Source: Galbibacter kalidii
GTDB taxonomy: Bacteria; Bacteroidota; Bacteroidia; Flavobacteriales; Flavobacteriaceae
Length of the DNA: 64,000 nt
Direction: 5' to 3'
Assembly: GCF_026241135.1 (NCBI RefSeq)
Contig: NZ_JAPFGA010000006.1
Location: 2,369 to 66,368 of the forward strand
A program made the translations under genes and the position numbers. The notes beneath the pieces are model-generated. The model saw only the letters and a list, made by a program, of their open reading frames with translations, searched no databases and had not been told where the DNA came from. This document shows, piece after piece, positions 1 through 64,000 of this stretch (position 1 is its first letter; each line of letters begins with the position of its first letter).

Positions 1-1770
1 GTTCCTGCCTCTGTGGTAAACCAGTTTGAGGAGATTTTAAACGAAGGTCCGGTGACCATAGACGGAAACACCTACAACACCTTTGAGGAATACTTGGAAC
101 AGCTTGTAGCGGGCAACGAAACGGTGACCACCTTGGTGGACAACGGCGACGGCACCTATGACTACACCAGTGAGGACGGCACCGTGACCACGGTAGACGT
201 TCCTGCCTCTGTGGTAAACCAGTTTGAGGAGATTTTAAACGAAGGTCCGGTGACCATAGACGGAAACACCTACAACACCTTTGAGGAATACTTGGAACAG
301 CTTGTAGCGGGCAACGAAACGGTTACCAATTTGGTGGACAACGGCGACGGCACCATTACCTATACCAATGAGGACGGTACGGCACAAACGGTGGACATTG
401 CCACTATGGTAGAAGCCAACGAAACATTGACAACCTTAGTTGATAATGGCGACGGTACGATGACTTATACAGATGAAGAAGGTATGGCAACGGTAATCGA
501 TATGGCTTCCATCATAAGTTCGAACGAAACGCTGACTACTTTAGTAGATAATGGAGATGGAACCATGACTTACACAGATGAAGATGGAGTAGCAACAGTT
601 ATAACTACGACCGTTTTGTCAGACAACGCCCAAATTCCAGACGGTACGGTTGACATTGATGGAGACGGAACACCAGATAATGGGGTTACACTACAAGATG
701 TCATCAATAACTTAACGACTATCATTGACGCCAACGAAACATTGACAACATTGGTTGATAATGGCGACGGCACCATCACCTATACAGATGAAGATGGCGC
801 CGCAACGGTAATCGATATGGTTACCATAGTGGGGGCCAACGAAACGGTTACCAATTTGGTGGACAACGGCGACGGCACCATTACCTATACCAATGAGGAG
901 GGCACGGCACAAACGGTGGACATTGCCACTATGGTAGAAGCCAACGAAACGGTTACCAATTTGGTGGACAACGGCGACGGCACCATTACCTACACCAATG
1001 AGGAGGGCACGGCACAAACGGTGGACATTGCCACCGCTTCGTCTACAGAACCCTGGTTTTCAACAGCTACTAGTGGCCCTGCTACCAGCAATACAGAGCG
1101 TAAGTATAGTATAGGTGATATAGGTATTGGTACTGACTCACCTAATCCTTCTGCACAGTTAGACCTTTCAAAAACCGATAAAGGGTTACTGTTGCCTAGG
1201 GTAGCACTTACGTCTATTACAGATGTTGTTACCATAGCTACCCCGGAGGCTGGAATGTTTGTGTATAACACTACAGTAGATTCTGATGAGAATTTAGGAG
1301 AAAACGTTTATTTCTTTGATGGAACAAAATGGGTAGCACCTTTATTGAGCGAACGTACAGGTACTGTGGCTCCTACGCCAGAAGTAGTAGATAATAGTGG
1401 AGCTCAATTTAATTTAACAGCTGATAATATTTACGTTGTTGGTCCTTTTACTGTTTCACAGTCTGGATGGTATGATATTTCTTTTAGATGGTTTTTTTCT
1501 GCTACACCAAATGGTGGCCCTATAACAGATAATAATGCTTTATTGTGGACACAAATTTCAACAAGCAGCGATGTACTTATGGATACAGGGGCAGTAGTTG
1601 CAGACAGTCGTTTTGTGATTTCTAGGCAGTTCACAAATACCCCTTCTTATGGATTTAAATATTTAACAGTGGGTACATCTTATTATTTTAAATACGTATA
1701 TCAGAATTTGACTAGTTATATTGTAGATGTATCCGCAGAGAGACTGATACTTTTAACTCCATTCCAATAA
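1..1770 (+). CDS. Repeat-rich surface/adhesin-like protein (5' end outside window)
   Basis: The frame is open from base 1, so the true start lies upstream and at least 590 C-terminal residues are seen. The N-terminal part is built of repeats. A 66-residue unit (198 bp, beginning at 1 and 199) contains the phrases VNQFEEILNEGPVTIDGNTY and NETVTTLVDNGDGT, and shorter modules of roughly 33-40 residues carry NETVTNLVDNGDGTITYTNE. The two long copies are almost base-identical over their first 120 bp. From about residue 345 the protein becomes a non-repetitive tail with SIGDIGIGTDSPNPSAQLDL and KGLLLPRVALTS, phrases common in flavobacterial surface proteins. No T9SS sorting domain is visible at the end. 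It lies upstream of T9SS accessory genes on the same strand, so a secreted adhesin is likely. The function is inferred. Confidence 0.75.
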   Translation, partial: VPASVVNQFEEILNEGPVTIDGNTYNTFEEYLEQLVAGNETVTTLVDNGDGTYDYTSEDGTVTTVDVPASVVNQFEEILNEGPVTIDGNTYNTFEEYLEQLVAGNETVTNLVDNGDGTITYTNEDGTAQTVDIATMVEANETLTTLVDNGDGTMTYTDEEGMATVIDMASIISSNETLTTLVDNGDGTMTYTDEDGVATVITTTVLSDNAQIPDGTVDIDGDGTPDNGVTLQDVINNLTTIIDANETLTTLVDNGDGTITYTDEDGAATVIDMVTIVGANETVTNLVDNGDGTITYTNEEGTAQTVDIATMVEANETVTNLVDNGDGTITYTNEEGTAQTVDIATASSTEPWFSTATSGPATSNTERKYSIGDIGIGTDSPNPSAQLDLSKTDKGLLLPRVALTSITDVVTIATPEAGMFVYNTTVDSDENLGENVYFFDGTKWVAPLLSERTGTVAPTPEVVDNSGAQFNLTADNIYVVGPFTVSQSGWYDISFRWFFSATPNGGPITDNNALLWTQISTSSDVLMDTGAVVADSRFVISRQFTNTPSYGFKYLTVGTSYYFKYVYQNLTSYIVDVSAERLILLTPFQ

Positions 1771-2491
1771 AACTAGTAATATGATGGCACTGTAAACCTT
1801 AATAAGTATCGGTTTCACAACGGCAGGGCAAAACAAACTGTTTTTGTAAACAAGGCTAAGATGCATGCTCATGGAGCAACACCCTCCTCAGTACGTGCCT
1901 GTTTTTTTGAGCAAGCAAGAGAGTTTGACCAAGACTACAAATACAGGCAACAAATAGAGGGGCGTTTGCAAATGCTTTTAAGCATGACAGGGTAGCTCAA
2001 TGATACTAGAATTTTACTGGACCACAATAATTATTTTAACGCACTGACTTTTTATCGCAATATGAGATATTTAAGTAGAGAGAATGTATCCGGCACTACC
2101 AGTATTTATGAGTACATGAAGCAGTTTTTTGTGGTTCCTGGCCCCACAACAAGGGGCAATGAACCGGGCAATAGCGGTTTTGAAGCACATGCTACTGGTA
2201 AAACCCCCACAACAGAGACAGAGAGTTGTTTGGGCATGTTAAGTTGCCTATTCTTAGAGGGTATAGGTTATTTACTATAAGTTAATGGTATTTAATGAGT
2301 TCTTGATTGTGCCAAATCAACCTCTTACCATTACTCATAGTTAGTTTTTTTTGATAAAGGTGAAAAGGCAATTAGGATGCATAATATTCTTTAGAGGGGG
2401 ATATTATGTGAAAGGTTGGATAAAGTAAGTAGATTTTTAAACTGCCCTAATTGCCCTACATCTTAATAATCTTAATAACAGTATAAAATAT
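1771..2491 (+). other. Intergenic stretch with a degraded open frame
   Basis: No confident gene is present. In the same frame as the preceding gene, codons run open from 1780 to 2280 apart from a single TAG at 1993-1995. The translation includes HAHGATPSSVRACFFEQARE before the stop and RNMRYLSRENVSGTTSIYEY after it. I recognise no family in either half. The only convincing start would be ATG 1861 (44 codons) or ATG 2062 (72 codons). It may be a decayed coding sequence with one nonsense codon, or chance. The last 200 bases are AT-rich and probably carry the promoter of the next gene. Confidence 0.3.
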
Positions 2492-3742
2492 ATGAAAACA
2501 ATACACAAACATTTAATTGTGGTACCGTTGCTGTTTCAGGCAGTGTGCATGGCACAAACGGTTAACGTTGGAGAGCTATACGTTTCTCCCAACACACAGT
2601 TTTCTACGGTCAGCCGTTTTGATAACACACCAACAGGTGCGTTTGTTAATGATGGTGAGGCGTTTATCTATAGCCATTTCAATAATGACGGTTCTGTAGA
2701 TTTTACACCAGGAGAGCAGGGCTACATCCGCTTTGAAGGTACAGCGGTACAACAGCTGTCAGGGGGCAACATCAGTTATTTTTATGATGTGCTGTTTGAC
2801 AATGCATCGAGCGGTGTGGCATCGTTTGAGTTGAGCAGTGAAATAAGTATTGACAACGAAGCAGATTTTACCAGAGGCATTGTTAAGGATGATGATTTTG
2901 GAGGTTTGGTGGTTTTTGAAAATGATGCCACACATGTCAATGTAGACGATGGTAGCCATGTAGATGGATTGGTGCAAAAAAATGGAGACAAAGCTTTTGA
3001 TTATCCCATTGGCGACAAACAATTTTTTAGATATGCAGCCATAAGTGCACCGGATGATGGAGGTGACGTGTTCACGGGGAAATATTTTTATGAAAATCCA
3101 AATCCCAATTATCCGTTGGCAAACAATACAGGGGTTATTGAATTGATTGATGACCAAGAGTATTGGACCATTACAAGAGATGCGGGCAATAGCACCGTAA
3201 TGTTGACCTTGAGCTGGGAAGAAGGCACAACCACGCCGGCAGCCATTGTGGCACAGCCACAGTCTGCAATCCACATTGTGCGTTGGGATGAAGTACAGCA
3301 ACAGTGGGTAGATGAAGGCGGTACTGTAGATGCAGCCAATAAAACAGTTACGACCGTAATAGCACTAGATGATTATGGTGTGTTTACATTGGCAAGGGTA
3401 AAAGAAGACTTGATACTACCGGGCAATGTGGTTGTCTATAATGGGGTAACACCCAATGGAGATGGGTTAAACGATTATTTTATTATTGACAACATACAAG
3501 ACTTGGCCAATAACAAAGTAGAAATATTTAACCGTTCGGGCGTAAAGGTTTTTGAAACCGAGGACTACGATACCAATAGCAATGTATTTAATGGGTATTC
3601 TGAAGGTAGGTTGACACTAAATGGAGACAACCAATTACCCACAGGAACATATTTCTACATATTGACGTATGACTATAGCGCCAATGGCAGTACAGAGCGA
3701 GTGAAACAAGCAGGTTATTTGTATTTAACTACAGGTAAATGA
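2492..3742 (+). CDS. Secreted protein with T9SS type B (gliding-associated) C-terminal domain
   Basis: This 416-residue protein has a cleavable signal peptide (about residues 1-21, ending CMAQ). A beta-rich middle region follows, with no catalytic motif I recognise. The last 90 residues form a type B sorting domain: GVTPNGDGLNDYF near residue 325, then VEIFNRSGVKVFET and LPTGTYFYILTY. Type B domains direct export through the type IX secretion system and surface attachment. The gene is followed 19 bp later by a PorP/SprF gene and then an OmpA-TPR gene, a pairing typical of type B substrates with dedicated SprF-like partners. It is probably a cell-surface or adhesion protein delivered by T9SS. 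Confidence 0.85.
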   Translation: MKTIHKHLIVVPLLFQAVCMAQTVNVGELYVSPNTQFSTVSRFDNTPTGAFVNDGEAFIYSHFNNDGSVDFTPGEQGYIRFEGTAVQQLSGGNISYFYDVLFDNASSGVASFELSSEISIDNEADFTRGIVKDDDFGGLVVFENDATHVNVDDGSHVDGLVQKNGDKAFDYPIGDKQFFRYAAISAPDDGGDVFTGKYFYENPNPNYPLANNTGVIELIDDQEYWTITRDAGNSTVMLTLSWEEGTTTPAAIVAQPQSAIHIVRWDEVQQQWVDEGGTVDAANKTVTTVIALDDYGVFTLARVKEDLILPGNVVVYNGVTPNGDGLNDYFIIDNIQDLANNKVEIFNRSGVKVFETEDYDTNSNVFNGYSEGRLTLNGDNQLPTGTYFYILTYDYSANGSTERVKQAGYLYLTTGK

Positions 3743-3761
3743 TTAATAAAACAACAGCAAT

Positions 3762-4733
3762 ATGAAAACAATACAAATGCATAAAAAACACAAACAGGGC
3801 CCTATGGTGCTTAGTGGTATTGTAACAATGGTCATGTTGTTGTGTCTATCACATACAGCACGGGCACAACAAGATTCGCAGTTTACCCAATATATGTATA
3901 ACACAGAAACCATTAACCCCGCCTATGCCGGCTCTAGGGGCGTATTAAGCTTAACCAGCTTGTACCGCACCCAATGGGTAGGGCTGGACGGCGCGCCAAA
4001 AACCTTAAACTTTACGGCCAATACCCCTTTGGGCGATGAACAGAAAGTAGGGGTAGGATTAACCTTTACGCAAGATAAAATAGGACCTTCTGACAAAAGT
4101 ACGATAGCGGCCGACTTTTCGTATACGATTCCTTTTAACAATGATGTGCGATTGGCGTTTGGTATTAAAGGCGGCATAAACTTACTAAATATTGATTATT
4201 CAGTATTGAACATCCATAATCCCAACGATGCCTTGCAGCAACACAACATAGATAATAAGCTAAAGCCTATAATAGGCGCAGGACTTTATTTGCACAATAA
4301 CAGAACGTGGTATGCGGGATTGTCGGTTCCTAATATATTGGAAACCACACATTATGATGACGCTACGGTTTCTAACGCAAGTGAGAAGGCACATCTTTAT
4401 GCCATAGGAGGGTATGTATTTACCTTAAACCCGAATATTAAATTTAAACCTGCTGTGTTAGGAAAATTTGTAATGGGAGCGCCGGCAGCTATAGATGTAT
4501 CAGCTAACTTTTTGTTTTCGGAACGCTTTACACTAGGAGCAGCCTATAGATTGGATGCAGCAGTAAGTGCCTTGGCAGGTTTTCAAATTAGTGAGAAGTT
4601 AATGATAGGCTATGCCTATGATTATAGTACGACAGAACTACAAAACTATAGTTCTGGATCACACGAAATATTCCTGCGTTTTGAACTGGGAAGTCCTAAA
4701 ACCAAGAGATTTTTAACCCCTAGATTCTTTTAA
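3762..4733 (+). CDS. PorP/SprF family outer-membrane protein of type IX secretion
   Basis: This 323-residue protein begins with a basic N-terminus and a hydrophobic signal peptide ending at HTARAQQ (about residue 36). The family signature follows: DSQFTQYMYNTETINPAYAG, then SLYRTQWVGLDGAP. The rest alternates as expected of a beta barrel and ends in a hydrophobic strand and RFF. PorP/SprF proteins sit in the outer membrane. SprF paralogues are needed for secretion or surface anchoring of specific type B substrates, so the 416-residue protein immediately upstream is the likely client. The stop is 2 bp before the next gene's ATG, so the three genes look co-transcribed. Confidence 0.9.
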   Translation: MKTIQMHKKHKQGPMVLSGIVTMVMLLCLSHTARAQQDSQFTQYMYNTETINPAYAGSRGVLSLTSLYRTQWVGLDGAPKTLNFTANTPLGDEQKVGVGLTFTQDKIGPSDKSTIAADFSYTIPFNNDVRLAFGIKGGINLLNIDYSVLNIHNPNDALQQHNIDNKLKPIIGAGLYLHNNRTWYAGLSVPNILETTHYDDATVSNASEKAHLYAIGGYVFTLNPNIKFKPAVLGKFVMGAPAAIDVSANFLFSERFTLGAAYRLDAAVSALAGFQISEKLMIGYAYDYSTTELQNYSSGSHEIFLRFELGSPKTKRFLTPRFF

Positions 4734-4735
4734 TT

Positions 4736-6613
4736 ATGAAACAGAGACAAAGCGTAAAAACAGTATTGCTATGCAGTATATTTTTAACCCTGAGTATTGC
4801 TTTAAATGCGCAAAAGTATAAAATAAAACAAGCTGATAAAAAGTTTGAGAACTTAGAGTATATAGAAGCCGTAAAGATATATGAATCGGTTGCCAATAAG
4901 GGGTATGAAGATCCTGATTTGTACAGAAAAATAGGCGATGCCTATTATTTTAATGCAGATTATGCACAAGCGGCACAGTGGTATGATAAACTTTTTACCA
5001 TGTCGCCCGGGCAAACACTGGAACAGAAGTTTAGATATGGACAAAGCTTAAAGAGTATTGGTAAAGATACGCAGGCCAATGCCCTATTGACCGAGTATTA
5101 TGCCAGTAAAGGCATTAATTATAGCGACTTAGATAAGAAGATCGCTGATTATAGCGATAAGTACACCATTAAAAAAGAAGATTTTAATACTGAAAATTCA
5201 GATTATCCGGCATTTATGGATAGTGAGAAGTTGTATTTGGCAACAGCCGCTTCAAATGGCCTTGAAAACAATTGGTCTGATGAAAGAGCTTCAGATATTT
5301 ATGTTGTAAAGGGCGGCGACAAACAAAACTTGGCAGGCGAGATCAATACCAAATATAACGAGGGCTCCTTGGTTATTACCAAAGATGGTAATACCATGTA
5401 TTTTACCAGAAATGATTATAACAATAAAAAAAGAGGTAAAGATGCAGACAATACCACTAAACTAAAATTGTACAGAGCCAAAAAAGCAGACGGCAACTGG
5501 GGTGACGTAGAAGAACTTCCCTTTAACAATAGTAGCTACTCAGTAGGGCATCCTGCTTTAAGCAAGGACGAAAAGATGCTGTACTTTGTTAGTGATATGC
5601 CTGGCGGAAAAGGGGGGACTGATATTTATAGTGTAAGGGTTTCTAATGATGGAGGGTTTGATTCGCCTACAAACGTGCAGGCCATAAATACACCGGGCAA
5701 TGAAATGTTTCCTTTTATGGCCAGTGACGGTACGTTGTATTTTTCTTCTAACGGTTATCCAAATATAGGAGGATTGGACGTGTATTCAACTGCCATCAAT
5801 AATGGTGGTTATGGAGAGGTAACAAATATAGGAGCCCCTGTTAACAGCCGTGGTGATGATTTTGCTTTTTTTATAGATGGTGAAGAAAAAGGGTATTTTG
5901 CTTCCAATAGAGAAAACAGAAATGACGATGTTTATTCATTTGAAACGAACCCTAACTTTAAAGAACCATGCGAATTAGACCTAGAAGGTTTGGTTAAGGA
6001 TAAAGATACGGGAGACTTATTGGCTGACGCTGTTATTTCTTTGTTGGACAGTAAAAATGAAATTGTTAATAGATTAAAGGGAGGTAGCGACGGAGCTTTT
6101 TCTTTAGAAGAGATAAATTGTAACGATGTACAAAGGGTACGTATTGAAAGAAGAGAGTATCAAACTGCTGAAGTTGATTTACCGGAGCCAACAGATAGAA
6201 AAGTGTATAAAGATTTTCTGTTAGAAAGAAACGAAATACCATTAGAGACAGGAACAGATATTGCCTTATTACTGAAACCTATTTATTTTGATCTGGATAA
6301 AAGCTATATAAGGCCTGATGCAGAAATTGAACTTCAAAAGGTTGTAGCTATTATGAAACAGCATCCAACTATTAAAGTAAATGTTGGATCTCATACAGAC
6401 AGTAGAGCAAACGACAATTATAATATGCAACTTTCTCAGCGCAGGGCAGATGCCACGGTAGATTATTTAGTATCTCAAGGTATTGACAGGTCAAGACTCT
6501 CTGGTACGGGCTATGGAGAAACACAGTTGGTTAACCTTTGTTACAATGGAGCGGCATGTAGTGAAAGTGCCCACCAACAAAACAGGAGAAGTGAATTCAT
6601 AGTAATCAAGTAA
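4736..6613 (+). CDS. OmpA family protein with TPR and WD40-like (PD40) repeats, PorE-like
   Basis: A 625-residue envelope protein. It has a signal peptide (to about residue 25, SIALNAQ), a TPR-like helical segment (about 30-110, with FENLEYIEAVKIYESVANKG), PD40/beta-propeller repeats (about 160-400, with YNEGSLVITKDGNTMYFTRN and GHPALSKDEKMLYFVSDMPG), a carboxypeptidase-regulatory-like Ig fold (about 425-500) and a C-terminal OmpA peptidoglycan-binding domain (about 515-625). The OmpA domain shows YFDLDKSYIRPDA, GSHTDSRAN and LSQRRADATVDYL. This architecture occurs beside PorP/SprF genes and includes the T9SS component PorE. It probably anchors the SprF partner to peptidoglycan. Four cysteines near the C-terminus may form disulfides. 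Confidence 0.88.
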   Translation: MKQRQSVKTVLLCSIFLTLSIALNAQKYKIKQADKKFENLEYIEAVKIYESVANKGYEDPDLYRKIGDAYYFNADYAQAAQWYDKLFTMSPGQTLEQKFRYGQSLKSIGKDTQANALLTEYYASKGINYSDLDKKIADYSDKYTIKKEDFNTENSDYPAFMDSEKLYLATAASNGLENNWSDERASDIYVVKGGDKQNLAGEINTKYNEGSLVITKDGNTMYFTRNDYNNKKRGKDADNTTKLKLYRAKKADGNWGDVEELPFNNSSYSVGHPALSKDEKMLYFVSDMPGGKGGTDIYSVRVSNDGGFDSPTNVQAINTPGNEMFPFMASDGTLYFSSNGYPNIGGLDVYSTAINNGGYGEVTNIGAPVNSRGDDFAFFIDGEEKGYFASNRENRNDDVYSFETNPNFKEPCELDLEGLVKDKDTGDLLADAVISLLDSKNEIVNRLKGGSDGAFSLEEINCNDVQRVRIERREYQTAEVDLPEPTDRKVYKDFLLERNEIPLETGTDIALLLKPIYFDLDKSYIRPDAEIELQKVVAIMKQHPTIKVNVGSHTDSRANDNYNMQLSQRRADATVDYLVSQGIDRSRLSGTGYGETQLVNLCYNGAACSESAHQQNRRSEFIVIK

Positions 6614-6967
6614 GTAGCAGTAAAATCAAGAGTTAGTTCGTTGATTTGTGAAATACTTTATCAAGCCAAGCTATCTATTAATTGTAACAGATAAGTTAAC
6701 AACTATTGTAGATACTAAGTTAGGCTGTTCTAGGCAGCTATTTATTGGCTGATAAAGTATTTCCTTTTAAATAATAAAAAAGGAGATAAAAACGAAGTGA
6801 CCCCACAAAAGGAAAGAAGATAATATGGGACTACTTGTCCCGCTTTTATTAATAATAGAAGCAATGCCGTTTGGCCTGCTTGCGAGCAAGTTCTTGGCCC
6901 GGGTGTTTATCAAGGACAAAGAAACGGATTGAAATTGCAAAAGCATTTTAAATAAAAATTTAAAAAA
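6614..6967. other. Gene-free spacer after the T9SS module
   Basis: No supported gene lies here. It contains the inverted-repeat element annotated separately. A short frame from the ATG at 6862 (MPFGLLASKFLARVFIKD, 22 codons) looks like a coding remnant rather than a gene. The last 60 bases are A-rich and probably hold the promoter and ribosome-binding site of the lipoprotein gene at 6968. Confidence 0.4.
6650..6763. repeat. 114-bp element with near-perfect 19-bp terminal inverted repeats
   Basis: The left arm GAAATACTTTATCAAGCCAA (6650-6669) is the reverse complement of the right arm TTGGCTGATAAAGTATTTC (6745-6763), apart from one extra A in the left arm. The interior of about 75 bp is AT-rich and non-coding. 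This could be a MITE-like relic or a long-range hairpin downstream of the OmpA gene. No target-site duplication is evident. Confidence 0.6.
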
Positions 6968-7279
6968 ATGAAAAAACTAATCGCATTATCCCTTTTTCTA
7001 TTAACCCTTTCGGGTTGTGAGAAGGAAACGGCCCAAGTACTGGAAGGCGACTTTTTGTATTTTGCCGATGCGGCCGTTTTGCTTACTGAAGAGGAAAACT
7101 ACGGAGTGGTTATCGACAAGAAGATGTATGAGTTAGCCGACCAAGTGGCCCTTTTAAAAAGCGAGCCTACCGAAATGGTACTCGTGGTGGTGAGAGCTAA
7201 AGTTTCACCTAAACCCAAAGGAGCAGAAGGTTGGGCCAATCAATTAACCATCATAGAAATAATAAAAGTAGGGTCATGA
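6968..7279 (+). CDS. Small lipoprotein of unknown function
   Basis: The 103-residue product has a lipoprotein signal with lipobox LTLSGC (Cys17), so the mature protein is about 87 residues and is probably membrane-anchored in the periplasm or outer membrane. The mature part is acidic (GDFLYFADAAVLLTEEENYG) and has no domain I recognise. The start follows an A-rich leader. The gene stands alone between a MITE-like element and a frameshifted gene, so context says little about function. Confidence 0.6.
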   Translation: MKKLIALSLFLLTLSGCEKETAQVLEGDFLYFADAAVLLTEEENYGVVIDKKMYELADQVALLKSEPTEMVLVVVRAKVSPKPKGAEGWANQLTIIEIIKVGS

Positions 7280-7437
7280 CCCATAATTTTTATATGAAAG
7301 CTCATAATTAAATTCCCTATGGTGGATGAAGTTGTGAACTTGGATAAAGTCATATGAATTGGATAAAACATAATATAAATTTCAAGTCACCAAGTATTCC
7401 ACACTAAATAAAAAACAATCTATTAATTATATATTTT

Positions 7438-7961
7438 ATGAAAAAACTAGTGCTAATTACTATAGCTTTTATAGGTTTTACGGCGTTATCCAATGCGCAA
7501 AAAATATCAGAAAATGCCATCGGATTAAGGTTTGGAGGTGGCAGTGCTTTTGGCACCGAGATAAGCTACCAACGTGCTTTGAGTGAAAACAACCGCGCCT
7601 GGAGGCCGATTTGGGATGGCAAAACCATAAAAACTTTAGTGGTGTAAAATTAGCAGGCATATACCAATGGGTCTGGAATATAGAAGGGGACTTTAATTGG
7701 TATGCTGGTTTGGGCGGTGGCTTTGGCTCATTTAAATGGAAGGCTAACGACTATAAAGAAACTGAGACCTTTGTTTTTGCTGCCGGTGATATAGGGATTG
7801 AGTATGATTTTGACATTCCGTTGTTGTTATCACTTGATTTTAGGCCTGAATTTGGGTTTGGAACAGACCACACAGATAAATTTGGTTACGGCGTGGCTTT
7901 GGGTGTTAGGTATCAAGACTATGTAGGTAATGACTACAGTAAACGTATATCTTATCTTTAA
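7438..7961 (+). pseudogene. Frameshifted outer-membrane beta-barrel protein
   Basis: The first part (from ATG 7438) has a signal peptide ending SNAQ and the strand motif NAIGLRFGGGSAFGTEISYQ. It then runs into a premature stop at 7647. The following frame (in phase from about 7602) continues the same fold: LGWQNHKNFSGVKLAGIYQW, WNIEGDFNWYAGLGGGFGS, then GYGVALGVRY. If the two bases TG at 7600-7601 are ignored, the reading joins smoothly as NNR-AEADLGWQ. This matches the usual pattern of small flavobacterial porin-like proteins, so a 2-bp insertion (or 1-bp loss) is the likely lesion. After VALGVRY, the expected end, come about a dozen odd residues that overlap the start of the broken VOC gene. 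Confidence 0.75.
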
Positions 7962-8359
7962 AGGTAATTGTAAAAAAGCTTATGACTTTTATCGCTTAGT
8001 GTTTAGTAGAGAGTTTTCATACAAAAAACTTTTTGAGGAAATACCAGAGCAAGATAGGATGTCCACTGTTCCCAAGTAACGAAAAGCATAAATAATGTAT
8101 GTCAGTTTCCCTATAAGTAAAGCGACAAGATTGATGGGAATTGATGCAGTTGATGGATTGTCCATTTTACAAGGCAACAGTTTTATATTTTTATTAATAC
8201 GCCTAGTAAGAAAGAAGCAGATAAGTTGTTAATACCCTTGCAGAAGGAGGAAAAATGACACTGCATATGAGTAAAACGTTTTGGGATACTTATTTCGAAA
8301 TGCTTACTGATAAATTTGAAATCAACTGGATGGTAAATGTAGAACAGGTACTTCAATAA
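7930..8359 (+). pseudogene. Broken VOC/PhnB-type (glyoxalase-like) protein
   Basis: From ATG 7930 the reading is MTTVNVYLIFKGNCKKAYDF, the typical start of PhnB-like VOC proteins, ending at TAA 8077-8079. After a second stop (8089-8091) the same frame resumes with IMYVSFPISKATRLMGIDAV and GLSILQGN. A frameshift near 8190 moves to another frame reading INTPSKKEADKLLIPLQKEE, then TFWDTYFEMLTDKFEINWMV and a stop at 8357-8359. These pieces match in order the fold of about 140 residues in this family (metal-dependent dioxygenase/glyoxalase superfamily, often unknown substrate). Two stops and one frameshift make it a pseudogene. Its start overlaps the end of the frameshifted barrel gene by 32 bp. 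Confidence 0.75.
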
Positions 8360-8441
8360 CCGTAAAATGAAAAGGGCAATAGCACCACGGTTAAATGGAT
8401 AGTAATAAAATAACAGTAAAATCGTAAACATAGTTTAGAAA

Positions 8442-8852
8442 ATGGAGAAATACAGAAACACAACCCTGCTTATATTAGCTATTATAGCCTTAAATTCCTG
8501 TGGAACCAAGGTAGCGTTCCCGGTATCGAGAGTACAGCCTGCCGCAAACGTTGTTTCCACGGTCAAGAAGGAAAGCAACGGCAATTACTTGATAAAAATA
8601 GATGCTGAGCACCTTGCTGCCCCAGACCGCTTGTCGCCTCCGCAAAAGTATTATTACACATGGGTTGAAAAAGACGAGGGACTGCCCGTAAACATAGGCA
8701 GGCTGGTAAGCAAAAAAAATAATAAGGCCGCTTTGCAAACCCTGACTCCGTTCAAGCCCGAACAAATCTTTATAACGGCGGAAGGAGAAGGGGAAGTGAC
8801 CGTTCCCGGCAATTTTGAAGTCTTTAGGTCCAAAAGGATAAAGGTGAAATAA
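8442..8852 (+). CDS. Small lipoprotein of unknown function
   Basis: A 136-residue product with lipobox IALNSC (Cys20) after a hydrophobic stretch. The mature part is basic and ends in RSKRIKVK. Visible phrases such as PPQKYYYTWVEKDEGLPVNI suggest a small beta-rich envelope protein, but I recognise no named family. Base composition is more GC-rich than the flanking DNA. An inverted repeat at 8909-8984 lies just downstream and may end transcription. The intact frame and clear lipoprotein signal support a real gene in an otherwise decaying stretch. Confidence 0.65.
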   Translation: MEKYRNTTLLILAIIALNSCGTKVAFPVSRVQPAANVVSTVKKESNGNYLIKIDAEHLAAPDRLSPPQKYYYTWVEKDEGLPVNIGRLVSKKNNKAALQTLTPFKPEQIFITAEGEGEVTVPGNFEVFRSKRIKVK

Positions 8853-8908
8853 GAGCAGGGACAGAAAGGTTAGATGAATTGATTTAAACTTTTCATATAC
8901 AGGATTGT

Positions 8909-8984
8909 CAGTCTGTCTCACAACCTATCTTTTTGAGAAAGGATTCGGGTAAGTGAAGTACGTAGATGCCTTTGAGACAGACTG
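8909..8984. repeat. 12-bp inverted repeat spanning 76 bp
   Basis: CAGTCTGTCTCA (8909-8920) is the exact reverse complement of TGAGACAGACTG (8973-8984). The interior is not coding. It could be a MITE-like relic or a transcription end structure for the lipoprotein gene upstream. No T-run follows, so a classical terminator is less likely. Confidence 0.5.
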
Positions 8985-9043
8985 AAGTTGTATTCCAATT
9001 GCGCTTTTAGAAAGCAATCTTGTCAAATTTAAATTTATAGATA

Positions 9044-9100
9044 ATGAAAAAAAAGAACATTTTATTTATAGCAATTACTTTAATAAGGCACGTAATATGA
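9044..9100 (+). other. Remnant short frame before the P450 gene
   Basis: ATG 9044 opens a lysine-rich hydrophobic 18-codon frame (MKKKNILFIAITLIRHVI) that stops at TGA 9098-9100, overlapping the P450 start codon (ATG 9097). It resembles the start of a signal peptide whose gene has been cut off. Translational coupling as a leader peptide is possible but unproven. Confidence 0.3.
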
Positions 9101-10437
9101 AAAATGATTTTCATTCTCAAAGGATTTCGTATTTAAAATTTATTTTAAGTTCCTCCAAAATGGTAAGGGATCCTATTGGTTTCTATCAACAAATGTTCAG
9201 CAAGTTTGGGAATAACTTTTCTGTTTCACCTCCATTTGACAGCCCTATTGTATTTACAAAGGATTCTGCAATTGCTAAACATGTTTTGATCAAGAGTTAC
9301 AATTATTATGAAAAATCTAAACTTCAAACGCTTTTTCTATCCAAATATATTGGCAATGGATTGTTAACCTCAACAGGTTCCTACTGGCTAAAGCAAAGGC
9401 GGTTAATACAGCCCATGTTTTATAAAGGTCAATTAGATGAGTTAACATCTAATTTGCACAGAATCATTCAAGATGAAATATCCAAAATACCAACCGACTC
9501 ATATGTAGATCTCTATGAGATAATGAATAACTTGGCTTTTCAAGTAATTATTAAGACAATATTCTCTCATACAGGGAATACATATGAATTGAAAAGGCTG
9601 CAAAAAATGATTCCTCTCTTACAGAGATTTATTTCTAAAAATCTGCGTCAACCACACAAAAGACCTTGGTTTTATATCAATGGGGAGTATAGTAACGCTA
9701 TGAAGTTAGCTTATGAAAGCAGGAATATTATACGGGAAATTATAAATCACAGGCGGTCTAAGGGGAAACGGTATTTTGATTTATTGGATATGCTGATACA
9801 TTGTAAGTATGAAGATGGTACATACATGGATAATGAGCAACTGATTGATGAAACTATGATTCTATTTCTTGCAGGACATGAGACAACAGCAAGTGCACTC
9901 TCTTTTACGTTGTTTCTTCTGGCTAATAACAAGGATGAATTAAATAGGGCTCAAAAGTATAGTTTTTGTGTCAAGGAGAACGTAAATATAAAAGACCAGA
10001 TCGACAATCTCTTCTACGTGCAAAATTGCATTGAAGAAAGCATGCGTTTGTACCCTCCGGGATGGTTTACAGATAGGAAGGCTTTACACGATGATGTGAT
10101 AGAAGGGGTTCATATAAAAAAAGGAACCTATTTTGGTATTTCAATATTTGAAATACACAGGAACAATCAATATTGGGATGAACCAGAAAAATTTGATCCC
10201 AACCGGTTTTCGAAGCTACAAAGAAAAAAAAATCTGAACCACTATATGCCTTTTGGCGCTGGCCCAAGATTATGCATTGGGAACAATTTTGCCATGTATG
10301 AAATGATTTTAGCAATAAATGCAATTATCAATATTTTTGATGTAAAGACTTCAAAAAGCACGCTCACCTTAGAACCGCTTATCTCGTTGAGACCTGGGCC
10401 GATAAAGATGATTTTTACAAAGAGGGATCCAAAGTAA
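9097..10437 (+). CDS. Cytochrome P450
   Basis: A 446-residue soluble-type P450 with all hallmark motifs. The I-helix oxygen-binding motif AGHETT is at residues 259-264, the K-helix ExxR is E314-R317 (EESMRLYPP), and the haem loop FGAGPRLCIG carries the axial ligand Cys393. Full length with no N-terminal membrane anchor is typical of bacterial class I enzymes needing ferredoxin and reductase. It is 32 bp upstream of a phytoene-synthase-like gene on the same strand, so the two probably form an operon. The P450/crtB pairing recalls Thermus CYP175A1, a beta-carotene hydroxylase located beside crtB, so a carotenoid or other isoprenoid substrate is inferred. No crtI, crtY or crtZ is present here. 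Confidence 0.92.
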   Translation: MKNDFHSQRISYLKFILSSSKMVRDPIGFYQQMFSKFGNNFSVSPPFDSPIVFTKDSAIAKHVLIKSYNYYEKSKLQTLFLSKYIGNGLLTSTGSYWLKQRRLIQPMFYKGQLDELTSNLHRIIQDEISKIPTDSYVDLYEIMNNLAFQVIIKTIFSHTGNTYELKRLQKMIPLLQRFISKNLRQPHKRPWFYINGEYSNAMKLAYESRNIIREIINHRRSKGKRYFDLLDMLIHCKYEDGTYMDNEQLIDETMILFLAGHETTASALSFTLFLLANNKDELNRAQKYSFCVKENVNIKDQIDNLFYVQNCIEESMRLYPPGWFTDRKALHDDVIEGVHIKKGTYFGISIFEIHRNNQYWDEPEKFDPNRFSKLQRKKNLNHYMPFGAGPRLCIGNNFAMYEMILAINAIINIFDVKTSKSTLTLEPLISLRPGPIKMIFTKRDPK

Positions 10438-10469
10438 TATGGATTCCTGTTAAATGAACTAGCAAAGAA

Positions 10470-11342
10470 ATGTTATACGCAACAGATAATAATGCAAGAG
10501 CTTTTTTTCAAAATGTATCAAGTAAATGTAGTAAGGTAGTAACCGAATCGTATAGTACCTCTTTTTCAATTGCAATCCAAATGCTTGATAGATCGGTGCG
10601 TGGGGATATATATAATATTTATGCCTTTGCCAGACTTGCAGATGAGATTGTAGACACCTTTTCAAATAATGACCATAGGCAAACCCTATTTAATAGCTTC
10701 TACAACGATTTGGAAAAAGCAATTGAGAACAAGGTAAGTACAAATCCAATATTGAATGCATTTCAATATACATTTCACAATAATAAACTAAGTATTAATT
10801 GGGTGAGAGGTTACATGAATAGTATGCAGATGGATCTTGGAGAAATAAGGTCCTTGACACCGGATGAATTTGAAAAATATATTTACGGGTCTGTTAAATG
10901 TATTGGCCTTATGTGTCTAAAGGTATTTGTTAAAAATGATAAGGAAAAATTTGAGTCGCTTAGGAATAGTACATTAAGCATGTGGTCTGCTTTTCAAAAG
11001 GTTAACTTCTTAAGGGACATTGGAGAAGACTTCCAAAACTTAAATAGAACATATTTCCCTAATATAAACTATCTCTCTTTAGGTGAAAAAGAGAAACAGA
11101 TAATAGTTGAGGATATTGAAATTGACTTTAACAATGCTGCCCCGGGTATTAGGTTACTACCAAAGGAAGCTCGGTTTGGAGTATATATGGCCTATATATA
11201 TTATAAGGAGCTATTGAAGAAAATTAAAAGAACGCCCGTTGAGACTATTAAATCTAAAAGAGTGAGAATTTCGAATTGTACAAAAGTCAAATTATTATGT
11301 AGAAGTTACCTGAAGCATAATTTTTTTGGGAAAACCATATAG
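10470..11342 (+). CDS. Phytoene/squalene synthase family protein (CrtB-like)
   Basis: A 290-residue all-helical prenyltransferase. The first aspartate-rich motif DEIVD is at residues 58-62, the second (NFLRDIGEDF, D183-D187) binds the second diphosphate, and SYSTSFSIA near residue 30 matches the family start. The family joins two molecules of an isoprenoid diphosphate head to head, giving phytoene (C40) or squalene-type (C30) products; the sequence alone does not settle which. The length is normal for bacterial CrtB. It lies downstream of a P450 gene in the same direction. There is no desaturase nearby, so the pathway must be completed elsewhere or the pair serves a special terpenoid. Confidence 0.88.
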   Translation: MLYATDNNARAFFQNVSSKCSKVVTESYSTSFSIAIQMLDRSVRGDIYNIYAFARLADEIVDTFSNNDHRQTLFNSFYNDLEKAIENKVSTNPILNAFQYTFHNNKLSINWVRGYMNSMQMDLGEIRSLTPDEFEKYIYGSVKCIGLMCLKVFVKNDKEKFESLRNSTLSMWSAFQKVNFLRDIGEDFQNLNRTYFPNINYLSLGEKEKQIIVEDIEIDFNNAAPGIRLLPKEARFGVYMAYIYYKELLKKIKRTPVETIKSKRVRISNCTKVKLLCRSYLKHNFFGKTI

Positions 11343-11431
11343 ACACTGAAAACCATATCAAAAACAACTATTAACTTATACGCGTACAGAATAATAACTG
11401 TTGACAGAATTACTAAAATCGAAAAATAGAG

Positions 11432-11881
11432 ATGACAAACGGATTTAAAATTATCGGAATTTCAACCCGAACGACAAATAAAGACAATAAGGCCGAACAA
11501 GATTTGGAACAACTTTGGGGACAATTTTATAGTGAAAATATATTCGATAAAATACCGAATAAACTTTCAAATGAAATTATAGCAATTTATACAGATTACA
11601 AAAGCGACTTCACGGAAGACTATACGACAATAATCGGTATTCCTGTTTCTACTCTTGACGAAATTCCAAACGGACTAATTGGACGTGAATTTCAAACTGA
11701 AAATTTTCAAAAATTTACCGCAAAAGGAGAAATGCCAAATGTGGTTGTAAATACTTGGATTGAGATTTGGCAAAGAGATAAAGAACTGGACAGAAAATAC
11801 AGCTATGACTTTGAAGTTTACGGAGAGAAATCACAAAACGGAGAAAATTCAAAAGTAGATATTTATATAGCGATAAAATAA
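11432..11881 (+). CDS. GyrI-like/AraC effector-binding domain protein
   Basis: A 149-residue stand-alone effector-binding domain. The fold is suggested by GISTRTTNKDNKAEQDLEQL near the start, WGQFYSENIFDKIPNK, then TIIGIPVSTLDEIPNGLIGR, and an end resembling YDFEVYGE. These proteins bind small hydrophobic or cationic molecules and some act as stand-alone sensors or hydrolases. No DNA-binding domain is attached. The gene stands between the CrtB-like gene and decayed DNA, with its own short leader, so a regulatory partner is not evident. Confidence 0.78.
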   Translation: MTNGFKIIGISTRTTNKDNKAEQDLEQLWGQFYSENIFDKIPNKLSNEIIAIYTDYKSDFTEDYTTIIGIPVSTLDEIPNGLIGREFQTENFQKFTAKGEMPNVVVNTWIEIWQRDKELDRKYSYDFEVYGEKSQNGENSKVDIYIAIK

Positions 11882-11959
11882 ACAGTAATGCTTAGACTTT
11901 TTATTTAGAAATAGTACTTGACTAATCAAATTACAATTGACGAGAGCACTGATAAAATC

Positions 11960-12101
11960 TTAACGGGTGCGGTTCAATGACCGTATTGACCTAGGTGTAG
12001 CCTTTCAGGAGTATGTTGATAGCGGGCTTTTGGTTTGCCAGGTAGGGAACGATAAAATTTGGGTAGAATCCATACCTGACTTAGAAAACGAAATATGGTA
12101 A
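11960..12101 (+). other. Coding remnant
   Basis: A translation reading RFNDRIDLGVAFQEYVDSGL, followed by VCQVGNDKIWVESIPDLENE and a stop at about 12,101, is protein-like but has no start codon of its own. The preceding bases read ITIDESTDKILTGA in another frame. I do not recognise the family. It is best described as a truncated, frameshifted gene end. Confidence 0.3.
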
Positions 12102-12114
12102 TTTAATAATTGCG

Positions 12115-13616
12115 ATGGGTTCTATGATGGGCTTTAAGAACCTCTTTGATACAACCTTATTTACCATAACAGTACTCCCGTATGAAGATGCAAGCTTTAC
12201 GCTATCCCCCTCTTGTTACGACGCTACAGCAACCATAACCGGGAATACGGACGGAACATTTGTGCTTGCTACCGCCCCCCTCGATATAGTTGCAATAGAC
12301 CCCAACACCGGTAAAATCACCAACGGTACGCCAAACACAACATATGAAGTAGAATGCACTACCAACGGCCCCTACCCACCGCCCTAATCCCCACCCCCCT
12401 TGTTGCCTGCGACGACGCGACGTCCGATTTGACAGTAGAGATGGACCTGACGGAGAAGGACGGTGAGATAACGGGCAACCACCCCGCCCTTCTGGTAAGC
12501 TACTACACCAGTGCGGCGGGTGCCGGGGAAGGCAGTACCTCGCCCGACCTGACAGACCTAGCCACGGCCTACATGGGCAGCCATTTGGAAATCGTTCACG
12601 TGCGCGTTGAGAACGCCGCCACCGGCTGCCATGCCACCACCGAGATCGAACTTCAAGTGGTCGACGCCCCTGCGGCCAACGTCCTCCAGGGGCTGCTGTT
12701 CTGCGACCCCGACAACGACGGCTACGGCGAGTTTGACCTGTCGGCCCTGGATGCCGACGTGCTGGACGGACAGAACCCAGTATTTACACGGTGAGCTATT
12801 ATAAAACCGAAGCGGATGCCGAGGCCGGCACCGGCCTCCTGCCCGTCCTGTACGAGAACGAGGAGAACCCACAGACCATATACGTGCGGGTGGACAACGA
12901 CGGCACGCCGGAGAACAGTTGCTACGCAGTAGCGGAGGCCACCCTTGAGGTGCTGCCGCTGCCGGCCTTTGAACTGGACGAGAGCTACACCATCTGCGTG
13001 AACTCCAATGGGATCAAGGTAGCGTCCCCGGCGGTGCTGGACACCGGGCTTGACCAAACACTCTACGCTTTTGAGTGGACGATGGACGGTAACGTTCTGA
13101 CTGAGACGGGCAGCAGCTACAGGCCCACGGCGGTGGGCACTTACGGCGTAACGGTGGCCGACTTAGGCACCGGCTGTGAAAGCAGTGCTTCGACGGTGGT
13201 GGTGGCGAGTGCCTCACCGGTACTTGAGGTAGAGGTAAAGACCTCTGCCTTTTTCGACGGGCACGTCATAGTGGCTGTAGCCGAGATAGTTGGTGGGCAT
13301 AAGGATGCCGAGTTCGAGTACAGCCTGGACAACGGTCCCTGGCAGTCCAGCGGCACGTTCACGGACGTTCCGCCGGGCGAGCATGTGGTAACGGCGCGTG
13401 ACTTGATGGGCTGCGGCACCGCGACGGCAACGGTGATGGCTATAACGACACCTGGAACATTTATGGGGTAGCGGATCAGCCCCACTGGTACCGGCTGGGA
13501 CGGTACCTGCAATGGAAACCCGCTGCCCAGTACTAACTACTGGTTCATGGTGGAGTACAGAACCCGGCACCGCTGACGTTAAAGTGTTTAAAGCTAATTT
13601 TACCTTGAAGCGATAA
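12115..13616 (+). pseudogene. Decayed GC-rich T9SS type B surface protein
   Basis: Successive frames form one degraded protein. Frame 1 from 12,115 has an Ig-like segment (SFTLSPSCYDATATITGN). A shift near 12,380 leads to ACDDATSDLTVEMDLTEKDG and FCDPDNDGYGEFDLSALDAD. A shift near 12,778 leads to VSYYKTEADAEAGTGLLPVL and Ig-like repeats. From about 13,426 a third frame reads GNGDGYNDTWNIYGVADQ, the type B sorting-domain start. Then come ISPTGTGWDG in one frame and EPGTADVKVFKANFTLKR before TAA 13,614-13,616 in another. The sorting domain has internal deletions. Most of the region is strikingly GC-rich compared with the surrounding AT-rich DNA, suggesting a recent foreign origin. It has at least four lesions and cannot be functional as one protein. 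Confidence 0.8.
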
Positions 13617-14643
13617 TTGGTCAACTAAAAGGCACGTTTCAGAAGTAAGCTGATTTCATAAAAAAACAAACAAAAAATCAGGGGCATATGGGGTTCCCCG
13701 AGTTTTTTGTTGTTCAGCAGTGCCGTTGGTGTTTTAGATGGGTTTTGGCTCAAAAAAGACAGGTGTCCCGGTGATTTATATGTGTTTCAGAAATATTAGG
13801 TAACTTTTCTGAACTGTTACCTGCTATCCGTCTGCCGGTTTTCAGGCAATTAGCGGTGTGTATGTCGAAGAAGATTCAGCGGATTTCTGTGGCCTTGGTC
13901 TTAGCTTTACCCTTCAATTCAACTTCTTTTTCGATAATCTTTTTTGATTTAAATGTGACAGGGCATCAGGTTCAATTAATCACAAATCCCCTTTCTTTGT
14001 GGAGAAAGTTTGAAGCTTTCAGGATAAACACATTTTAAAATAGACTTGGCCTGTATTAAGCTTGTCGAAATTCTGTCAAAGGGCTCTAACGTAACAGAAA
14101 GAGTGCTTATGGAGCAACTGAATAAATAGTATGAAAGACTTTTTTCAATCCAAGAACTTCTTCATATACATTTAATTGATTTTAAGTTAACATTGGATTT
14201 TGGTGTAAAATAGTTGATAATAAATTTTAGGGTTGATAAAGCCTTTCTTTTTAACAGTTAGAGAGCAATTATTGTGGGTTGGGGAAATTAGAAATTAATA
14301 ATACGGACTTATTCGTTGTTTTGTATGACAGTATGCAGAAGTTATATATAATAAATGGCTAAGTTTTGTCAATTCAATTGAGCTAACACACGATATATTT
14401 GTAAAGTTTTTTGTTAAAATCAGGACTTTTAAGGGAAGATCTAAATTTTTAACGTGGCTATATTATTTTACATATAATTTTTGCGTGAATAATACACAAA
14501 GGGACAAAAAGAAGAGTTTGTGCATTCATAGGAAGTGATTTGCTAGTCTAAAAGAAGAAAGGATAGGTGATGAGGGCCTCTTTTAGATTAAAATCAGAAA
14601 AATTGGCATTGGCATTAAGGCGTAATTGAAGTCTAATGAGAAA
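13617..14643. other. About 1 kb without a supported gene
   Basis: Both strands lack a frame that looks coding; the 60-codon frame at 13,856-14,038 has no family features. The stretch begins with a terminator-like hairpin (13,671-13,708) and becomes very AT-rich from 14,100. It joins the GC-rich broken surface gene to the sigma-factor remnant and is probably decayed accessory DNA. Confidence 0.4.
13671..13708 (+). terminator. Terminator-like hairpin after the broken T9SS gene
   Basis: An A-run followed by TCaGGGG pairs with CCCCgAg followed by TTTTTT, around a loop that itself contains GGGGTTCCCC. The A-tract and T-tract on the two sides would let it work in both directions. It sits 55 bp after the decayed stop. 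Confidence 0.55.
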
Positions 14644-14757
14644 ATGGTTTTACTTATGAAGTATCAGGACGACATGTCTATAAAGGAGATTCAAGACATG
14701 CTGGAGGTAGATTTAAGTATGGTTAAAATGCGTTTGCTCAGGGCAAAAAAAAAGTAG
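14644..14757 (+). pseudogene. C-terminal fragment of an ECF-type sigma factor (region 4)
   Basis: Only the end of sigma region 4 is present: MVLLMKYQDDMSIKEIQDML, then the recognition helix VDLSMVKMRLLRAKKK and a stop. This helix-turn-helix is typical of sigma-70 family extracytoplasmic factors in Flavobacteria, normally about 170-190 residues. The preceding sequence has an in-frame stop within 5 codons and no region 2, so the gene lost its 5' part. A small downstream gene that often follows such sigma factors is still present at 14,783. Confidence 0.65.
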
Positions 14758-14782
14758 TTAAAATTTACGATAGATTGTAGTT

Positions 14783-14926
14783 ATGTCTAATCCATTTAAA
14801 AAAATAATACATAACGAAAAGCTCCCCGACATGCTTAAAGATAAACTGATGGAAGACATTAATTTTATTAAACTATCCTTGGATACGGTCGATGTGTTTT
14901 CAGTAAAATACCCGAAAAATAATTAG
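14783..14926 (+). CDS. Short protein normally encoded after an ECF sigma factor
   Basis: This 47-residue frame begins MSNPFKKIIHNEKLPDMLKD and continues with DINFIKLSLDTVDVFSVKYP. It looks like the short helical proteins encoded behind ECF-type sigma factors in Flavobacteriia; that association is from memory of the group, not tested here. It starts 25 bp after the sigma fragment. With the sigma gene truncated, its role, if any, is doubtful. Confidence 0.45.
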   Translation: MSNPFKKIIHNEKLPDMLKDKLMEDINFIKLSLDTVDVFSVKYPKNN

Positions 14927-14979
14927 TAGTATAATGTAAAGATAAAGATACCATTTATAAGAAAATAACCATACGCTCT

Positions 14980-15288
14980 ATGAACAAAATAGATTTTGTT
15001 AGGCTTGAAGAAATATTGTACTGCAAGTCGAATGGCAGGTATACTATTTTTTTTCTGGTAGGTAATAAAGAATTAGTGTCTTCAATAAACCTAGGCAAAT
15101 ATGAAAACTTGCTCGACAGCGATTTTTTTTACAGGGTGCACAAAAGTTATATAGTCAATTTAATGCACGTTTCCAGTATTTCAAGAAAACCAGAGGTGTA
15201 TTGCAATATGGTAAATGGAACCTTGGTACCTATCGCTAAAAGGAGGTTGAAACGACTGTTTAAGTTTTTGGATATTGAAAGAAGCTAA
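14980..15288 (+). CDS. LytTR-type DNA-binding domain protein (short or truncated)
   Basis: The 102-residue product is essentially one LytTR domain: EEILYCKSNGRYTIFFLVGN, SSINLGKYENLL, then FYRVHKSYIVNLMHVSSISR and VPIAKRRLKRLFKFL. LytTR proteins bind DNA as beta-rich regulators, usually behind a receiver domain. Here the receiver is absent and the domain starts just after ATG 14,980, so this is either a stand-alone regulator or a response regulator that lost its N-terminus. It follows the sigma-factor remnant and precedes a terminator hairpin at 15,344-15,370. Confidence 0.75.
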   Translation: MNKIDFVRLEEILYCKSNGRYTIFFLVGNKELVSSINLGKYENLLDSDFFYRVHKSYIVNLMHVSSISRKPEVYCNMVNGTLVPIAKRRLKRLFKFLDIERS

Positions 15289-15343
15289 AAGTAAGGAAGC
15301 CTTTGGACCCGTCTTAAAAAGCGGAGCAATGGTTTTCCCGTAT

Positions 15344-15370
15344 AAAAAACGCCCGATAAAGGGCGCTTTT
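15344..15370 (+). terminator. Intrinsic terminator after the LytTR gene
   Basis: A stem CGCCC-gataaa-GGGCG is flanked by an A-run on the left and CTTTT on the right, about 60 bp after the LytTR stop. The stem is only five GC pairs plus flanking A/T pairs, but placement and T-tract fit. Confidence 0.7.
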
Positions 15371-15468
15371 CAATCAGTGTTTTTTGTTCTTTTAAGAGCG
15401 CGCACAACGGGTGCCATTGTTAGCTGACGTACTTTTCTTACTAAGATTCAATTCAAGTTTTTCTTCAG

Positions 15469-15714
15469 GTGAAACATGTTTACGGGGTAACCCGCAGCCA
15501 TTGGCAAAAGGTTGCCGAGCCTGCCGAAGTATGGGACGGCTTTAGGCGGGGCGCCATTATGGCAAGTCTTAACCATTTTGCGCATGGTATAATGCAGAAA
15601 GCCGATGTTGAGAAATTAATTAAAAAGTATGAAGCAAATAAAAAAGTTAAACAAAAGTGCAGTACTAGTGATAGTTTTATTTCTTATAGTGAGTTGTCGT
15701 TCAAACTCTCATAA
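15469..15714 (+). pseudogene. C-terminal tail resembling an Rhs/polymorphic-toxin protein
   Basis: An 81-codon frame from a GTG contains AEVWDGFRRGAIMASLNHFA followed by HGIMQ. This resembles the conserved tail region just before the variable toxin end of Rhs-like Bacteroidetes proteins. Nothing upstream restores the large repeat core, so only a fragment remains. The last 30 codons are lysine-rich. They overlap, in another frame, the start of the lipoprotein gene at 15,629, an arrangement seen for toxin tails and immunity genes. Family assignment is tentative. Confidence 0.4.
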
Positions 15715-16174
15715 AGAGAATGCTATATTTAGCGATACTATTAACAGGTATAACTATTTGGATAAGGACCACGAGCTACTGTATTTGTATGATTTTGACT
15801 CCTTGTTGACCAAGGATGAGAGAAATACCTTATTGCGAAAAATTAAAAATTATGAAAGCAAAAGTGAAATTACCTTTATTATACTTACCACGGATAAGAT
15901 AGGAATGCAAGGGAGAATAATAGCTGAAGATATTAAAAGGTTAAACCAAATTCTTGAAAAGAAATTCGGTATAAATAATCTTATCGTATTTGAAATTAAT
16001 GTTAATTTAAGAGGAATAGGCATTTCTTATAATGAAGGCTTAGATGAGAAGCTTTCAGATTCTATATGTAATTCTATTATTTTAGAAAAAATCGAACCTA
16101 AATTAAGAAAGAACAAACCATATGATGGGATAAGTAATGGTATGGAAGAATTGAAACGTATTTTAAAGAAATGA
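15629..16174 (+). CDS. TPM-domain-like lipoprotein
   Basis: This 181-residue protein has a lipobox at LIVSC (Cys23). The mature part resembles a TPM domain: DFDSLLTKDERNTLLRKIKN, then SEITFIILTTDK, IAEDIKRLNQILEKKFGINN, and NLRGIGISYNEGLDEKLSDS before a helical end. TPM domains are often membrane-associated; some have phosphatase or photosystem-assembly roles, and others are of unknown function. It overlaps the preceding Rhs-like tail by 86 bp in a different frame. A role as an immunity protein is possible but is inferred only from position. Confidence 0.7.
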   Translation: MKQIKKLNKSAVLVIVLFLIVSCRSNSHKENAIFSDTINRYNYLDKDHELLYLYDFDSLLTKDERNTLLRKIKNYESKSEITFIILTTDKIGMQGRIIAEDIKRLNQILEKKFGINNLIVFEINVNLRGIGISYNEGLDEKLSDSICNSIILEKIEPKLRKNKPYDGISNGMEELKRILKK

Positions 16175-16592
16175 TTATGGCCGATTTTTTTCAGCAAAAT
16201 ACCCTGAAATCATTAACAGCGTAATGAAGATAAAAGCCCCTTAAATCGGGCCATAAACCCTACCAAATGTAAAGTGGTTTGTGTTTTTGCTCTTGGTAGA
16301 GATAGGGTTCGATCCTATAAACATAGATATTATGTGTTTGAAGCATGACTTGACCTTACAAACTTTGTGTAGAAATAAGTTGGCAAAAACAGCCTACTCA
16401 GAAAATCCTGCGGATTTTCCTATGGTTCGGTTCTTTTTGCTAAATTAGTTGCAAAACCTCGCCACAGCTCATAGCAGCTGTGATGATTTATACTGCGATT
16501 CAAGTAGAAAATTACTCTTTGAATTTTCGGAGAAAACTCGGTGAGAAATCCAAGCCGCGCAGTTGCTACAAACTTGCTGTTAGTGGCAGTTT
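16175..16592. repeat. Hairpin-rich, cassette-end-like intergenic region
   Basis: No gene. The part from 16,370 to 16,590 holds several short perfect palindromic arms: GAAAATCC-tgc-GGATTTTC (about 16,400-16,420), CACAGCT-catagc-AGCTGTG (about 16,465) and GAAAATT-actctttg-AATTTTC (about 16,507). It ends with GTTGCTACAAACTTGCTGTT then AGTGGCAG, next to the stop of the lipoprotein gene on the minus strand. Similar gene-end and gene-start sequences recur around the neighbouring small genes and near 28.3-28.9 kb. This resembles the folded recombination sites of gene cassettes, but no integron integrase is visible. Confidence 0.45.
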
Positions 16593-16991
16593 TTATTTTT
16601 TTGTATACCTATCTGTATAATCTCCGTCTTTCAATTCTAAGACCGAATTTGTTCTGTTTACAATCTCATATTTGGTTGTATCTATACTTGATGAACCACT
16701 CCCAATACTTTCAGCTACCAAGACGAATTTTCCTTTCTCAATCCACCATTTTTTATAAACTAAAGTTGCCATATTTATAGATTCTGCCGTTCCATCATTT
16801 TTAAGTGTAAAACCCTGCACTTCTTTTTCATCAATGGGATTAAGCTGTACCCATGAACCTATTAATAGATTTGTGATATTTTCGGTTTCTGAGTTAGAGC
16901 CTCCTGCATTTATTGTTTGTTTTGATGTTTTATTACAAGCTAGGAATGTAAATGCAGCTAGAATTGTGATAGTTAAAGTTATTTTTGTCAT
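16593..16991 (-). CDS. Lipocalin-like small lipoprotein
   Basis: A 132-residue minus-strand product with lipobox FLAC (Cys19). The mature part has the signature of small lipocalin-like Bacteroidetes lipoproteins: LLIGSWVQLNPIDEKEVQGF, TLKNDGTAESINMATLVYKK and WWIEKGKFVLVAESIG. Such proteins bind or shield small ligands in the envelope; the ligand is unknown. The gene is isolated, with a cassette-like conserved sequence upstream of its start (about 17,057-17,085) and the hairpin-rich stretch just after its stop, as if it were a mobile single-gene unit. Confidence 0.7.
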   Translation of the reverse strand: MTKITLTITILAAFTFLACNKTSKQTINAGGSNSETENITNLLIGSWVQLNPIDEKEVQGFTLKNDGTAESINMATLVYKKWWIEKGKFVLVAESIGSGSSSIDTTKYEIVNRTNSVLELKDGDYTDRYTKK

Positions 16992-17056
16992 TGCTCTATT
17001 TTTTTAATTATTCTTCTACTTGATGATGTTTTTTTGCAACACAGGTTGGCGGGTAA

Positions 17057-17087
17057 ATTGCCACTAACTTGTTATATCGACACTAAA
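17057..17087 (-). repeat. Conserved upstream motif of cassette-like genes, copy 1
   Basis: Read on the minus strand this is TTAGTGTCGATATAACAAGT followed by TAGTGGC, upstream of the lipocalin-like gene. It matches the motif upstream of the DUF3050 gene (18,603-18,630, minus) and of the lipoprotein at 28,355 (28,300-28,330, plus). The shared core is TTAG, then a spacer, then ATATArCrAGTTrG(t)GGCA. Confidence 0.5.
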
Positions 17088-17156
17088 TTACACTTTTTTT
17101 CTTTAAAATTCCAGGATTTTAGGGAAGCCTACAAAAGAGGGAAGTCTAGACTGGCT

Positions 17157-17474
17157 TTATTTCGCTCTCTTTATTTTATCAGGGTATTGTTGAGTGTCAA
17201 AAACATCCATTATTTCGATCCGCTTTTCATCGTTATTTATCCAGTAAATTATCTTGTAGGTTTGATGGCCCAAATAACGATATTCTTTTTCTTTATTTTT
17301 TAACCTTGGTTCAATTTGACCAATTTCAGGCAGTTTTGTCAATCTTACCGTTTCAAGAGCTATTTTGCGATTTTCGTTTTTTGCAATCCTTAAACTTGCA
17401 TTTTCTTTTAGGTAATCAAAATTCTTTTTGAGTTCAGATTTGGCAAAATCAGTCCAAAATATTTTTAATCCCAT
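17157..17474 (-). CDS. RelE/ParE family toxin
   Basis: A 105-residue toxin of the ParE/RelE fold. It shows FWTDFAKSELKKNFDYLKEN near the start, then KLPEIGQIEPRLKNKEKEYR, YRYLGHQTYKIIYWINN and the terminal beta strand IEIMDVFDTQQYP. ParE members poison gyrase and RelE members cleave mRNA on ribosomes; this sequence looks more ParE-like, but that is not certain. Its start overlaps the end of the antitoxin gene by 10 bp, the usual coupled arrangement. It lies in the accessory region among single-gene cassettes. Confidence 0.85.
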   Translation of the reverse strand: MGLKIFWTDFAKSELKKNFDYLKENASLRIAKNENRKIALETVRLTKLPEIGQIEPRLKNKEKEYRYLGHQTYKIIYWINNDEKRIEIMDVFDTQQYPDKIKRAK

Positions 17475-17707
17475 TTTTCAATTTCAGCTATTAAATCATT
17501 AACCTCGGTTAATCTTCCATTTTTAGAATCTTCTATAGATTTATCAATTCGCTTATTCAATTTTTCAGCTGACATTGGTTCTATTTTTCTGTTTCTTGAA
17601 TAATTTTTTTCTTTTCGTAGTATTTTTTCAAGTTTAGAAATAGTTTCTTCACTCTGAAGTTTTAAAAACTCTTGGATAAACTCTATTTTTCTAGCTTCAA
17701 TATTCAT
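17465..17707 (-). CDS. Antitoxin of the RelE/ParE-type module
   Basis: The likely start is the methionine of MNIEARKIEFIQEFLKLQSE (17,707); a longer start at 17,725 would add six residues. The protein is about 80 residues, highly charged and helical (EETISKLEKILRKEKN, then MSAEKLNKRIDKSIEDSKNG). It ends in an acidic tail (VNDLIAEIEKWD) that would wrap the toxin. This is the typical form of small Bacteroidetes antitoxins paired with ParE-like toxins. It precedes and overlaps the toxin gene, so the pair is probably self-regulated. Confidence 0.8.
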   Translation of the reverse strand: MNIEARKIEFIQEFLKLQSEETISKLEKILRKEKNYSRNRKIEPMSAEKLNKRIDKSIEDSKNGRLTEVNDLIAEIEKWD

Positions 17708-17776
17708 AATTCTTCTTTTAATCAAATATACGAATTAATCTGTTTATGGCTTTGTTTAGAAGATTTTTTAGCTTGC

Positions 17777-18574
17777 TTAAGCCCTGTTAGCATTAGTTGT
17801 TTTTCTATTTGTAATTTCATTATAAACACCGTCCCAAAGGTCAATGCGCTTTTGTAAAGATTCAATAGTTGCTTGTTCCGCTTCATTCCATAATTGCTTG
17901 TCTGGACCGCAAAGGTTTGATGTCATTTGTAGTGCAAGATGACTATGATGGTCACCGTCAACTTCAATGTGTCTTTCCAAATAATATTTAAAAATTGAAA
18001 TACTGTCAGGAAAGGTTTTATGGATGTCGTTGACTATTGAAATAAACATTCCCGGAATCAGGTCTTCTCGTCCAAAGGTGAAAATTGCTGCCTGTATATA
18101 ATCTTTATTGCTTGTAATATTTTTAAATGTAAAGTCAACAAAGTCACTTGCTTCTTTAGGTGTCCCCGAAGCTATGAATGCTGAATTAAAGTCACCTGTC
18201 TTTTTTAATGCTGTTATAAACTTTTCTATTTGAGAAGTGTCTGCCCCGCATTGGTGCATAGCGTCAAGATAAATTTCAAAATGACTTTTCCTGTTTCCGA
18301 AACTGTCAATGTCAGATTCTTCGCCAACAACTATTTCATTGATAAGGTGTCTCGTGTCTGCTGAACCTTTAGGGAACCAAGGAACGGAAGTGCAGGTCAG
18401 GTTGTTTTGCAGTACTTTTAATAAAGACATAAAGTCCCAAACTGCATAAACGTGATACTGCATAAAAACTTTCAGGTCGTCTATGTCACTGATTGCTGAA
18501 TAGACTTTATGATTAATAATTTGCTGTCTTAAAGGTTCGGTCACCTTTTTAATTCTGTCAATGTGCTCGTTCAT
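17777..18574 (-). CDS. DUF3050 family protein (haem-oxygenase-like fold)
   Basis: A 265-residue protein matching the DUF3050 family. It shows LRQQIINHKVYSAISDIDDL, FMQYHVYAVWDFMSLLKVLQ, VPWFPKGSADTRHLINEIVV, and a histidine/acid cluster YYLERHIEVDGDHHSHLA. The helical fold with HVYAVWDFM and the late E-H-H cluster is like haem-oxygenase/TENA-like helical bundles, where these residues may bind metal. The biochemical role is unknown. It sits downstream of a copy of the conserved cassette-like upstream motif at 18,603-18,630, so it may be a mobile single gene. Confidence 0.85.
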   Translation of the reverse strand: MNEHIDRIKKVTEPLRQQIINHKVYSAISDIDDLKVFMQYHVYAVWDFMSLLKVLQNNLTCTSVPWFPKGSADTRHLINEIVVGEESDIDSFGNRKSHFEIYLDAMHQCGADTSQIEKFITALKKTGDFNSAFIASGTPKEASDFVDFTFKNITSNKDYIQAAIFTFGREDLIPGMFISIVNDIHKTFPDSISIFKYYLERHIEVDGDHHSHLALQMTSNLCGPDKQLWNEAEQATIESLQKRIDLWDGVYNEITNRKTTNANRA

Positions 18575-18602
18575 ATTCTATGAAGTCTTTTTACAATTAA
18601 TG

Positions 18603-18630
18603 CCAACTCGTTATATCAGCGCTAAAATAG
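18603..18630 (-). repeat. Conserved upstream motif of cassette-like genes, copy 2
   Basis: On the minus strand this reads TTTTAGCGCTGATATAACGA followed by GTTGGCA, about 30 bp before the DUF3050 start. It corresponds to copy 1 at 17,057-17,087 and to the plus-strand copy at 28,300-28,330. Confidence 0.5.
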
Positions 18631-18684
18631 TAATTTACCCCTTAAAAATCCCGAGAGGATAACACTTTTATATTATTATCCTTT

Positions 18685-18927
18685 TCACTCCCCAATTTCA
18701 GGTAACTCAAAATCAAATAATTCTTTGGGATGAACCCCTAAACCTTTTGCTAACTCATAGATTGTAGGCAATTGGATTCTTATCTGTCCTTTCTCGATTT
18801 TGCTAATATCACTATAGTCAACGTCGCACAGTTGTGCTAATTTTCTATAACTCAGTTTTTTGTTGATGGGAAGGATAAAAAGGTTCGGTTTAAACTCCAA
18901 GCTATCTATAAAGAAAGGCCAAGGCAA
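18685..18927 (-). pseudogene. XRE-type helix-turn-helix regulator, 5'-truncated
   Basis: The C-terminal 55 residues form a clear XRE HTH: KKLSYRKLAQLCDVDYSDIS, KIEKGQIRIQLPTIYELAKG and LGVHPKELFDFELP. The usual first helix and its conserved arginine-rich start are missing. The N-terminus predicted from 18,927 (MPWPFFIDSLEFKPNLF) does not resemble the family, so a junction near 18,875 has replaced the true start. On the plus strand, 18,910-19,020 reads an open frame with RYALTDLAKNYGVIHREAVS and a stop, an unrecognised gene end pointing the other way. Confidence 0.6.
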
Positions 18928-19042
18928 AAAGTACGATATGCCCTAACTGATTTAGCTAAGAATTACGGAGTAATTCACAGGGAAGCTGTGTCTATGTTCA
19001 GTAGTATTAACAAAGGCTGAATCATTATCTCAAAAAGTAATT

Positions 19043-19510
19043 TTAATCTCGCTGTAATACCTCTTTAAACTGATAAAAAAACCGTTCCATCAGCCGTAAA
19101 TCTTCTGTAACAATCTCGGCCGTGCCGGACATTTCCTGTTTAAACGGTATTTCTTTGTTATAGGAAGTAACGAGTTTTTTAGGAAGTTGCACGTCTACGT
19201 AGTAAAAACCGTCCTTATCAGGAATGGCCGACATGCTTTTGACCTCGCCTGTCAGTACCCCAAATTCCGTGTCGAGATAGGTTTCCAGTTTTATGTGGAC
19301 CGTTTGCCCGAGTTTTGTGCCGGTGTTTTCAGTTTGGCTATAAAAGAAGAGTTTTCATTTGGAATAACGGTAAACACCAAATCGCCTTGGTTTACCGTTT
19401 GGTTTTTGCTCCAAAAGTTCAAAAATGTAACCCGCCCGTTTATTTGCGACTGTAGCACGTAACGGTTTTCCCAATCCCCGATGGCGCTTTTAAGTTGGTT
19501 AAATAATACC
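19043..19510 (-). pseudogene. HlyD-family (membrane fusion/secretion) protein fragment, frameshifted
   Basis: On the minus strand, from about 19,505 inward, a frame reads RVLFNQLKSAIGDWENRYVL, then SQINGRVTFLNFWSKNQTVN and FTVIPNENSSFIAKLKTP. A frameshift near 19,320 moves to TGTKLGQTVHIKLETYLDTE, GVLTGEVKSMSAIPDKDGFY and the end QFKEVLQRD. Together they form the lipoyl-like and beta-barrel part of an HlyD/bacteriocin-secretion adaptor, missing the N-terminal membrane anchor and coiled-coil. It abuts the traK gene, marking a recombination junction at about 19,510. Confidence 0.72.
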
Positions 19511-19528
19511 CTAAAATTATAATGAAAA

Positions 19529-20149
19529 ATGAAAATACCTTATAAAAATATTTACAATGTCTTACGGACAAACCGCTTTATCGTGCTGTCCGTGGTTATC
19601 GGGTCGGTATTGACCTGTATGGTTTCGGTGCTGATGGTCATCAAACTGCACAGGGAAACAGTGAACAGTGCCTTTGTGGTCAACGGGGACGGAAGTGTCA
19701 TCCCCCTGAAGATGGTGTCCCAACGGGAGAACCTCGAAGTGGAGGCCAAGGCACACTTGGAACTGTTCCACCGCTATTTATATAACATCAACGCCAACAA
19801 TTACAAGAAGAACCTGGAAAAAGCCCTATGGCTCGGGGACAATTCCGTGGCCGACCTGTACAAGCAGAAACAGGCTGAAGGGGTGTACAACCGCTTGTTG
19901 CAGTATTCGCTGGTACAGGAGGCGGTAAGTATAGAACCCCAAGTGGATGTGAGACAAGAACCTTATCGGTTTAAGGTAGTAACCATCTTTGAGATCAACA
20001 GAGGTTCGGTGACCGATACCTATGAGCTGATCACCACTGGAAGCCTCATCCATGTGGACAGGAACTTTCCGCACAACACCCACGGGCTGTTGGTGACGGA
20101 TTTTTTTGAAAACACTTTACGTAAAATCAAGAATTATGAAAGCCCATAA
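19529..20149 (+). CDS. traK: Conjugative transposon protein TraK
   Basis: A 206-residue protein with one N-terminal membrane segment (about 17-38). The sequence fits Bacteroidetes TraK: KIPYKNIYNVLRTNRFIVLS, LEVEAKAHLELFHRYLYNIN and DTYELITTGSLIHVDRNFPH. TraK is a VirB8-like component of the mating-pair apparatus of conjugative transposons. Its stop overlaps the traM start (TAATG at 20,147-20,151). The usual upstream traA-traJ genes are missing and an HlyD fragment lies immediately before it, so this is the remainder of a truncated element. Confidence 0.9.
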   Translation: MKIPYKNIYNVLRTNRFIVLSVVIGSVLTCMVSVLMVIKLHRETVNSAFVVNGDGSVIPLKMVSQRENLEVEAKAHLELFHRYLYNINANNYKKNLEKALWLGDNSVADLYKQKQAEGVYNRLLQYSLVQEAVSIEPQVDVRQEPYRFKVVTIFEINRGSVTDTYELITTGSLIHVDRNFPHNTHGLLVTDFFENTLRKIKNYESP

Positions 20150-21147
20150 TGGGCATTAAGAAAAGAACAATGATGAAAGTTGAAAAAAATAAAATCGTAT
20201 TTGCCTTGGTCATCGTTTGTATAGTCCTGTTTATCGGGGCGTATGCGGTCGTGTTCTTGGGCGGGGATGAAGAACCTACTATTGAGGACGGCCAAGTGCC
20301 CGTTCCAAAACTGGAAGAAGGCGGTCAAAAAGAATACGACTCCAAAATGGAAGCCTTGGAAGATTTAAAAGAAGAACGACAGGTGAATGCCCCAAGTATT
20401 TATGACGAACACCTGTTGGATTCTATGGGGTACTATCGCCCAAAGCTCGATAGCATCCATAAAAGACGGATGATCGATAGCGTATATGCCCTCGGGGAAC
20501 AACGCTATCAAAGGCTAACGGCTTTAAAACATCTAGAGGCTAATGATTTTCAGGAGCCTGATCGAATACCAAGGGTTGATCCCGTTCAAACACCAAACAG
20601 GGTAAAAAAGGACACTACTGCAATAACTGAAAAAGAAAAAGAGGTCGCCGCCAAGGAACTTGGCTTGGAACACCAACTGTTCTTTGCTTCCGACCCCAAG
20701 GAGAACCCCATAACAAACAGCCACAATACCGATGCCCGGATTTTTGTCCGTGTGGATGGCACCCAGACCGTTAAAAAGGATTTCCGATTGCGATTGCGTT
20801 TGTTAAAAGGGGCTACTATTTATGGTCATTATTTTCCTAAAAATACCCCTATATATGGTTTTGTGAGTTTTAAGCCCAATCGTACCATGATTACGATTGG
20901 ACATATTGCCCAAGAACCTGTAAAATTAAGGGCGTATGATTTGGAAGACGACAGTGAGGGCATCTATATCGAGAACAGTTTTCATGCGGATGCCCGGCAA
21001 CAGCTCGTCGGGGATGTGGTAGACGACATTAATGTGGCCGGCGTACCGCAGGTCAGTGGCATCAAACAGCTTTTTAGAAGGAACAACCGCAATGTCAAAG
21101 TGACGGTGATGGACGGTTATCAATTAATCTTAAAACCAAAACAATGA
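20149..21147 (+). CDS. traM: Conjugative transposon protein TraM
   Basis: A 332-residue VirB10-like TraM. It has a short cytoplasmic start, one membrane helix (about 17-38, VFALVIVCIVLFIGAYAVVF), a charged periplasmic linker (about 40-170) and a C-terminal domain with GATIYGHYFPKNTPIYGFVS, HIAQEPVKLRAYDLEDDSEG and a conserved end. An alternative start is Met8 or Met9 (about 20,170). The linker is shorter than in many TraM proteins, consistent with natural variation. It overlaps traK by 1 bp and traN by 4 bp, so the three are co-translated. Confidence 0.9.
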   Translation: MGIKKRTMMKVEKNKIVFALVIVCIVLFIGAYAVVFLGGDEEPTIEDGQVPVPKLEEGGQKEYDSKMEALEDLKEERQVNAPSIYDEHLLDSMGYYRPKLDSIHKRRMIDSVYALGEQRYQRLTALKHLEANDFQEPDRIPRVDPVQTPNRVKKDTTAITEKEKEVAAKELGLEHQLFFASDPKENPITNSHNTDARIFVRVDGTQTVKKDFRLRLRLLKGATIYGHYFPKNTPIYGFVSFKPNRTMITIGHIAQEPVKLRAYDLEDDSEGIYIENSFHADARQQLVGDVVDDINVAGVPQVSGIKQLFRRNNRNVKVTVMDGYQLILKPKQ

Positions 21148-21938
21148 GAACTACAATCATACTTTTAACAATACTTTTTTCGGGCTCGCTACGCGCCCAA
21201 CAAGCATTGGACACCCTATATGCCAACGAGAAAAAGAACGTGGCCTTGTTTTTCCCGAAACCAATCCGGAAAGGTATTACGGGAACATCCAATTTTGTGT
21301 TTACCTATAACCGGGAAAGAGAACAATATTTTGGACTGTTACAAGCACAGCCCGGGGAGGAAAGCAACCTTTTGGTGGTAACGGATGACGGAAGTGTCTA
21401 TTCCTATATCCTGAAATACGCCAAAACCCTCCCCAAACTGAATTACTTTATTACAAAAACAGCAAGTATCGGAAAGGAGATGCCAATAAAGGTCATCCCC
21501 AAGCCTTCTCAAAGAACATTGGACAGTGTGGCCAGACGTCTGGAATACTTTAAACGTTTTGGAGATTATTTGATAAAGTCAAAACTGAGACGGTTAAAGA
21601 CCAAACGAAAAAAGGGCATCAAACTTCAACTGCAAAAGATGGCCTACAACGGTTCCGAAACCTACCTCGTAATGGAAATTAGCAATACCTCCGGTATTGA
21701 CTTTGAGATCGATTTTTTGAATGTTTACAGGATTAGTGGGGACAAAAAACGAAAAGCATCACATCAAAAGCTTTTAGTGAAACCGATCTATACCCATAAA
21801 ATGCCCACAAAAGTATGGGACAGTCAGTCCTTTCGGTTTGTGTATATGCTGCCCAAATTTGTGTTGGGGGGTAAGGAAAAACTTCAGTTGGAACTGGGGG
21901 AACTGAATGGTAATAGAAAGATTTGTCTGAAGTATTAA
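21144..21938 (+). CDS. traN: Conjugative transposon protein TraN
   Basis: A 264-residue exported protein: signal peptide to about residue 19 (SGSLRAQQ), then DTLYANEKKNVALFFPKPIR, the typical start of TraN (DUF4138). Later regions include FGLLQAQPGEESNLLVVTDD and YLVMEISNTSGIDFEIDF. TraN is a VirB9-like outer component of the conjugation machine. It ends the surviving tra block; traO, traP, traQ and the rest are absent. The next gene is an unrelated GNAT pseudogene, so this element cannot transfer on its own. Confidence 0.9.
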   Translation: MRTTIILLTILFSGSLRAQQALDTLYANEKKNVALFFPKPIRKGITGTSNFVFTYNREREQYFGLLQAQPGEESNLLVVTDDGSVYSYILKYAKTLPKLNYFITKTASIGKEMPIKVIPKPSQRTLDSVARRLEYFKRFGDYLIKSKLRRLKTKRKKGIKLQLQKMAYNGSETYLVMEISNTSGIDFEIDFLNVYRISGDKKRKASHQKLLVKPIYTHKMPTKVWDSQSFRFVYMLPKFVLGGKEKLQLELGELNGNRKICLKY

Positions 21939-22020
21939 TCCTCTTTTATTACATTTATCTTAATATTCTGTACAGATATAATAATATCTACAGCAAATGA
22001 TTGTACTTAATGTTTGAACT

Positions 22021-22731
22021 ATGCTGAAATTGAATCTACAACCAAACAAAAAATATCTTGGTTATATAGAAGAATGGCTGATTGATGAAAAAAATAAAAC
22101 CAACCAAGGGTTTTATTGTAATTGGAATATAATTTTGCAGGCATTTACAGAAAAAAGATTGAGTACAATAACTGAAAATGATAACGCAATCGGATTTGTG
22201 GTTTACCGTGTTTATAACTTGATAGCTGTGATTGACATTGTAGAAATAAAACTGTCTGAACGGAAAAAAGGTGTTGCATAAAAGCTGATTGACGGGACTT
22301 TGGAGTTTTTCAAATCAAAAAGGGTGTTAGTGACACAATTATTTTGTTCTCCTGAAAACTCTGAGCCCTTTTGGCGAAGGATTGGTTTTTTAAATTTTCC
22401 CGGGATTCCGTATCAATCAACGATAAACATGTATAAAACACTTGTTGACACGCTGAATGCTTCTAAGGAAGAAAGCACTAAATCAGTCATCAAATTATGG
22501 AATTGTGAACCTTATCAAGCAAGGGGGGTTGAACCAAAATGGATATGGAATTTAAGTTTTTTAGAGGACGGTGAAACATTGACCAAACCAATAATATTTC
22601 CAGTTTATAGAGATTGGCAAATTGAATTAACCCTACCTGATAGAAATAATATATTAGACAAAATTAAATATAGTGGAGTTGATTCGGCCGCCTATGGTAG
22701 TTTTATGATAATTCGAAAAATAAATGTGTAA
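22021..22731 (+). pseudogene. GNAT-type N-acetyltransferase with one nonsense codon
   Basis: Two parts lie in the same frame, split only by TAA 22,279-22,281. Before it are AIGFVVYRVYNLIAVIDIVE and KLSERKKGVA. After it come KLIDGTLEFFKSKRVLVTQL and CSPENSEPFWRRIGFLNFPG, the expected continuation of the acetyl-CoA-binding RxxGVAxxL motif and the C-terminal GNAT strand. A single change such as AAA to TAA would account for the stop. Without it the protein would be 236 residues, including an extra C-terminal domain (about 150-236). There is no sign of a reassigned stop codon elsewhere, so this is a recent pseudogene. Confidence 0.75.
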
Positions 22732-22806
22732 AAAAACAAAAATTGATGAACAAAAAGGGAGTAGGGATATTATTAGAGGAAGAATATAGGAATTGATTAA
22801 TAAACG

Positions 22807-22887
22807 GGATTACTTAAGCAACTTCTTGCAAGAAGAAGGTACCTGCTTTATAAATCCTCTGATAAATGGACTGCAAATCAAAAAGAG
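22807..22887 (+). pseudogene. Fragment of an ISL3-like transposase
   Basis: Twenty-odd codons read GLLKQLLARRRYLLYKSSDK followed by WTANQKERGQI. This resembles a conserved internal region of the ISL3-type transposases common in Bacteroidetes. The frame then diverges. Only this relic remains, between the GNAT pseudogene and the tRNA-Leu, consistent with an island edge. Confidence 0.45.
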
Positions 22888-22930
22888 CGAGGGCAAATAC
22901 AAAATGTTGTACCTATGTTGTACCTGAACA

Positions 22931-22962
22931 AAAAAAGCTTCTCTTTTTAGAGAAGCTTTTAA
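22931..22962. terminator. Bidirectional terminator between island and tRNA-Leu
   Basis: A perfect 12-bp stem AAAAGCTTCTCT - TTTT - AGAGAAGCTTTT spans 22,933-22,960. A/T runs at both sides let it end transcription in either direction. It lies 24 bp from the tRNA 3' end and probably ends the tRNA transcript on the minus strand. Confidence 0.8.
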
Positions 22963-22985
22963 CATTTAATTAAGAAAAATTACAG

Positions 22986-23067
22986 TGCGGCTGAAGGGAG
23001 TCGAACCCCCACGCCTCTCGGCACTTGATCCTAAGTCAAGCATGTCTACCAATTCCATCACAGCCGC
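22986..23067 (-). tRNA. tRNA-Leu (anticodon UAG)
   Basis: On the minus strand the sequence folds as an 82-nt class II tRNA. The acceptor arms GCGGCTG and CAGCCGC pair with discriminator A. The anticodon stem CTTGA/TCAAG surrounds loop CTTAGGA, giving anticodon UAG (reads CUA). The variable arm is short (TGCCGAGAGGCG) and the T arm GGGGGTTCGACTCCC is standard. CCA is not encoded. The 3' end faces the accessory region at 19-22.9 kb, the usual site used by island integrases. Confidence 0.93.
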
Positions 23068-23260
23068 ATTTTTAACAATATTTTAAGAACTTAAATTAGG
23101 TTTATTCCTAAGTCAAGCATGTCTACCAATTCCATCACAGCCGCATTTTTAACAATATTTTAAGAACTTAAATTAGGTTTATTCCTAAGTCTGACGTGTC
23201 TACCAATTCCACCACACCCGCATTATTTTATTTAAAGAACTATCAATACTTACTTAGACC
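23030..23260 (-). repeat. 77-bp tandem repeat carrying tRNA-Leu 5' halves
   Basis: The unit starts at 23,030 (inside the real tRNA), 23,107 and 23,184, exactly 77 bp apart. Each unit holds the tRNA-Leu 5' half, from the anticodon loop to the 5' end, plus about 39 bp of AT-rich flank. The 5' halves are at 23,044-23,067 (intact gene), 23,121-23,144 (identical) and 23,198-23,221 (diverged to a GCGGGTG acceptor). No matching 3' halves exist, so the extra copies cannot fold as tRNAs. Confidence 0.85.
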
Positions 23261-23268
23261 TTTTTGAA

Positions 23269-23331
23269 ACGCTAGACTTTCTAGCGTGCCTGCCTGTCGG
23301 CAGACAGGTCTACCAATTCCACCACACCCGC
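23269..23331 (-). repeat. Further tRNA-Leu 5' half joined to a dispersed palindrome
   Basis: A fourth tRNA-Leu 5' half (23,308-23,331, minus strand GCGGGTGTGGTGGAATTGGT then AGAC) is fused to the palindrome CCTGCCTGTCGGCAGACAGG at 23,289-23,308. Before it lies CGCTAGACTTTCTAGCG, another small hairpin. The palindrome also occurs at 56,121-56,140 and, with one extra base, at 44,756-44,776. Confidence 0.75.
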
Positions 23332-23432
23332 GTTGAAATTGTGGGTGCAAATATAATTCAAATTTTCAATATTCAAACTTAATATGCTGAAAAAGTTCTT
23401 TTTTGTATTTTTGAATACACAATCTACACCGA

Positions 23433-24821
23433 ATGGAAAATATAAAGTCGTATATCGATACGCATAAAGACCGATTTATCACAGAACTTATAGAATTATT
23501 AAAACTACCATCTGTCAGTGCCGACCCGGCTTTTTCACAAGATGTCCTCAATACGGCCGAAGCTGTTAAAAACGCCTTGCTTGAAGCAGGATGTGAAGTG
23601 GCTGAGGTGTGTGAAACCCCGGGATATCCCATTGTTTATGGTGAAAAAACCATAGATACTTCCTTGCCGACAGTTTTGGTGTATGGACATTATGATGTAC
23701 AACCACCCGATCCGATAGAGTTGTGGGATTCCCCACCTTTTGAACCGGTAATCAAAGAAACAGATATACATCCCGAAGGAGCTATATTTGCCAGAGGAGC
23801 ATGTGATGACAAAGGACAAATGTATATGCATGTAAAGGCATTGGAAATGATGGTAAAAACCGAAAACCTGCCTTGCAATGTTAAGTTTATGATCGAAGGG
23901 GAAGAAGAAGTGGGTTCAGAAAGTTTGGAGTGGTTTGTAAAAAACAATCGTGAAAAACTCGCCAACGGTGTCATTTTGATCTCCGATACCGGAATGATAG
24001 CCAACGATGTACCTTCCATTACCACCGGATTAAGAGGATTGAGTTATGTTGAAGTTGAAGTAACCGCTGCCAACAGGGATTTGCACAGTGGATTATACGG
24101 CGGGGCAGTTGCCAATCCCATCAATGTGCTTACCAAAATGATTGCCGCACTGCACGATGAAAACAACCATATTACGATTCCCGGATTTTACGACAAAGTA
24201 GAAGAACTCGCTGTGGAAGAACGTAAAGAAATGGCCAAAGCACCATTTTCATTAGAAGATTATAAAGCAACCCTCGATATAAATGATGTTTACGGAGAGA
24301 AAGGCTATTCTACCAACGAACGAAATAGTATTCGTCCGACCTTGGATGTAAACGGTATTTGGGGCGGATATACAGGTGAAGGTGCTAAAACCGTGATCGC
24401 GAGTAAGGCCCACGCCAAAATATCCATGCGTCTGGTGCCCGATCAGGACTGGCGGGAAATCACAGATCTCTTTCAAGCGCATTTTGAAAGCTTGGCACCC
24501 AGCGGTGTCAAAGTATCGGTAAAACCGCACCATGGTGGATACCCGTATGTGACTCCCATCGATAGTGTGGGGTATAGGGCCGCCAGCAAAGCTTATGAAG
24601 CCACTTTTGGAAAAACACCTATTCCGCAACGTAGCGGAGGAAGTATTCCTATTGTTTCCCTGTTTGAAAAAGAATTGAAAAGCAAGACCATTCTAATGGG
24701 CTTCGGACTCAACAGTGATGCCATCCACTCGCCAAATGAACACTACGGACTGTGGAACTACCTCAAGGGGATAGAGACCATTCCGTATTTTTATAAATAT
24801 TTTACGGAGTTGAGCGAATGA
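23433..24821 (+). CDS. M20 family dipeptidase
   Basis: A 462-residue cytoplasmic metallopeptidase of the M20A dipeptidase group (CNDP-like). Metal-site motifs are visible: GHYDVQP (H86, D88), ARGACDDKGQ (D125), EGEEEVGSES around residue 160 with the catalytic and bridging glutamates, SDTG near 190 and the late histidine in NSDAIHSPNEHYG. The dimerisation or lid domain occupies the middle third. It should hydrolyse dipeptides from protein or peptide turnover using two zinc ions. The length is normal and the frame intact. It starts 100 bp after the tRNA-half repeats and ends before a long hairpin terminator. Confidence 0.93.
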   Translation: MENIKSYIDTHKDRFITELIELLKLPSVSADPAFSQDVLNTAEAVKNALLEAGCEVAEVCETPGYPIVYGEKTIDTSLPTVLVYGHYDVQPPDPIELWDSPPFEPVIKETDIHPEGAIFARGACDDKGQMYMHVKALEMMVKTENLPCNVKFMIEGEEEVGSESLEWFVKNNREKLANGVILISDTGMIANDVPSITTGLRGLSYVEVEVTAANRDLHSGLYGGAVANPINVLTKMIAALHDENNHITIPGFYDKVEELAVEERKEMAKAPFSLEDYKATLDINDVYGEKGYSTNERNSIRPTLDVNGIWGGYTGEGAKTVIASKAHAKISMRLVPDQDWREITDLFQAHFESLAPSGVKVSVKPHHGGYPYVTPIDSVGYRAASKAYEATFGKTPIPQRSGGSIPIVSLFEKELKSKTILMGFGLNSDAIHSPNEHYGLWNYLKGIETIPYFYKYFTELSE

Positions 24822-24875
24822 AGGTACGAAATTAGAAGTCGGAAGTTGCAAGCATATGCATACTAAAATGATAAA

Positions 24876-24958
24876 CCTCACAGGTTTTACCGAAGATACC
24901 CTTCGACTGCGCTCAGGGTGACATGTCGGGACAAGCAAAACCTGTGAGGTCTTTTTTT
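24876..24958 (+). terminator. Long-stem terminator enclosing a dispersed repeat
   Basis: CCTCACAGGTTTT (24,876-24,888) pairs perfectly with AAAACCTGTGAGG (24,937-24,949), followed by TCTTTTTTT. The loop contains CTTCGACTGCGCTCAGGGTG then AC, a dispersed repeat also seen near 44.7, 52.7 and 58.45 kb. It probably ends transcription of the dipeptidase gene. The repeat appears to have been inserted in the loop. Confidence 0.7.
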
Positions 24959-24974
24959 ACACAATTTTTCATCT

Positions 24975-25013
24975 CTACGTTTGTAGAATCAAAATTTATT
25001 TCTACATTTGTAG
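24975..25013 (+). promoter_or_regulatory. BlaI-type operators upstream of the regulator gene
   Basis: Two dyads, CTACGTTTGTAG (24,975-24,986) and CTACATTTGTAG (25,002-25,013), are spaced 27 bp apart. A further half site TGTAG occurs at about 25,030, just before the ATG at 25,037. CTACA-nn-TGTAG matches the known style of BlaI/MecI boxes, so the downstream regulator probably represses its own operon here. Confidence 0.75.
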
Positions 25014-25036
25014 AGAACGATACACGATTGTAGAGC

Positions 25037-25399
25037 ATGAAGTTATCAAAATCAGAAGAAGAAGTCATGAATCATTTGTGGAAGCTAAAAAAGGCTTTTA
25101 TGAAAGATCTGTTGGAGCAGTACGACAAGCCAAAGCCTGCCAATACTACCATTGCTACACTTTTAAAGCGTATGCAGGATAAAGGATTTGTTTCGTATAA
25201 GGTCTTTGGAAAATCCAGGGAATACTATCCTCTAGTTTCCAAAGAGAAATACTTTTCGAAACAGTTAAAGGGAATGATCAAAAACTTTTTTAATGATTCC
25301 CCAGCACAATTCGCTTCCTTTTTTACCGAGTCAACGGACTTGTCTGAAGAGGAACTCAAAGAATTGAGGAAGCTCATAGACCATCAACTTAAAAAATAG
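25037..25399 (+). CDS. BlaI/MecI/CopY family transcriptional repressor
   Basis: A 120-residue winged-helix repressor. It begins KLSKSEEEVMNHLWKLKKAF, continues with PANTTIATLLKRMQDKGFVS as recognition and wing region, and has a helical dimerisation end (FTESTDLSEEELKELRKLID). These repressors bind CTACA-type dyads and are cut by the paired M56 peptidase when a signal is sensed. It starts 23 bp after a strong operator and stops 5 bp before the M56 gene, so the two form one operon. The target is not necessarily beta-lactam resistance; no beta-lactamase lies nearby. Confidence 0.92.
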   Translation: MKLSKSEEEVMNHLWKLKKAFMKDLLEQYDKPKPANTTIATLLKRMQDKGFVSYKVFGKSREYYPLVSKEKYFSKQLKGMIKNFFNDSPAQFASFFTESTDLSEEELKELRKLIDHQLKK

Positions 25400-25404
25400 A
25401 ACCC

Positions 25405-27774
25405 ATGCTGTTTTATCTGCTAAAATCGGGAGCTTGTTTAGCTGTTTTGCTACTCTTCTATAAACTTGTTTTAGAGAAAGAGAGCATCCATACGTTTAAA
25501 CGTTACTACCTGCTGTTGTCGGTTGTGATCAGTTTTACAATTCCATTGATCACCTTTACCGAATATGTGGAAGTTACAGTAAATAATTTTCCGGTTGTTA
25601 TGGAGGGTGCTCCGATGGATACTGTTGCACTTGAGGAAAATCCGATTAATTATTGGCCTATGGTTTTATGGTCTGTTTATGGTGTTGGAATGTTGTTTTT
25701 CTTTATCCGGTTTGTGTTGAAGTTCAAAGAGATTATCAGCAGGATAAAAAACAATCCAAGATTCAGCTATTCCATTTTTACCAATGTTTTGTTGCAGGAA
25801 AAACTTCCGCCGCATTCCTTCTTAAAATATATCTTTTTAAACAAAGAAGACTATACCAACAATGCTATTCCGAAGGAAGTCCTTATCCATGAACAAACCC
25901 ATGTGAAGCAGCACCATTCAGCTGATATTATCCTGTTGGAAATAGCACAGATCATCTTTTGGTTCAACCCGCTAATCTTTTTCACCAAACGGTTGGTCAA
26001 ACTCAACCATGAGTTTTTGGCAGACCGTGAAGTGTTGAATTGCGGAGTGCATTCATCAGCATATCAACAATTATTATTGGCGTTCTCATCAAATGCCACA
26101 CCATTAACAACAATGGCAAGCGCCATTAATTATTCATCACTCAAAAAACGATTTGCAATTATGAAAAAACAAAGATCAACATCCACATGGCTAAAGTCGG
26201 CTTTATTATTGCCGCTCTTAGCAGTACTTATTTACAGCTTTAGCGATAAGGTTGTAGCACAGAAAGAATCCGTTTTTAATACTACGGAAGACATCAATAT
26301 CCATATTGATGATGATGGGGCTATCAGGTTGAACAATACACCTGTAACTTTAGAAAACTTTCAGGAAAAACTTAAAAAATTATCTGAAGAAGAAAAGCAA
26401 AACGGACTTGTGGCGCATCTTATGGTTTCACCTGAAACCAAAATGGGTGTCATCACTGATATTAAATCAGTATTGAATGGTTATGGAATTTTCATAAACA
26501 ATATTAAAAATGGTTCTTCAATTATTATGGAATCACCTCGTTATACTGTTCAGATCGATAAAGACTCTTATTATAGGAATGCTACATTTAAGATTGAACA
26601 GCAAGATGGGACATTTATAGAGAAAAAATATGAGGAGCTAACAGACGAGCAAAAAGCAAGGTTGCTGCCGCCACCCGCAAAACCTGTTAAAAAAATTCCA
26701 TCAAAGAAAGAGTTCGATTCATGGAAAAACCCATCGCAATACGGGGTGTGGTTAGACGGTAAGCATATAGCTAATGACAAACTGAATAAACTCTCTATAA
26801 ATGAGATACACGATTATGCCGTTAGCAGCTTACTAAAAAATGCAAAAGATTACGGCAAGTATAAATACCATTTAAGTATTTATACAAATGCTTATTACAG
26901 ATTAAAATACAAAACTGGAAATTACCCAACACCTCTTGGACCGGAAACAGAAATTATTTTTACCAAAGAAAATTCTTTGAACATTTCAACAGGTAAAAAA
27001 CAGGCTCTTAAGGGGCAAGTAGGTTATATTTCCCCAAACGGTCAAGTGGATATTACTTCATTTTATGATGATGATGTGTCTCAAATTTCTTACGATACGC
27101 AACAGACGGCTAAGGAAGGTTCAATAGAGGAGGGGACTATACAGGATCCGGTAGAACAATACAAGAGTAAGTATAAAATATACAAAACCCTAATGGATAA
27201 ACCACCGCATTACATTGAGAAGCCAAAAGAAGAACAAGAAAAAATGGATGCATTGTTTTCTGATTTGGGCGGTATGTATTTTAGATTATCCCGTAAAAAT
27301 AAAAGACTTGTAGAACGTCCGAAAAACCCTATATGGCCATATATAAGACTTAGAAAGGAAGACAGGATTTACTTCAAAAAATTTGAAGAGCTTACCAAAG
27401 AAGAAAAAGAGCAGTTGCCGCCGCCGCCTCCTGTAAAGGAAGTAATAAAAGTGGTTGAGGAAGATGAAATTATTGAAGTAGAAGTAGAAGTAGAAGAAGT
27501 TATTGAGGTCGTTGAAGCCCCGGAAGTATCAGAACAAATAGAAGTAATAGAAGTTGTTGAAGTGCCCATAGCCCCTCCTGCACCGCCTAACCCTGTGGAG
27601 CATTTAAAAGAGTTGGAAAAAAAGAATGCGAACTTTTACTATAACGGCAAGAAGATCACAGCCAAAAAAGCTATTGAAATAGTTAAAAACAAAAAAACAA
27701 TCAACATTTCTGTCAAGGAAGTAAATATGGAGGCCCCTGAGGTTAAACTTTCTGATGAACCTATTCAAAACTGA
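25405..27774 (+). CDS. M56 (BlaR1-like) sensor metallopeptidase with long extracytoplasmic C-terminus
   Basis: A 789-residue membrane peptidase. It has N-terminal helices (about 1-110) and a zinc site VLIHEQTHVKQ (H162-E-x-x-H166) with the third ligand in HEFLADREVL (E203). A further membrane segment lies at about 265-285. The long C-terminal part (about 290-789) is extracytoplasmic. It has no penicillin-binding domain; it has two related segments ending PPPA or PPPP, a strongly acidic Val/Glu/Ile/Pro tract (about 680-725) and a final FYYNGKKITAKKAIEIVKNK module. In this family the peptidase cleaves its BlaI partner. The lack of a beta-lactam sensor suggests a cell-envelope or other signal, perhaps a TonB-like periplasm-spanning role for the tract. 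Confidence 0.9.
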   Translation: MLFYLLKSGACLAVLLLFYKLVLEKESIHTFKRYYLLLSVVISFTIPLITFTEYVEVTVNNFPVVMEGAPMDTVALEENPINYWPMVLWSVYGVGMLFFFIRFVLKFKEIISRIKNNPRFSYSIFTNVLLQEKLPPHSFLKYIFLNKEDYTNNAIPKEVLIHEQTHVKQHHSADIILLEIAQIIFWFNPLIFFTKRLVKLNHEFLADREVLNCGVHSSAYQQLLLAFSSNATPLTTMASAINYSSLKKRFAIMKKQRSTSTWLKSALLLPLLAVLIYSFSDKVVAQKESVFNTTEDINIHIDDDGAIRLNNTPVTLENFQEKLKKLSEEEKQNGLVAHLMVSPETKMGVITDIKSVLNGYGIFINNIKNGSSIIMESPRYTVQIDKDSYYRNATFKIEQQDGTFIEKKYEELTDEQKARLLPPPAKPVKKIPSKKEFDSWKNPSQYGVWLDGKHIANDKLNKLSINEIHDYAVSSLLKNAKDYGKYKYHLSIYTNAYYRLKYKTGNYPTPLGPETEIIFTKENSLNISTGKKQALKGQVGYISPNGQVDITSFYDDDVSQISYDTQQTAKEGSIEEGTIQDPVEQYKSKYKIYKTLMDKPPHYIEKPKEEQEKMDALFSDLGGMYFRLSRKNKRLVERPKNPIWPYIRLRKEDRIYFKKFEELTKEEKEQLPPPPPVKEVIKVVEEDEIIEVEVEVEEVIEVVEAPEVSEQIEVIEVVEVPIAPPAPPNPVEHLKELEKKNANFYYNGKKITAKKAIEIVKNKKTINISVKEVNMEAPEVKLSDEPIQN

Positions 27775-28034
27775 TAAATAAAGTTGTTATAATCATTCCA
27801 GATGTTAAAAATACAGGCCGTATATTCCGTTAATCAATTAAAAAGATTGTTTTCTGAGACAAAACACACACATTCAGTGATTAAATTATAAGCTCGGGAT
27901 TTTACACCCCTAAGCAACTGATAGACTATAGCTTTTAAAAAGTATGAGAAAATAATCGTAATTGTTATAAGTAAAATTGTAAGTCGAAAAAAAATGCTAT
28001 CTTAGAATTCAATTAGGATTAAATTTCATAATAT
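27775..28034. other. Spacer after the BlaI-M56 operon
   Basis: AT-rich and without a credible frame on either strand. It probably holds the promoter of the small membrane protein gene at 28,035. Confidence 0.4.
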
Positions 28035-28223
28035 ATGAAAGTGAAAACTAAAGTGAAATGGTATAACGACCCACAGATGGTGGGTACTTTGTTAATTTTT
28101 TGGCCTCCAATTGGATTATACGGACTTTACAAAAGTGAGACTATAAAATCAAAATGGAAAAAATTAACTTACGGAGCTCTTGCTCTAGTTTGTATCTTGT
28201 TGGCAACAAATTACCTCGTCTAA
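28035..28223 (+). CDS. Small membrane protein
   Basis: A 62-residue protein with two hydrophobic segments (about 15-31, VGTLLIFWPPIGLYGLYKSE region, and about 45-61). The basic residues near the start and between the segments would set the topology with both ends inside. Proteins of this kind are widespread in Bacteroidetes without assigned function. It is followed by a sequence containing GGTCGGATTTTG and the conserved cassette-like upstream motif. Its frame and ribosome-binding region look real, but I cannot name it. Confidence 0.6.
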   Translation: MKVKTKVKWYNDPQMVGTLLIFWPPIGLYGLYKSETIKSKWKKLTYGALALVCILLATNYLV

Positions 28224-28299
28224 TTTCTTTTTTTTGGATTACTTCCACTGGTCGGATTTTGCTTATGAGTGGATGTTTGCGCTAACGTGAGAGAAAATG

Positions 28300-28330
28300 T
28301 ATTTTAGTATTTATATAGCGAGTTGGCAGC
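28300..28330 (+). repeat. Conserved upstream motif of cassette-like genes, copy 3
   Basis: TTTTAGTATTTATATAGCGA followed by GTTGGCAGCAAG lies 30 bp before a small lipoprotein gene. It corresponds to copies 1 and 2, which lie upstream of accessory genes on the minus strand at 17.06 and 18.6 kb. After this gene, at 28,928, CCAGTTGCCAACATCGGTTG resembles the matching gene-end side. Confidence 0.5.
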
Positions 28331-28354
28331 AAGTACCAAAAGAAGCTAAAACCG

Positions 28355-28924
28355 ATGAAGAAAATTTTATTCATTTTTATTTTAATATCAATTACTAGTT
28401 GTGCTGAGAAAAAAAGTACGAAATCCGAGCAAATAATAAAATATTACGAAGGCTTTAAAAATTCCGATTACAACCAGATAAAAAGAACGATATCTGACAG
28501 TCTCACAATTATTGAGGGTGATTATACAATGGCCTACACACCTGAAAGTTTTTATAACCAATTTAAATGGGATTCTGTTTTTAAGCCAGTTTATAAGTTG
28601 GTTAGCTTAGAAAATGAGAATAAGCAAGTCGTTGCTACTGTCTCTGTGAATTCTTTAAGATTTGAATTTTTGAAGAATAATCCTTTGACTTGTAAACATA
28701 AGTTCCATTTTAAATCAGGAAAAATAAACAAAATTGAAACCTTAGATTGTATTGATGCAAATTGGGAAATATGGCAAAAAGAAAGGGACACTCTAGTAAA
28801 TTGGGTGAAGTTTAACCATCCTGAACTGGATGGGTTTATTAACGATTTAAATATGAAAGGTGCTATAGATTATTTAAACGCAATTGAATTATATAAAAAG
28901 AGTCAAGTTAAAGTAATAGAATAA
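28355..28924 (+). CDS. Lipoprotein, nuclear transport factor 2/SnoaL-like
   Basis: A 189-residue lipoprotein with lipobox ITSC (Cys16). The mature region looks like a cystatin/NTF2-type alpha-beta cone: EQIIKYYEGFKNSDYNQIKR near the start, then SFYNQFKWDSVFKPVYKLVS and HKFHFKSGKINKIETLDCID. The assignment is by pattern only. Two cysteines (in TCK and DCID) could form a disulfide. It is flanked on both sides by the conserved cassette-like sequences, suggesting it travels as a single gene. Confidence 0.65.
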   Translation: MKKILFIFILISITSCAEKKSTKSEQIIKYYEGFKNSDYNQIKRTISDSLTIIEGDYTMAYTPESFYNQFKWDSVFKPVYKLVSLENENKQVVATVSVNSLRFEFLKNNPLTCKHKFHFKSGKINKIETLDCIDANWEIWQKERDTLVNWVKFNHPELDGFINDLNMKGAIDYLNAIELYKKSQVKVIE

Positions 28925-29166
28925 ATACCAGTTGCCAACATCGGTTGCACAAGCCTATAAATTGTAAAATATTGACACCCATAGCCACTTTTTAAGACTT
29001 GTTGGTTAAAATCGAAATACCACACGATGCTCCCGAAGCTTTGGGGGTGTGGTAGCGTTGCTCTTGCGTAAATGTTTATATCATAAAGGTTTATAAATGA
29101 GTTAAGATGCATTTGCACGCAACTTTTCCATAAAAATAGCATCTTATAAAAAACTTAAATGCGTTT

Positions 29167-29598
29167 ATGATGCGACAAATAGCGATAATAGCCCTTCTGA
29201 TTTCTTTTTTGGGTTGTAGCGATAAAGATGATAATGATGACCAATCAGGTTGTTCCGGGCTTGCTTGTACGGAGCAATTTGTGACCATTACGGTCTCTGT
29301 TAAAGACCCGGTAGGAGACCCGGTGGCCTTGGATAGTTTTGCCGTTACGACCATCGATTCCGGAAAAGATATTACAAGGGAGGTGAACGACAGTGAATTT
29401 GAAATGATGAAAGCATCCGGAACCTATCCGCTATTCGGGGACGAACACCGAAAAACTTACGAGAAGACAACAGTTGAGGTAAATTTTAAAGGATTTGATG
29501 AGAGCGATCAGGAAATTGTAAGTGCTTATTTCAAGGTCGGAGCAGATTGTTGCCACGTATATTTAGCCGAAGGGGAAACAGATATTGTAATTGATTAA
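29167..29598 (+). CDS. Lipoprotein of unknown function
   Basis: A 143-residue product with lipobox SFLGC (Cys17), then an acidic linker (DKDDNDDQ). The mature part contains CSGLACTEQFVTITVSVKDP, a small beta-sandwich-like region with four further cysteines (two early, CC near residue 127). I do not recognise the family. The first of two ATGs (29,167) was kept; the second would shorten it by one residue. It is 8 bp before another lipoprotein gene, so the two are a pair. Confidence 0.7.
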   Translation: MMRQIAIIALLISFLGCSDKDDNDDQSGCSGLACTEQFVTITVSVKDPVGDPVALDSFAVTTIDSGKDITREVNDSEFEMMKASGTYPLFGDEHRKTYEKTTVEVNFKGFDESDQEIVSAYFKVGADCCHVYLAEGETDIVID

Positions 29599-29606
29599 AA
29601 TAGATA

Positions 29607-30080
29607 ATGATGAAAAATTTAAAGCTAATCGGATTACTCCTTTTGATTGGGGCTTTTATTTCTTGTAATAATGATGATGACGCAACATCATACGAAGCCA
29701 ATTACTTGATTTTCGGTCATTTCTACGGAATGTGTGCCGGGGAATCCTGTGTTGAAACATTTAAACTGACCGATGATAAGTTGTTTGAAGACACAAAAGA
29801 TGACTATACAAAGAAGGAATTCAGTTTTGCAGAGCAATCGGACAGTAAATTTGAACAAGTCAAGGATTTGCCTAGTTTTATCCCCAATCAATTGCTTAAT
29901 GAAAAGGATTCGGTTTTTGGTTGTCCCGATTGTGCAGATGCCGGAGGGTTATTTATCCGCTACTTAGAAAACGGAAATGTAAAAAGTTGGAGAATCGATC
30001 AAGTAAAAGCCAATGTCCCCGAATACTTACACAGTTTTATGGACAAAGTAAATGAAAAGATAGAACTGATAAATAACTAA
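29607..30080 (+). CDS. Lipoprotein of unknown function, paired with the upstream one
   Basis: A 157-residue product with lipobox AFISC (Cys20), then an acidic start (NNDDDATSYEANYLIFGHFY). Four cysteines stand out: GMCAGESCVE near residue 48 and CPDC near residue 108, both CxxxxC or CxxC-like. Such small envelope proteins often come in operons with related lipoproteins. No domain is recognised. It follows its partner at 8 bp on the same strand. Confidence 0.7.
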   Translation: MMKNLKLIGLLLLIGAFISCNNDDDATSYEANYLIFGHFYGMCAGESCVETFKLTDDKLFEDTKDDYTKKEFSFAEQSDSKFEQVKDLPSFIPNQLLNEKDSVFGCPDCADAGGLFIRYLENGNVKSWRIDQVKANVPEYLHSFMDKVNEKIELINN

Positions 30081-30144
30081 AAATCACTAGCCAATAAACA
30101 AACCCTGAATCCCAGGTATCATATTGCAAAAATCCTGTCTTACA

Positions 30145-30233
30145 TCCCCCTCCGGCTCCCCCCTAAAGGGGAGTGAAGTATCGCAATCTTTCTCCTCCCC
30201 TTAGGGGAGGCTGGGAGGGGATAACTCCCGGAT
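30145..30233. repeat. Dispersed CCCCT/AGGGG palindromic repeat
   Basis: TCCCCCTCCGGCTCCCCCCT then AAAGGGG is followed, after about 25 bp, by CTCCCCTTAGGGGAGGCTGG then GAGGGG. The two parts are roughly mirror copies of each other. A related sequence lies inside the VCBS gene at 63,409-63,438. It follows the lipoprotein pair and may also act as a transcription end. Confidence 0.7.
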
Positions 30234-30295
30234 CCCATGTAACATTTTGACTGATTTCACGTTATATAGTTTTATCAATCAAAATCATAGGTGTT

Positions 30296-31396
30296 ATGTT
30301 AAACTCGTTTTTCCGGATGTGCTCCGGAGCTGATACTGAATTGCTGGAGGAGTGCTCTAAAGCCGAACAGATAAAACAAGCCGGGATAGGGGCTACAGTG
30401 TTTTTTACAGCCGTGATGGCTTTTATAGCGTGTTCTTATGCCCTTTATACCGTATTCGACAATGTTCTTATTGCGGTCTTCTTCGGTCTCGTATGGGGCT
30501 TACTTATTTTCAATTTGGATAGGTTCATCGTTTCTACAATAAAAAAACGGGATAATTTCCGAAGTGAATTCCTTCAGGCGGTACCGCGGATTATCCTAGC
30601 GATTATCATTGCCGTTGTGATTGCCAAACCCTTGGAGCTTAAAATTTTTGAGAAGGAAATAGATCGGGTGTTGTTGGAGGAAAAGAATCAGATGACACTG
30701 GACAACCAAGAGCAAATAGCACTTCAATACAACCCGGAAACGACACAGTTACAAACCGAAATCGACGCCCTAAAAGCGGGAATTTCAGAAAAAGAAGCAG
30801 AGGTAAACAATTTGTACGATACCTATATTGCTGAAGCCGAAGGCCGCGAAGGCACCCTAAAGATTGGGAAAGGACCTGTTTACAAAGAAAAGAGGGAAAA
30901 ACATGACGCTGCTTTGTCGGAACTACAAGCGTTGAGGTTGGGAAACAACAGTAAAATCGCTGAAAAAGAAAGTCAGATAGCAGCTTTAGAGATGGATTAT
31001 AAAGGAAAGGTGGCAGACACACAGCCGACCATTGATGGCTTCGACGGACTTATGGCGAGGATATCGGCTTTGGATGAACTGCCTTGGTTTCCTTCGTTTT
31101 TTATTTTCCTGTTGTTCTTGGCGATTGAAACCGCTCCGGTGATATCAAAATTATTGGCTCCGAAAGGGGAATATGACATGAAACTGGAAGATGCCGAAAG
31201 CACGGTAAAAACCTGGGTCGATCAAAAAGAATATCAGCGTAAACAACAATTGGCTACCGATGCCCAAATAAATGACAAGGTATATGAAGATCTGGCCGGG
31301 GAAGAAGAACTCTATGCCTATAAACAAAAAATGGCACGGGAGATCATGCAATTGCAGGCTGATGCTTTTTATAAGCAACAGAAGCGAAATTTATAA
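30296..31396 (+). CDS. DUF4407 membrane protein
   Basis: A 366-residue membrane protein. It begins SFFRMCSGADTELLEECSKA, a typical DUF4407 start. Three or four hydrophobic segments follow (about 32-53, 60-78, 97-115 and a late one about 257-277, FPSFFIFLLFLAIETAPVIS). Between them lies a long charged coiled-coil (about 120-245). The family is widespread in Bacteroidetes, probably an inner-membrane protein with a large periplasmic or cytoplasmic coil. Function is unknown. The gene seems to be transcribed alone after the CCCCT repeat. Confidence 0.9.
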   Translation: MLNSFFRMCSGADTELLEECSKAEQIKQAGIGATVFFTAVMAFIACSYALYTVFDNVLIAVFFGLVWGLLIFNLDRFIVSTIKKRDNFRSEFLQAVPRIILAIIIAVVIAKPLELKIFEKEIDRVLLEEKNQMTLDNQEQIALQYNPETTQLQTEIDALKAGISEKEAEVNNLYDTYIAEAEGREGTLKIGKGPVYKEKREKHDAALSELQALRLGNNSKIAEKESQIAALEMDYKGKVADTQPTIDGFDGLMARISALDELPWFPSFFIFLLFLAIETAPVISKLLAPKGEYDMKLEDAESTVKTWVDQKEYQRKQQLATDAQINDKVYEDLAGEEELYAYKQKMAREIMQLQADAFYKQQKRNL

Positions 31397-31450
31397 ATAA
31401 ATCTCTTTATATTGTCCTGCCGTTAAAGATAGATGACATAACATAAAACA

Positions 31451-32953
31451 ATGAATTTCAATTTGGAAGGAGTCTCCCTCAGACTTAAAACCTACAATTG
31501 GACTGCAATATTTTTCCTTTTTTTGGGAATTACATTGTTTATCAGGTTTCCTTTTTTCTTTCGTGACTATATCGACCGTGATGAGAGCACTTTTATCCTC
31601 ATGGGACAGTCCATCGTTGATGGTCACCTGCCATATATGACCCTGTGGGACCTGAAACCACCCTTGCTGTTTTATTTTTTTGCGGCTGTAATTTTTCTCT
31701 TCGGAAAAAGTTTTATAGCCATTCGATTGATCGGATCCTTGCTTATTGTGGCTTCTGCCATGATCGTTTACGTTATTTCAAAAAAAATGTCAAATGAGAA
31801 GATTGCTCTGCTCGGGGGGTTGTTGCTTATTTTAACTTCAAGCCTTTTTGGGAATATTCAGGGGGTGATGAGTGAGCACATCTCTATATTTTTCTATTTG
31901 CCTGCACTTTATTTCCTGTGGAAATATCCAAGCCGTCTGTTTGGGATTTTTTGTGCCGGATTGTTGCTGGGTTGCTCTATAATGACAAAACTGAATATGG
32001 TCTATCCGGGATTGCTTTTGGGATTGTTTTTGTGCGGAAGTAGTTTTTATAGAAACATCATGAGGGGTGTTAAAAACGGAGTTGTTTTGTTTTTAGGAAC
32101 TGCCACGACAATCGTTCTCACGGCTTTGCCATATATATTGATCGATCGTTTTGATGTTTGGTGGAATTCGGTCATTATGGCGGCGATAGTATATAATCCG
32201 GAAGGTTCTCCTCTCAATAAATGGGTTATGATTTTGCTTGTTGTAATGTTTGCAGTGCTGTTCTATAGGTTTTATAAAAAACATATACGACATAACAATA
32301 CCCTTAAAAATCTTTATCCACTTATCGCTTTCTCTTTTTTGGGTGTGATGATTTCTTTCATTGATGTCGGGAAAATCAACGGACATTATTTAATTCAGGC
32401 CTATCCCTTTTTGATCATGATGCTCTGTGGATGGATTGCCACACTAAAAAAAGCAGAAAATTGGTCTTATAAATGGGTGCTGTTAGTGCTTATTTTTGTC
32501 ACACCCGTAGAAGCCTATTTGGAATATGGCGTGTTGGGCAAACGTTTGGCAGAAGGAAAATCCCTGTACAACGAAGAAGGCTTTGAAATTCCTCAATATT
32601 TCAGCGAACAGAAAATTGATCCGGAGAATATCTTGTTTATGAATTTTCATATCGGGTATTGGATCATGGATGAAAATATTCCATCAAAAGTAATGACCCA
32701 TCCATCTAATATATATAGAGATGAGCTTTTTTCTTATATGGGAATTCAAGAGGATACATCCGAAGAAGAGATCTTGCGTATATTCAATATTGTAAAACCG
32801 GACTATATTGTTGGACCCCAACCGAAAAAAATATACAGGACAAAAGATACATCAGATATCGAAGAGGTTAAATATTTCCACAATTTATTGAGGAAAAATT
32901 ATCAGATTCAAGAGATTGTCGGTACAGCCGGAATATATAAGCGGAAGGGGTAG
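31451..32953 (+). CDS. ArnT/PMT-like (GT39-type) membrane glycosyltransferase
   Basis: A 500-residue protein with about 11 membrane helices. Near the start it has FRDYIDRDESTFILMGQSIV, with the acidic pair (D44, E45) typical of the first periplasmic loop of GT-C enzymes, and then GHLPYMTLWDLKPPLLFYFF, the family landmark. Helices continue to about residue 360, followed by a soluble C-terminal domain (about 370-500). Such enzymes move a sugar from a polyprenyl carrier to lipid or protein in the periplasm. No acceptor gene lies adjacent. It is likely transcribed separately from the phosphoesterase at 33,027. Confidence 0.85.
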   Translation: MNFNLEGVSLRLKTYNWTAIFFLFLGITLFIRFPFFFRDYIDRDESTFILMGQSIVDGHLPYMTLWDLKPPLLFYFFAAVIFLFGKSFIAIRLIGSLLIVASAMIVYVISKKMSNEKIALLGGLLLILTSSLFGNIQGVMSEHISIFFYLPALYFLWKYPSRLFGIFCAGLLLGCSIMTKLNMVYPGLLLGLFLCGSSFYRNIMRGVKNGVVLFLGTATTIVLTALPYILIDRFDVWWNSVIMAAIVYNPEGSPLNKWVMILLVVMFAVLFYRFYKKHIRHNNTLKNLYPLIAFSFLGVMISFIDVGKINGHYLIQAYPFLIMMLCGWIATLKKAENWSYKWVLLVLIFVTPVEAYLEYGVLGKRLAEGKSLYNEEGFEIPQYFSEQKIDPENILFMNFHIGYWIMDENIPSKVMTHPSNIYRDELFSYMGIQEDTSEEEILRIFNIVKPDYIVGPQPKKIYRTKDTSDIEEVKYFHNLLRKNYQIQEIVGTAGIYKRKG

Positions 32954-33026
32954 AATATTCTTATCAACGTTTGGGAATACTTCAGCAAAAAATAAATCCT
33001 ATAGATTATTTATTTAAATTTAAACC

Positions 33027-33926
33027 ATGTCTACAAAGAAACGTTTTGACAGGGCATATAAGAACGCGGGTGTCATCGAATTTGATGACACTTCTAAATT
33101 TGTGCTTTTTAGTGATTGCCACAGGGGAGACAATAGTTTTGCCGATGACTTTGCCAATAACAGAAATACATATTACCATGCTTTAAAACAATATTATAAG
33201 ACAGGTTTTACCTATTGTGAATTAGGCGACGGTAACGAATTGTGGGAAAACCTTCATTTTAAAAGCATTTTCGATTCTCATAAGAATATCTTTTTGTTGC
33301 TAAAACAATTTCATGACGAAGGAAAGCTGCATTTTATCTACGGAAACCACGACATGGTGTATGAAGACGAGGCGGTTATAAAAAAGCATTACGATACCTG
33401 GTTGGATCCGGATTTGGAAGAAGAAGTGCCCTTTATGCCGAACTTGAAATATCATGAAGGACTTATTTTAAGACACAAACAAACGGGACAAGAGTTGTTC
33501 CTTATCCATGGGCATCAAGCTGATTGGTGGAATTACACCTTTTGGAAATGGAGCCGTTTTATGGTGAGGGTTTTATGGCGACCCCTGCAAGTCATTGGGA
33601 TTTCAGATCCTACCAGTCCGGCAAAAAACAATTTTGAGCTTATAAAAGTCGAACGGCGTACCAAAAAGTGGATAGCCGATAATAACAACCGATTTACCAT
33701 CATCGGACATACACACAGACCCCGCTTTCCCGAACCCGGAGACCTTGCTTTCTTCAACGCCGGCAGCTGTGTGCATCCCAGAAGTATTACCGGAATAGAA
33801 ATAGAAAAGGGAAAGATCAAGCTCATCAAATGGTATGTCGATACCACCGAAGAAGGGGTGCTAAAAGTAGTGAGGGAAGTGCTTGAAAAACCACAAAAAC
33901 TAATTGATTATCAGCTGAAACATTAA
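33027..33926 (+). CDS. Calcineurin-type metallophosphoesterase
   Basis: A 299-residue enzyme with the full metal-binding series: LFSDCHRGD (D30, H32), ELGDGNELW as the GDxxD-like site, YGNHDMV (GNHD), HGHQADWW and the final IIGHTHRPRF (GHTH). This arrangement resembles UDP-2,3-diacylglucosamine hydrolase-like (LpxH-type) and other phosphoesterases, but the substrate is not evident. There is no signal peptide, so it acts in the cytoplasm. It ends 45 bp before an SGNH hydrolase on the same strand. Confidence 0.88.
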   Translation: MSTKKRFDRAYKNAGVIEFDDTSKFVLFSDCHRGDNSFADDFANNRNTYYHALKQYYKTGFTYCELGDGNELWENLHFKSIFDSHKNIFLLLKQFHDEGKLHFIYGNHDMVYEDEAVIKKHYDTWLDPDLEEEVPFMPNLKYHEGLILRHKQTGQELFLIHGHQADWWNYTFWKWSRFMVRVLWRPLQVIGISDPTSPAKNNFELIKVERRTKKWIADNNNRFTIIGHTHRPRFPEPGDLAFFNAGSCVHPRSITGIEIEKGKIKLIKWYVDTTEEGVLKVVREVLEKPQKLIDYQLKH

Positions 33927-33971
33927 AATAGCAGATAAAAAAGTACTTTTGTTGTAGGAAAATATAAAAGA

Positions 33972-34673
33972 ATGAAAAAAATATTACTTTTTGTTGGAGT
34001 GTCGACGCTTCTATTTGCGTGTAAAACACAACGATCGGTTACAAGTAAAACTCCGGATAATATTAAAACAATTAAGTATTTGGCCTTAGGCGATAGTTAT
34101 ACTGTCGGGGAAAGTGTTTGTGAAGGATGTAGTTTTCCTTTACTACTGATGAAAAAGCTTGCCAGTGATGAAAATATAAAGGTAGGAGCCCAAGTAATTG
34201 CTGAAACAGGTTGGACGACCTCAGATCTGATTCAAGGAATCCAAAAAAAAGCCCCTGGCGAGGATCAGGATATGGTAACGCTTATGATCGGGGTGAACAA
34301 TCAGTATCAGGGGAAGGATTTTTCCTTATTTGAAGAGGATTTTACAACGCTTTTGGCCAAAGCAATTCAACTCGCCGGGGGTGATAGAAGCAAGGTGTTT
34401 GTCATCTCGATCCCGGATTATGCATATACACCTTTCGGGCAAGAAAGACCAAGTCCTTTGAAGATTTCTGTAGAGATAGACCAATACAATGCGTTTGTGA
34501 AGAAAACTGCTTTACACAACGGAGTGAGTTATATCAACATAACAGATATTACCCGGGAAGGACTTAATAATCCGAGTTTGGTAGCGAGTGACAGACTGCA
34601 CCCGTCAAAAACGGCATACAGTAGTTTTGTTTCTCAAATTTTGTTTGAAATCAGAAAGAAAAGACTTTTTTAA
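33972..34673 (+). CDS. SGNH/GDSL-type lipoprotein hydrolase
   Basis: A 233-residue lipoprotein (lipobox LFAC, Cys17). The catalytic blocks are seen: ALGDSYTVGES with nucleophile Ser42, AETGWTT with the glycine block, MIGVNNQYQG with the conserved Asn, and SDRLHPSK with the Asp-His pair. It should be an esterase or lipase anchored in the envelope. It converges with the ferredoxin gene, the stops overlapping by 4 bp. Length is normal for the family. Confidence 0.88.
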   Translation: MKKILLFVGVSTLLFACKTQRSVTSKTPDNIKTIKYLALGDSYTVGESVCEGCSFPLLLMKKLASDENIKVGAQVIAETGWTTSDLIQGIQKKAPGEDQDMVTLMIGVNNQYQGKDFSLFEEDFTTLLAKAIQLAGGDRSKVFVISIPDYAYTPFGQERPSPLKISVEIDQYNAFVKKTALHNGVSYINITDITREGLNNPSLVASDRLHPSKTAYSSFVSQILFEIRKKRLF

Positions 34674-34999
34674 ACTTCAGGTGCGAGTTCTACTTCCAGA
34701 CCGTCCAAATCTTCCGTCATTTGGATTTGGCAACCCAAACGACTACTGTCTTTTACATTAAAGGCCTCGGCGAGCATCAAATCTTCGTCATAACTCATTT
34801 CGGGCAACTCGTGATCGGATACCACATAACATTGGCATGAAGCACACATAGCCATTCCACCACACACACCAACGGTTCCTTCTGGAGCCAATTCATAGGA
34901 ACGAACAATTTCCATAAGGTTCATTGCCATATCCGTTGGGGCTTGTACTTCGTGGATTTCGCCCTCCCTATCCTTTATTTTTATAGTAATATCAGACAT
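34670..34999 (-). CDS. 2Fe-2S ferredoxin
   Basis: The likely start is MSDITIKIKDREGEIHEVQA (34,999); the longer start at 35,020 would add seven residues. The 109-residue protein has the ligand pattern CGGMAMCASC (Cx5Cx2C) plus the fourth cysteine in LGCQIQ, as in plant- and adrenodoxin-type [2Fe-2S] ferredoxins. It is the last gene of a minus-strand cluster with a ferredoxin reductase, a NifU-like scaffold and Mrp, so it probably carries electrons from the reductase. A perfect hairpin separates it from the reductase gene. Confidence 0.92.
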   Translation of the reverse strand: MSDITIKIKDREGEIHEVQAPTDMAMNLMEIVRSYELAPEGTVGVCGGMAMCASCQCYVVSDHELPEMSYDEDLMLAEAFNVKDSSRLGCQIQMTEDLDGLEVELAPEV

Positions 35000-35097
35000 C
35001 GATTCATGTTTTGAAGGCACAAAAATAGGTAAAACTTCAAAAAGAAACCTAATTACCCTAGTAAATTAGTAGAGAAAAAGTTGGAGTTTGAATAAAT

Positions 35098-35138
35098 TTA
35101 TAGCTTTTCCAAAGTTTTGAACTTTGGAAAAGCTATAA
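35098..35138. repeat. Perfect 19-bp hairpin between ferredoxin and reductase genes
   Basis: TTATAGCTTTTCCAAAGTT - ttg - AACTTTGGAAAAGCTATAA, 19 perfect pairs with a 3-nt loop. It could end the reductase transcript or stabilise mRNA. The A/T-rich flanks lack a long T-run. Confidence 0.8.
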
Positions 35139-35167
35139 ACTTGAATTTCTTATAGATCGAACCCACT

Positions 35168-36226
35168 TTACTTTATAGACTTCACAACTGCTTTTTCCGC
35201 TTCTTTTCTACTGCCGTCAAAACCGTCTACACCACTTACTGTAGTGTATTTCATCACATATTTTTTGTCCGGGAATATCCTTTTATAAGCACTTTGGCAC
35301 ATCAGTGTAGCTTCGTGGAACCCACAGAGAATCAATTTTAATTTTCCGGGATAAGTGTTTACATCGCCAATGGCATAGATACCGGGAATATTGGTTTGAT
35401 AGTCGAGCGTATTATCAACCTTGATGGCATTCTTTTCAATTTCGAGTCCCCAATTGGCAATAGGCCCAAGTTTTGGGGAAAGTCCGAAAAGCGGAATAAA
35501 ATGATCGAGTTCCAGTTCGATCTCTTTATCATCCGGTTTCTGTTTAACGGTAATGGCTTCCAATTGTCCGTTGCCTTGAAGCGAAGTAACTTCAGCAGGC
35601 GTGATGAGGTTGATTTTTCCGAGTTTTTTGAGTTCTTCTACCTTTTCTACGGAATCCAAAGCACCCCTGAATTCATTTCGACGATGGATCAAAGTGACCT
35701 CGTCGGCTACATCAGCTAAATAGATGCTCCAGTCCAAAGCGGAATCACCCCCACCGGCAATAGCTACTTTTTTATTGCGGTAGATTTCCGGATCCCGGAT
35801 GATGTATTCGATCCCCTTGTCTTCAAAATCGGTAATGTTCTCCAATTGAGGTTTTCGGGGTTCAAAACTTCCCAAACCACCGGCAATGGCTACGACAGGA
35901 GCCTGATGTTTGGTGCCTTTGTTGGTGGTAACGATAAAAGTATCGTCATCTTGTTTTTCTATGGTTTCGGCTCTTTCACCCAGTGTGAATCCGGGTTCAA
36001 AGACCTCAATTTGCTTCATTAAATTATCGACCAAATCCCCTGCCAATACTTCCGGGAATCCGGGGATATCGTAGATCGGTTTCTTTGGATATATTTCAGA
36101 GCACTGTCCACCGGGTTGTGGAAGTGCATCAATAAGATGACACTTTAGTTTGAGTAAGCCGGCTTCAAAAACAGTAAAGAGACCTGTAGGGCCGGCTCCA
36201 ATGATGAGTATATCTGTTTTAATCAT
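35168..36226 (-). CDS. Thioredoxin-reductase-like ferredoxin-NADP reductase
   Basis: A 352-residue FAD/NAD(P) oxidoreductase. It has DILIIGAGPTGLFTVFEAGL (FAD site, residues 5-24), LPQPGGQCSEIYPKKPIYDI (with a lone Cys instead of the CxxC disulfide of true thioredoxin reductases) and AIAGGGDSALDW (NADPH site). IYAIGDVNTYPGKLKLI is the second FAD motif. The missing CxxC pair and the neighbouring ferredoxin indicate the type-2 ferredoxin-NADP reductase group. It would reduce the ferredoxin encoded next, supporting Fe-S synthesis or anabolic reactions. Confidence 0.92.
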   Translation of the reverse strand: MIKTDILIIGAGPTGLFTVFEAGLLKLKCHLIDALPQPGGQCSEIYPKKPIYDIPGFPEVLAGDLVDNLMKQIEVFEPGFTLGERAETIEKQDDDTFIVTTNKGTKHQAPVVAIAGGLGSFEPRKPQLENITDFEDKGIEYIIRDPEIYRNKKVAIAGGGDSALDWSIYLADVADEVTLIHRRNEFRGALDSVEKVEELKKLGKINLITPAEVTSLQGNGQLEAITVKQKPDDKEIELELDHFIPLFGLSPKLGPIANWGLEIEKNAIKVDNTLDYQTNIPGIYAIGDVNTYPGKLKLILCGFHEATLMCQSAYKRIFPDKKYVMKYTTVSGVDGFDGSRKEAEKAVVKSIK

Positions 36227-36358
36227 GTACTTATTTTAAAAAAGTATTCTATTGCGTAAGCCATTCCTTACTGAGAGGTAGCTTACACATCAAAATGTTT
36301 TGAGCCCATGACCAAAAGTTAAGCAGTTGATGCCTTCTTTAGTATTGAGCTAGGTGAA

Positions 36359-36604
36359 CTAAATATCACCAACGTTAACCACCTGTTCAATTTGTGGAGC
36401 GTATTTTTTTATGGTCATTTCAACACCGCTTTTCAGGGTCATTTGGTTGACATTACACCCCACACACGTCCCTTCAAGCCTCACTGTGACACGCTTGTCA
36501 TTGTCGATAGACACCAAGCTGATGTTGCCTCCGTCACTTTCCAGGTAAGGCCTGATTTCTTGCAGGGCTTTCTCTACGTTTAATTTAACTTCTTCCGACG
36601 TCAT
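36359..36604 (-). CDS. NifU C-terminal-domain Fe-S scaffold protein
   Basis: An 81-residue protein that is entirely a NifU/Nfu domain: EKALQEIRPYLESDGGNISL, then the cluster-binding GTCVGCNVNQMTLKSGVEMT (CxxC), and an end like YAPQIEQVVNV. Nfu proteins carry or deliver [4Fe-4S] clusters to apoproteins. It follows the Mrp gene by 11 bp on the minus strand, a pairing that makes functional sense because Mrp is also a cluster carrier. Confidence 0.95.
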   Translation of the reverse strand: MTSEEVKLNVEKALQEIRPYLESDGGNISLVSIDNDKRVTVRLEGTCVGCNVNQMTLKSGVEMTIKKYAPQIEQVVNVGDI

Positions 36605-36615
36605 CTGTTTATAAA

Positions 36616-37746
36616 TTATTTCTTGTTAACCGCCGAACAACCTGCCATGGTCGTTATTTTTATGGCTTCTGTGGGAGGGAGGCTGTCATTGCGGTTTACC
36701 ACCTCACTCACTATGTTTTTTGTCAGTTCTTCAAAAGCCTCTTCCAATGGGGTTGCAGTTTGCAATGCAGCCGGGCGACCGAAATCTCCGGCTTCGCGGA
36801 TGCTTTGAACCAATGGAATCTCTCCCAAAAATGGGACTTTTAAGTCTTTAGACAGGTTTTTGGCGCCTTCCTTACCAAAAATATAATATTTATTGTCAGG
36901 AAGTTCATCCGGTGTAAAATAAGCCATATTTTCTACAATTCCGAGTACAGGCACATTAATACTTTCCTGTTGGAACATGGCTACTCCTTTTTTAGCATCT
37001 GCCAAGGCTACATTTTGTGGCGTACTTACTACCACAGCACCTGTAATAGGCAAGGATTGCATAATGCTCAGATGAATGTCTCCCGTTCCCGGAGGAAGAT
37101 CAACCAACAGAAAATCCAATTCGCCCCAAGCCGCATCAAAGATCATTTGTTTTAGCGCTTTTGAGGCCATAGGCCCACGCCAAATAACCGCCTGGTCAGG
37201 TTGTGTAAAGAAACCAATCGAGAGGATTTTCACCCCATAATTTTCGACAGGTTTCATTTTTGATTTTCCATCTACATTGACTGCCAAAGGCTTTTCGTTT
37301 TGAACATCAAACATGATAGGTACCGAAGGACCGTAAATATCGGCATCCAACAAACCTACTTTAAAGCCCATTTTTGCCAGTGTAACGGCAAGGTTAGCCG
37401 TTACGGTAGATTTCCCTACACCACCTTTTCCGGAGGCAACCGCGACAATATTTTTAATGCCGGGGATAACCTTTCCTTTTATTTGTGGTTTTTCCGGAGC
37501 CTCTACCTTGATATTGACTTTCACTTTGGCCTTTTGATAGACTTTGTCGTGAATGGTCTTTAAAATCTCAACCTCGGTTTTCTTTTTCGCCTGTAAACTT
37601 GGGTTGTTTATAGTAATGTCAACAACAACTTCATCGTCAAAAATCATTACATTCCTAACCGCACGGCTTTCTATCATATTCTTTCCTTCTCCTGGAGCAG
37701 AAATGGTTTCCAATGCTTTTATGACCTCTTTCTTTTCTATTTTCAT
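36616..37746 (-). CDS. Mrp/NBP35-type Fe-S cluster carrier ATPase
   Basis: A 376-residue protein. It has an N-terminal MIP18/DUF59 domain (about 1-85, with VVDITINNPSLQAKKK) and a C-terminal P-loop ATPase with ASGKGGVGKST (GKGGVGKST at 106-114), LLDADIYGPSVP, DLPPGTGD and IVENMAY. Proteins of this type assemble and transfer Fe-S clusters in the cytoplasm. The CxxC usual in many Mrp proteins is not evident in the region seen; a single Cys near the end (AGCSAVN) is present. It starts the Mrp-NifU-FNR-ferredoxin cluster and is divergent from the mercury-type regulator gene. Confidence 0.95.
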   Translation of the reverse strand: MKIEKKEVIKALETISAPGEGKNMIESRAVRNVMIFDDEVVVDITINNPSLQAKKKTEVEILKTIHDKVYQKAKVKVNIKVEAPEKPQIKGKVIPGIKNIVAVASGKGGVGKSTVTANLAVTLAKMGFKVGLLDADIYGPSVPIMFDVQNEKPLAVNVDGKSKMKPVENYGVKILSIGFFTQPDQAVIWRGPMASKALKQMIFDAAWGELDFLLVDLPPGTGDIHLSIMQSLPITGAVVVSTPQNVALADAKKGVAMFQQESINVPVLGIVENMAYFTPDELPDNKYYIFGKEGAKNLSKDLKVPFLGEIPLVQSIREAGDFGRPAALQTATPLEEAFEELTKNIVSEVVNRNDSLPPTEAIKITTMAGCSAVNKK

Positions 37747-37894
37747 GTATTGTCTTTAATGCAATTTTTAAAAAGAATGTTTTTTATACTCATTCTAAAT
37801 TACAAAGATAAGGTATACTGATTAGATAATAAAGTTTGTGTAGTTTAAAAGCACTTTTTTATCAACCGGGGAAAGAGAGATGAATCAGATTTTA

Positions 37895-37918
37895 TTATTT
37901 AAGTATTTGCTTAAATAA
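37895..37918 (+). promoter_or_regulatory. Candidate operator of the ArsR-type regulator
   Basis: A perfect dyad TTATTTAAG-tatttg-CTTAAATAA stands 23 bp before the ATG at 37,942. AT-rich dyads of this spacing are usual ArsR/SmtB binding sites, so the downstream regulator probably represses the operon from here. Confidence 0.7.
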
Positions 37919-37941
37919 GTGAATTCACTATATTTGATACT

Positions 37942-38316
37942 ATGGATAAGATTTCTTGCATAAGACAACAGGCGGATATTAAGCAGATCAACCGTTGTAA
38001 AGACAGCATTTCGAAAATTAACGGAACATTTGATCAATTGTCCGGCGGACTTCAATTGGCGGGTAATACGGTAAGGTTGAAAATACTCTTTCTGCTTTAT
38101 GAAGAGCAACAGCTTTGCGTTTGCGACCTGAGTGATGTCCTTGGAATGACGATTTCGGCAGTTTCACAGCACCTGCGAAAACTAAAAGACCGAAAGCTTA
38201 TTGAAGCAGAAAGACAGGCACAAACCATTTTTTACTCACTGACAAAGGAGTATAAAGAAATGTTCAAACCGTTTTTCAGCATACTTGAAGAAAACAAAAC
38301 CTTGGAAACAACATGA
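37942..38316 (+). CDS. ArsR/SmtB family metal-sensing repressor
   Basis: A 124-residue winged-helix repressor. It has GNTVRLKILFLLYEEQQLCV, the metal-site CVC of the ELCVCDL type (C59, C61), then LSDVLGMTISAVSQHLRKLK as recognition helix. Two further cysteines near the start (C6, C19) could add to the metal site, as in CadC-like sensors. It probably releases the dyad at 37,895-37,918 when Hg, Cd, Pb or a similar thiophilic metal binds. Its end overlaps the next gene by 4 bp, so the set to 39,917 looks like one operon. Confidence 0.9.
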   Translation: MDKISCIRQQADIKQINRCKDSISKINGTFDQLSGGLQLAGNTVRLKILFLLYEEQQLCVCDLSDVLGMTISAVSQHLRKLKDRKLIEAERQAQTIFYSLTKEYKEMFKPFFSILEENKTLETT

Positions 38317-38705
38317 TTACTTCTGATTTGATAAAAAATATCAAAGTTTCGATCAAAACGGCAATGGGGCAGTTGAATTATATACTGGAGCAGATTGATG
38401 ATGAACAGCAAGCCGAGAATATCCTGCTTCAATTTAAAGCAGTACAAGCTATTTTGAACAAAACTACTTTTGAACTTCTGGATAATACCTACAGGAAGGC
38501 AATAGCAGAAAAAATATCATCTGCTTATCAAAATTGTCCGGGAAATTGCGGAAATGAAGAAACTATAGAGCGACTGTGCAAGCTGTTTCCGGACTTTTCC
38601 GCAGATGAAGTACCTCATAAATTGAAAGAGGCTCAGCGGGTAGAGGAAGAACTTTTAAAATTTTTATCAAAAAATAATTTGGACACCCCCTCCCCCCGTG
38701 ATTGA
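38313..38705 (+). CDS. CsoR/FrmR-like helical protein
   Basis: A 130-residue all-helical protein. The first 80 residues resemble a CsoR/FrmR (DUF156) regulator: IKTAMGQLNYILEQIDDEQQ, then ILLQFKAVQAILNKTTFELL. The typical C-H-C metal ligand set is not in the normal positions. Instead, cysteines occur later (NCPGNCGNEE, RLCKLFP). The long C-terminal tail beyond residue 80 is unusual. It may be a divergent second metal-responsive regulator or a metal-binding chaperone. It overlaps the ArsR gene by 4 bp. Confidence 0.6.
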   Translation: MITSDLIKNIKVSIKTAMGQLNYILEQIDDEQQAENILLQFKAVQAILNKTTFELLDNTYRKAIAEKISSAYQNCPGNCGNEETIERLCKLFPDFSADEVPHKLKEAQRVEEELLKFLSKNNLDTPSPRD

Positions 38706-38742
38706 TCTTTGGACTATTGTTTAATCATTTAAATTAAGAGTT

Positions 38743-38943
38743 ATGAAAAATATGATAATGGCAATAGCCGCAGCAGGAGTGTTAACCATTGGTGGACTCG
38801 CATATGGGTTTTCTTCATCAAACAGTGCTTGTCCGCTGGAAGGAACACCTGAATGTCCGAAAATTAATTGTCCATTGGCTGGGACACCCGACTGTCCTTA
38901 TGACAAAACAATAGAAGTGTTACCTGCTTGCTGTAGGGAGTAG
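38743..38943 (+). CDS. Exported Cys-rich small protein, probable metal binder
   Basis: A 66-residue protein with a hydrophobic N-terminus (about 1-22, signal peptide or anchor). The rest has a duplicated motif: ACPLEGTPECP at about 32 and NCPLAGTPDCP at about 46, plus CCRE at the end, eight cysteines in all counting the first. This looks like a periplasmic thiol-rich metal binder. No standard family name is known to me. It lies between the CsoR-like gene and merTP. Confidence 0.65.
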   Translation: MKNMIMAIAAAGVLTIGGLAYGFSSSNSACPLEGTPECPKINCPLAGTPDCPYDKTIEVLPACCRE

Positions 38944-39105
38944 ATACAAATAATTAGGACACGAAATCAATAGCGTCAAAAACGGTTTTATTGAATTTAT
39001 GGAAAATAGAGTTTGCTGAGGTTTTGATGCAATTTCAACGTTTGTGGTTCTTTTTTGGGCGATGCAAAAAAGAACAGATGAAAATTTATTTAGGACAGAA
39101 TTAAT

Positions 39106-39711
39106 ATGAAAAAAAGACTTTTACTGGGAAGTAGCATCCTTACGGCCGTAGGGGCATCCTTATGTTGTATTGTTCCGGTTCTGGCTTTGATAGCCGGAGT
39201 AGGCGGATTTGCTTCAGCGTTTTCCTGGGTTGAACCCATCAGACCATATCTTGTGGGGATGACCATTTTGGTACTCGGCTTTGCTTGGTATCATAAATTG
39301 AAGCCCAAAAAAGAAGTTGACTGCAATTGCGAAACGGATAGCAAAACAGGGAGATCAAAATTTATTCAGAGTAAAACATTTTTAGGAATAGTAACGGTTT
39401 TTGCAAGTTTAATGCTTGCCTTTCCGATGTACGCCCATGTTTTTTACCCAAAAGTAGAAAAACAGGTGGTGATAGTAGATAAATCGGATGTACAAAAAGT
39501 AGAATTCTCCATTAGCGGAATGACTTGTAACGGTTGTGCTGCCCATGTTGATCACGAAGTGAATAAGCTTCCGGGAATAATTAACATAACGACCTCGTAT
39601 AAGAATAAAAATTCGATTATAGAATTTGACAGTTCAAAAACCGATGTTGAGGAAATTAAAGAAGCGATCAATGCCACAGGATATACCGTAACCGATAAAA
39701 AAGAGCAGTAA
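39106..39711 (+). CDS. merTP: Mercuric transport protein MerTP (MerT-MerP fusion)
   Basis: A 201-residue fusion. The MerT part has a first membrane helix with the vicinal cysteines ASLCCIVPVL (C20, C21), further helices (about 48-62 and 92-108) and cysteines DCNCET (C73, C75). The C-terminal part is an HMA/MerP domain with SGMTCNGCAAHV (C141, C144). MerT and MerP bring Hg(II) into the cell for reduction. No merA is in this window, so either the reductase is elsewhere or this set handles metal in another way. It overlaps the next gene (TAATG). Confidence 0.92.
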   Translation: MKKRLLLGSSILTAVGASLCCIVPVLALIAGVGGFASAFSWVEPIRPYLVGMTILVLGFAWYHKLKPKKEVDCNCETDSKTGRSKFIQSKTFLGIVTVFASLMLAFPMYAHVFYPKVEKQVVIVDKSDVQKVEFSISGMTCNGCAAHVDHEVNKLPGIINITTSYKNKNSIIEFDSSKTDVEEIKEAINATGYTVTDKKEQ

Positions 39712-39917
39712 TGGAAGCGATATTACAATCAACAATCACTTGTCCCAATTGCGGGCACAAGAAAGAAGAAACGATGCCGATAGACGCCTGTCAGTATTTC
39801 TACGAATGTGAAAACTGCAAGGCTGTCATAAAACCAAAAGAAGGCGATTGCTGTGTGTATTGTAGCTACGGAAGTGTAAAATGTCCGTCAATTCAACAGG
39901 ATAAGGAATGTTGCTGA
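39711..39917 (+). CDS. GDCCVxC-domain protein
   Basis: A 68-residue protein with a zinc-ribbon-like start TCPNCGHKKEETMPIDACQY, then CENCKAVI, and the name-giving EGDCCVYCSYG. It has about eleven cysteines, ending ECC. The domain is commonly found beside MerT/MerTP and may bind mercury or other thiophilic metals in the cytoplasm. It overlaps merTP by 1 bp and ends the operon, which converges with the alkyltransferase-like gene. Confidence 0.92.
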   Translation: MEAILQSTITCPNCGHKKEETMPIDACQYFYECENCKAVIKPKEGDCCVYCSYGSVKCPSIQQDKECC

Positions 39918-39924
39918 TAAAAAA

Positions 39925-40260
39925 TCACCCCAACGCTTTTGCCGGATCCCAAAAATACTTGTCAAAATCCTGTATCTGATTGTCTTTTACCGGAATGCCT
40001 TCGCTTTCCAGCAATTGTTGCATCAAGTTAGTCCCCTGAAAGTGGTGTTTCCCGGTGAGGATGCCTTTGCGGTTCACTACCCGGTGTGCGGGGATGTCTT
40101 CTTTCAATCCTGAGCCGTTCATGGCCCAACCCACCATTCGTGCACTCCGTGCCGCCCCGAGGTATTTGGCAATAGCTCCATAGGAAGTAACCCTTCCGTA
40201 GGGGATCAAGCGGGCAATATCATAAACACGTTCAAAAAAATTCTGGTTTTCCGGTTTCAT
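39925..40260 (-). CDS. Alkyltransferase-like (ATL) DNA-binding protein
   Basis: A 111-residue protein of the MGMT C-terminal-domain type: FFERVYDIARLIPYGRVTSY, then GAARSARMVGWAMNGS, and IPAHRVVNRKG. In true O6-methylguanine transferases this last motif is PCHRV with an active cysteine; here it is PAHR (A58 in place of Cys), as in ATL proteins. ATLs bind alkylated bases and flag them for nucleotide-excision repair. The length is normal for the group. It converges with the metal cluster. Confidence 0.92.
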   Translation of the reverse strand: MKPENQNFFERVYDIARLIPYGRVTSYGAIAKYLGAARSARMVGWAMNGSGLKEDIPAHRVVNRKGILTGKHHFQGTNLMQQLLESEGIPVKDNQIQDFDKYFWDPAKALG

Positions 40261-40333
40261 ACGTGGTTTTTTTGAATAGATTGCTGAAGTTAATTTAAAA
40301 AAACGGAAGAATCAACCGAAAAAATATGTGACT

Positions 40334-40978
40334 CTACACCATTTCAGAATAAAAAAGCCGGATAAATGTGATAATGAGCAAAACAGCCATTAAAGCACTT
40401 AAAATATAATCAGAATAACGGGAAAAAGTATCGGTTCTTTCCTGAAGCTTATCAAAATAGACCACATACATATAGAGCATGGCAAAAGTCCCCAAGCCGG
40501 CGGCGATGACAAACACAAGGATGTCCCACAATTCAAATTTGATCCATCCGGAAACATTCCACGCAGCGTTGAGTCCACAGAAATAGGCAATGGGCAGAAC
40601 GTTTAAGGCAGAAATGAACATCCCTTTAAAAAAGACGTTTTTCTTTTTGAGTTCTACTTTCTTCCGAACTTTCTTTTGGTTTTTGTTCTTTTTGGCCAAA
40701 ATGAAGAAATAAATGGAAAAAAAGGCAAAAACGGCCAAGGCGATCTTGAGTAAAATATCGATCACAAGCGGATTGTTGTACAGGTATTTAGAAATGAGCA
40801 TCCCGAGGTATGCCTGAAAAACAACTGTAGTCGAAGCACCCGCAGCAAAGAGCATTCCGTTGGGTTTTCCTCGCTTTGCACTGGTCTTTGCTGCTGTGAT
40901 GTTAATGAGACCGGGAAAAACCACGGCCATCAACGCAGCGGAAAAAGTAGCAAAGAAAAGAATGAATAAATGTGACAT
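40334..40978 (-). CDS. LysE-family membrane transporter
   Basis: A 214-residue protein with six hydrophobic segments (about 6-26, 41-63, 70-93, 115-133, 147-170, 187-208). The N-terminal FSAALMAVVFPGLINITAAK is the LysE-type landmark. A basic loop (KKNKNQKKVRKKVELKKKN) lies between helices 3 and 4. LysE-type transporters export amino acids or small molecules; substrate here is unknown. It stands between the ATL gene and trmB, apparently with its own promoter. Confidence 0.82.
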   Translation of the reverse strand: MSHLFILFFATFSAALMAVVFPGLINITAAKTSAKRGKPNGMLFAAGASTTVVFQAYLGMLISKYLYNNPLVIDILLKIALAVFAFFSIYFFILAKKNKNQKKVRKKVELKKKNVFFKGMFISALNVLPIAYFCGLNAAWNVSGWIKFELWDILVFVIAAGLGTFAMLYMYVVYFDKLQERTDTFSRYSDYILSALMAVLLIITFIRLFYSEMV

Positions 40979-41019
40979 TAGTTAGGATTACATAGTTTCT
41001 ATTAACGGTTGATTTAGCA

Positions 41020-41694
41020 TTAGTTGGGTTTAAATTTGATATAGGTAATCGGTTTTTCTTCCTCAAGATACTGTTTTTCGTAGAAAGTTTGAATAGAGGT
41101 TACTTCGTCAGGGCTACCTTCGTTTCTGTAAACATTGTGATTGGCATACAGCACTTCATAACCTAAGCCGTGTAAGAGACCTAGGGTGTAGCCATGCATG
41201 AATTCACTATCTGTTTTGAGGTGAACAACACCATTTCCCTTTAGAATATTGGCATACTGCTTTAAGAAATCTGTGTTGGTCAAACGGTGTTTGGTACGCT
41301 TGTATTTGATCTGGGGATCGGGGAAGGTAATCCATATTTCATCTACCTCATCGATATCAAAAATGAATTCTATAAGTTCTATTTGTGATCGTACAAAAGC
41401 GACATTGGGCAGTGATTTCTCCAAAGCTGTTTTGGCGCCCCTCCAAAAACGGGCTCCTTTGATGTCGATACCGATGTAGTTTTTGTCAGGGTTTCTTTCA
41501 GCAAGGCTAACAGTATATTCCCCTTTTCCACAGCCTAACTCCAAAACAATGGGGTTGTTGTTCTTAAAATATTGACTTCTCCATTTCCCTTTCAGGTCAA
41601 AATCGGCATTAACGAGTTCTTCACGGCTCGGTTGGATGACATTAGAAAAGGTCTCGTTTTCTTTAAAACGTTTGAGTTTGTTTTTGCTCCCCAC
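41020..41694 (-). CDS. trmB: tRNA (guanine-N7-)-methyltransferase TrmB
   Basis: A 224-residue SAM-dependent enzyme that methylates G46 of tRNA. It shows PIVLELGCGKGEYTVSLAER (SAM loop), DKNYIGIDIKGARFWRGAKT, NVAFVRSQIELIEFIFDIDE and WITFPDPQIKYKRTKHRLTN (the FPDP motif), then VHLKTDSEFMHGY. The start at 41,694 and length are standard. Its start faces the divergent glycosyltransferase gene across 70 bp. Confidence 0.96.
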   Translation of the reverse strand: MGSKNKLKRFKENETFSNVIQPSREELVNADFDLKGKWRSQYFKNNNPIVLELGCGKGEYTVSLAERNPDKNYIGIDIKGARFWRGAKTALEKSLPNVAFVRSQIELIEFIFDIDEVDEIWITFPDPQIKYKRTKHRLTNTDFLKQYANILKGNGVVHLKTDSEFMHGYTLGLLHGLGYEVLYANHNVYRNEGSPDEVTSIQTFYEKQYLEEEKPITYIKFKPN

Positions 41695-41764
41695 AACAAT
41701 AATTTAATTTAAAGACAAAATTAAGGAAATCTTTCACAGAGAAAAATTAAGTTCATTTGTAGTT

Positions 41765-42826
41765 ATGGTAAAGCCGAAAAGAATTATGGTAGCTCCTCTA
41801 AATTGGGGATTGGGGCATGCCACGAGATGTATTCCCATTATCAAGGGGTTGTTGGATGAAGGTTTTTGCCCTGTGATCGCTTCCGATGGCGAGGCATTGC
41901 GCCTGTTGAAAAAGGAATTTCCGGAATTGGAGTTTGCCGAAATGCCTTCTTATAAGATCAAATATGCTGAAAAGGCGAAGCATTTCAAACTGAAAATGAT
42001 CTGGGATTCTCCTAAGATATTGAAGGCGATGACCAGGGAAAAGGAACTGACAGAGGCCTTGGTGGAAAAATTGAATATTGATGGAGTTATTTCTGATAAC
42101 CGCCTAGGGGTACACTCCAAAAAAGTGCCTTGTGTGTTTATTACCCATCAGCTGAATGTATTAACGGGAAATACCACTTGGTTTAGTTCTAAAGTACACC
42201 AAAGGGTGATCAAGAAGTTTGACGAGTGCTGGGTGCCCGACATAAAAGGAGAACCTAATTTAAGCGGACGCTTGGGACATTTAAAAAAAGACGATCCTAC
42301 CATAAAATATATTGGCCCGTTGAGCAGGCTGGAAAAAAAGGATTTACCACAGCAATACGATCTTATGGTTATTATTTCAGGACCGGAACCCCAAAGGAGT
42401 ATGCTGGAAAGCCGTTTGCTTATAGAAACTCAAAAATTGGAAGGGAAGGTGCTTTTTGTAAGGGGAAAAATTGAAGCGAAGCAAAAAGTTGTTGAAGAGG
42501 GAAATGTAACGGTTTATAATTATATGAACTCCTCCCAATTGGAAACCGCTTTTAACGAAAGTGCTTTGGTGTTATCACGTTCGGGGTATACAACGGTCTT
42601 GGATCTTGCAAAACTGGGGAAGAAGGCCTTTTTTATCCCTACACCCGGACAATACGAACAAGAATATCTGGCAGAACGGCTGCAAGAGGAAAAATTAGTG
42701 CCCTATTGCAAACAGGATGATTTTGAAATCGGAATGTTGGAACGTGTAGCAGATTTTAAAGGATTGCAAGGAATTGGATCAACCTGTGAATTCGCGATCT
42801 TGTTTAGCCTTTTCAAGGGTAAATGA
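41765..42826 (+). CDS. MurG-like glycosyltransferase (GT28/GTB fold)
   Basis: A 353-residue GT-B-type glycosyltransferase. It begins IMVAPLNWGLGHATRCIPII, the GHxxR landmark. The C-terminal half has VLSRSGYTTVLDLAKLGKKA, FIPTPGQYEQEYLAERLQEE, a sugar-nucleotide binding region like that of MurG and related proteins. The donor and acceptor are unknown. The 3' end overlaps the histidine-kinase gene end by 48 bp (convergent). Confidence 0.85.
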   Translation: MVKPKRIMVAPLNWGLGHATRCIPIIKGLLDEGFCPVIASDGEALRLLKKEFPELEFAEMPSYKIKYAEKAKHFKLKMIWDSPKILKAMTREKELTEALVEKLNIDGVISDNRLGVHSKKVPCVFITHQLNVLTGNTTWFSSKVHQRVIKKFDECWVPDIKGEPNLSGRLGHLKKDDPTIKYIGPLSRLEKKDLPQQYDLMVIISGPEPQRSMLESRLLIETQKLEGKVLFVRGKIEAKQKVVEEGNVTVYNYMNSSQLETAFNESALVLSRSGYTTVLDLAKLGKKAFFIPTPGQYEQEYLAERLQEEKLVPYCKQDDFEIGMLERVADFKGLQGIGSTCEFAILFSLFKGK

Positions 42827-43843
42827 AAATTCTGAACCCACGCCAAAAACACTTTCTACATAGATTTTTTCCATGTGGGCTTCAATAATGTGTTTTACAA
42901 TGGAGAGTCCCAATCCGGAGCCCCCTTCTTTCCGGCTTCCGCTTTTGTCAACACGGTAAAAACGCTCAAATAAACGTGGGATGTTTTGACTTTCAATACC
43001 TTCCCCGTTGTCAGTTATGCGAACAATCACCTTATTCTGGACAAGGTTTTCAATACTAACTTCCGTAGTGCCACTTTCTTTTCCGTATTTAATGGAATTT
43101 ACCACCAGATTGGTCAATACCTGCTGAATGCGTTCCCTATCGGCATAAACCATGATAGGTTCATCGTATTCAAGGTCGAAAGTGAGTGTGATGTTCTTTT
43201 TGCTGGCCTTCATTTCCATCAGGTCGAAAACACCCTGGATGAGATCAACAATGTCAAATTCCTCATAATCCAAATGCAGATCACCCGATTCCAATTTACT
43301 GATCATATCGAGGTCGCGGACAATATAAATAAGGCGTTCTACTCCTTTACTGGCCCTGTTCAGGTATTTTTTTCTGATGCTTTTATCTTTCATCCCACCG
43401 TCCAGCAAGGTCAAAATATAGCCTTGAACGGTAAATAGTGGCGTTTTGAGTTCGTGTGATACATTCCCGAGGAATTCCTTCCGATAGGCTTCCCGTATTT
43501 TCAGGGTTTCGATCTCCAGTTTTTTATTCTGGGCAAACTTTTCGATTTCCTCCGTGAGGGTTCGCATATCGGTAGTGACCGGTTGGTCCTGAAAAGTAGT
43601 CGATTCCAACAGGGAAACATCGTCGTAGATCTTTTTCACCCGTTTGTAGATGAAGTTTTCCACCCGGTATTGAATGATAAAAAAGGAAAATACGAACAAA
43701 AAAATACCGAAGAGCACAATCATCCATACATGGATATCGGTAATATAGTGTTGTAAAAAACACAATCCTATGACGGCACAAAACGTAATGAGTGCAGACG
43801 ACCGGAATGCGAATCGATATGATTTTTTCAGTTTGGTTCTCAA
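42779..43843 (-). CDS. Sensor histidine kinase (PhoR-like)
   Basis: A 354-residue kinase. It has two membrane helices (about 15-32 and 38-57), a short linker and then HisKA with FLGNVSHELKTPLFTVQGYI (phospho-acceptor H130). The ATPase has QQVLTNLVVNSIKYG (N box), ITDNGEGI (G1) and GSGLGLSIVKHII (G2). With almost no periplasmic domain, it resembles Bacteroidetes PhoR. It follows its response regulator by 95 bp on the minus strand, so the two are one unit. The input is inferred as phosphate status but unproven. Confidence 0.88.
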   Translation of the reverse strand: MRTKLKKSYRFAFRSSALITFCAVIGLCFLQHYITDIHVWMIVLFGIFLFVFSFFIIQYRVENFIYKRVKKIYDDVSLLESTTFQDQPVTTDMRTLTEEIEKFAQNKKLEIETLKIREAYRKEFLGNVSHELKTPLFTVQGYILTLLDGGMKDKSIRKKYLNRASKGVERLIYIVRDLDMISKLESGDLHLDYEEFDIVDLIQGVFDLMEMKASKKNITLTFDLEYDEPIMVYADRERIQQVLTNLVVNSIKYGKESGTTEVSIENLVQNKVIVRITDNGEGIESQNIPRLFERFYRVDKSGSRKEGGSGLGLSIVKHIIEAHMEKIYVESVFGVGSEFSFTLEKAKQDREFTG

Positions 43844-43937
43844 AAGTACTGTGTTGAGCCGATAAAGTTAAGACAATTTAGCAAGTTGAGTTATTGAACA
43901 GCTAAAAATGCTTCCAGCTATCTAACAATCTAGTGAT

Positions 43938-44624
43938 CTAGAGAACAAACTTATATCCTACTCCCTTCACCGTTTTAAAATGATCGTCCCCAATCTTTTC
44001 GCGGAGTTTCCTGATGTGCACATCAATGGTCCTACCACCGACAATCACTTCGTTACCCCACACCTTGTCAAGGATCTCATCTCTTTTGAAGACTTTTCCG
44101 GGACGACTGGCTAAAAGGGAAAGCAATTCAAATTCCTTGCGGGGAAGGATAATCTCCTTTCCGGACTGGACAATTTTGTATTCATCACGGTTGATGACAA
44201 TGTTTCCAACCTTAACAATACTTTTTACAGATTCTTCATCTTCTTTCAGACGTCTTAATAGGGCTTTGACCTTACTGATGAGCACTTTCGGCTTGATAGG
44301 CTTGGTGATATAATCGTCGGCACCGGCATCAAAACCGGCCACTTGTGAGTAATCTTCGCCACGAGCGGTCAAAAAGGTAATAATGGAGTTCTCGAGGTCG
44401 GGCGATTTTCTTATCTGTTCACAGGTTTCAATACCATCCATTTCCGGCATCATAACATCCAAAATAATTAAGTGTGGTTTTTCTTTTTTAGCTTTGGCAA
44501 TGGCTTCAATCCCGTTTTTGGCGGTAGAAACATTATAGCCTTCAGAAGACAGGTTGTATCCTACAATTTCCAAGATATCCGGTTCGTCATCGACTAAAAG
44601 GATCTTGATTTCCTTCTTTTTCAT
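43938..44624 (-). CDS. PhoB/OmpR-type response regulator
   Basis: A 228-residue regulator. The receiver has ILLVDDEPDILEIVGYNLSS, the phospho-acceptor LDVMMPEMD (D56), FLTARGE (Thr) and ADDYITKPIKPK (Lys). The C-terminal winged helix shows ELLSLLASRPGKVFKRDEIL, then GGRTIDVHIRKLREKIGDDH. It is of the PhoB type and partners the kinase downstream. The regulated promoter is not obvious; the divergent TonB-receptor gene 418 bp away is a candidate. Confidence 0.92.
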   Translation of the reverse strand: MKKKEIKILLVDDEPDILEIVGYNLSSEGYNVSTAKNGIEAIAKAKKEKPHLIILDVMMPEMDGIETCEQIRKSPDLENSIITFLTARGEDYSQVAGFDAGADDYITKPIKPKVLISKVKALLRRLKEDEESVKSIVKVGNIVINRDEYKIVQSGKEIILPRKEFELLSLLASRPGKVFKRDEILDKVWGNEVIVGGRTIDVHIRKLREKIGDDHFKTVKGVGYKFVL

Positions 44625-45041
44625 TTGTTATAAAGTTTGGTTTTATAATACACAATTGTTTCTGTTGTCTTGTCCACTGTCACCCTTGTCACCCTGAGCT
44701 TGTCGAAGGGTTGTCGAAGACTTATTGATCGTTAATTAACTTATACTTCGACAGGCCTGCCTGTTCGGCAGACAGGCTCAGTATGACATCTGTACTTATT
44801 GTTTCTTAGATAATCTCATTTAAACAACCTATTTTGTAATATAATCATTTTTAACATTTTAAAAACAACTACGTTACATTTCGCAGGTCAAAAGTAAATA
44901 TAATATTAAAATATAAAAGCACTTAACATTGATTTAATATGATAACACAAAGGTAACATAAAACTGATTTAGGTTTAACATGTGGGTAACTTGATATTTA
45001 GATATCGCTCGTTTATTTGCAACGAAAATCTAAATTGAAGA
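44625..45041. other. Divergent intergenic region with dispersed repeat
   Basis: No gene. It lies between divergent regulator and TonB-receptor genes. Bases 44,683-44,790 hold a dispersed repeat: CACCCTGAGCTTGTCGAAGG, then CTTCGACAGGCCTGCCTGTT and CGGCAGACAGGCTCAGTATG. Its arms pair over long range. Related copies lie near 24.9, 52.7 and 58.45 kb. From 44,800 the DNA is AT-rich and should include both promoters. Confidence 0.6.
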
Positions 45042-47834
45042 ATGAAACATTTATTTGCAGCTTTAATGCTGTTTGTTAGTGCCTTAGCCATGGCGCAAGA
45101 GATGACAGGATCAATAATTGGAGTGATCACTGATAAGGAAATGAATAATGACCCATTACCATTTGCGAATGTGCAGATTCAGGGGTCGAGTAAAGGAACT
45201 ACAACCGATATAGATGGCTTGTATGAAATCAGTAATGTAGAACCGGGAACATACACAATAGTTGTAAGTTTTATAGGATATGAAACGCTGAAAGTGCCGG
45301 ATGTTGTGGTTGAAGCAGGTAAGGTAACTGAAATCAATACCGGTTTAGGTGCAGGAAGCGTGAGTTTAGATGAGGTAGTGGTGACTACCACTGTTAGAAG
45401 AGATTCTGAAACTGCTTTATTACTTGATCAGAAAAAAGCTGTTGAAATAAAAGAGAGTATTGGAGCTCAACAGCTCAGTAAGTTGGGGGTTTCTGATGTA
45501 GCGACTGCAACTACAAAAATTTCTGGTGTTACCAGTAGTGAAGCATCTGGGGATGTTTATGTAAGAGGATTGGGGGACAGGTATCTGTCAACTACAATGA
45601 ATGGTTTACCTGTGCCTTCTGATGATGTAGAGCGTAAAAATATTGATTTAAGCCTGTTTCCCACAAGAGTAATTCAAAATGTGGGTATAAGTAAAACGTA
45701 TTCTACTCAAAGCTCGGCAGATCAGGCATCGGGTAATATTGATATAGCAACGAGAGAATTGGCAGGAAGTGAAGAATTCAGTATTGGAATTCGTGGGGGT
45801 GCTAATACTAATGTAATGCAAAGTGGAGTTAGCGATAATTTTAAAGTGTCGCCTAACACGAGTGATGTTACTATGGGTTTTTATAAAAAAGATATCCATA
45901 CCTATAATGCTCTTGTTGACCAGACATGGAATACACAGACTGCCGATAACCCCATGAATTATCGTTATGCCATTACAGCTGGTAAAAAAATAGGAGAAAA
46001 ATTATCATTGTTCTTTACAGGTTCACAATCCACAAGTCATGAATATAAAGAAGGGGTTTTTAGAGAATACAGAAGTAACTTTATCAATGATAGTATAACA
46101 GATGCCGTGAATTATTCTAAAAATATCACTACAACCGGTTTGTTGGATGTAGGTTATTTTATTAATTCTAATAGTAAGGTGAAGTTTCACAGTCTTTTTG
46201 TAAATAAACTTTCCGATGAAGTTTATGAAGGAGGAAGGAATGGTGAAGGATGGGCGTTTGAAGAAACGGAAACCGCTGAGGGGCTTTCACAGTTTATAAG
46301 AGACCAAAATATCAAACAAACCAGATTATGGATCAATCAATTGGTGGGAACTCATTTTATATCAGAAAAAAACCAATTGGATTGGGCAGTGGGCTATAAT
46401 ATGGTAGATGCCGATGAGCCTAACAGAATTCGTAACGAGGTGAATTTTGATATAGATAGTGATTTTGTTCAGCTTGGTAGAACAGGTGGGTTTCAACAAA
46501 GAAAATCCAGTCAGGAAATCAGTGATAGGGAGATTAATGGGTTGATTAAGGATAAGCTTGTTTTTATAGATGAGGAAGAAAAACAGTTTAATATTAATGT
46601 TGGTGCAAATTTCAGAAATAAAACACGTGATTTTGAATCTAATTTTTATGGGCTGGAAGAAGCTTCGACAAACACATTAAACCCGACATCTATTGATGAT
46701 ATATCTTCAGTATTTACACGGGAAAACTGGAATAATGGAACCTTGACTGAAAACATTTTACCAACGGATTATTACGATGGTGAATTGAGCTCAATTGCAG
46801 GTTTTGTGAATTTTAGCATTGGAATTAAAAACTTTATTGCAAATGTAGGATTCCGTTATGAGGTAGATGATCTTGATGTTAACTTTGACGTGAATAACTA
46901 CCCTGGAAGAGAGGGGACTTCAAGCAAATCGTATTCAGATGTGTATCCTAGTCTGAATATGAAATACAACTTCAATGAAAAACACGGTATCCGTTTTGCA
47001 ACAAGCCGAACCATTACATTACCTGAATTTAAGGAAATGGCTCCTTTTGAATATGTGTCACCCACTGGGCAGGTAACTCGTGGTAATCCAAATATAGAAG
47101 CGTCAACTAATTATAACTACGACCTAAAGTATGAATATTTCATTACTCCGGGACAATTAGTTTCGTTTGCAGGATTCTATAAAACTATAGAAGATCCTAT
47201 TAACAAAGTGCAGGACAGGGGTTCTGCAGGAGTATTCTCATATTTTAATTCGGGAGAAGAGGCAAGGATTTTTGGTTTAGAATTAGAAACGAGACTAGAC
47301 TTGGTAAAGTCTGAAGAGGTTGATTCAGGATATGACCTTAACTTAAATCTTAATGCAACAAGAATGTGGCATCAGCAGGATTTAAAAGAAATGCATGATG
47401 AAGAAGGGAATTTCATACGAACATTCCGTTACAAAGGATTAACAGAAACAGGTTTACAAGGAGCTTCAGAATGGATATTTAATTCTTCGTTAAGTTTTTC
47501 AACAAAACAAGAGAATGAATTTAACGCTACCGTAACGGCGAATTATGCTTCAGATAAGATATTTGCTATAGGAGCCCCTGAGATACAAACCGAAAGTGAT
47601 ATCAACTATAACGATGAGATTATTGAAGAAGGGTTTGTAGTCTTAGATGCCGTGCTCAGTAAAGATTTTGGAGAACATTGGAGCTTTCGATTAATGGGAA
47701 GAAACCTTTTAAATCCTGATGTAAAAAGAACACAAAATGTAAAGCCAAGTACTACGGGTATTGAAACAAACCGAGTAGTAAGATCCTATACAAATGGTGT
47801 TAGACTAAGTTTAGGAGTTAATTATAGTTTTTAA
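45042..47834 (+). CDS. TonB-dependent outer-membrane receptor
   Basis: A 930-residue receptor with a signal peptide (to about residue 18, SALAMAQ) and a carboxypeptidase-regulatory-like start (about 22-110, PFANVQIQGSSKGTTTDIDG and YEISNVEPGTYTIVVSFIGY). The plug (about 135-235) has ISGVTSSEASGDVYVRGLGD, then the 22-strand barrel follows, ending VRSYTNGVRLSLGVNYSF with terminal Phe. It should import a large ligand with energy from TonB. No SusD partner follows; instead there is a repeat lipoprotein 52 bp on, which may be the surface capture partner. The divergent PhoB-like regulator suggests phosphate-linked control, unproven. Confidence 0.92.
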   Translation: MKHLFAALMLFVSALAMAQEMTGSIIGVITDKEMNNDPLPFANVQIQGSSKGTTTDIDGLYEISNVEPGTYTIVVSFIGYETLKVPDVVVEAGKVTEINTGLGAGSVSLDEVVVTTTVRRDSETALLLDQKKAVEIKESIGAQQLSKLGVSDVATATTKISGVTSSEASGDVYVRGLGDRYLSTTMNGLPVPSDDVERKNIDLSLFPTRVIQNVGISKTYSTQSSADQASGNIDIATRELAGSEEFSIGIRGGANTNVMQSGVSDNFKVSPNTSDVTMGFYKKDIHTYNALVDQTWNTQTADNPMNYRYAITAGKKIGEKLSLFFTGSQSTSHEYKEGVFREYRSNFINDSITDAVNYSKNITTTGLLDVGYFINSNSKVKFHSLFVNKLSDEVYEGGRNGEGWAFEETETAEGLSQFIRDQNIKQTRLWINQLVGTHFISEKNQLDWAVGYNMVDADEPNRIRNEVNFDIDSDFVQLGRTGGFQQRKSSQEISDREINGLIKDKLVFIDEEEKQFNINVGANFRNKTRDFESNFYGLEEASTNTLNPTSIDDISSVFTRENWNNGTLTENILPTDYYDGELSSIAGFVNFSIGIKNFIANVGFRYEVDDLDVNFDVNNYPGREGTSSKSYSDVYPSLNMKYNFNEKHGIRFATSRTITLPEFKEMAPFEYVSPTGQVTRGNPNIEASTNYNYDLKYEYFITPGQLVSFAGFYKTIEDPINKVQDRGSAGVFSYFNSGEEARIFGLELETRLDLVKSEEVDSGYDLNLNLNATRMWHQQDLKEMHDEEGNFIRTFRYKGLTETGLQGASEWIFNSSLSFSTKQENEFNATVTANYASDKIFAIGAPEIQTESDINYNDEIIEEGFVVLDAVLSKDFGEHWSFRLMGRNLLNPDVKRTQNVKPSTTGIETNRVVRSYTNGVRLSLGVNYSF

Positions 47835-47886
47835 TCAAAACAATTAAACCAAAAAGAGGAGAATCAATTTTTAAATTTTATTTATT

Positions 47887-49830
47887 ATGAAAAAAACAAT
47901 GATGAAAATTTCAGTATTATGCACAATTCTATGTGCACTTATCATCACAGGCTGTAGCAGTGATGACACACCAGATGGTCCGGAGCCACCGGAACCAACA
48001 GACGATACCCTTGAAGGGAACCTTACTGAGGATACTACCTTAGATTCAAGTATAGAATATACCTTGACGGGAAGTTTTTTTGTTACCGAAGGAGCTACTT
48101 TGACTATTCCAGCTGGCACTAAAATTGTTTCTGAATCAGGAACAGATAAGTACATAACTATCGACAAAGGGTCTAAAATAGATGTACAAGGTACGGAAAG
48201 TAACCCTGTATTAATGACATCCAAGAATGAAACTCCAGGTGACTGGGGAGGATTGGTTATTCTTGGTGACGCTACAACTACTGCTGGTGCGAACTCATCT
48301 GCTGAAGTTGGTGGATTTATTTATGGTGGGAATAACGATGCTGATGACTCAGGTTCAATCAACTATCTGATCATTAACTATGCTGGTGCTCAGATTAACG
48401 CAGAATCACAATACAATGGTCTTACTTTATATGCTGTTGGTTCTGGAACATCTATCAGCAATGTGGCTATGTTGAACGGGACTGACGATGGTGTTGAATT
48501 CTTTGGAGGTACTGTATCAGCTACCAATCTGTATTTAGAAAACAATGAAGATGATGCAGTTGACTGGACAGAAGGTTGGAGTGGTACTGTGGATAACACT
48601 TATGTGTTGCACACTATTGAAGGCTTCTCTACAGCTATTGAAGCGGATAAAGTAAACAACAATCCTACATTCAATAACTTTACAGCTGTTTCAGCAACCG
48701 GAGGTACTGCTCTTCAGTTCAAAAAAGAATCCGGAGCTACTATTAATGGATTATCGCTTACCGGATATACTACATCTATAGATATGGCAGATGGTGGTCC
48801 TCTTGCCAATGTGGTTATAGAAGGCGAAACGGCTGATGAATTTAAAAGTTATACTACAGAACCAACCGTAGATGTTAGTACATTTGCTTGGGTAAACTCT
48901 AATGCAACTATAAGTGATGAAGTGCTTCAAGGATATGTTGATGCTGAAGTAACACTAGATGCTTCTGTAGCATACGAATTAAACTCTTCTTATATTGTAA
49001 GAGATGGAGGTAAATTAACTATACCTGCCGGTACTAAAATAACAGCTGCTAATGGCGGAACTTCTGTTTACATTGCTGTATTAAAAGGAGGCGAAATAGA
49101 TATTCAAGGAACTCCTGAAAACCCTGTAGTGATAGGATCTGTTGATGGTAACCCTGGCGATTGGGGTGGATTAACCATCTGCGGAAACGCTACAACAACT
49201 GCCGGTGTAGACGCTGTAGCAGAAGTTGGTGGTTTCATTTACGGTGGAACTGATGATGCCGATAGCTCAGGAAGTATCACTAACCTTGTAATAGTTGGAA
49301 CTGGAGCTCAAATTAATTCTGAGTCTCAATATAATGGAGTTTCTTTATATGCTGTAGGTTCAGGAACAACAATTGAAAACATTGCGGTTAAAAATGGTGC
49401 TGATGACGGAGTTGAATTCTTCGGAGGAACTGTTTCTGCAACAAACCTTTATTTGGAAAATAATGAAGACGATGCTGTAGACTGGACTGAAGGATGGAAT
49501 GGAACTGTAACCAATGTTTATGTTTCTCATAGCATTGAAGGGTTCTCAACAGCAGTAGAAGCTGATGGAACTAACGGTAACCCTACCTTGGTAAACTTTA
49601 CTGCAGTAGCCTCAACAGCTGGTACTGGATTACAGTTTAAAAAGGAATCTGGAGCAACTTTTGAAAACGCACACCTTTCAGGTTATACAACCAATGTTGA
49701 TTTTCCTAATGGAGGTGCTCCAAGTAATGTAATAGTTGATGGTACACCTTTAACAACTGCTGAAGACGATGTATTCAATGGTACTGCCTTGGATATCTCA
49801 GGATGGTCTTGGATTGAAGCTTCTTTGTAA
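47887..49830 (+). CDS. Beta-helix-type lipoprotein with two duplicated halves
   Basis: A 647-residue lipoprotein (lipobox IITGC, Cys23) with an acidic Pro/Glu/Asp linker. It consists of two similar halves (about 40-335 and 340-645). Each has a start such as LTIPAGTKI, then NPGDWGGL, TTTAGA or TTTAGV, EVGGFIYGG, and the phrase GVEFFGGTVSATNLYLENNE followed by DDAVDWTEGW. This pattern suggests a right-handed parallel beta helix exposed on the surface. It follows the TonB receptor by 52 bp and probably binds its ligand. The halves are diverged at base level, so the duplication is not recent. A strong terminator follows. Confidence 0.85.
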   Translation: MKKTMMKISVLCTILCALIITGCSSDDTPDGPEPPEPTDDTLEGNLTEDTTLDSSIEYTLTGSFFVTEGATLTIPAGTKIVSESGTDKYITIDKGSKIDVQGTESNPVLMTSKNETPGDWGGLVILGDATTTAGANSSAEVGGFIYGGNNDADDSGSINYLIINYAGAQINAESQYNGLTLYAVGSGTSISNVAMLNGTDDGVEFFGGTVSATNLYLENNEDDAVDWTEGWSGTVDNTYVLHTIEGFSTAIEADKVNNNPTFNNFTAVSATGGTALQFKKESGATINGLSLTGYTTSIDMADGGPLANVVIEGETADEFKSYTTEPTVDVSTFAWVNSNATISDEVLQGYVDAEVTLDASVAYELNSSYIVRDGGKLTIPAGTKITAANGGTSVYIAVLKGGEIDIQGTPENPVVIGSVDGNPGDWGGLTICGNATTTAGVDAVAEVGGFIYGGTDDADSSGSITNLVIVGTGAQINSESQYNGVSLYAVGSGTTIENIAVKNGADDGVEFFGGTVSATNLYLENNEDDAVDWTEGWNGTVTNVYVSHSIEGFSTAVEADGTNGNPTLVNFTAVASTAGTGLQFKKESGATFENAHLSGYTTNVDFPNGGAPSNVIVDGTPLTTAEDDVFNGTALDISGWSWIEASL

Positions 49831-49870
49831 GCAGAGAGAAAGAAGAATAAAATAATATTCTATAAACCCA

Positions 49871-49897
49871 AACCCCGGCAATGCGCCGGGGTTTTTT
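49871..49897 (+). terminator. Intrinsic terminator of the receptor/lipoprotein operon
   Basis: CCCCGGC-aatgc... pairs with GCCGGGG, flanked by AA and TTTTTT, 40 bp after the stop. A strong GC stem and T-run make this a clear terminator. Confidence 0.92.
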
Positions 49898-50038
49898 GTT
49901 TTATTTTCGCATATAAGACACGAAAAACTGTCCCCTTGAGGATAAACAGAGCGACAAAATATATTTTGTAGTGAAGTTTGCGAGCGTAGCTCTTTAGGGG
50001 TGTTCACGCACTATTTTTAGGTGCTTTCTCCCTGTTTT

Positions 50039-50183
50039 TACGTTATTTGATGAAGTTTTTACGTTCCGAACGTGTTAGAATACGTTGTCTAACGTAAAAT
50101 TTTACATTGCACAACGTATTTTTTTACGTTACTTAACGTATAATTTTACGTTCAGGACGTATCCGTTTACGTTCTACAACGTA
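50039..50183. repeat. Helically phased array of TACGTT/AACGTA palindromes
   Basis: TACGTT starts at 50,039, 50,060, 50,081, 50,103 (as TACATT), 50,125, 50,147 and 50,168, i.e. spacings 21, 21, 22, 22, 22 and 21. From the third box on each is followed by a spacer and AACGTA: spacers GTCT, GCAC, ACTT, about CAG(G) and CTAC; the second has CCG then AACGTG. The first box lacks its partner. T-rich runs separate the units. The 21-22 bp period equals two helical turns, so all sites would face the same side. It lies between a terminator and a convergent hypothetical gene. Confidence 0.9.
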
Positions 50184-50247
50184 TATTTTTGGGTCATTAA
50201 CCTAAACGGACCACCTTGACAACGTATTAGGGATACCTTTTTGACTA

Positions 50248-50410
50248 AGAACTCATTTAAACTTTCTCCAATTGGCTACAAAATGATCTTTTTACCCCAT
50301 ATTTTGTCTTTTTATTGCTCCATAGCTATGGCTATGCAGCGCAAAAAAGCCTTCATCTGGAGCAAAAATCTCTATTTTTCGCTTCAATTAAGAAAGCTTA
50401 AACGAGTTCT
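50248..50410. repeat. 163-bp MITE-like element
   Basis: The left end AGAACTCATTTAAACTTTCT then CCAATT (from 50,248) matches the right end inverted (50,385-50,410, reading inward AGAACTCGTTTAAGCTTTCT then TAATTG). The interior has no transposase. Isolated copies of the same end lie at 57,289-57,314 and 57,315-57,341. It is probably a non-autonomous element. Confidence 0.75.
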
Positions 50411-50504
50411 AATTTAATAATGAATGTAAAGGAAAGAGGAGGAGTTTTGAAGAAAAAGAATGAGGGGAATAAAGAAAGAATGAGGGAATATATATAATTA
50501 CAAC

Positions 50505-50981
50505 CTATTCAATGGTTTTGTCTCCATTTTTACGGTTGCCACGTGGGAAAAATTGCCTGAGTTCGGCCACTTTTTCGGTATAGCCATTTTCTCCGGCACC
50601 TTTTTTATACTGAGCATAATTATAGTCTATTAAAGCATCGCGGAAATTGTCATAATCGTGCATCATTTTTGTACTTTCCATTTGGAATGCCAAACTCTGC
50701 AAACGCTCGGTACGGCTTTCTAAAAATAACCGGGCATTATAATCTTTTTTAAAATCCTCCCAATCTACTTCGGGAGCACATAAGGTTGGTGTTGTTTGCA
50801 CATAACCGTTCACTTTGTTTACAAAAAGCTTGTTCTGTTCGTTGATAGAACCGTATTTTATACGTTCCTGTTCTGTTAAAGCAGATAGCTTTCCTTTTAA
50901 TAGATCTTCAAGTTTTGTAATCAGTTCGTCCACCTGACTTTTGTCTTTTTCGGTCAGTGATGTTTGGATAACGTTTTTCAT
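50505..50981 (-). CDS. Hypothetical helical protein
   Basis: A 158-residue protein without a signal peptide or membrane segment. It is charged and mostly helical: SLTEKDKSQVDELITKLEDL near the start, then YNARLFLESRTERLQSLAFQ and FRDALIDYNYAQYKKGAGEN. The positively charged end reads FFPRGNRKNGDKTIE. I recognise no family, but proteins of this kind occur in Bacteroidetes. Its start is about 85 bp from the divergent secreted protein gene. The phased palindrome array lies beyond its stop. Confidence 0.6.
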   Translation of the reverse strand: MKNVIQTSLTEKDKSQVDELITKLEDLLKGKLSALTEQERIKYGSINEQNKLFVNKVNGYVQTTPTLCAPEVDWEDFKKDYNARLFLESRTERLQSLAFQMESTKMMHDYDNFRDALIDYNYAQYKKGAGENGYTEKVAELRQFFPRGNRKNGDKTIE

Positions 50982-51105
50982 TGTTTATAAGAATTAAATT
51001 AATAATAGGAGTAAATATATTAAATAACGGTTTGTTAACATTAAATAAATATAAAAAATTCTATTCATGGGTAATTTTATCTCTCAAATCTTAAAAAACT
51101 TTACC

Positions 51106-52614
51106 ATGAAAAAAATTACTACTTTTATTTTAATGATGCTGTGTGTCATCAATGTTACAGCACAGGTGACCCAAAAATACCATAGGGTAAAAAAGGTTTA
51201 TACAAATATGTCTTCAAGACATGAGTTTTGTTTAAATGGAACAACATCTACCCTGAGTCGCAAAGTGAATATTTCTATAGAAGATAAGCTTCCAATAGGT
51301 ACAACTTTTTATTATGACTTTGGAGCAGATAGTGGACTTTGGGCAGTTACATATTCTAGAGACTCTAGGAACGATGATTGGGACTACAATATAAGTGGAA
51401 GTAGTATAACAATCCAAGATATTTGTGTCAATACCGAAAAATATCACAGGTTTTATTTCTTAGGTGAAACATCTTCAGAAGCTCAAAATGAATATTGTAA
51501 TGTGGCATCTAGTAGAAGAGATGCTAAAGTTGATATATTGACACCCGAACCCCTAACACCAGACAGGGTCTATTATGTAAATACCAGCTTAAATAGTTAC
51601 CCACCCGGATATTATTATCTCAAATCTTCATATTATGCCGATTCTGCAGATGAAGATGAAAATTTGTCTGGTACTGGTTCGATATCTCCAGTATCATTCC
51701 CGGATTCGGATAATGATGGGGTTATTGATGTATGTGATAGTAATGATAAATACCATGTAATTAAATATAGAGGGCGAACACAACAAGAAGCAGAGGCTTC
51801 AAAATGTAATAATGATGCTGAAAATTCTGTTGGTGTCAATATTGATATTGATCAAGCATTAACAATAGGAAAAATATACTATATTGATAGAGGTACAGGT
51901 ATCGGTCATAGATATTATGAAGTAACAAACACAAGTAATAATCCTAATTCATCTGCTGAAACAAATATAGGTACATCCAACATAGGAAGTTCATTTTTTG
52001 CAAATTGTTCATCGGAGTTAGCCGATATTGAAATTACTAACCTAAGGATTATACGTAATGGAAGTACTGAAATATTTAACTCTAATACTAATAGTACACC
52101 TACTTTAAGTTATAATAATAGTTATGAATTTAGATATACCTTGAAAAATAGTGGAGGAGAGGCTGTTGATATTAATTTGTCTAAGTTTTTTTCATACAAT
52201 AGTTCGTTTGATCAATTCAATGACTATTTCATAGATGATGATGAGATAAGCTCCATTTCTCCCGGAGGTCAGGCTACACTTAAAACATATGTTACTCCGG
52301 GTAATGGTTATATAGGTAGTGCGAGCGTTACGAACAATCAAGGGTATTATTTTATTTTTTCAGTAGTATATGAAAACAGCGATAATAGTTTGTCTGAATA
52401 TGAAAATCGTGTTGGGTTTATTTATTCTACAAATACAGCCTCTAAACCACCATTAAAACCTTATCAAGTTCAAACATTTGATTTTTCAGGCAACCGAGTC
52501 TTATCAGAAGAAGTGAACAGTAAAGAAGAGGAAGAACAAGTAATACAAAGTTTGCCCAAAGGGAATTATATCATCAAAGCAAATAATAAAACCTATAAAA
52601 TTTCAAAGGACTAA
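51106..52614 (+). CDS. Secreted protein with three internal repeats and a T9SS type A-like tail
   Basis: The best start is the methionine of MKKITTFILMMLCVINVTAQ (51,106), giving 502 residues with a signal peptide; an upstream ATG at 51,067 would add 13. The body has three copies of a 60-80-residue unit: KYHRVKKVYT, KYHRFYFLGETSSEAQNEYC and KYHVIKYRGRTQQEAEASKC, each followed by an acidic stretch and a YY(D/V) strand. Between them a calcium-type PDSDNDGVIDVCDSND is seen. A CARDB-like domain follows (about 305-430). The end, VQTFDFSGNRVLSEEVNSKE and IIKANNKTYKISKD, resembles a short type A sorting domain. Surface location is likely; the repeat has no name that I know. Confidence 0.72.
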   Translation: MKKITTFILMMLCVINVTAQVTQKYHRVKKVYTNMSSRHEFCLNGTTSTLSRKVNISIEDKLPIGTTFYYDFGADSGLWAVTYSRDSRNDDWDYNISGSSITIQDICVNTEKYHRFYFLGETSSEAQNEYCNVASSRRDAKVDILTPEPLTPDRVYYVNTSLNSYPPGYYYLKSSYYADSADEDENLSGTGSISPVSFPDSDNDGVIDVCDSNDKYHVIKYRGRTQQEAEASKCNNDAENSVGVNIDIDQALTIGKIYYIDRGTGIGHRYYEVTNTSNNPNSSAETNIGTSNIGSSFFANCSSELADIEITNLRIIRNGSTEIFNSNTNSTPTLSYNNSYEFRYTLKNSGGEAVDINLSKFFSYNSSFDQFNDYFIDDDEISSISPGGQATLKTYVTPGNGYIGSASVTNNQGYYFIFSVVYENSDNSLSEYENRVGFIYSTNTASKPPLKPYQVQTFDFSGNRVLSEEVNSKEEEEQVIQSLPKGNYIIKANNKTYKISKD

Positions 52615-52633
52615 ATTTTCTTAAACATAATTT

Positions 52634-52765
52634 AGAGGGTGTCTAAAAAGGAATTCAAACTAGATATTGTCAGGTTGAGCGCAGTCGAAACCTATTCATT
52701 TTCAATAGTTATTTAGTTCTCGACTGCGCTCGAACTGACATAAAATATCTTTTTAGGCACCCTCT
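52634..52765. repeat. 132-bp element with 17-bp terminal inverted repeats (copy 1)
   Basis: It starts AGAGGGTGTCTAAAAAG and ends CTTTTTAGGCACCCTCT. Inside is GTCAGGTTGAGCGCAGTCGA, then CTCGACTGCGCTCGAACTGA, a nested palindrome. A 133-bp copy lies at 58,401-58,533. It follows the stop of the secreted protein and could also act as a terminator. Confidence 0.85.
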
Positions 52766-52824
52766 TTTTAGTGCCCCATATTCAATTATATACAGCCCTG
52801 TCAGGTTCTATAACCCGACAGGGC

Positions 52825-53038
52825 TTCCCTATTTTTGCAGGAATAAAACAAGTGCATGAATTCCCAAGCTATTTTCAATATTCAATCATCGACCCACTTC
52901 GAGGAAGTAGCTATGGAGATGTTTCGGTTTCAGTATCAAAACAATGTGGTGTACGGTGTACAGGGATTTTTGCGATCATTTGAGTAGAAATCCGAAAAAT
53001 GTGGGGACAGTTCGAGAGATTCCCTTTTTGCATTCTAA
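52825..53038 (+). pseudogene. Truncated duplicate of the acyl-protein synthetase gene start
   Basis: About 200 bp, including the leader CCCTATTTTTGCAGGAATAA and the first codons (ATG 52,856; MNSQAIFNIQSSTHFEEVAM), nearly match the region starting at 56,248 before and within the intact gene. A 9-bp insertion (gtgtacggtgtacagg in place of gtgtacagg) and later stops break the frame, and the copy ends at about 53,038. It is a dead segmental duplicate 3.4 kb from the intact gene. Confidence 0.85.
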
Positions 53039-53070
53039 CCAGATACCAATTGGGTGAATTAGTGCTATAA

Positions 53071-53517
53071 TCAGTGGTTTATTATGGGGTTGGTAATGGG
53101 TTTGTTTTTGATAATATCTGAGAGAATTACTAAGGTAGAAGGATCGCCAAATTTAGCCAAACGATTTATTACTTCCTCCAAATGTTCACTATCCCGAAGG
53201 TTAAAACGCATAATCAAGCAATCTTTTCCTGTTACCCTGCTACAATGTTCCAATTCAGGAAAATTTTCAAGCGCTTTAACAAAAGGGTTGAAATTAATAT
53301 AGCTTACGCTTAAAGAAATATAAGCCGATAAGGGCAAGCCTATGTTTTTCTTATTAATCCTGATAGAATAAGTTTCTATAATTTCATTCTCTTCCATTTT
53401 TTGTATTCGCTCAGCAACTGCTGATGCGCTTAATCCTATTTTTCTGCCAATTTCAGCTATAGGATAGCGTGCGTTTTCCTGTAACAGATCTAATATTTTC
53501 CAGTCCAGTTTATCCAT
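53071..53517 (-). CDS. Lrp/AsnC family transcriptional regulator
   Basis: A 148-residue regulator: DKLDWKILDLLQENARYPIA and EIGRKIGLSASAVAERIQKM form the N-terminal HTH, followed by an amino-acid-binding ACT-like (RAM) domain, YISLSVSYINFNPFVKALEN, then CSRVTGKDCLIMRF. It faces the cupin and LysE genes divergently. A dyad TTCACCA...TGGTGAA (53,576-53,598) lies between the genes. Such an arrangement is typical of regulators that control an amino-acid exporter in response to its substrate. Confidence 0.93.
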   Translation of the reverse strand: MDKLDWKILDLLQENARYPIAEIGRKIGLSASAVAERIQKMEENEIIETYSIRINKKNIGLPLSAYISLSVSYINFNPFVKALENFPELEHCSRVTGKDCLIMRFNLRDSEHLEEVINRLAKFGDPSTLVILSDIIKNKPITNPIINH

Positions 53518-53575
53518 TTTAGGAATCGGTTGAATTTTTGTAAAAATAAGAAATATTTCACGGAAATTTTATCTT

Positions 53576-53598
53576 TTCACCATAGAATCACTGGTGAA
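53576..53598. promoter_or_regulatory. Candidate operator between Lrp-like and cupin genes
   Basis: A perfect dyad TTCACCA-tagaatcac-TGGTGAA lies in the 131-bp divergent region, about 50 bp before the cupin ATG. A GGTGAA/TTCACC dyad between divergent genes is a good Lrp-type site, though direct support is absent. Confidence 0.55.
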
Positions 53599-53648
53599 TA
53601 TGCTTTGTGGCAGCTATATCTTTACAACGTAATTTTAAATAAGCAACT

Positions 53649-54149
53649 ATGGAAAACGAAACTTTAAGAATTAATGAAAACAAATTAGAGTGGGACTCCT
53701 GGTCTCGCGGTGACAAAATTCAGCATAAGAGAAAAAATTTCACCAAAGACTTGACTACGAATAAAATGGTTGCAAGTCTTTATGAAATCCCTCCCGGAAA
53801 AGTAAATTGGCCTTTTCATTATCATATTGCGAATGAGGAGGTTTTTTACATCATTGACGGAGAAGGTGAACTGAGGACAAATGATAAAATTTTGAAAGTT
53901 AAATCAGGTGATTTTTTAAGATTTCCAATTGGAGAAAAAGGAGTCCATCAACTTAAAAACACATCGACTGACAAAACTTTAAAATATCTGGATTTTGGAA
54001 CCACCAATCATCCGGATTTAGTGTTCATGCCTGATTCAAATAAAGTTGGATTGTTTGGAGGAGGAGCACCCTGCCAAAACAATAAAAATCGGAACATTTG
54101 GAAATATTTTGACTTAGACACTGAGATTGACTTTTTAAAAGACGAATAA
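53649..54149 (+). CDS. Cupin domain protein
   Basis: A 166-residue single-domain cupin. The first cupin motif is WPFHYHIANEEVFYIIDGEG, with H60, H62, E66 as probable metal ligands, and the second KSGDFLRFPIGEKGVHQLKN supplies the last histidine. The end (LFGGGAPCQNNKNRNIWKYF) is conserved in a subgroup of flavobacterial cupins. The substrate is not known. It overlaps the LysE gene (TAATG at 54,147-54,151), so the two are co-translated and presumably linked in an amino-acid process. Confidence 0.88.
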   Translation: MENETLRINENKLEWDSWSRGDKIQHKRKNFTKDLTTNKMVASLYEIPPGKVNWPFHYHIANEEVFYIIDGEGELRTNDKILKVKSGDFLRFPIGEKGVHQLKNTSTDKTLKYLDFGTTNHPDLVFMPDSNKVGLFGGGAPCQNNKNRNIWKYFDLDTEIDFLKDE

Positions 54150-54781
54150 TGTTTGGAATTGAAAACTATATTGGATTTTTAATCGCCGGAGCCATTTTAA
54201 ACCTCACCCCCGGCACTGACACTATGTATATATTGACCAGAAGCATTGCCCAAGGAAGAAAAGCAGGGTATTATTCTGTTTATGGCATCGTGACGGGTGG
54301 ATTAATACATACTTTGTTTGCCTCCTTTGGATTATCGATTGTTCTTGCAAAATCGGCCATCGCATTTTCGATTGTAAAATATATTGGAGTAGCCTATTTG
54401 GTGTTCCTTGGCATAAAAATGTTGACTGATAAATCAAACATTTTTGAGAATGAAAAAAGTAACATAGAGCGAATGGACTTGAAAAAGATTTACAGACAGG
54501 GAGTATTGACCAATGTATTGAATCCTAAAGTAGCGCTATTCTTTCTTGCATTTCTACCACAATTTATTAACCCAGATTATGCACAAGGAGCAATTCCGTT
54601 TTTACTACTTGGTTTGACTTTTATGGCAACTGGAACCATTTGGTGTTTGTTTCTCGCATATTCATCTTCATTGATTACAGGAACACTGCGAAAAAATGGC
54701 AAAATCGGAAAGGTGATGCAAAAACTAAGCGGACTGATTTTTATTGGATTAGGGCTTAAATTATTGACATCCAAACAATAA
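54149..54781 (+). CDS. LysE/RhtB family amino-acid exporter
   Basis: A 210-residue protein with six hydrophobic segments. The N-terminal GFLIAGAILNLTPGTDTMYI and LTRSIAQGRKAGYYSVYGIV is the RhtB signature; later LTNVLNPKVALFFLAFLPQF is the central landmark. These exporters remove amino acids such as threonine, homoserine or leucine. Control by the divergent Lrp-like regulator is inferred from layout and the dyad. Confidence 0.93.
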   Translation: MFGIENYIGFLIAGAILNLTPGTDTMYILTRSIAQGRKAGYYSVYGIVTGGLIHTLFASFGLSIVLAKSAIAFSIVKYIGVAYLVFLGIKMLTDKSNIFENEKSNIERMDLKKIYRQGVLTNVLNPKVALFFLAFLPQFINPDYAQGAIPFLLLGLTFMATGTIWCLFLAYSSSLITGTLRKNGKIGKVMQKLSGLIFIGLGLKLLTSKQ

Positions 54782-54830
54782 ATACTACACGACACCATAC
54801 CATCAAACGTTGCAATAATTAAAAGACAAT

Positions 54831-56003
54831 ATGAATCAAAATAAATCGAATAGAATAGGATCCCTTGATTTACTGAAAGGTCTGGTTATGGTCTTTATGG
54901 CATTAGACCATGTACGGGATTATTTTCATTACGATGCTTTTTTCTTTGACCCGGCCGATCCAGAAAACACGAATATCGCTCTCTTTTTTACGCGTTGGAT
55001 TACGCATTATTGTGCTCCTACTTTTAGCTTTTTAGCCGGTATTTCTGCGTATTTAGTCGGTAGAAAAAAATCAAAACCAGAATTATCCTCCTTTCTTTTA
55101 AAAAGAGGTATTTGGTTGGTTTTCATTGAATTAATAGTAGTGAATTTTTCTTGGTATTTCGACATTCATTTTGGTACGATAAGTTTACTGGTAATCTGGT
55201 CGTTAGGAATAAGTATGATATTTCTTGCTACACTCATCCACTTACCATTAAAATATGTTTTAATCTTCAGTGTTTTGTTGATTTTTGGACACAACATACT
55301 AGACTACCTCACTATTGAAAAGGGTATATTTTGGTCAATTATTCATGAATTCGGTTTCTTTACCTTAGAAAATGGTAAAATTTTACTAGTGGGCTATCCC
55401 ATCATTCCTTGGATTGGAGTAATGTCGCTAGGATATTATTTCGGTTCCTTCTACAATTCATCCAAAGAACCTTTGAAGCGACAAAAGATGTTTAAGATTG
55501 TTGGGACATCTGCTATAGTTGCATTTATAGTTATCCGTCTAATTAACGGGTATGGAAACCCTAATTATTGGAAAAGTTACGACACTATATTAAAAACAGT
55601 ATTTTCGTTTTTAAATCCTGCGAAATATCCTCCTTCGCTAACTTATATACTCATGACATTAGGGCCAGTATTTCTTATTTTGGCATATACTGAAAATGCA
55701 AAAGGAAAAATTGTAAACTTTTTGTGTGTATTTGGAAAGGTGCCATTCTTCTACTATATCATTCATTTATATATTATTCATACATTAGCTTTACTTTTGG
55801 CTTGGTTGACAGATTTTGGTTGGCAAAAAATGATTATAACAGGATGGGTTACAGAATCTTCTAAACTCAAAGGGTATGGTTTAAATTTAGTATGCGTATA
55901 CCTAATATGGATAGGTATAATACTTTTGCTATACCCTATGTGTAAAAAATTTAGTTTATATAAGCTCAATCATAAGGAGAAAAAATGGCTTAGTTATTTG
56001 TAA
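54831..56003 (+). CDS. DUF1624/heparan-acetyltransferase-like membrane protein
   Basis: A 390-residue protein with about ten membrane helices. The N-terminal SNRIGSLDLLKGLVMVFMAL and DHVRDYFHYDAF matches the DUF1624 (OpgC/HGSNAT-like acyltransferase) family, with the DHVRD histidine as possible catalytic residue. Helices follow to about residue 380 and the C-terminus is basic. Acetylation of an envelope sugar is possible. It follows the LysE gene by 49 bp and may be read from the same promoter. Confidence 0.85.
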   Translation: MNQNKSNRIGSLDLLKGLVMVFMALDHVRDYFHYDAFFFDPADPENTNIALFFTRWITHYCAPTFSFLAGISAYLVGRKKSKPELSSFLLKRGIWLVFIELIVVNFSWYFDIHFGTISLLVIWSLGISMIFLATLIHLPLKYVLIFSVLLIFGHNILDYLTIEKGIFWSIIHEFGFFTLENGKILLVGYPIIPWIGVMSLGYYFGSFYNSSKEPLKRQKMFKIVGTSAIVAFIVIRLINGYGNPNYWKSYDTILKTVFSFLNPAKYPPSLTYILMTLGPVFLILAYTENAKGKIVNFLCVFGKVPFFYYIIHLYIIHTLALLLAWLTDFGWQKMIITGWVTESSKLKGYGLNLVCVYLIWIGIILLLYPMCKKFSLYKLNHKEKKWLSYL

Positions 56004-56278
56004 CAATAACTATTGCCATCAATGCTAACTACTCCACAATCCCGTTTCAATGACTATCGGGCTGACCTTTGAGGGGAGGACAGAACGTTAAGAATTAGTC
56101 CGATGGACTAATTTAGCGAACCTGCCTGTCGGCAGACAGGTGGGCCGGGTGTCTCATGGATAAGCAAGCTGATGAAAGGAGGATGTCCTTCGAAGACCTG
56201 TGCTGAATATAACTTCAGTAGGACAAGGGGATGTGAACACTACTATTTTCCCTATTTTTGCAGGAATAAAACAAGTGC
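56004..56278. other. Spacer with palindromes and an odd conserved-looking stretch
   Basis: No gene. 56,093-56,113 is AATTAGTCC-gat-GGACTAATT, a perfect hairpin, followed at 56,121-56,140 by the dispersed CCTGCCTGTCGGCAGACAGG. Then 56,150-56,240 reads TGTCTCATGGATAAGCAAGC, TGATGAAAGGAGGATGTCCT and TAGGACAAGGGGATGTGAAC, which looks like a structured RNA or group II intron relic. The leader of the next gene starts at about 56,248. Confidence 0.5.
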
Positions 56279-57253
56279 ATGAATTCCCAAGCTATTTTTA
56301 ATATTCAATCGGCAACCCACTTCGAGGAAGTAGCTATGGAAGTGTTTCGGTTTCAGTATCAAAACAATAAGGTGTACAGGGATTTTTGCAATCATTTGGG
56401 TAGAAATCCGAAAAATGTGGGTACGGTACGGGAGATTCCTTTTTTACCGATACAGTTTTTTAAGTCGCATAAGGTGTTGAGCAAAGATGAAGCCGTACAG
56501 GTTACCTTTACCAGTAGCGGAACTACGGGAACGCGTACAAGCAAACACCATGTAACCGATCTGTCGGTGTATGAAAAGAGCTTTAGAAAAGGGTTTTCCC
56601 ACTTTTACGGTGATGTAAAAGATTATACGGTCTTAGCACTTTTACCGGCTTATTTGGAACGCAAAGGATCTTCCTTGATCTATATGGTCAATGATATGAT
56701 TGAGCAGTCTAAACATCCTGAAAGCGGATTCTACCTTCATAATTTGGACGAATTGGCCCATCAGTTGAGATTACTTGACGAAGCAGGGAAAAAAGTGCTG
56801 CTTATCGGGGTTTCTTTTGCATTGTTGGATTTGGTGGAAAAACACGATTTTCAGCTAAAGAATACCATTGTTATGGAAACCGGGGGCATGAAGGGAAGAC
56901 GAAAGGAAATGATCAGGGAGGAATTGCATAAAGAGCTGGCGACTGGTTTTGGAGTGGGGAAAATCCATTCGGAATACGGTATGACCGAACTGCTCTCCCA
57001 AGCCTATTCCAAGGGCGATGGGGTTTTTGAATGTCCGCCATGGATGAAAATCGTGGTTCGAGACACCGAAGATGCACTTACGATTATGGATGAAGGCAAG
57101 TCGGGCGGAATCAATGTCATCGATTTGTCAAATATCAATTCTTGTTCGTTTATTGCCACACAAGACTTGGGACGGATCAGGGGGAATCAGTTTGAAGTCA
57201 TCGGACGTTTTGATCATTCTGATATCCGTGGCTGTAATTTGATGGTGTTGTAA
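56279..57253 (+). CDS. LuxE-like acyl-protein synthetase
   Basis: A 324-residue protein of the ANL-related LuxE group. It shows FRFQYQNNKVYRDFCNHLGR near the start and VTFTSSGTTGTRTSKHHVTD (adenylation loop) near residue 76-95. Further motifs are METGGMKGRR and HSEYGMTELLSQAYSKG. LuxE proteins activate fatty acids and pass the acyl group on. In Flavobacteria similar genes occur singly, with unknown acyl acceptor. The gene start is duplicated at 52,825-53,038. The downstream LacI regulator is 109 bp away. Confidence 0.88.
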   Translation: MNSQAIFNIQSATHFEEVAMEVFRFQYQNNKVYRDFCNHLGRNPKNVGTVREIPFLPIQFFKSHKVLSKDEAVQVTFTSSGTTGTRTSKHHVTDLSVYEKSFRKGFSHFYGDVKDYTVLALLPAYLERKGSSLIYMVNDMIEQSKHPESGFYLHNLDELAHQLRLLDEAGKKVLLIGVSFALLDLVEKHDFQLKNTIVMETGGMKGRRKEMIREELHKELATGFGVGKIHSEYGMTELLSQAYSKGDGVFECPPWMKIVVRDTEDALTIMDEGKSGGINVIDLSNINSCSFIATQDLGRIRGNQFEVIGRFDHSDIRGCNLMVL

Positions 57254-57265
57254 ATGAAAAAGAAC

Positions 57266-57283
57266 TCCCGAAGCATCGGGATT
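57266..57283 (+). terminator. Weak hairpin after the acyl-protein synthetase
   Basis: TCCCGA-agca-TCGGGA followed by TTT, 13 bp after the stop. The T-run is short, so termination is weak or partial. Confidence 0.5.
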
Positions 57284-57288
57284 TAGCC

Positions 57289-57341
57289 AATTAAGAAAAG
57301 TTTAAATGAGTTCTAATTAAAAAAGTTTAAATTTGAGTTCT
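57289..57341. repeat. Two tandem ends of the MITE-like element
   Basis: AATTAAGAAAAGTTTAAATG then AGTTCT (57,289-57,314), followed by AATTAAAAAAGTTTAAATTT then GAGTTCT (57,315-57,341). Both match the right end of the element at 50,248-50,410. The 5' half of the element is missing here. Confidence 0.65.
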
Positions 57342-57362
57342 TAAAAAAAGGAAGGGTAGAAA

Positions 57363-58388
57363 ATGAAGCAAAAAATAACGCTCAAAGAGATTTCCAAAAG
57401 ATTTAACGTATCGATATCGACAGTTTCAAAGGCGTTAAAGGACAGTCCGGAGATCAGTCAAAAGACAAAGGAAATAATTCAGGCTTTTGCCAAAGAGCAT
57501 CATTACAAGCCGAACAATATTGCTTTAAGCCTTAAAAATCAGAAGACCAAAAATATTGGTGTCATCCTTCCGGAAATTGTGCATTACTTTTTTTCTTCCG
57601 TAATCAATGGAATTGAACGTTTGGCTTCTGAAAAAGGATACAATGTGATCGTTTGTATTTCCAATGAATCTTTCGACAAGGAGGTGATCAATATGGAAAT
57701 GCTGGCCAACGGGAGTATAGACGGGTTTATCATGTCGTTGTCTAAGGGAACGGAAAAAGAACAGGATTTTCACCATATCAATGAGGTCATCAATCAGGGG
57801 ATGCCGGTGGTGATGATCGACAGGATTACCGACGAGGTAAAGAATTGTGACAAGGTCATTATCGATGATTTTCACGGTGCATACAGTGCGGTTTCATATT
57901 TGATCGAGAGCGGTTGTAAGCGCATAGCCCTTTTGACCATGCCGGATTATATGAGTGTTGGGAAATTGCGAACCGAAGGATATAAACGAGCCCTGAAAGA
58001 TGCAGGAATGGAAGTGGACAGCAACCTGATCGTAAAATTGGAAGATTTTTATGGAGGCTTTTCACCTATTGAGGATTTATTGAAAAATCAGCAAGTAGAT
58101 GCTGTGTTTGGTGTTACTGAATTCTTTGCGGTATCGGCTATGAAAATTGCTCAAAAAATGGGTAAATCTATCCCGGAAGATATTTCTTTTGTCGGTTTTA
58201 CCGATGGGATCATTTCCATAAGTAGTAGTCCGTCTTTAACAACGGTAAGCCAACACGGTGAAGACATAGGGGCAAAAGCTGCAAACCTACTGATAAATAG
58301 GTTGGAAGAAGAAACTACAGACGCACCACTCCCTTATCAAACCGAAATCATTAAGTCCAGCTTGGTAAAAAGGGAATCTACGAGATAG
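57363..58388 (+). CDS. LacI family transcriptional regulator
   Basis: A 341-residue regulator: ITLKEISKRFNVSISTVSKA is the LacI HTH (residues 4-23), then the hinge YKPNNIALSLKNQKTKNIGV and a periplasmic-binding-like sensor domain (about 60-335) with VVMIDRITDEVKNCDKVIID. It should bind a sugar or related ligand. No sugar-use genes are adjacent; it stands alone between MITE ends and the second 133-bp element. Confidence 0.93.
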   Translation: MKQKITLKEISKRFNVSISTVSKALKDSPEISQKTKEIIQAFAKEHHYKPNNIALSLKNQKTKNIGVILPEIVHYFFSSVINGIERLASEKGYNVIVCISNESFDKEVINMEMLANGSIDGFIMSLSKGTEKEQDFHHINEVINQGMPVVMIDRITDEVKNCDKVIIDDFHGAYSAVSYLIESGCKRIALLTMPDYMSVGKLRTEGYKRALKDAGMEVDSNLIVKLEDFYGGFSPIEDLLKNQQVDAVFGVTEFFAVSAMKIAQKMGKSIPEDISFVGFTDGIISISSSPSLTTVSQHGEDIGAKAANLLINRLEEETTDAPLPYQTEIIKSSLVKRESTR

Positions 58389-58400
58389 TGGTATAAAAGT

Positions 58401-58533
58401 AGAGGGTGTCTAAAAAGACATAAATTCAGATGTCATACTGAGCCTGTCGAAGTATCGTTGATTGAAGATCAATAAGTCTTCGACAGGCTCAGACTGACAA
58501 ATCAAATTAATCAAGGCTTTTTAGACACCCTCT
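58401..58533. repeat. 133-bp element with 17-bp terminal inverted repeats (copy 2)
   Basis: It starts AGAGGGTGTCTAAAAAG and ends CTTTTTAGACACCCTCT, a perfect pair. Inside it holds GTCATACTGAGCCTGTCGAA and CTTCGACAGGCTCAGACTGA. Copy 1 is at 52,634-52,765. It lies between the convergent LacI and GyrI-domain genes. Confidence 0.88.
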
Positions 58534-58534
58534 G

Positions 58535-59431
58535 TTATTCCACCAAAGGAATATACACTTCAGTCTTCCATTTTAAAGCATCGCCTCCTAAATTAGGGTT
58601 GTTGTGAAATTGCTCCACGATCTTTGTTTTGAGTTGTATATCATGATTTTCGGCATAATCAAAAAGACTGAACCAGGAGTGATGGGAATACATATAATTA
58701 CCGTTGAAAATCCCTTTTAGCGAGGGTTCTGCCGATATTCCCCTAAAATAAATATCCTTGCTTTCAGGTAATGAGGTGACTCCTTTTATCGGGAAACAAA
58801 AATCCATATCTATGCGATCGACTTCCTTATCAAAATTATTGATGATCACCATCGGATAGCCATCAGCTTGCAGATCGTGGCGCACAATAAAATTACTGAT
58901 GTAATTATAATTACGCATCATCTGAGCGGCTTTTCTATCCGGTGACGCAACAGCATTTACACAGGCACATGATTTTTCAGGGGAAACCGAACGCCCTTCG
59001 ATGTTTACCTTAAAAGTGGATAAATTTTTGAAAAGCACGGTTTTAAATTCAGTAAGGAAAGCGATAGCCTCTTGTTTGAATGCAGTCTTCGAAAAAGGAG
59101 CAGTGAGCCTGTTATAAAGACTTTCCCCGGGTTTTTTTACTCCCACACTGACCTTGGAAATGGAATCATTGAGGTTTTCAAGATCCCAAAACAGCACGTA
59201 TTCCTCGTCTTTATAGGTTAACTTTTGTGTTAGTTGCTTGTATAAAACACTATCCAGCGTTTGTGTTTCCACATCATCACTTGTCTTTTCCCAATTGGAA
59301 ATACTGTAATAAAGTGTTCCGGTACTCGCTTTTTCTTTAAACTGATAGATGTAATCCCCTTTTTTGAAGAACAAATACCAAACCAAGACACAAGAAATTA
59401 TAACGATACCTACCGCAGCTATTTTTTTCAT
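58535..59431 (-). CDS. Membrane-anchored protein with GyrI-like effector-binding domain
   Basis: The best start is MKKIAAVGIVIISCVLVWYL (59,431), giving 298 residues; an ATG at 59,467 would extend it into the haloperoxidase gene. It has one N-terminal membrane helix, then a START/polyketide-cyclase-like middle (about 25-150, SISNWEKTSDDVET), and a C-terminal GyrI-like effector-binding domain (DMDFCFPIKGVTSLPESKDI, then YMYSHHSWFSLFDYAENHDI). It follows the haloperoxidase gene by 19 bp. It probably senses or binds a small compound at the membrane. Confidence 0.78.
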   Translation of the reverse strand: MKKIAAVGIVIISCVLVWYLFFKKGDYIYQFKEKASTGTLYYSISNWEKTSDDVETQTLDSVLYKQLTQKLTYKDEEYVLFWDLENLNDSISKVSVGVKKPGESLYNRLTAPFSKTAFKQEAIAFLTEFKTVLFKNLSTFKVNIEGRSVSPEKSCACVNAVASPDRKAAQMMRNYNYISNFIVRHDLQADGYPMVIINNFDKEVDRIDMDFCFPIKGVTSLPESKDIYFRGISAEPSLKGIFNGNYMYSHHSWFSLFDYAENHDIQLKTKIVEQFHNNPNLGGDALKWKTEVYIPLVE

Positions 59432-59450
59432 ATATGTTTTTTGCCTTTGC

Positions 59451-60806
59451 CTATTTGTTTTCTGCAATCTTTTCGTTACTCATGCCTTCCAGTTTTTTTA
59501 GGATATAGTCGGACATGCTTCTCCCTTGTTCGAGACCTATTTCAATGGCTGCCGTATAGTGAATTCCTCCATACATTCGACTCAAGGCAGCTTCTTCGGC
59601 CGCTTTATTGAACGAAGGGAAGGACCGAACGGGAATGCCATAGGGTAGTTCTGTATCGTCGTCAAAAGCAAAATTATCGCCAAAAATGGAAGTCAGGGTG
59701 GAAGAGGCAGCTCCGGAAACTACGGAATGTCCGCTGCTGTATTCCGGAAAGGGAGGGGTTTGCAATATGGGCTTCCAGTTTTCGTCTATATGCTGATTGA
59801 TCACTGTTTCCGGACGGATCAAATTACTTCGGTATTTCTCATCCCAACAAGAGATAAAACCGTCAAATATGGCAATGGCAGTCTTGGTATAGGCAAAAAT
59901 CGTTTTATTGAAATCGCTATTGGTTTTTCTGCAGGCAATTTTTGTTATGCCTATCCAATGTGCTCCGGGAGTGATTTTTTTGGTGGCGAACATCAAATGA
60001 CCCCTCGTTACCGATACATAAGGGTTACAGTCCCAAAACTTAGCAATTTCCACACCTTCGGAAGTATCCCCCTCTTCAGTGATCTTGTTGGTGACATTAT
60101 AAACTTCCATGGTTTCTTTGAAAAATTCACTGTCCTTTTCCAGGGAAAACTCCGGAGGCGGGGCAGGCTTGAACTGTGAAGCCGAGTCGATGGCGAGGGT
60201 TCGTATTTTATTCCAATGGGGCTCAATACCATCCATATAGGCCGGTGGTGTTGGCTGCCAGCGGGAAGGGTTGTCGGTATTTACCGTAAATTTTGGCATG
60301 GTCCGGGTTTGCTTATAGTTATCCTTGTTCATCCAAATTTTTATATGATCGATCACTTTCATGGCATAAGCTTTGGAGACATCAAATTCCTTTTCGTTGA
60401 TTTCTTTCCATTCGCTGTATATACTGTCTTGAAACTTGGCGATGCGTTCTTCAGAAAAAATAAGGGTTTTGCTGATCTCATGATGCGCGATCAAAGCAGC
60501 AACTTGATAATTGATGCCTTCCGTTTTTTCAGGCTTTGGAATGGGTTTTAGACCGTTGAGTTTTCCCGCTAACGAATTGTAATTCGGATCGTTCAATGCG
60601 ATAATCTCGTAGGCCGCAATGTCGGGATAAACAAAGATCCTACTGGCCACCGGAGGGGAAAAAATATCGTGGATCATAACCTGAACAACCTTATCGATCG
60701 AGTGGTGTAGATCTTCCGATGTTACTGTGATCGGTTGTTCTTCTTTATTGCATGAGCTCATGGCTATGGCGAGAATGCTTAAAAAAGAAAATAGTATTCG
60801 TTTCAT
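59451..60806 (-). CDS. Vanadium-dependent haloperoxidase-like lipoprotein (PAP2 superfamily)
   Basis: A 451-residue lipoprotein (lipobox AMSSC, Cys19). The vanadate/phosphate-binding residues are seen in order: DEKYRSNLIRPETVINQHID (Lys/Arg), PFPEYSSGHSVVSGAASSTL (the SGHS loop), and ALSRMYGGIHYTAAIEIGLE (Arg and catalytic His). The pattern is that of Bacteroidetes V-HPO-like proteins, which may oxidise halides or act as phosphatases. It follows the VCBS gene by 7 bp in the same direction, so the two are co-transcribed. Confidence 0.9.
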   Translation of the reverse strand: MKRILFSFLSILAIAMSSCNKEEQPITVTSEDLHHSIDKVVQVMIHDIFSPPVASRIFVYPDIAAYEIIALNDPNYNSLAGKLNGLKPIPKPEKTEGINYQVAALIAHHEISKTLIFSEERIAKFQDSIYSEWKEINEKEFDVSKAYAMKVIDHIKIWMNKDNYKQTRTMPKFTVNTDNPSRWQPTPPAYMDGIEPHWNKIRTLAIDSASQFKPAPPPEFSLEKDSEFFKETMEVYNVTNKITEEGDTSEGVEIAKFWDCNPYVSVTRGHLMFATKKITPGAHWIGITKIACRKTNSDFNKTIFAYTKTAIAIFDGFISCWDEKYRSNLIRPETVINQHIDENWKPILQTPPFPEYSSGHSVVSGAASSTLTSIFGDNFAFDDDTELPYGIPVRSFPSFNKAAEEAALSRMYGGIHYTAAIEIGLEQGRSMSDYILKKLEGMSNEKIAENK

Positions 60807-60813
60807 CTGTCTG

Positions 60814-63800
60814 TTATTTTATTAGCTTGTAAAGTTCTGCTTTGTTGTTGTTTATAGTTATCAATAAATAATCTTGATTGTTGATGCTTATAGTGTTTAG
60901 TTGTACTACTGCTTTATTCATAAGATTTAGCCCTAAGTCTGAGGCTAAAACGATGTTTTTATCATCAAAAATCAAAGCTCCGGCAAACGAATCGAAGCGT
61001 CCGTGGTAGGGCTTTACCCCAAAATAATTTCCGGCAGCCAAAACCTCTTCTTTTCCATCTTTGTTAAAATCAAAAGACAAAAAGCTGGTAATAGGTGCTA
61101 GTTGCACCTCATTTTTAAAAGCCTTAAAGCTAAAGCTTCCATCATTGTTTTCCAAATAGCCCGATTTAAGGGTGTGAACTTCCAATAGTTCGGCTTTTTT
61201 AAGCAAATCGGGAGAGATAACTTCTTCAAGGGTTTTTCCGGCAAATGATTTGTAGGTGGTGAATTTTTTACGCATCAACCTTACCATTTGCGCGGAGAGA
61301 TCATCTAAACCTGCAAGCGTATAGTATAAACCGTTTTTTTCGGTTGCAACAATGGTTTCAGTATACCCGTTATCATCAAAATCTGCATAATACATTTTCA
61401 TAGGGTAATTGGTAGATGCTTCAAATTTACTGTTTAATCCCCAATTTCCCATCAAATAATCCATATCTCCGTCATTATCAATATCAAAAGGAGTAATTGC
61501 TTGCCATAATCCGTTTAGCTTATTATCTGTGATGATTACTTTTTTAAAGCTTCCGTTTTCATTTTTAAAGAAAGTTGGAGCCATCCATTCGCCTACAACA
61601 ATTAAATCGGTTTGACCATCACGATCAAAATCGCTCCAAACAGCATCGGTTACCATGCCAATTTGCTGTAATTCCTTATTTTCTTTTATGCTGAAGTTTC
61701 CATTATTGTTTTTGAGGATGTATGAATTAGGAATGTTACCAAAATCGTTGTTTACGGCATTGCTGCCAACAAACAGGTCTATGTCGCCATCCTCATCAAA
61801 ATCATTTGCCTTTATTACCGATACGTTTTCAAAATATTCTGGGAGATCAACTTTCTTCATGCCTGTTTCATCCTGAATAAAAAACCGATCGAGAAGGGGC
61901 GTCATTTGGTTGTAATATTCACCGCCACCTGAGCCAATAAAAAGATCGTTCTTACCATCGTTGTTAGTATCAAGAATTACCGCTGAAACATCTTCTGTAA
62001 TGGAATCTTTAGTGATTTCGGGATAGTCTTGTGCTACAAATGCAGTGTCGGTTTGGATATAAAATTGAACCGGATTCCTTTTCGAACTGCCAAAAAAGAT
62101 ATCTTCTTTTCCATCGCCGTTAAGATCACCCACAGCCGTTGCCGGACCACGATCGGAAATTTGATACGGAATTAACTTCTGACGGTTAAAATCGGTATAG
62201 TTGTTTTCCTTGTGTACAAAATCGATTCCGAGGTTATCTGGAATTTTTTCAAAGAGCCTTTCTTTTTTAGGTTTCAACACATTAAAGTTGAAGGGATCCC
62301 TTTTGCTTTTAGCTTGAACAAGTAATGTTTGATTTGTAGTAACATTGTTGAGTTTTTGATAGGTATTATCGGGCCAAACAATTAATAATGAATCAACGGT
62401 GGCAATTTTACCATATCCTAAATGAATAACAGGTTCCGAAGAAGCCTGGAATCCTCTTACGGTGTATAATTCTTTATACTGAACGTTTCCATCAACATAC
62501 GAAAACACCTTGGTGCCAATTCCAAACGGGTTTTTTGTGTTGTTCTTAAAACGAAGTTTTAAATAGTTGCTTTTTTCATTGGTTTTGTTAATGTATAAGC
62601 TGGCAGGAGCATTAATGTTGTTGGTTACTACATCCAGATCGCCATCATTATCCAGATCACCCATGGCCATGGCACCCGAAATAAGGGTGTCTTTTCCAAT
62701 CCATGTTCCAGACCTGTCTGAAAAGTTCAATGAATCTGAGCCTTCAAAAATATAATTGTGGGTATTTCCACTAGGCATCATGTCCAGGGCCTTTTTATCA
62801 ACCAATCTGGTATTATCAAGTTTTTTCTTAATATGCTCGTCGGATACAAATTTGATGTAATCGAGATCGTTAGGGCGTTTCGGAATTCCGTTGGAAATAA
62901 ACAGATCTTGTTCGCCATCCTGATTAAAATCTTCAAACAAGGCACTCCAACTCCAGTCGGTTGCAGCAATGCCGCTTAACAATGCCGTTTCGGCATATCC
63001 TGTGCCTTGTTGATTTACCTGAAGCATATTGCGGGTAAACTGGTAGTGATAACCCAAGGCTTGGGTCCTCATTTTAAGCATCTGTGGATTGTCGTCCCCT
63101 TCAGAGGACTTTAAAACTTTTTCATCTTCGGGAAGCATGTCTAAGGATAAAAGATCGGGATAACCGTCATGATTGATATCGGCCACATCATTCCCCATAG
63201 AGAAGCGGCTGGTATGACCAAAATAGTCTTTCAGGCTTTCAGAAAAAGTACCGTCTCCATTGTTCAGATAGTAATAATCATCTTCATGAAAATCGTTACC
63301 AACATAAATATCGGGCCATCCATCCTGGTTAAAATCAGATACGGCAACACCTAATCCGTAACCATTTACCCCACCAAAAATTCCGGCTTCTTCACTTACA
63401 TCTGTGAACACCCCCCTTGGTCCCCCCTCAAGGGGGGAATTATAAATGTCGTTGCGAAGTAATTTATCACCAGTTTCATAAGTTCTCTTGTTCCGAAGAT
63501 CGACATTGCCAAAAGATTCTTGCGTATGTACGGCATGATTTAGTAGGTAAATGTCCAGGTCGCCATCTTTGTCGTAATCCAAAAATGCAGCCGACGAACT
63601 GTAAGTGTCAAAGTCCAGACCGTATTTGGCGGCACTTTCGGTAAAGGTGTTGTCTCCATTGTTGATGTAGAGTTCGTTATATCCATTAAACCCGTTAATA
63701 CCTACAACGGCACACACATAAATATCGAGTAAGCCATCGCCATTAATATCGCCCATGACGGCTCCGGTGTTCCAACTGCTGTTTCCTGCTACCCCTGCCT

Positions 63801-64000
63801 GTTCGGTAATATCTTCAAATTGCAAATTGCCTTTGTTGAGGTAGAGCTTGTTTTTTTCCTGATTGGATGAAAAGAAAATATCGGGCAAACCATCATTGTT
63901 AATATCACCAATAGCAACACCACCACCATTATAAAAGTAGAGGTAGTCGAGGATGTTCAATTCATCCGATTCGGTAATCTTGTTTACAAAATCGATACCT
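60814..64000 (-). CDS. VCBS/FG-GAP repeat surface protein (5' end outside window)
   Basis: At least 1,060 residues are seen; the frame continues past 64,000 (GIDFVNKITESDE before the in-frame TTG at 63,960), so that TTG is not the start. The protein holds many FG-GAP/VCBS Asp-rich calcium loops such as GDINNDGLPDIFFS, GDINGDGLLDIYVC, DYDKDGDLDIYLLN and DLDNDGDLDVVTNN. An ASPIC/UnbV-like domain lies near residue 480-560 (GIGTKVFSYVDGNVQYKELY). It is probably a beta-propeller surface protein, often linked to TonB/SusD systems. A genomic repeat (63,409-63,438) appears inserted in frame as SPLEGGPRG within KLLRNDIYNSPLEGGPRGVF. Confidence 0.9.
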   Translation of the reverse strand, partial: GIDFVNKITESDELNILDYLYFYNGGGVAIGDINNDGLPDIFFSSNQEKNKLYLNKGNLQFEDITEQAGVAGNSSWNTGAVMGDINGDGLLDIYVCAVVGINGFNGYNELYINNGDNTFTESAAKYGLDFDTYSSSAAFLDYDKDGDLDIYLLNHAVHTQESFGNVDLRNKRTYETGDKLLRNDIYNSPLEGGPRGVFTDVSEEAGIFGGVNGYGLGVAVSDFNQDGWPDIYVGNDFHEDDYYYLNNGDGTFSESLKDYFGHTSRFSMGNDVADINHDGYPDLLSLDMLPEDEKVLKSSEGDDNPQMLKMRTQALGYHYQFTRNMLQVNQQGTGYAETALLSGIAATDWSWSALFEDFNQDGEQDLFISNGIPKRPNDLDYIKFVSDEHIKKKLDNTRLVDKKALDMMPSGNTHNYIFEGSDSLNFSDRSGTWIGKDTLISGAMAMGDLDNDGDLDVVTNNINAPASLYINKTNEKSNYLKLRFKNNTKNPFGIGTKVFSYVDGNVQYKELYTVRGFQASSEPVIHLGYGKIATVDSLLIVWPDNTYQKLNNVTTNQTLLVQAKSKRDPFNFNVLKPKKERLFEKIPDNLGIDFVHKENNYTDFNRQKLIPYQISDRGPATAVGDLNGDGKEDIFFGSSKRNPVQFYIQTDTAFVAQDYPEITKDSITEDVSAVILDTNNDGKNDLFIGSGGGEYYNQMTPLLDRFFIQDETGMKKVDLPEYFENVSVIKANDFDEDGDIDLFVGSNAVNNDFGNIPNSYILKNNNGNFSIKENKELQQIGMVTDAVWSDFDRDGQTDLIVVGEWMAPTFFKNENGSFKKVIITDNKLNGLWQAITPFDIDNDGDMDYLMGNWGLNSKFEASTNYPMKMYYADFDDNGYTETIVATEKNGLYYTLAGLDDLSAQMVRLMRKKFTTYKSFAGKTLEEVISPDLLKKAELLEVHTLKSGYLENNDGSFSFKAFKNEVQLAPITSFLSFDFNKDGKEEVLAAGNYFGVKPYHGRFDSFAGALIFDDKNIVLASDLGLNLMNKAVVQLNTISINNQDYLLITINNNKAELYKLIK
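63409..63438. repeat. Dispersed CCCCT/AGGGG repeat inside the VCBS gene
   Basis: CACCCCCCTTGGTCCCCCCT then CAAGGGGGGAA is related to the repeat at 30,147-30,175. It is translated in frame as about nine residues (SPLEGGPRG) in a loop before a VCBS unit. Confidence 0.7.

Follow-up and report, generated by a model that had tools for sequence, protein, structure and literature searches.

A small helical protein gene and the helically phased array that follows it, a seemingly undescribed pairing in Bacteroidota

Results

A phased palindrome array between convergent genes

The window (the whole stretch of 64,000 nucleotides from Galbibacter kalidii that was analysed) holds an intergenic array of short palindromes, flanked by convergent open reading frames at 47887–49830 (+) and 50505–50981 (−). 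The features at this locus are as follows.

49870–49894, + strand: intrinsic terminator of the convergent gene 47887–49830; the array lies beyond it
49930–50004, no strand assigned: REP-like palindromic dispersed repeat (GTCCCCTTGAGG...CTCTTTAGGGGTG), on the far side of the array
50014–50245 (core 50039–50183), no strand assigned: phased palindrome array of 21–22 bp units with a 43 bp super-period and degenerate half-sites on both sides; outer bounds approximate, drawn by eye
50248–50410, no strand assigned: MITE-like element with imperfect terminal inverted repeats AGAACTCATTTAAACTTTCT, between gene and array; by eye
50505–50981, − strand: gene for a 158-residue all-helical protein of the array-associated family, 3′ end towards the array; structure model with pLDDT 88.9

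The core contains six exact TACGTT boxes (50039, 50060, 50081, 50125, 50147 and 50168) and one TACATT (50103) at a spacing of 21–22 bp. These seven boxes, their spacing and their position between convergent genes beyond a terminator had all been described in an earlier sequence-only reading and are real. Their density is far above chance, as the most TACGTT boxes seen in any 145 bp of first-order Markov sequence was three (in 2 of 200 windows), compared with six in the array. The same reading had most boxes followed by N4-AACGTA, which is fair but loose: this right arm is exact at four of seven (50081, 50103, 50125 and 50168), a near miss at 50060 (N3, AACGTG) and 50147 (GACGTA) and missing at 50039. 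Matches to the strict word TACGTTNNNNAACGTA with two mismatches are not striking (five in the window against 2.45 expected), and it is clustering and register, rather than this word, that set the array apart.

The REP-like repeat has nine further copies in the genome (E of 5.2e-12 or better), and repeats of its type directly abut two other arrays, at C48 and C103. An element similar to the MITE-like element lies elsewhere in the host genome (G000:C23, about 98650–98815), and repeats like its terminal inverted repeats occur at 57289–57350 of the window; an inverted-repeat scan with exact 9-nt seeds did not list the element. No IS end was apparent in the sequence at the array, although the MITE-like element begins at 50248, and nothing between 48000 and 52000 reached its Rfam gathering score.

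Arrays in the host genome and its relatives

The array form is not unique and recurs elsewhere in the host genome and within its genus; close relatives, from all of which it might have been absent, do carry such arrays. The word TACGTTNNNNAACGTA with at most one mismatch occurs at 35 places in the host genome versus 17 for its reversed control. Tandem pairs of the motif (two mismatches) were found in 6 of 60 genomes, all within the genus and including the host, and in none of 53 outside it, with one control match, in G005. A 43-nt model, R1, was built from 49 units (45 of 59 collected units, three from the window and one from C48). This model matches the window array at 50057–50207 (C70:52425–52575) and finds arrays in six of the seven genomes of the genus, which includes Galbibacter mesophilus. 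There are 8–46 unit matches per array-bearing genus genome and, by eye, about ten arrays in the host; the 43-bp super-period is also seen in related arrays.

In a family sample of 199 genomes, R1 gave matches in four: the host, G085, G161 and G204. Those in G161 and G204 appear to be coding sequence and were rejected as arrays, making G085 the only genome outside the genus with a real array in this sample. Its array has other letters (ATAGGT..ACCTAT) and adjoins a homologue of 50505–50981, on the 5′ side of the gene. A contig scan with the exact pattern returned seven stretches, with arrays in G. mesophilus (NZ_JAMQVC010000002.1) and in one Flavobacteriaceae MAG; the other five held no array by eye.

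The linked protein family

Homologues of the 158-residue window protein were found in 5 of 21 nearby genomes and, by single-sequence search, in 3 of 249 genomes of the family. Profile A2 located the protein family in 43 of the 395 order-level genomes (Flavobacteriales), and profile A3 in 26 of 395 from across the phylum (Bacteroidota). The protein is small (~160 residues) and acidic. Structure models for the window protein and for one distant member (pLDDT 88.9 and 89.7, pTM 0.70 and 0.69, respectively) share the same five helices, one of which is 55 residues long.

The window protein received no family assignment in the libraries searched, and no library match was convincing for the members. 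Matches not accepted as identities were DndG and others from PADLOC (DndG in 2 of 15 members, best E 4e-4), PHROG families (weak, down to 0.0023), the NCBIfam models for phosphopentomutase (1 of 38 members, E 1e-4) and MobP3 (6 of 38 members, best 0.0022), and LTXXQ and DUF6376 (a weak match, 0.008). The PDB contained no sequence relatives (best E 0.033), and Foldseek returned nothing better than E 0.64 in the PDB or 0.31 among viral models. Library and structure searches revealed no Rep, ParB or ParR domain, and no Y1_Tnp (IS200/IS605-type transposase) was among the Pfam matches of the members scanned.

Arrays follow the family gene

The gene–array linkage is solid. It was assessed in 96 members, defined as listed profile or sequence-search matches with a surrounding locus and a placeable stop codon. 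Autocorrelation was used in place of a dyad-Fourier test that missed obvious arrays (L068, z −1.4), and period ranges were limited to about 20–23.5 bp in the downstream-periodicity, unit-register and period-class tests. Periodicity of 20.5–23 bp (T of at least 5) was present downstream of 70/96 genes compared with upstream of 2/95, while other period ranges gave 6/96 and 9/96 in the same downstream test. The downstream signal exceeded all 100 shuffles in 75 of the 96. With all lags from 6 to 109 open, the leading lags were 21, 42, 43 and 22, in near and distant members. Units in register with z of at least 9 followed 47/96 genes and preceded 2/95. As a control, 6 of 164 open reading frame ends at 21 other loci reached this score; one belongs to a family gene and five flank known arrays.

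Left out of the 96 were L126 and L128, whose contigs end inside the gene, L157, L158, both genes of the L167/L186 tandem pair and L183. Also left out were broken or partial matches at G000:C70:4202, G386:C23 and C52, G548:C13 (two), G608, G467, G576, G495:C1:1053542 and G566:C103. Three of these members, added afterwards, pass: L157, L158 and the second gene of L167/L186 (T of 9.1, 10.0 and 30.5, respectively). Gene family and array belong together, and neither is assigned in the libraries searched.

Array anatomy

The typical order is a stop codon, often an intrinsic terminator, and then at least 10 units of 21, 21.5 or 22 bp. Such a terminator lies no more than 130 nt past the stop codon in 59/96 members, whereas a single shuffle per member gave six. 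By eye, a hairpin resembling a terminator comes after the array instead in L059 and L131. The period among the 47 strong arrays is 21 in 35, 22 in six and 43 in six, and median unit–unit identity is 0.51 over 10 units in register. Selection on paired half-sites and helical phasing, both proposed from the window array, are supported well beyond it: dyad symmetry (p of at most 0.01) is found in 28/47 strong arrays, and the conservation profile of the unit has peaks at frequencies of 2 cycles per unit (z 5.9) and 4 cycles per unit (z 3.6), with no power at 1, 3, 5 or 6. Array conservation therefore peaks once per helical turn.

In a strand test that took in 54 loci, hairpin mismatches downstream of the family genes comprised 45 G–T and 49 A–C (23.6 and 23.0 in shuffles), so no RNA strand is favoured. 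Downstream of the 54 genes there were 90 full 7-bp hairpins, terminators included; shuffles gave 9.2, and the upstream flanks of a 41-gene subset gave 18. A coding repeat (21 bp being seven codons) was rejected: 10 of 96 arrays are fully open, the median longest frame is 64 versus 56 in shuffles, and 21.5 bp arrays are excluded because such a period cannot stay in frame.

Letters change while spacing stays

The letters of the array vary from member to member, even inside one genome. The three paralogues of G685 are followed by arrays that are mutually unlike by eye and all have 21 bp units. TACGTT as a fixed operator word was thus rejected, since array words differ between relatives and paralogues. 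As the arrays keep spacing and not letters, similarity searches by sequence would tend to miss them.

The period of 21, 21.5 or 22 bp tends to follow the protein clade. Period labels, cut at 21.25 and 21.75 with some close calls, change 14 times on the protein tree, compared with a mean of 24 and a minimum of 20 in 200 shuffles, and they differ in 8 of 15 genomes with at least two labelled arrays. On average, the period of an array differs by 0.13 bp from that belonging to the closest protein in another genome (73 cases); for pairs inside a genome the mean difference is 0.23 (36 pairs). Rank correlation of period difference with tree distance is 0.02 over all pairs and 0.24 within genomes (p 0.16). 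The period signal is therefore confined to near relatives, which is what a trait passed on together with the gene should show.

Arrays without the gene

Several arrays in the host adjoin unrelated genes, among them purC (SAICAR synthetase) and an aldose epimerase. One array in G561 follows a ThrE exporter gene and its terminator and is 74% identical to the gene-linked array of that genome; another, in G386, is 68% identical, and the 3.2 kb examined there contains no family gene. G003 and G004 carry arrays and no detectable family gene. Arrays thus spread, or survive, in its absence, and this weakens the case for gene product and array always acting together.

A phage origin was rejected: the window stretch had no match in phage records, nor had one G-type word in IMG/VR, and 105 IMG/VR pattern matches from the profile A2 search yielded none that was confirmed. 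So was a plasmid origin, as one family member had no tblastn match among PLSDB plasmids. TIGR-Tas and CRISPR arrays were considered as well, but 4-nt spacers are too short for guides.

Discussion

A proposed dimer row along one face of the DNA

We favour reading the array as a multivalent, one-faced binding platform on double-stranded DNA, probably for the linked protein. That array and neighbouring gene are partners in one locus, with dimers lining up along one DNA face, has in our judgement an even chance of being right. Such a locus would consist of a gene for a ~160-residue helical protein, often an intrinsic terminator, and about ten or more units. A dimer with two-fold symmetry would recognise each 21–22 bp unit in its double-stranded form, and about ten dimers aligned on one face could form a co-operative nucleoprotein cluster. 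Two-turn spacing, two-fold symmetry, once-per-turn conservation and the lack of strand preference are the features that a dimer row on one face would be expected to favour. The dimer is most naturally sought in the product of the linked, co-inherited gene, although that product is acidic, and each paralogue might read its own array; a host factor common to all arrays is hard to reconcile with paralogues of a single genome having arrays of different letters. Orphan arrays may be relics, or platforms that were dispersed or left behind and remain functional in trans.

The roles suggested by the sequence-only reading (operator, partition or origin-like array, decoy) are all possible for a protein-binding array. 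The platform might help to maintain or segregate the locus, provide auto-control through titration, or contribute to chromosome architecture at 3′ ends; by analogy with plasmid iterons and centromeres, our guess would be maintenance or titration. More tentatively, and with doubt prevailing, the chromosomes of Bacteroidota may carry a bipartite system: a helical protein with a new fold that assembles on a phased array of its own. The geometry, two helical turns per dimer, would be kept while the sequence code turns over, with several mutually blind systems per genome, much like centromere or incompatibility systems.

Three other readings bear on the same data. That the arrays are dispersed 3′-end repeats of the REP/BIME kind (gyrase, nucleoid-associated protein or termination sites), with the 160-residue gene associated as RAYTs are with REPs, would explain the gene-less arrays beside unrelated genes in G000, after the ThrE exporter gene and its terminator in G561, and in G386, and REPs and RAYTs are described as co-evolving in the cited part of PMC2817692. 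We nevertheless regard this as unlikely, given a protein without a Y1 transposase match and unit matches in the tens, and some ten arrays in the host, rather than hundreds. Templates for a chain of RNA hairpins bound by the protein (a structured 3′ UTR, an sRNA sponge or a type III antitoxin-like RNA) would fit the excess of full hairpins, the terminator-like hairpin after the array in L059 and L131, and a small, acidic protein. The RNA hairpin series, also raised by the sequence-only reading, is however disfavoured by the near-equal G–T and A–C mismatches, by the terminator that so often precedes the array and by a strict register that hairpins do not need, and we consider it improbable.

A neutral minisatellite, in which a tandem duplication hotspot merely happens to follow the family gene, could account for near-perfect tandem copies in some arrays (L215, L219) and for the gene-less G003 array of near-identical units. 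It would not lead one to expect arrays recurring after one family across the phylum and hardly after other open reading frames, a register maintained at 0.51 unit identity, dominant lags close to two turns of the helix in members both near and distant when lags are left open, or once-per-turn conservation, and we judge it very improbable.

Relation to known repeat systems

Iteron arrays and plasmid centromeres (P1 incA, mini-F incC, parC) have 17–22 bp helix-phased units beside the gene of their binding protein, and sometimes downstream of it. Helically phased tandem sites beside one gene are also what we find. Here, however, several loci are on chromosome-size contigs, half-sites are often inverted, and the protein lacks a Rep, ParB or ParR domain. 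In the type III toxin–antitoxin system ToxIN, ToxI repeats of about 36 nt lie upstream of the toxin gene. The likeness consists of a small protein gene beside tandem repeats and several non-matching pairs per genome; by contrast, our arrays are downstream (70/96, versus 2/95 upstream), often after a terminator and without strand preference, and the protein is all-helical.

With REP/BIME repeats and RAYTs the arrays share small, dispersed, intergenic palindromic repeats in alternating orientation, a single linked gene family that the repeats track, and gene-less copies. They differ in a linked gene without a transposase domain, a strict 21–22 bp register, free letters and only some ten arrays in the host; repeats flanking the gene on both sides, a REP/RAYT feature, are not the pattern here, as the counts upstream and downstream show. 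The array thus resembles iteron or centromere arrays, or BIMEs with RAYTs, but fails defining features of both, because no Rep/Par or Y1 domain was found.

The nearest published Bacteroidota array that we found is BrickBuilt, a minisatellite MITE of Porphyromonas gingivalis, which is likewise intergenic and is present in 19 copies in one strain (PMC4596501). It differs in its 23-nt units and in terminal repeats that resemble IS5-family ISPg elements, and no linked gene family is named in the cited part of that source (PMC4596501). We found no description of the gene–array pair in the literature searched, which was mostly open access, and it may have been described elsewhere; the pairing of a small protein gene with a following 21–22 bp array seems to be undescribed in Bacteroidota.

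If the protein reads its array, these pairs would be a natural set of orthogonal protein–DNA systems. They would also make it possible to test directly whether a binder and its satellite-like site co-evolve fast, an issue mostly raised for eukaryotic centromeres and plasmid incompatibility.

Further observations

A broken copy of the array-associated gene, with one TAG inside, lies at 1834–2160 of the window, and no periodic array follows it by eye. Both gene copies of G207 (L126, L128) are cut by a contig end, as though the DNA beyond had interrupted the assembly. The close members L150, L152, L153 and L155 are without a strong 21-bp signal downstream and have apparent tandem repeats of ~250 bp there (repeated blastn matches). 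Long tandem repeats in the window occupy 1–377 and 835–1034 (198 bp and 105 bp units inside the open reading frame 13–1770) and 23029–23224 (77 bp units). Host T-type arrays end in AAAGAAAAAGGTTATATTTGAAAGG-like DNA (L031, about 5865–5895; right array ends of L066, L008 and L032), a Bacteroidota-type −7 box (consensus TATATTTG) that points away from the array.
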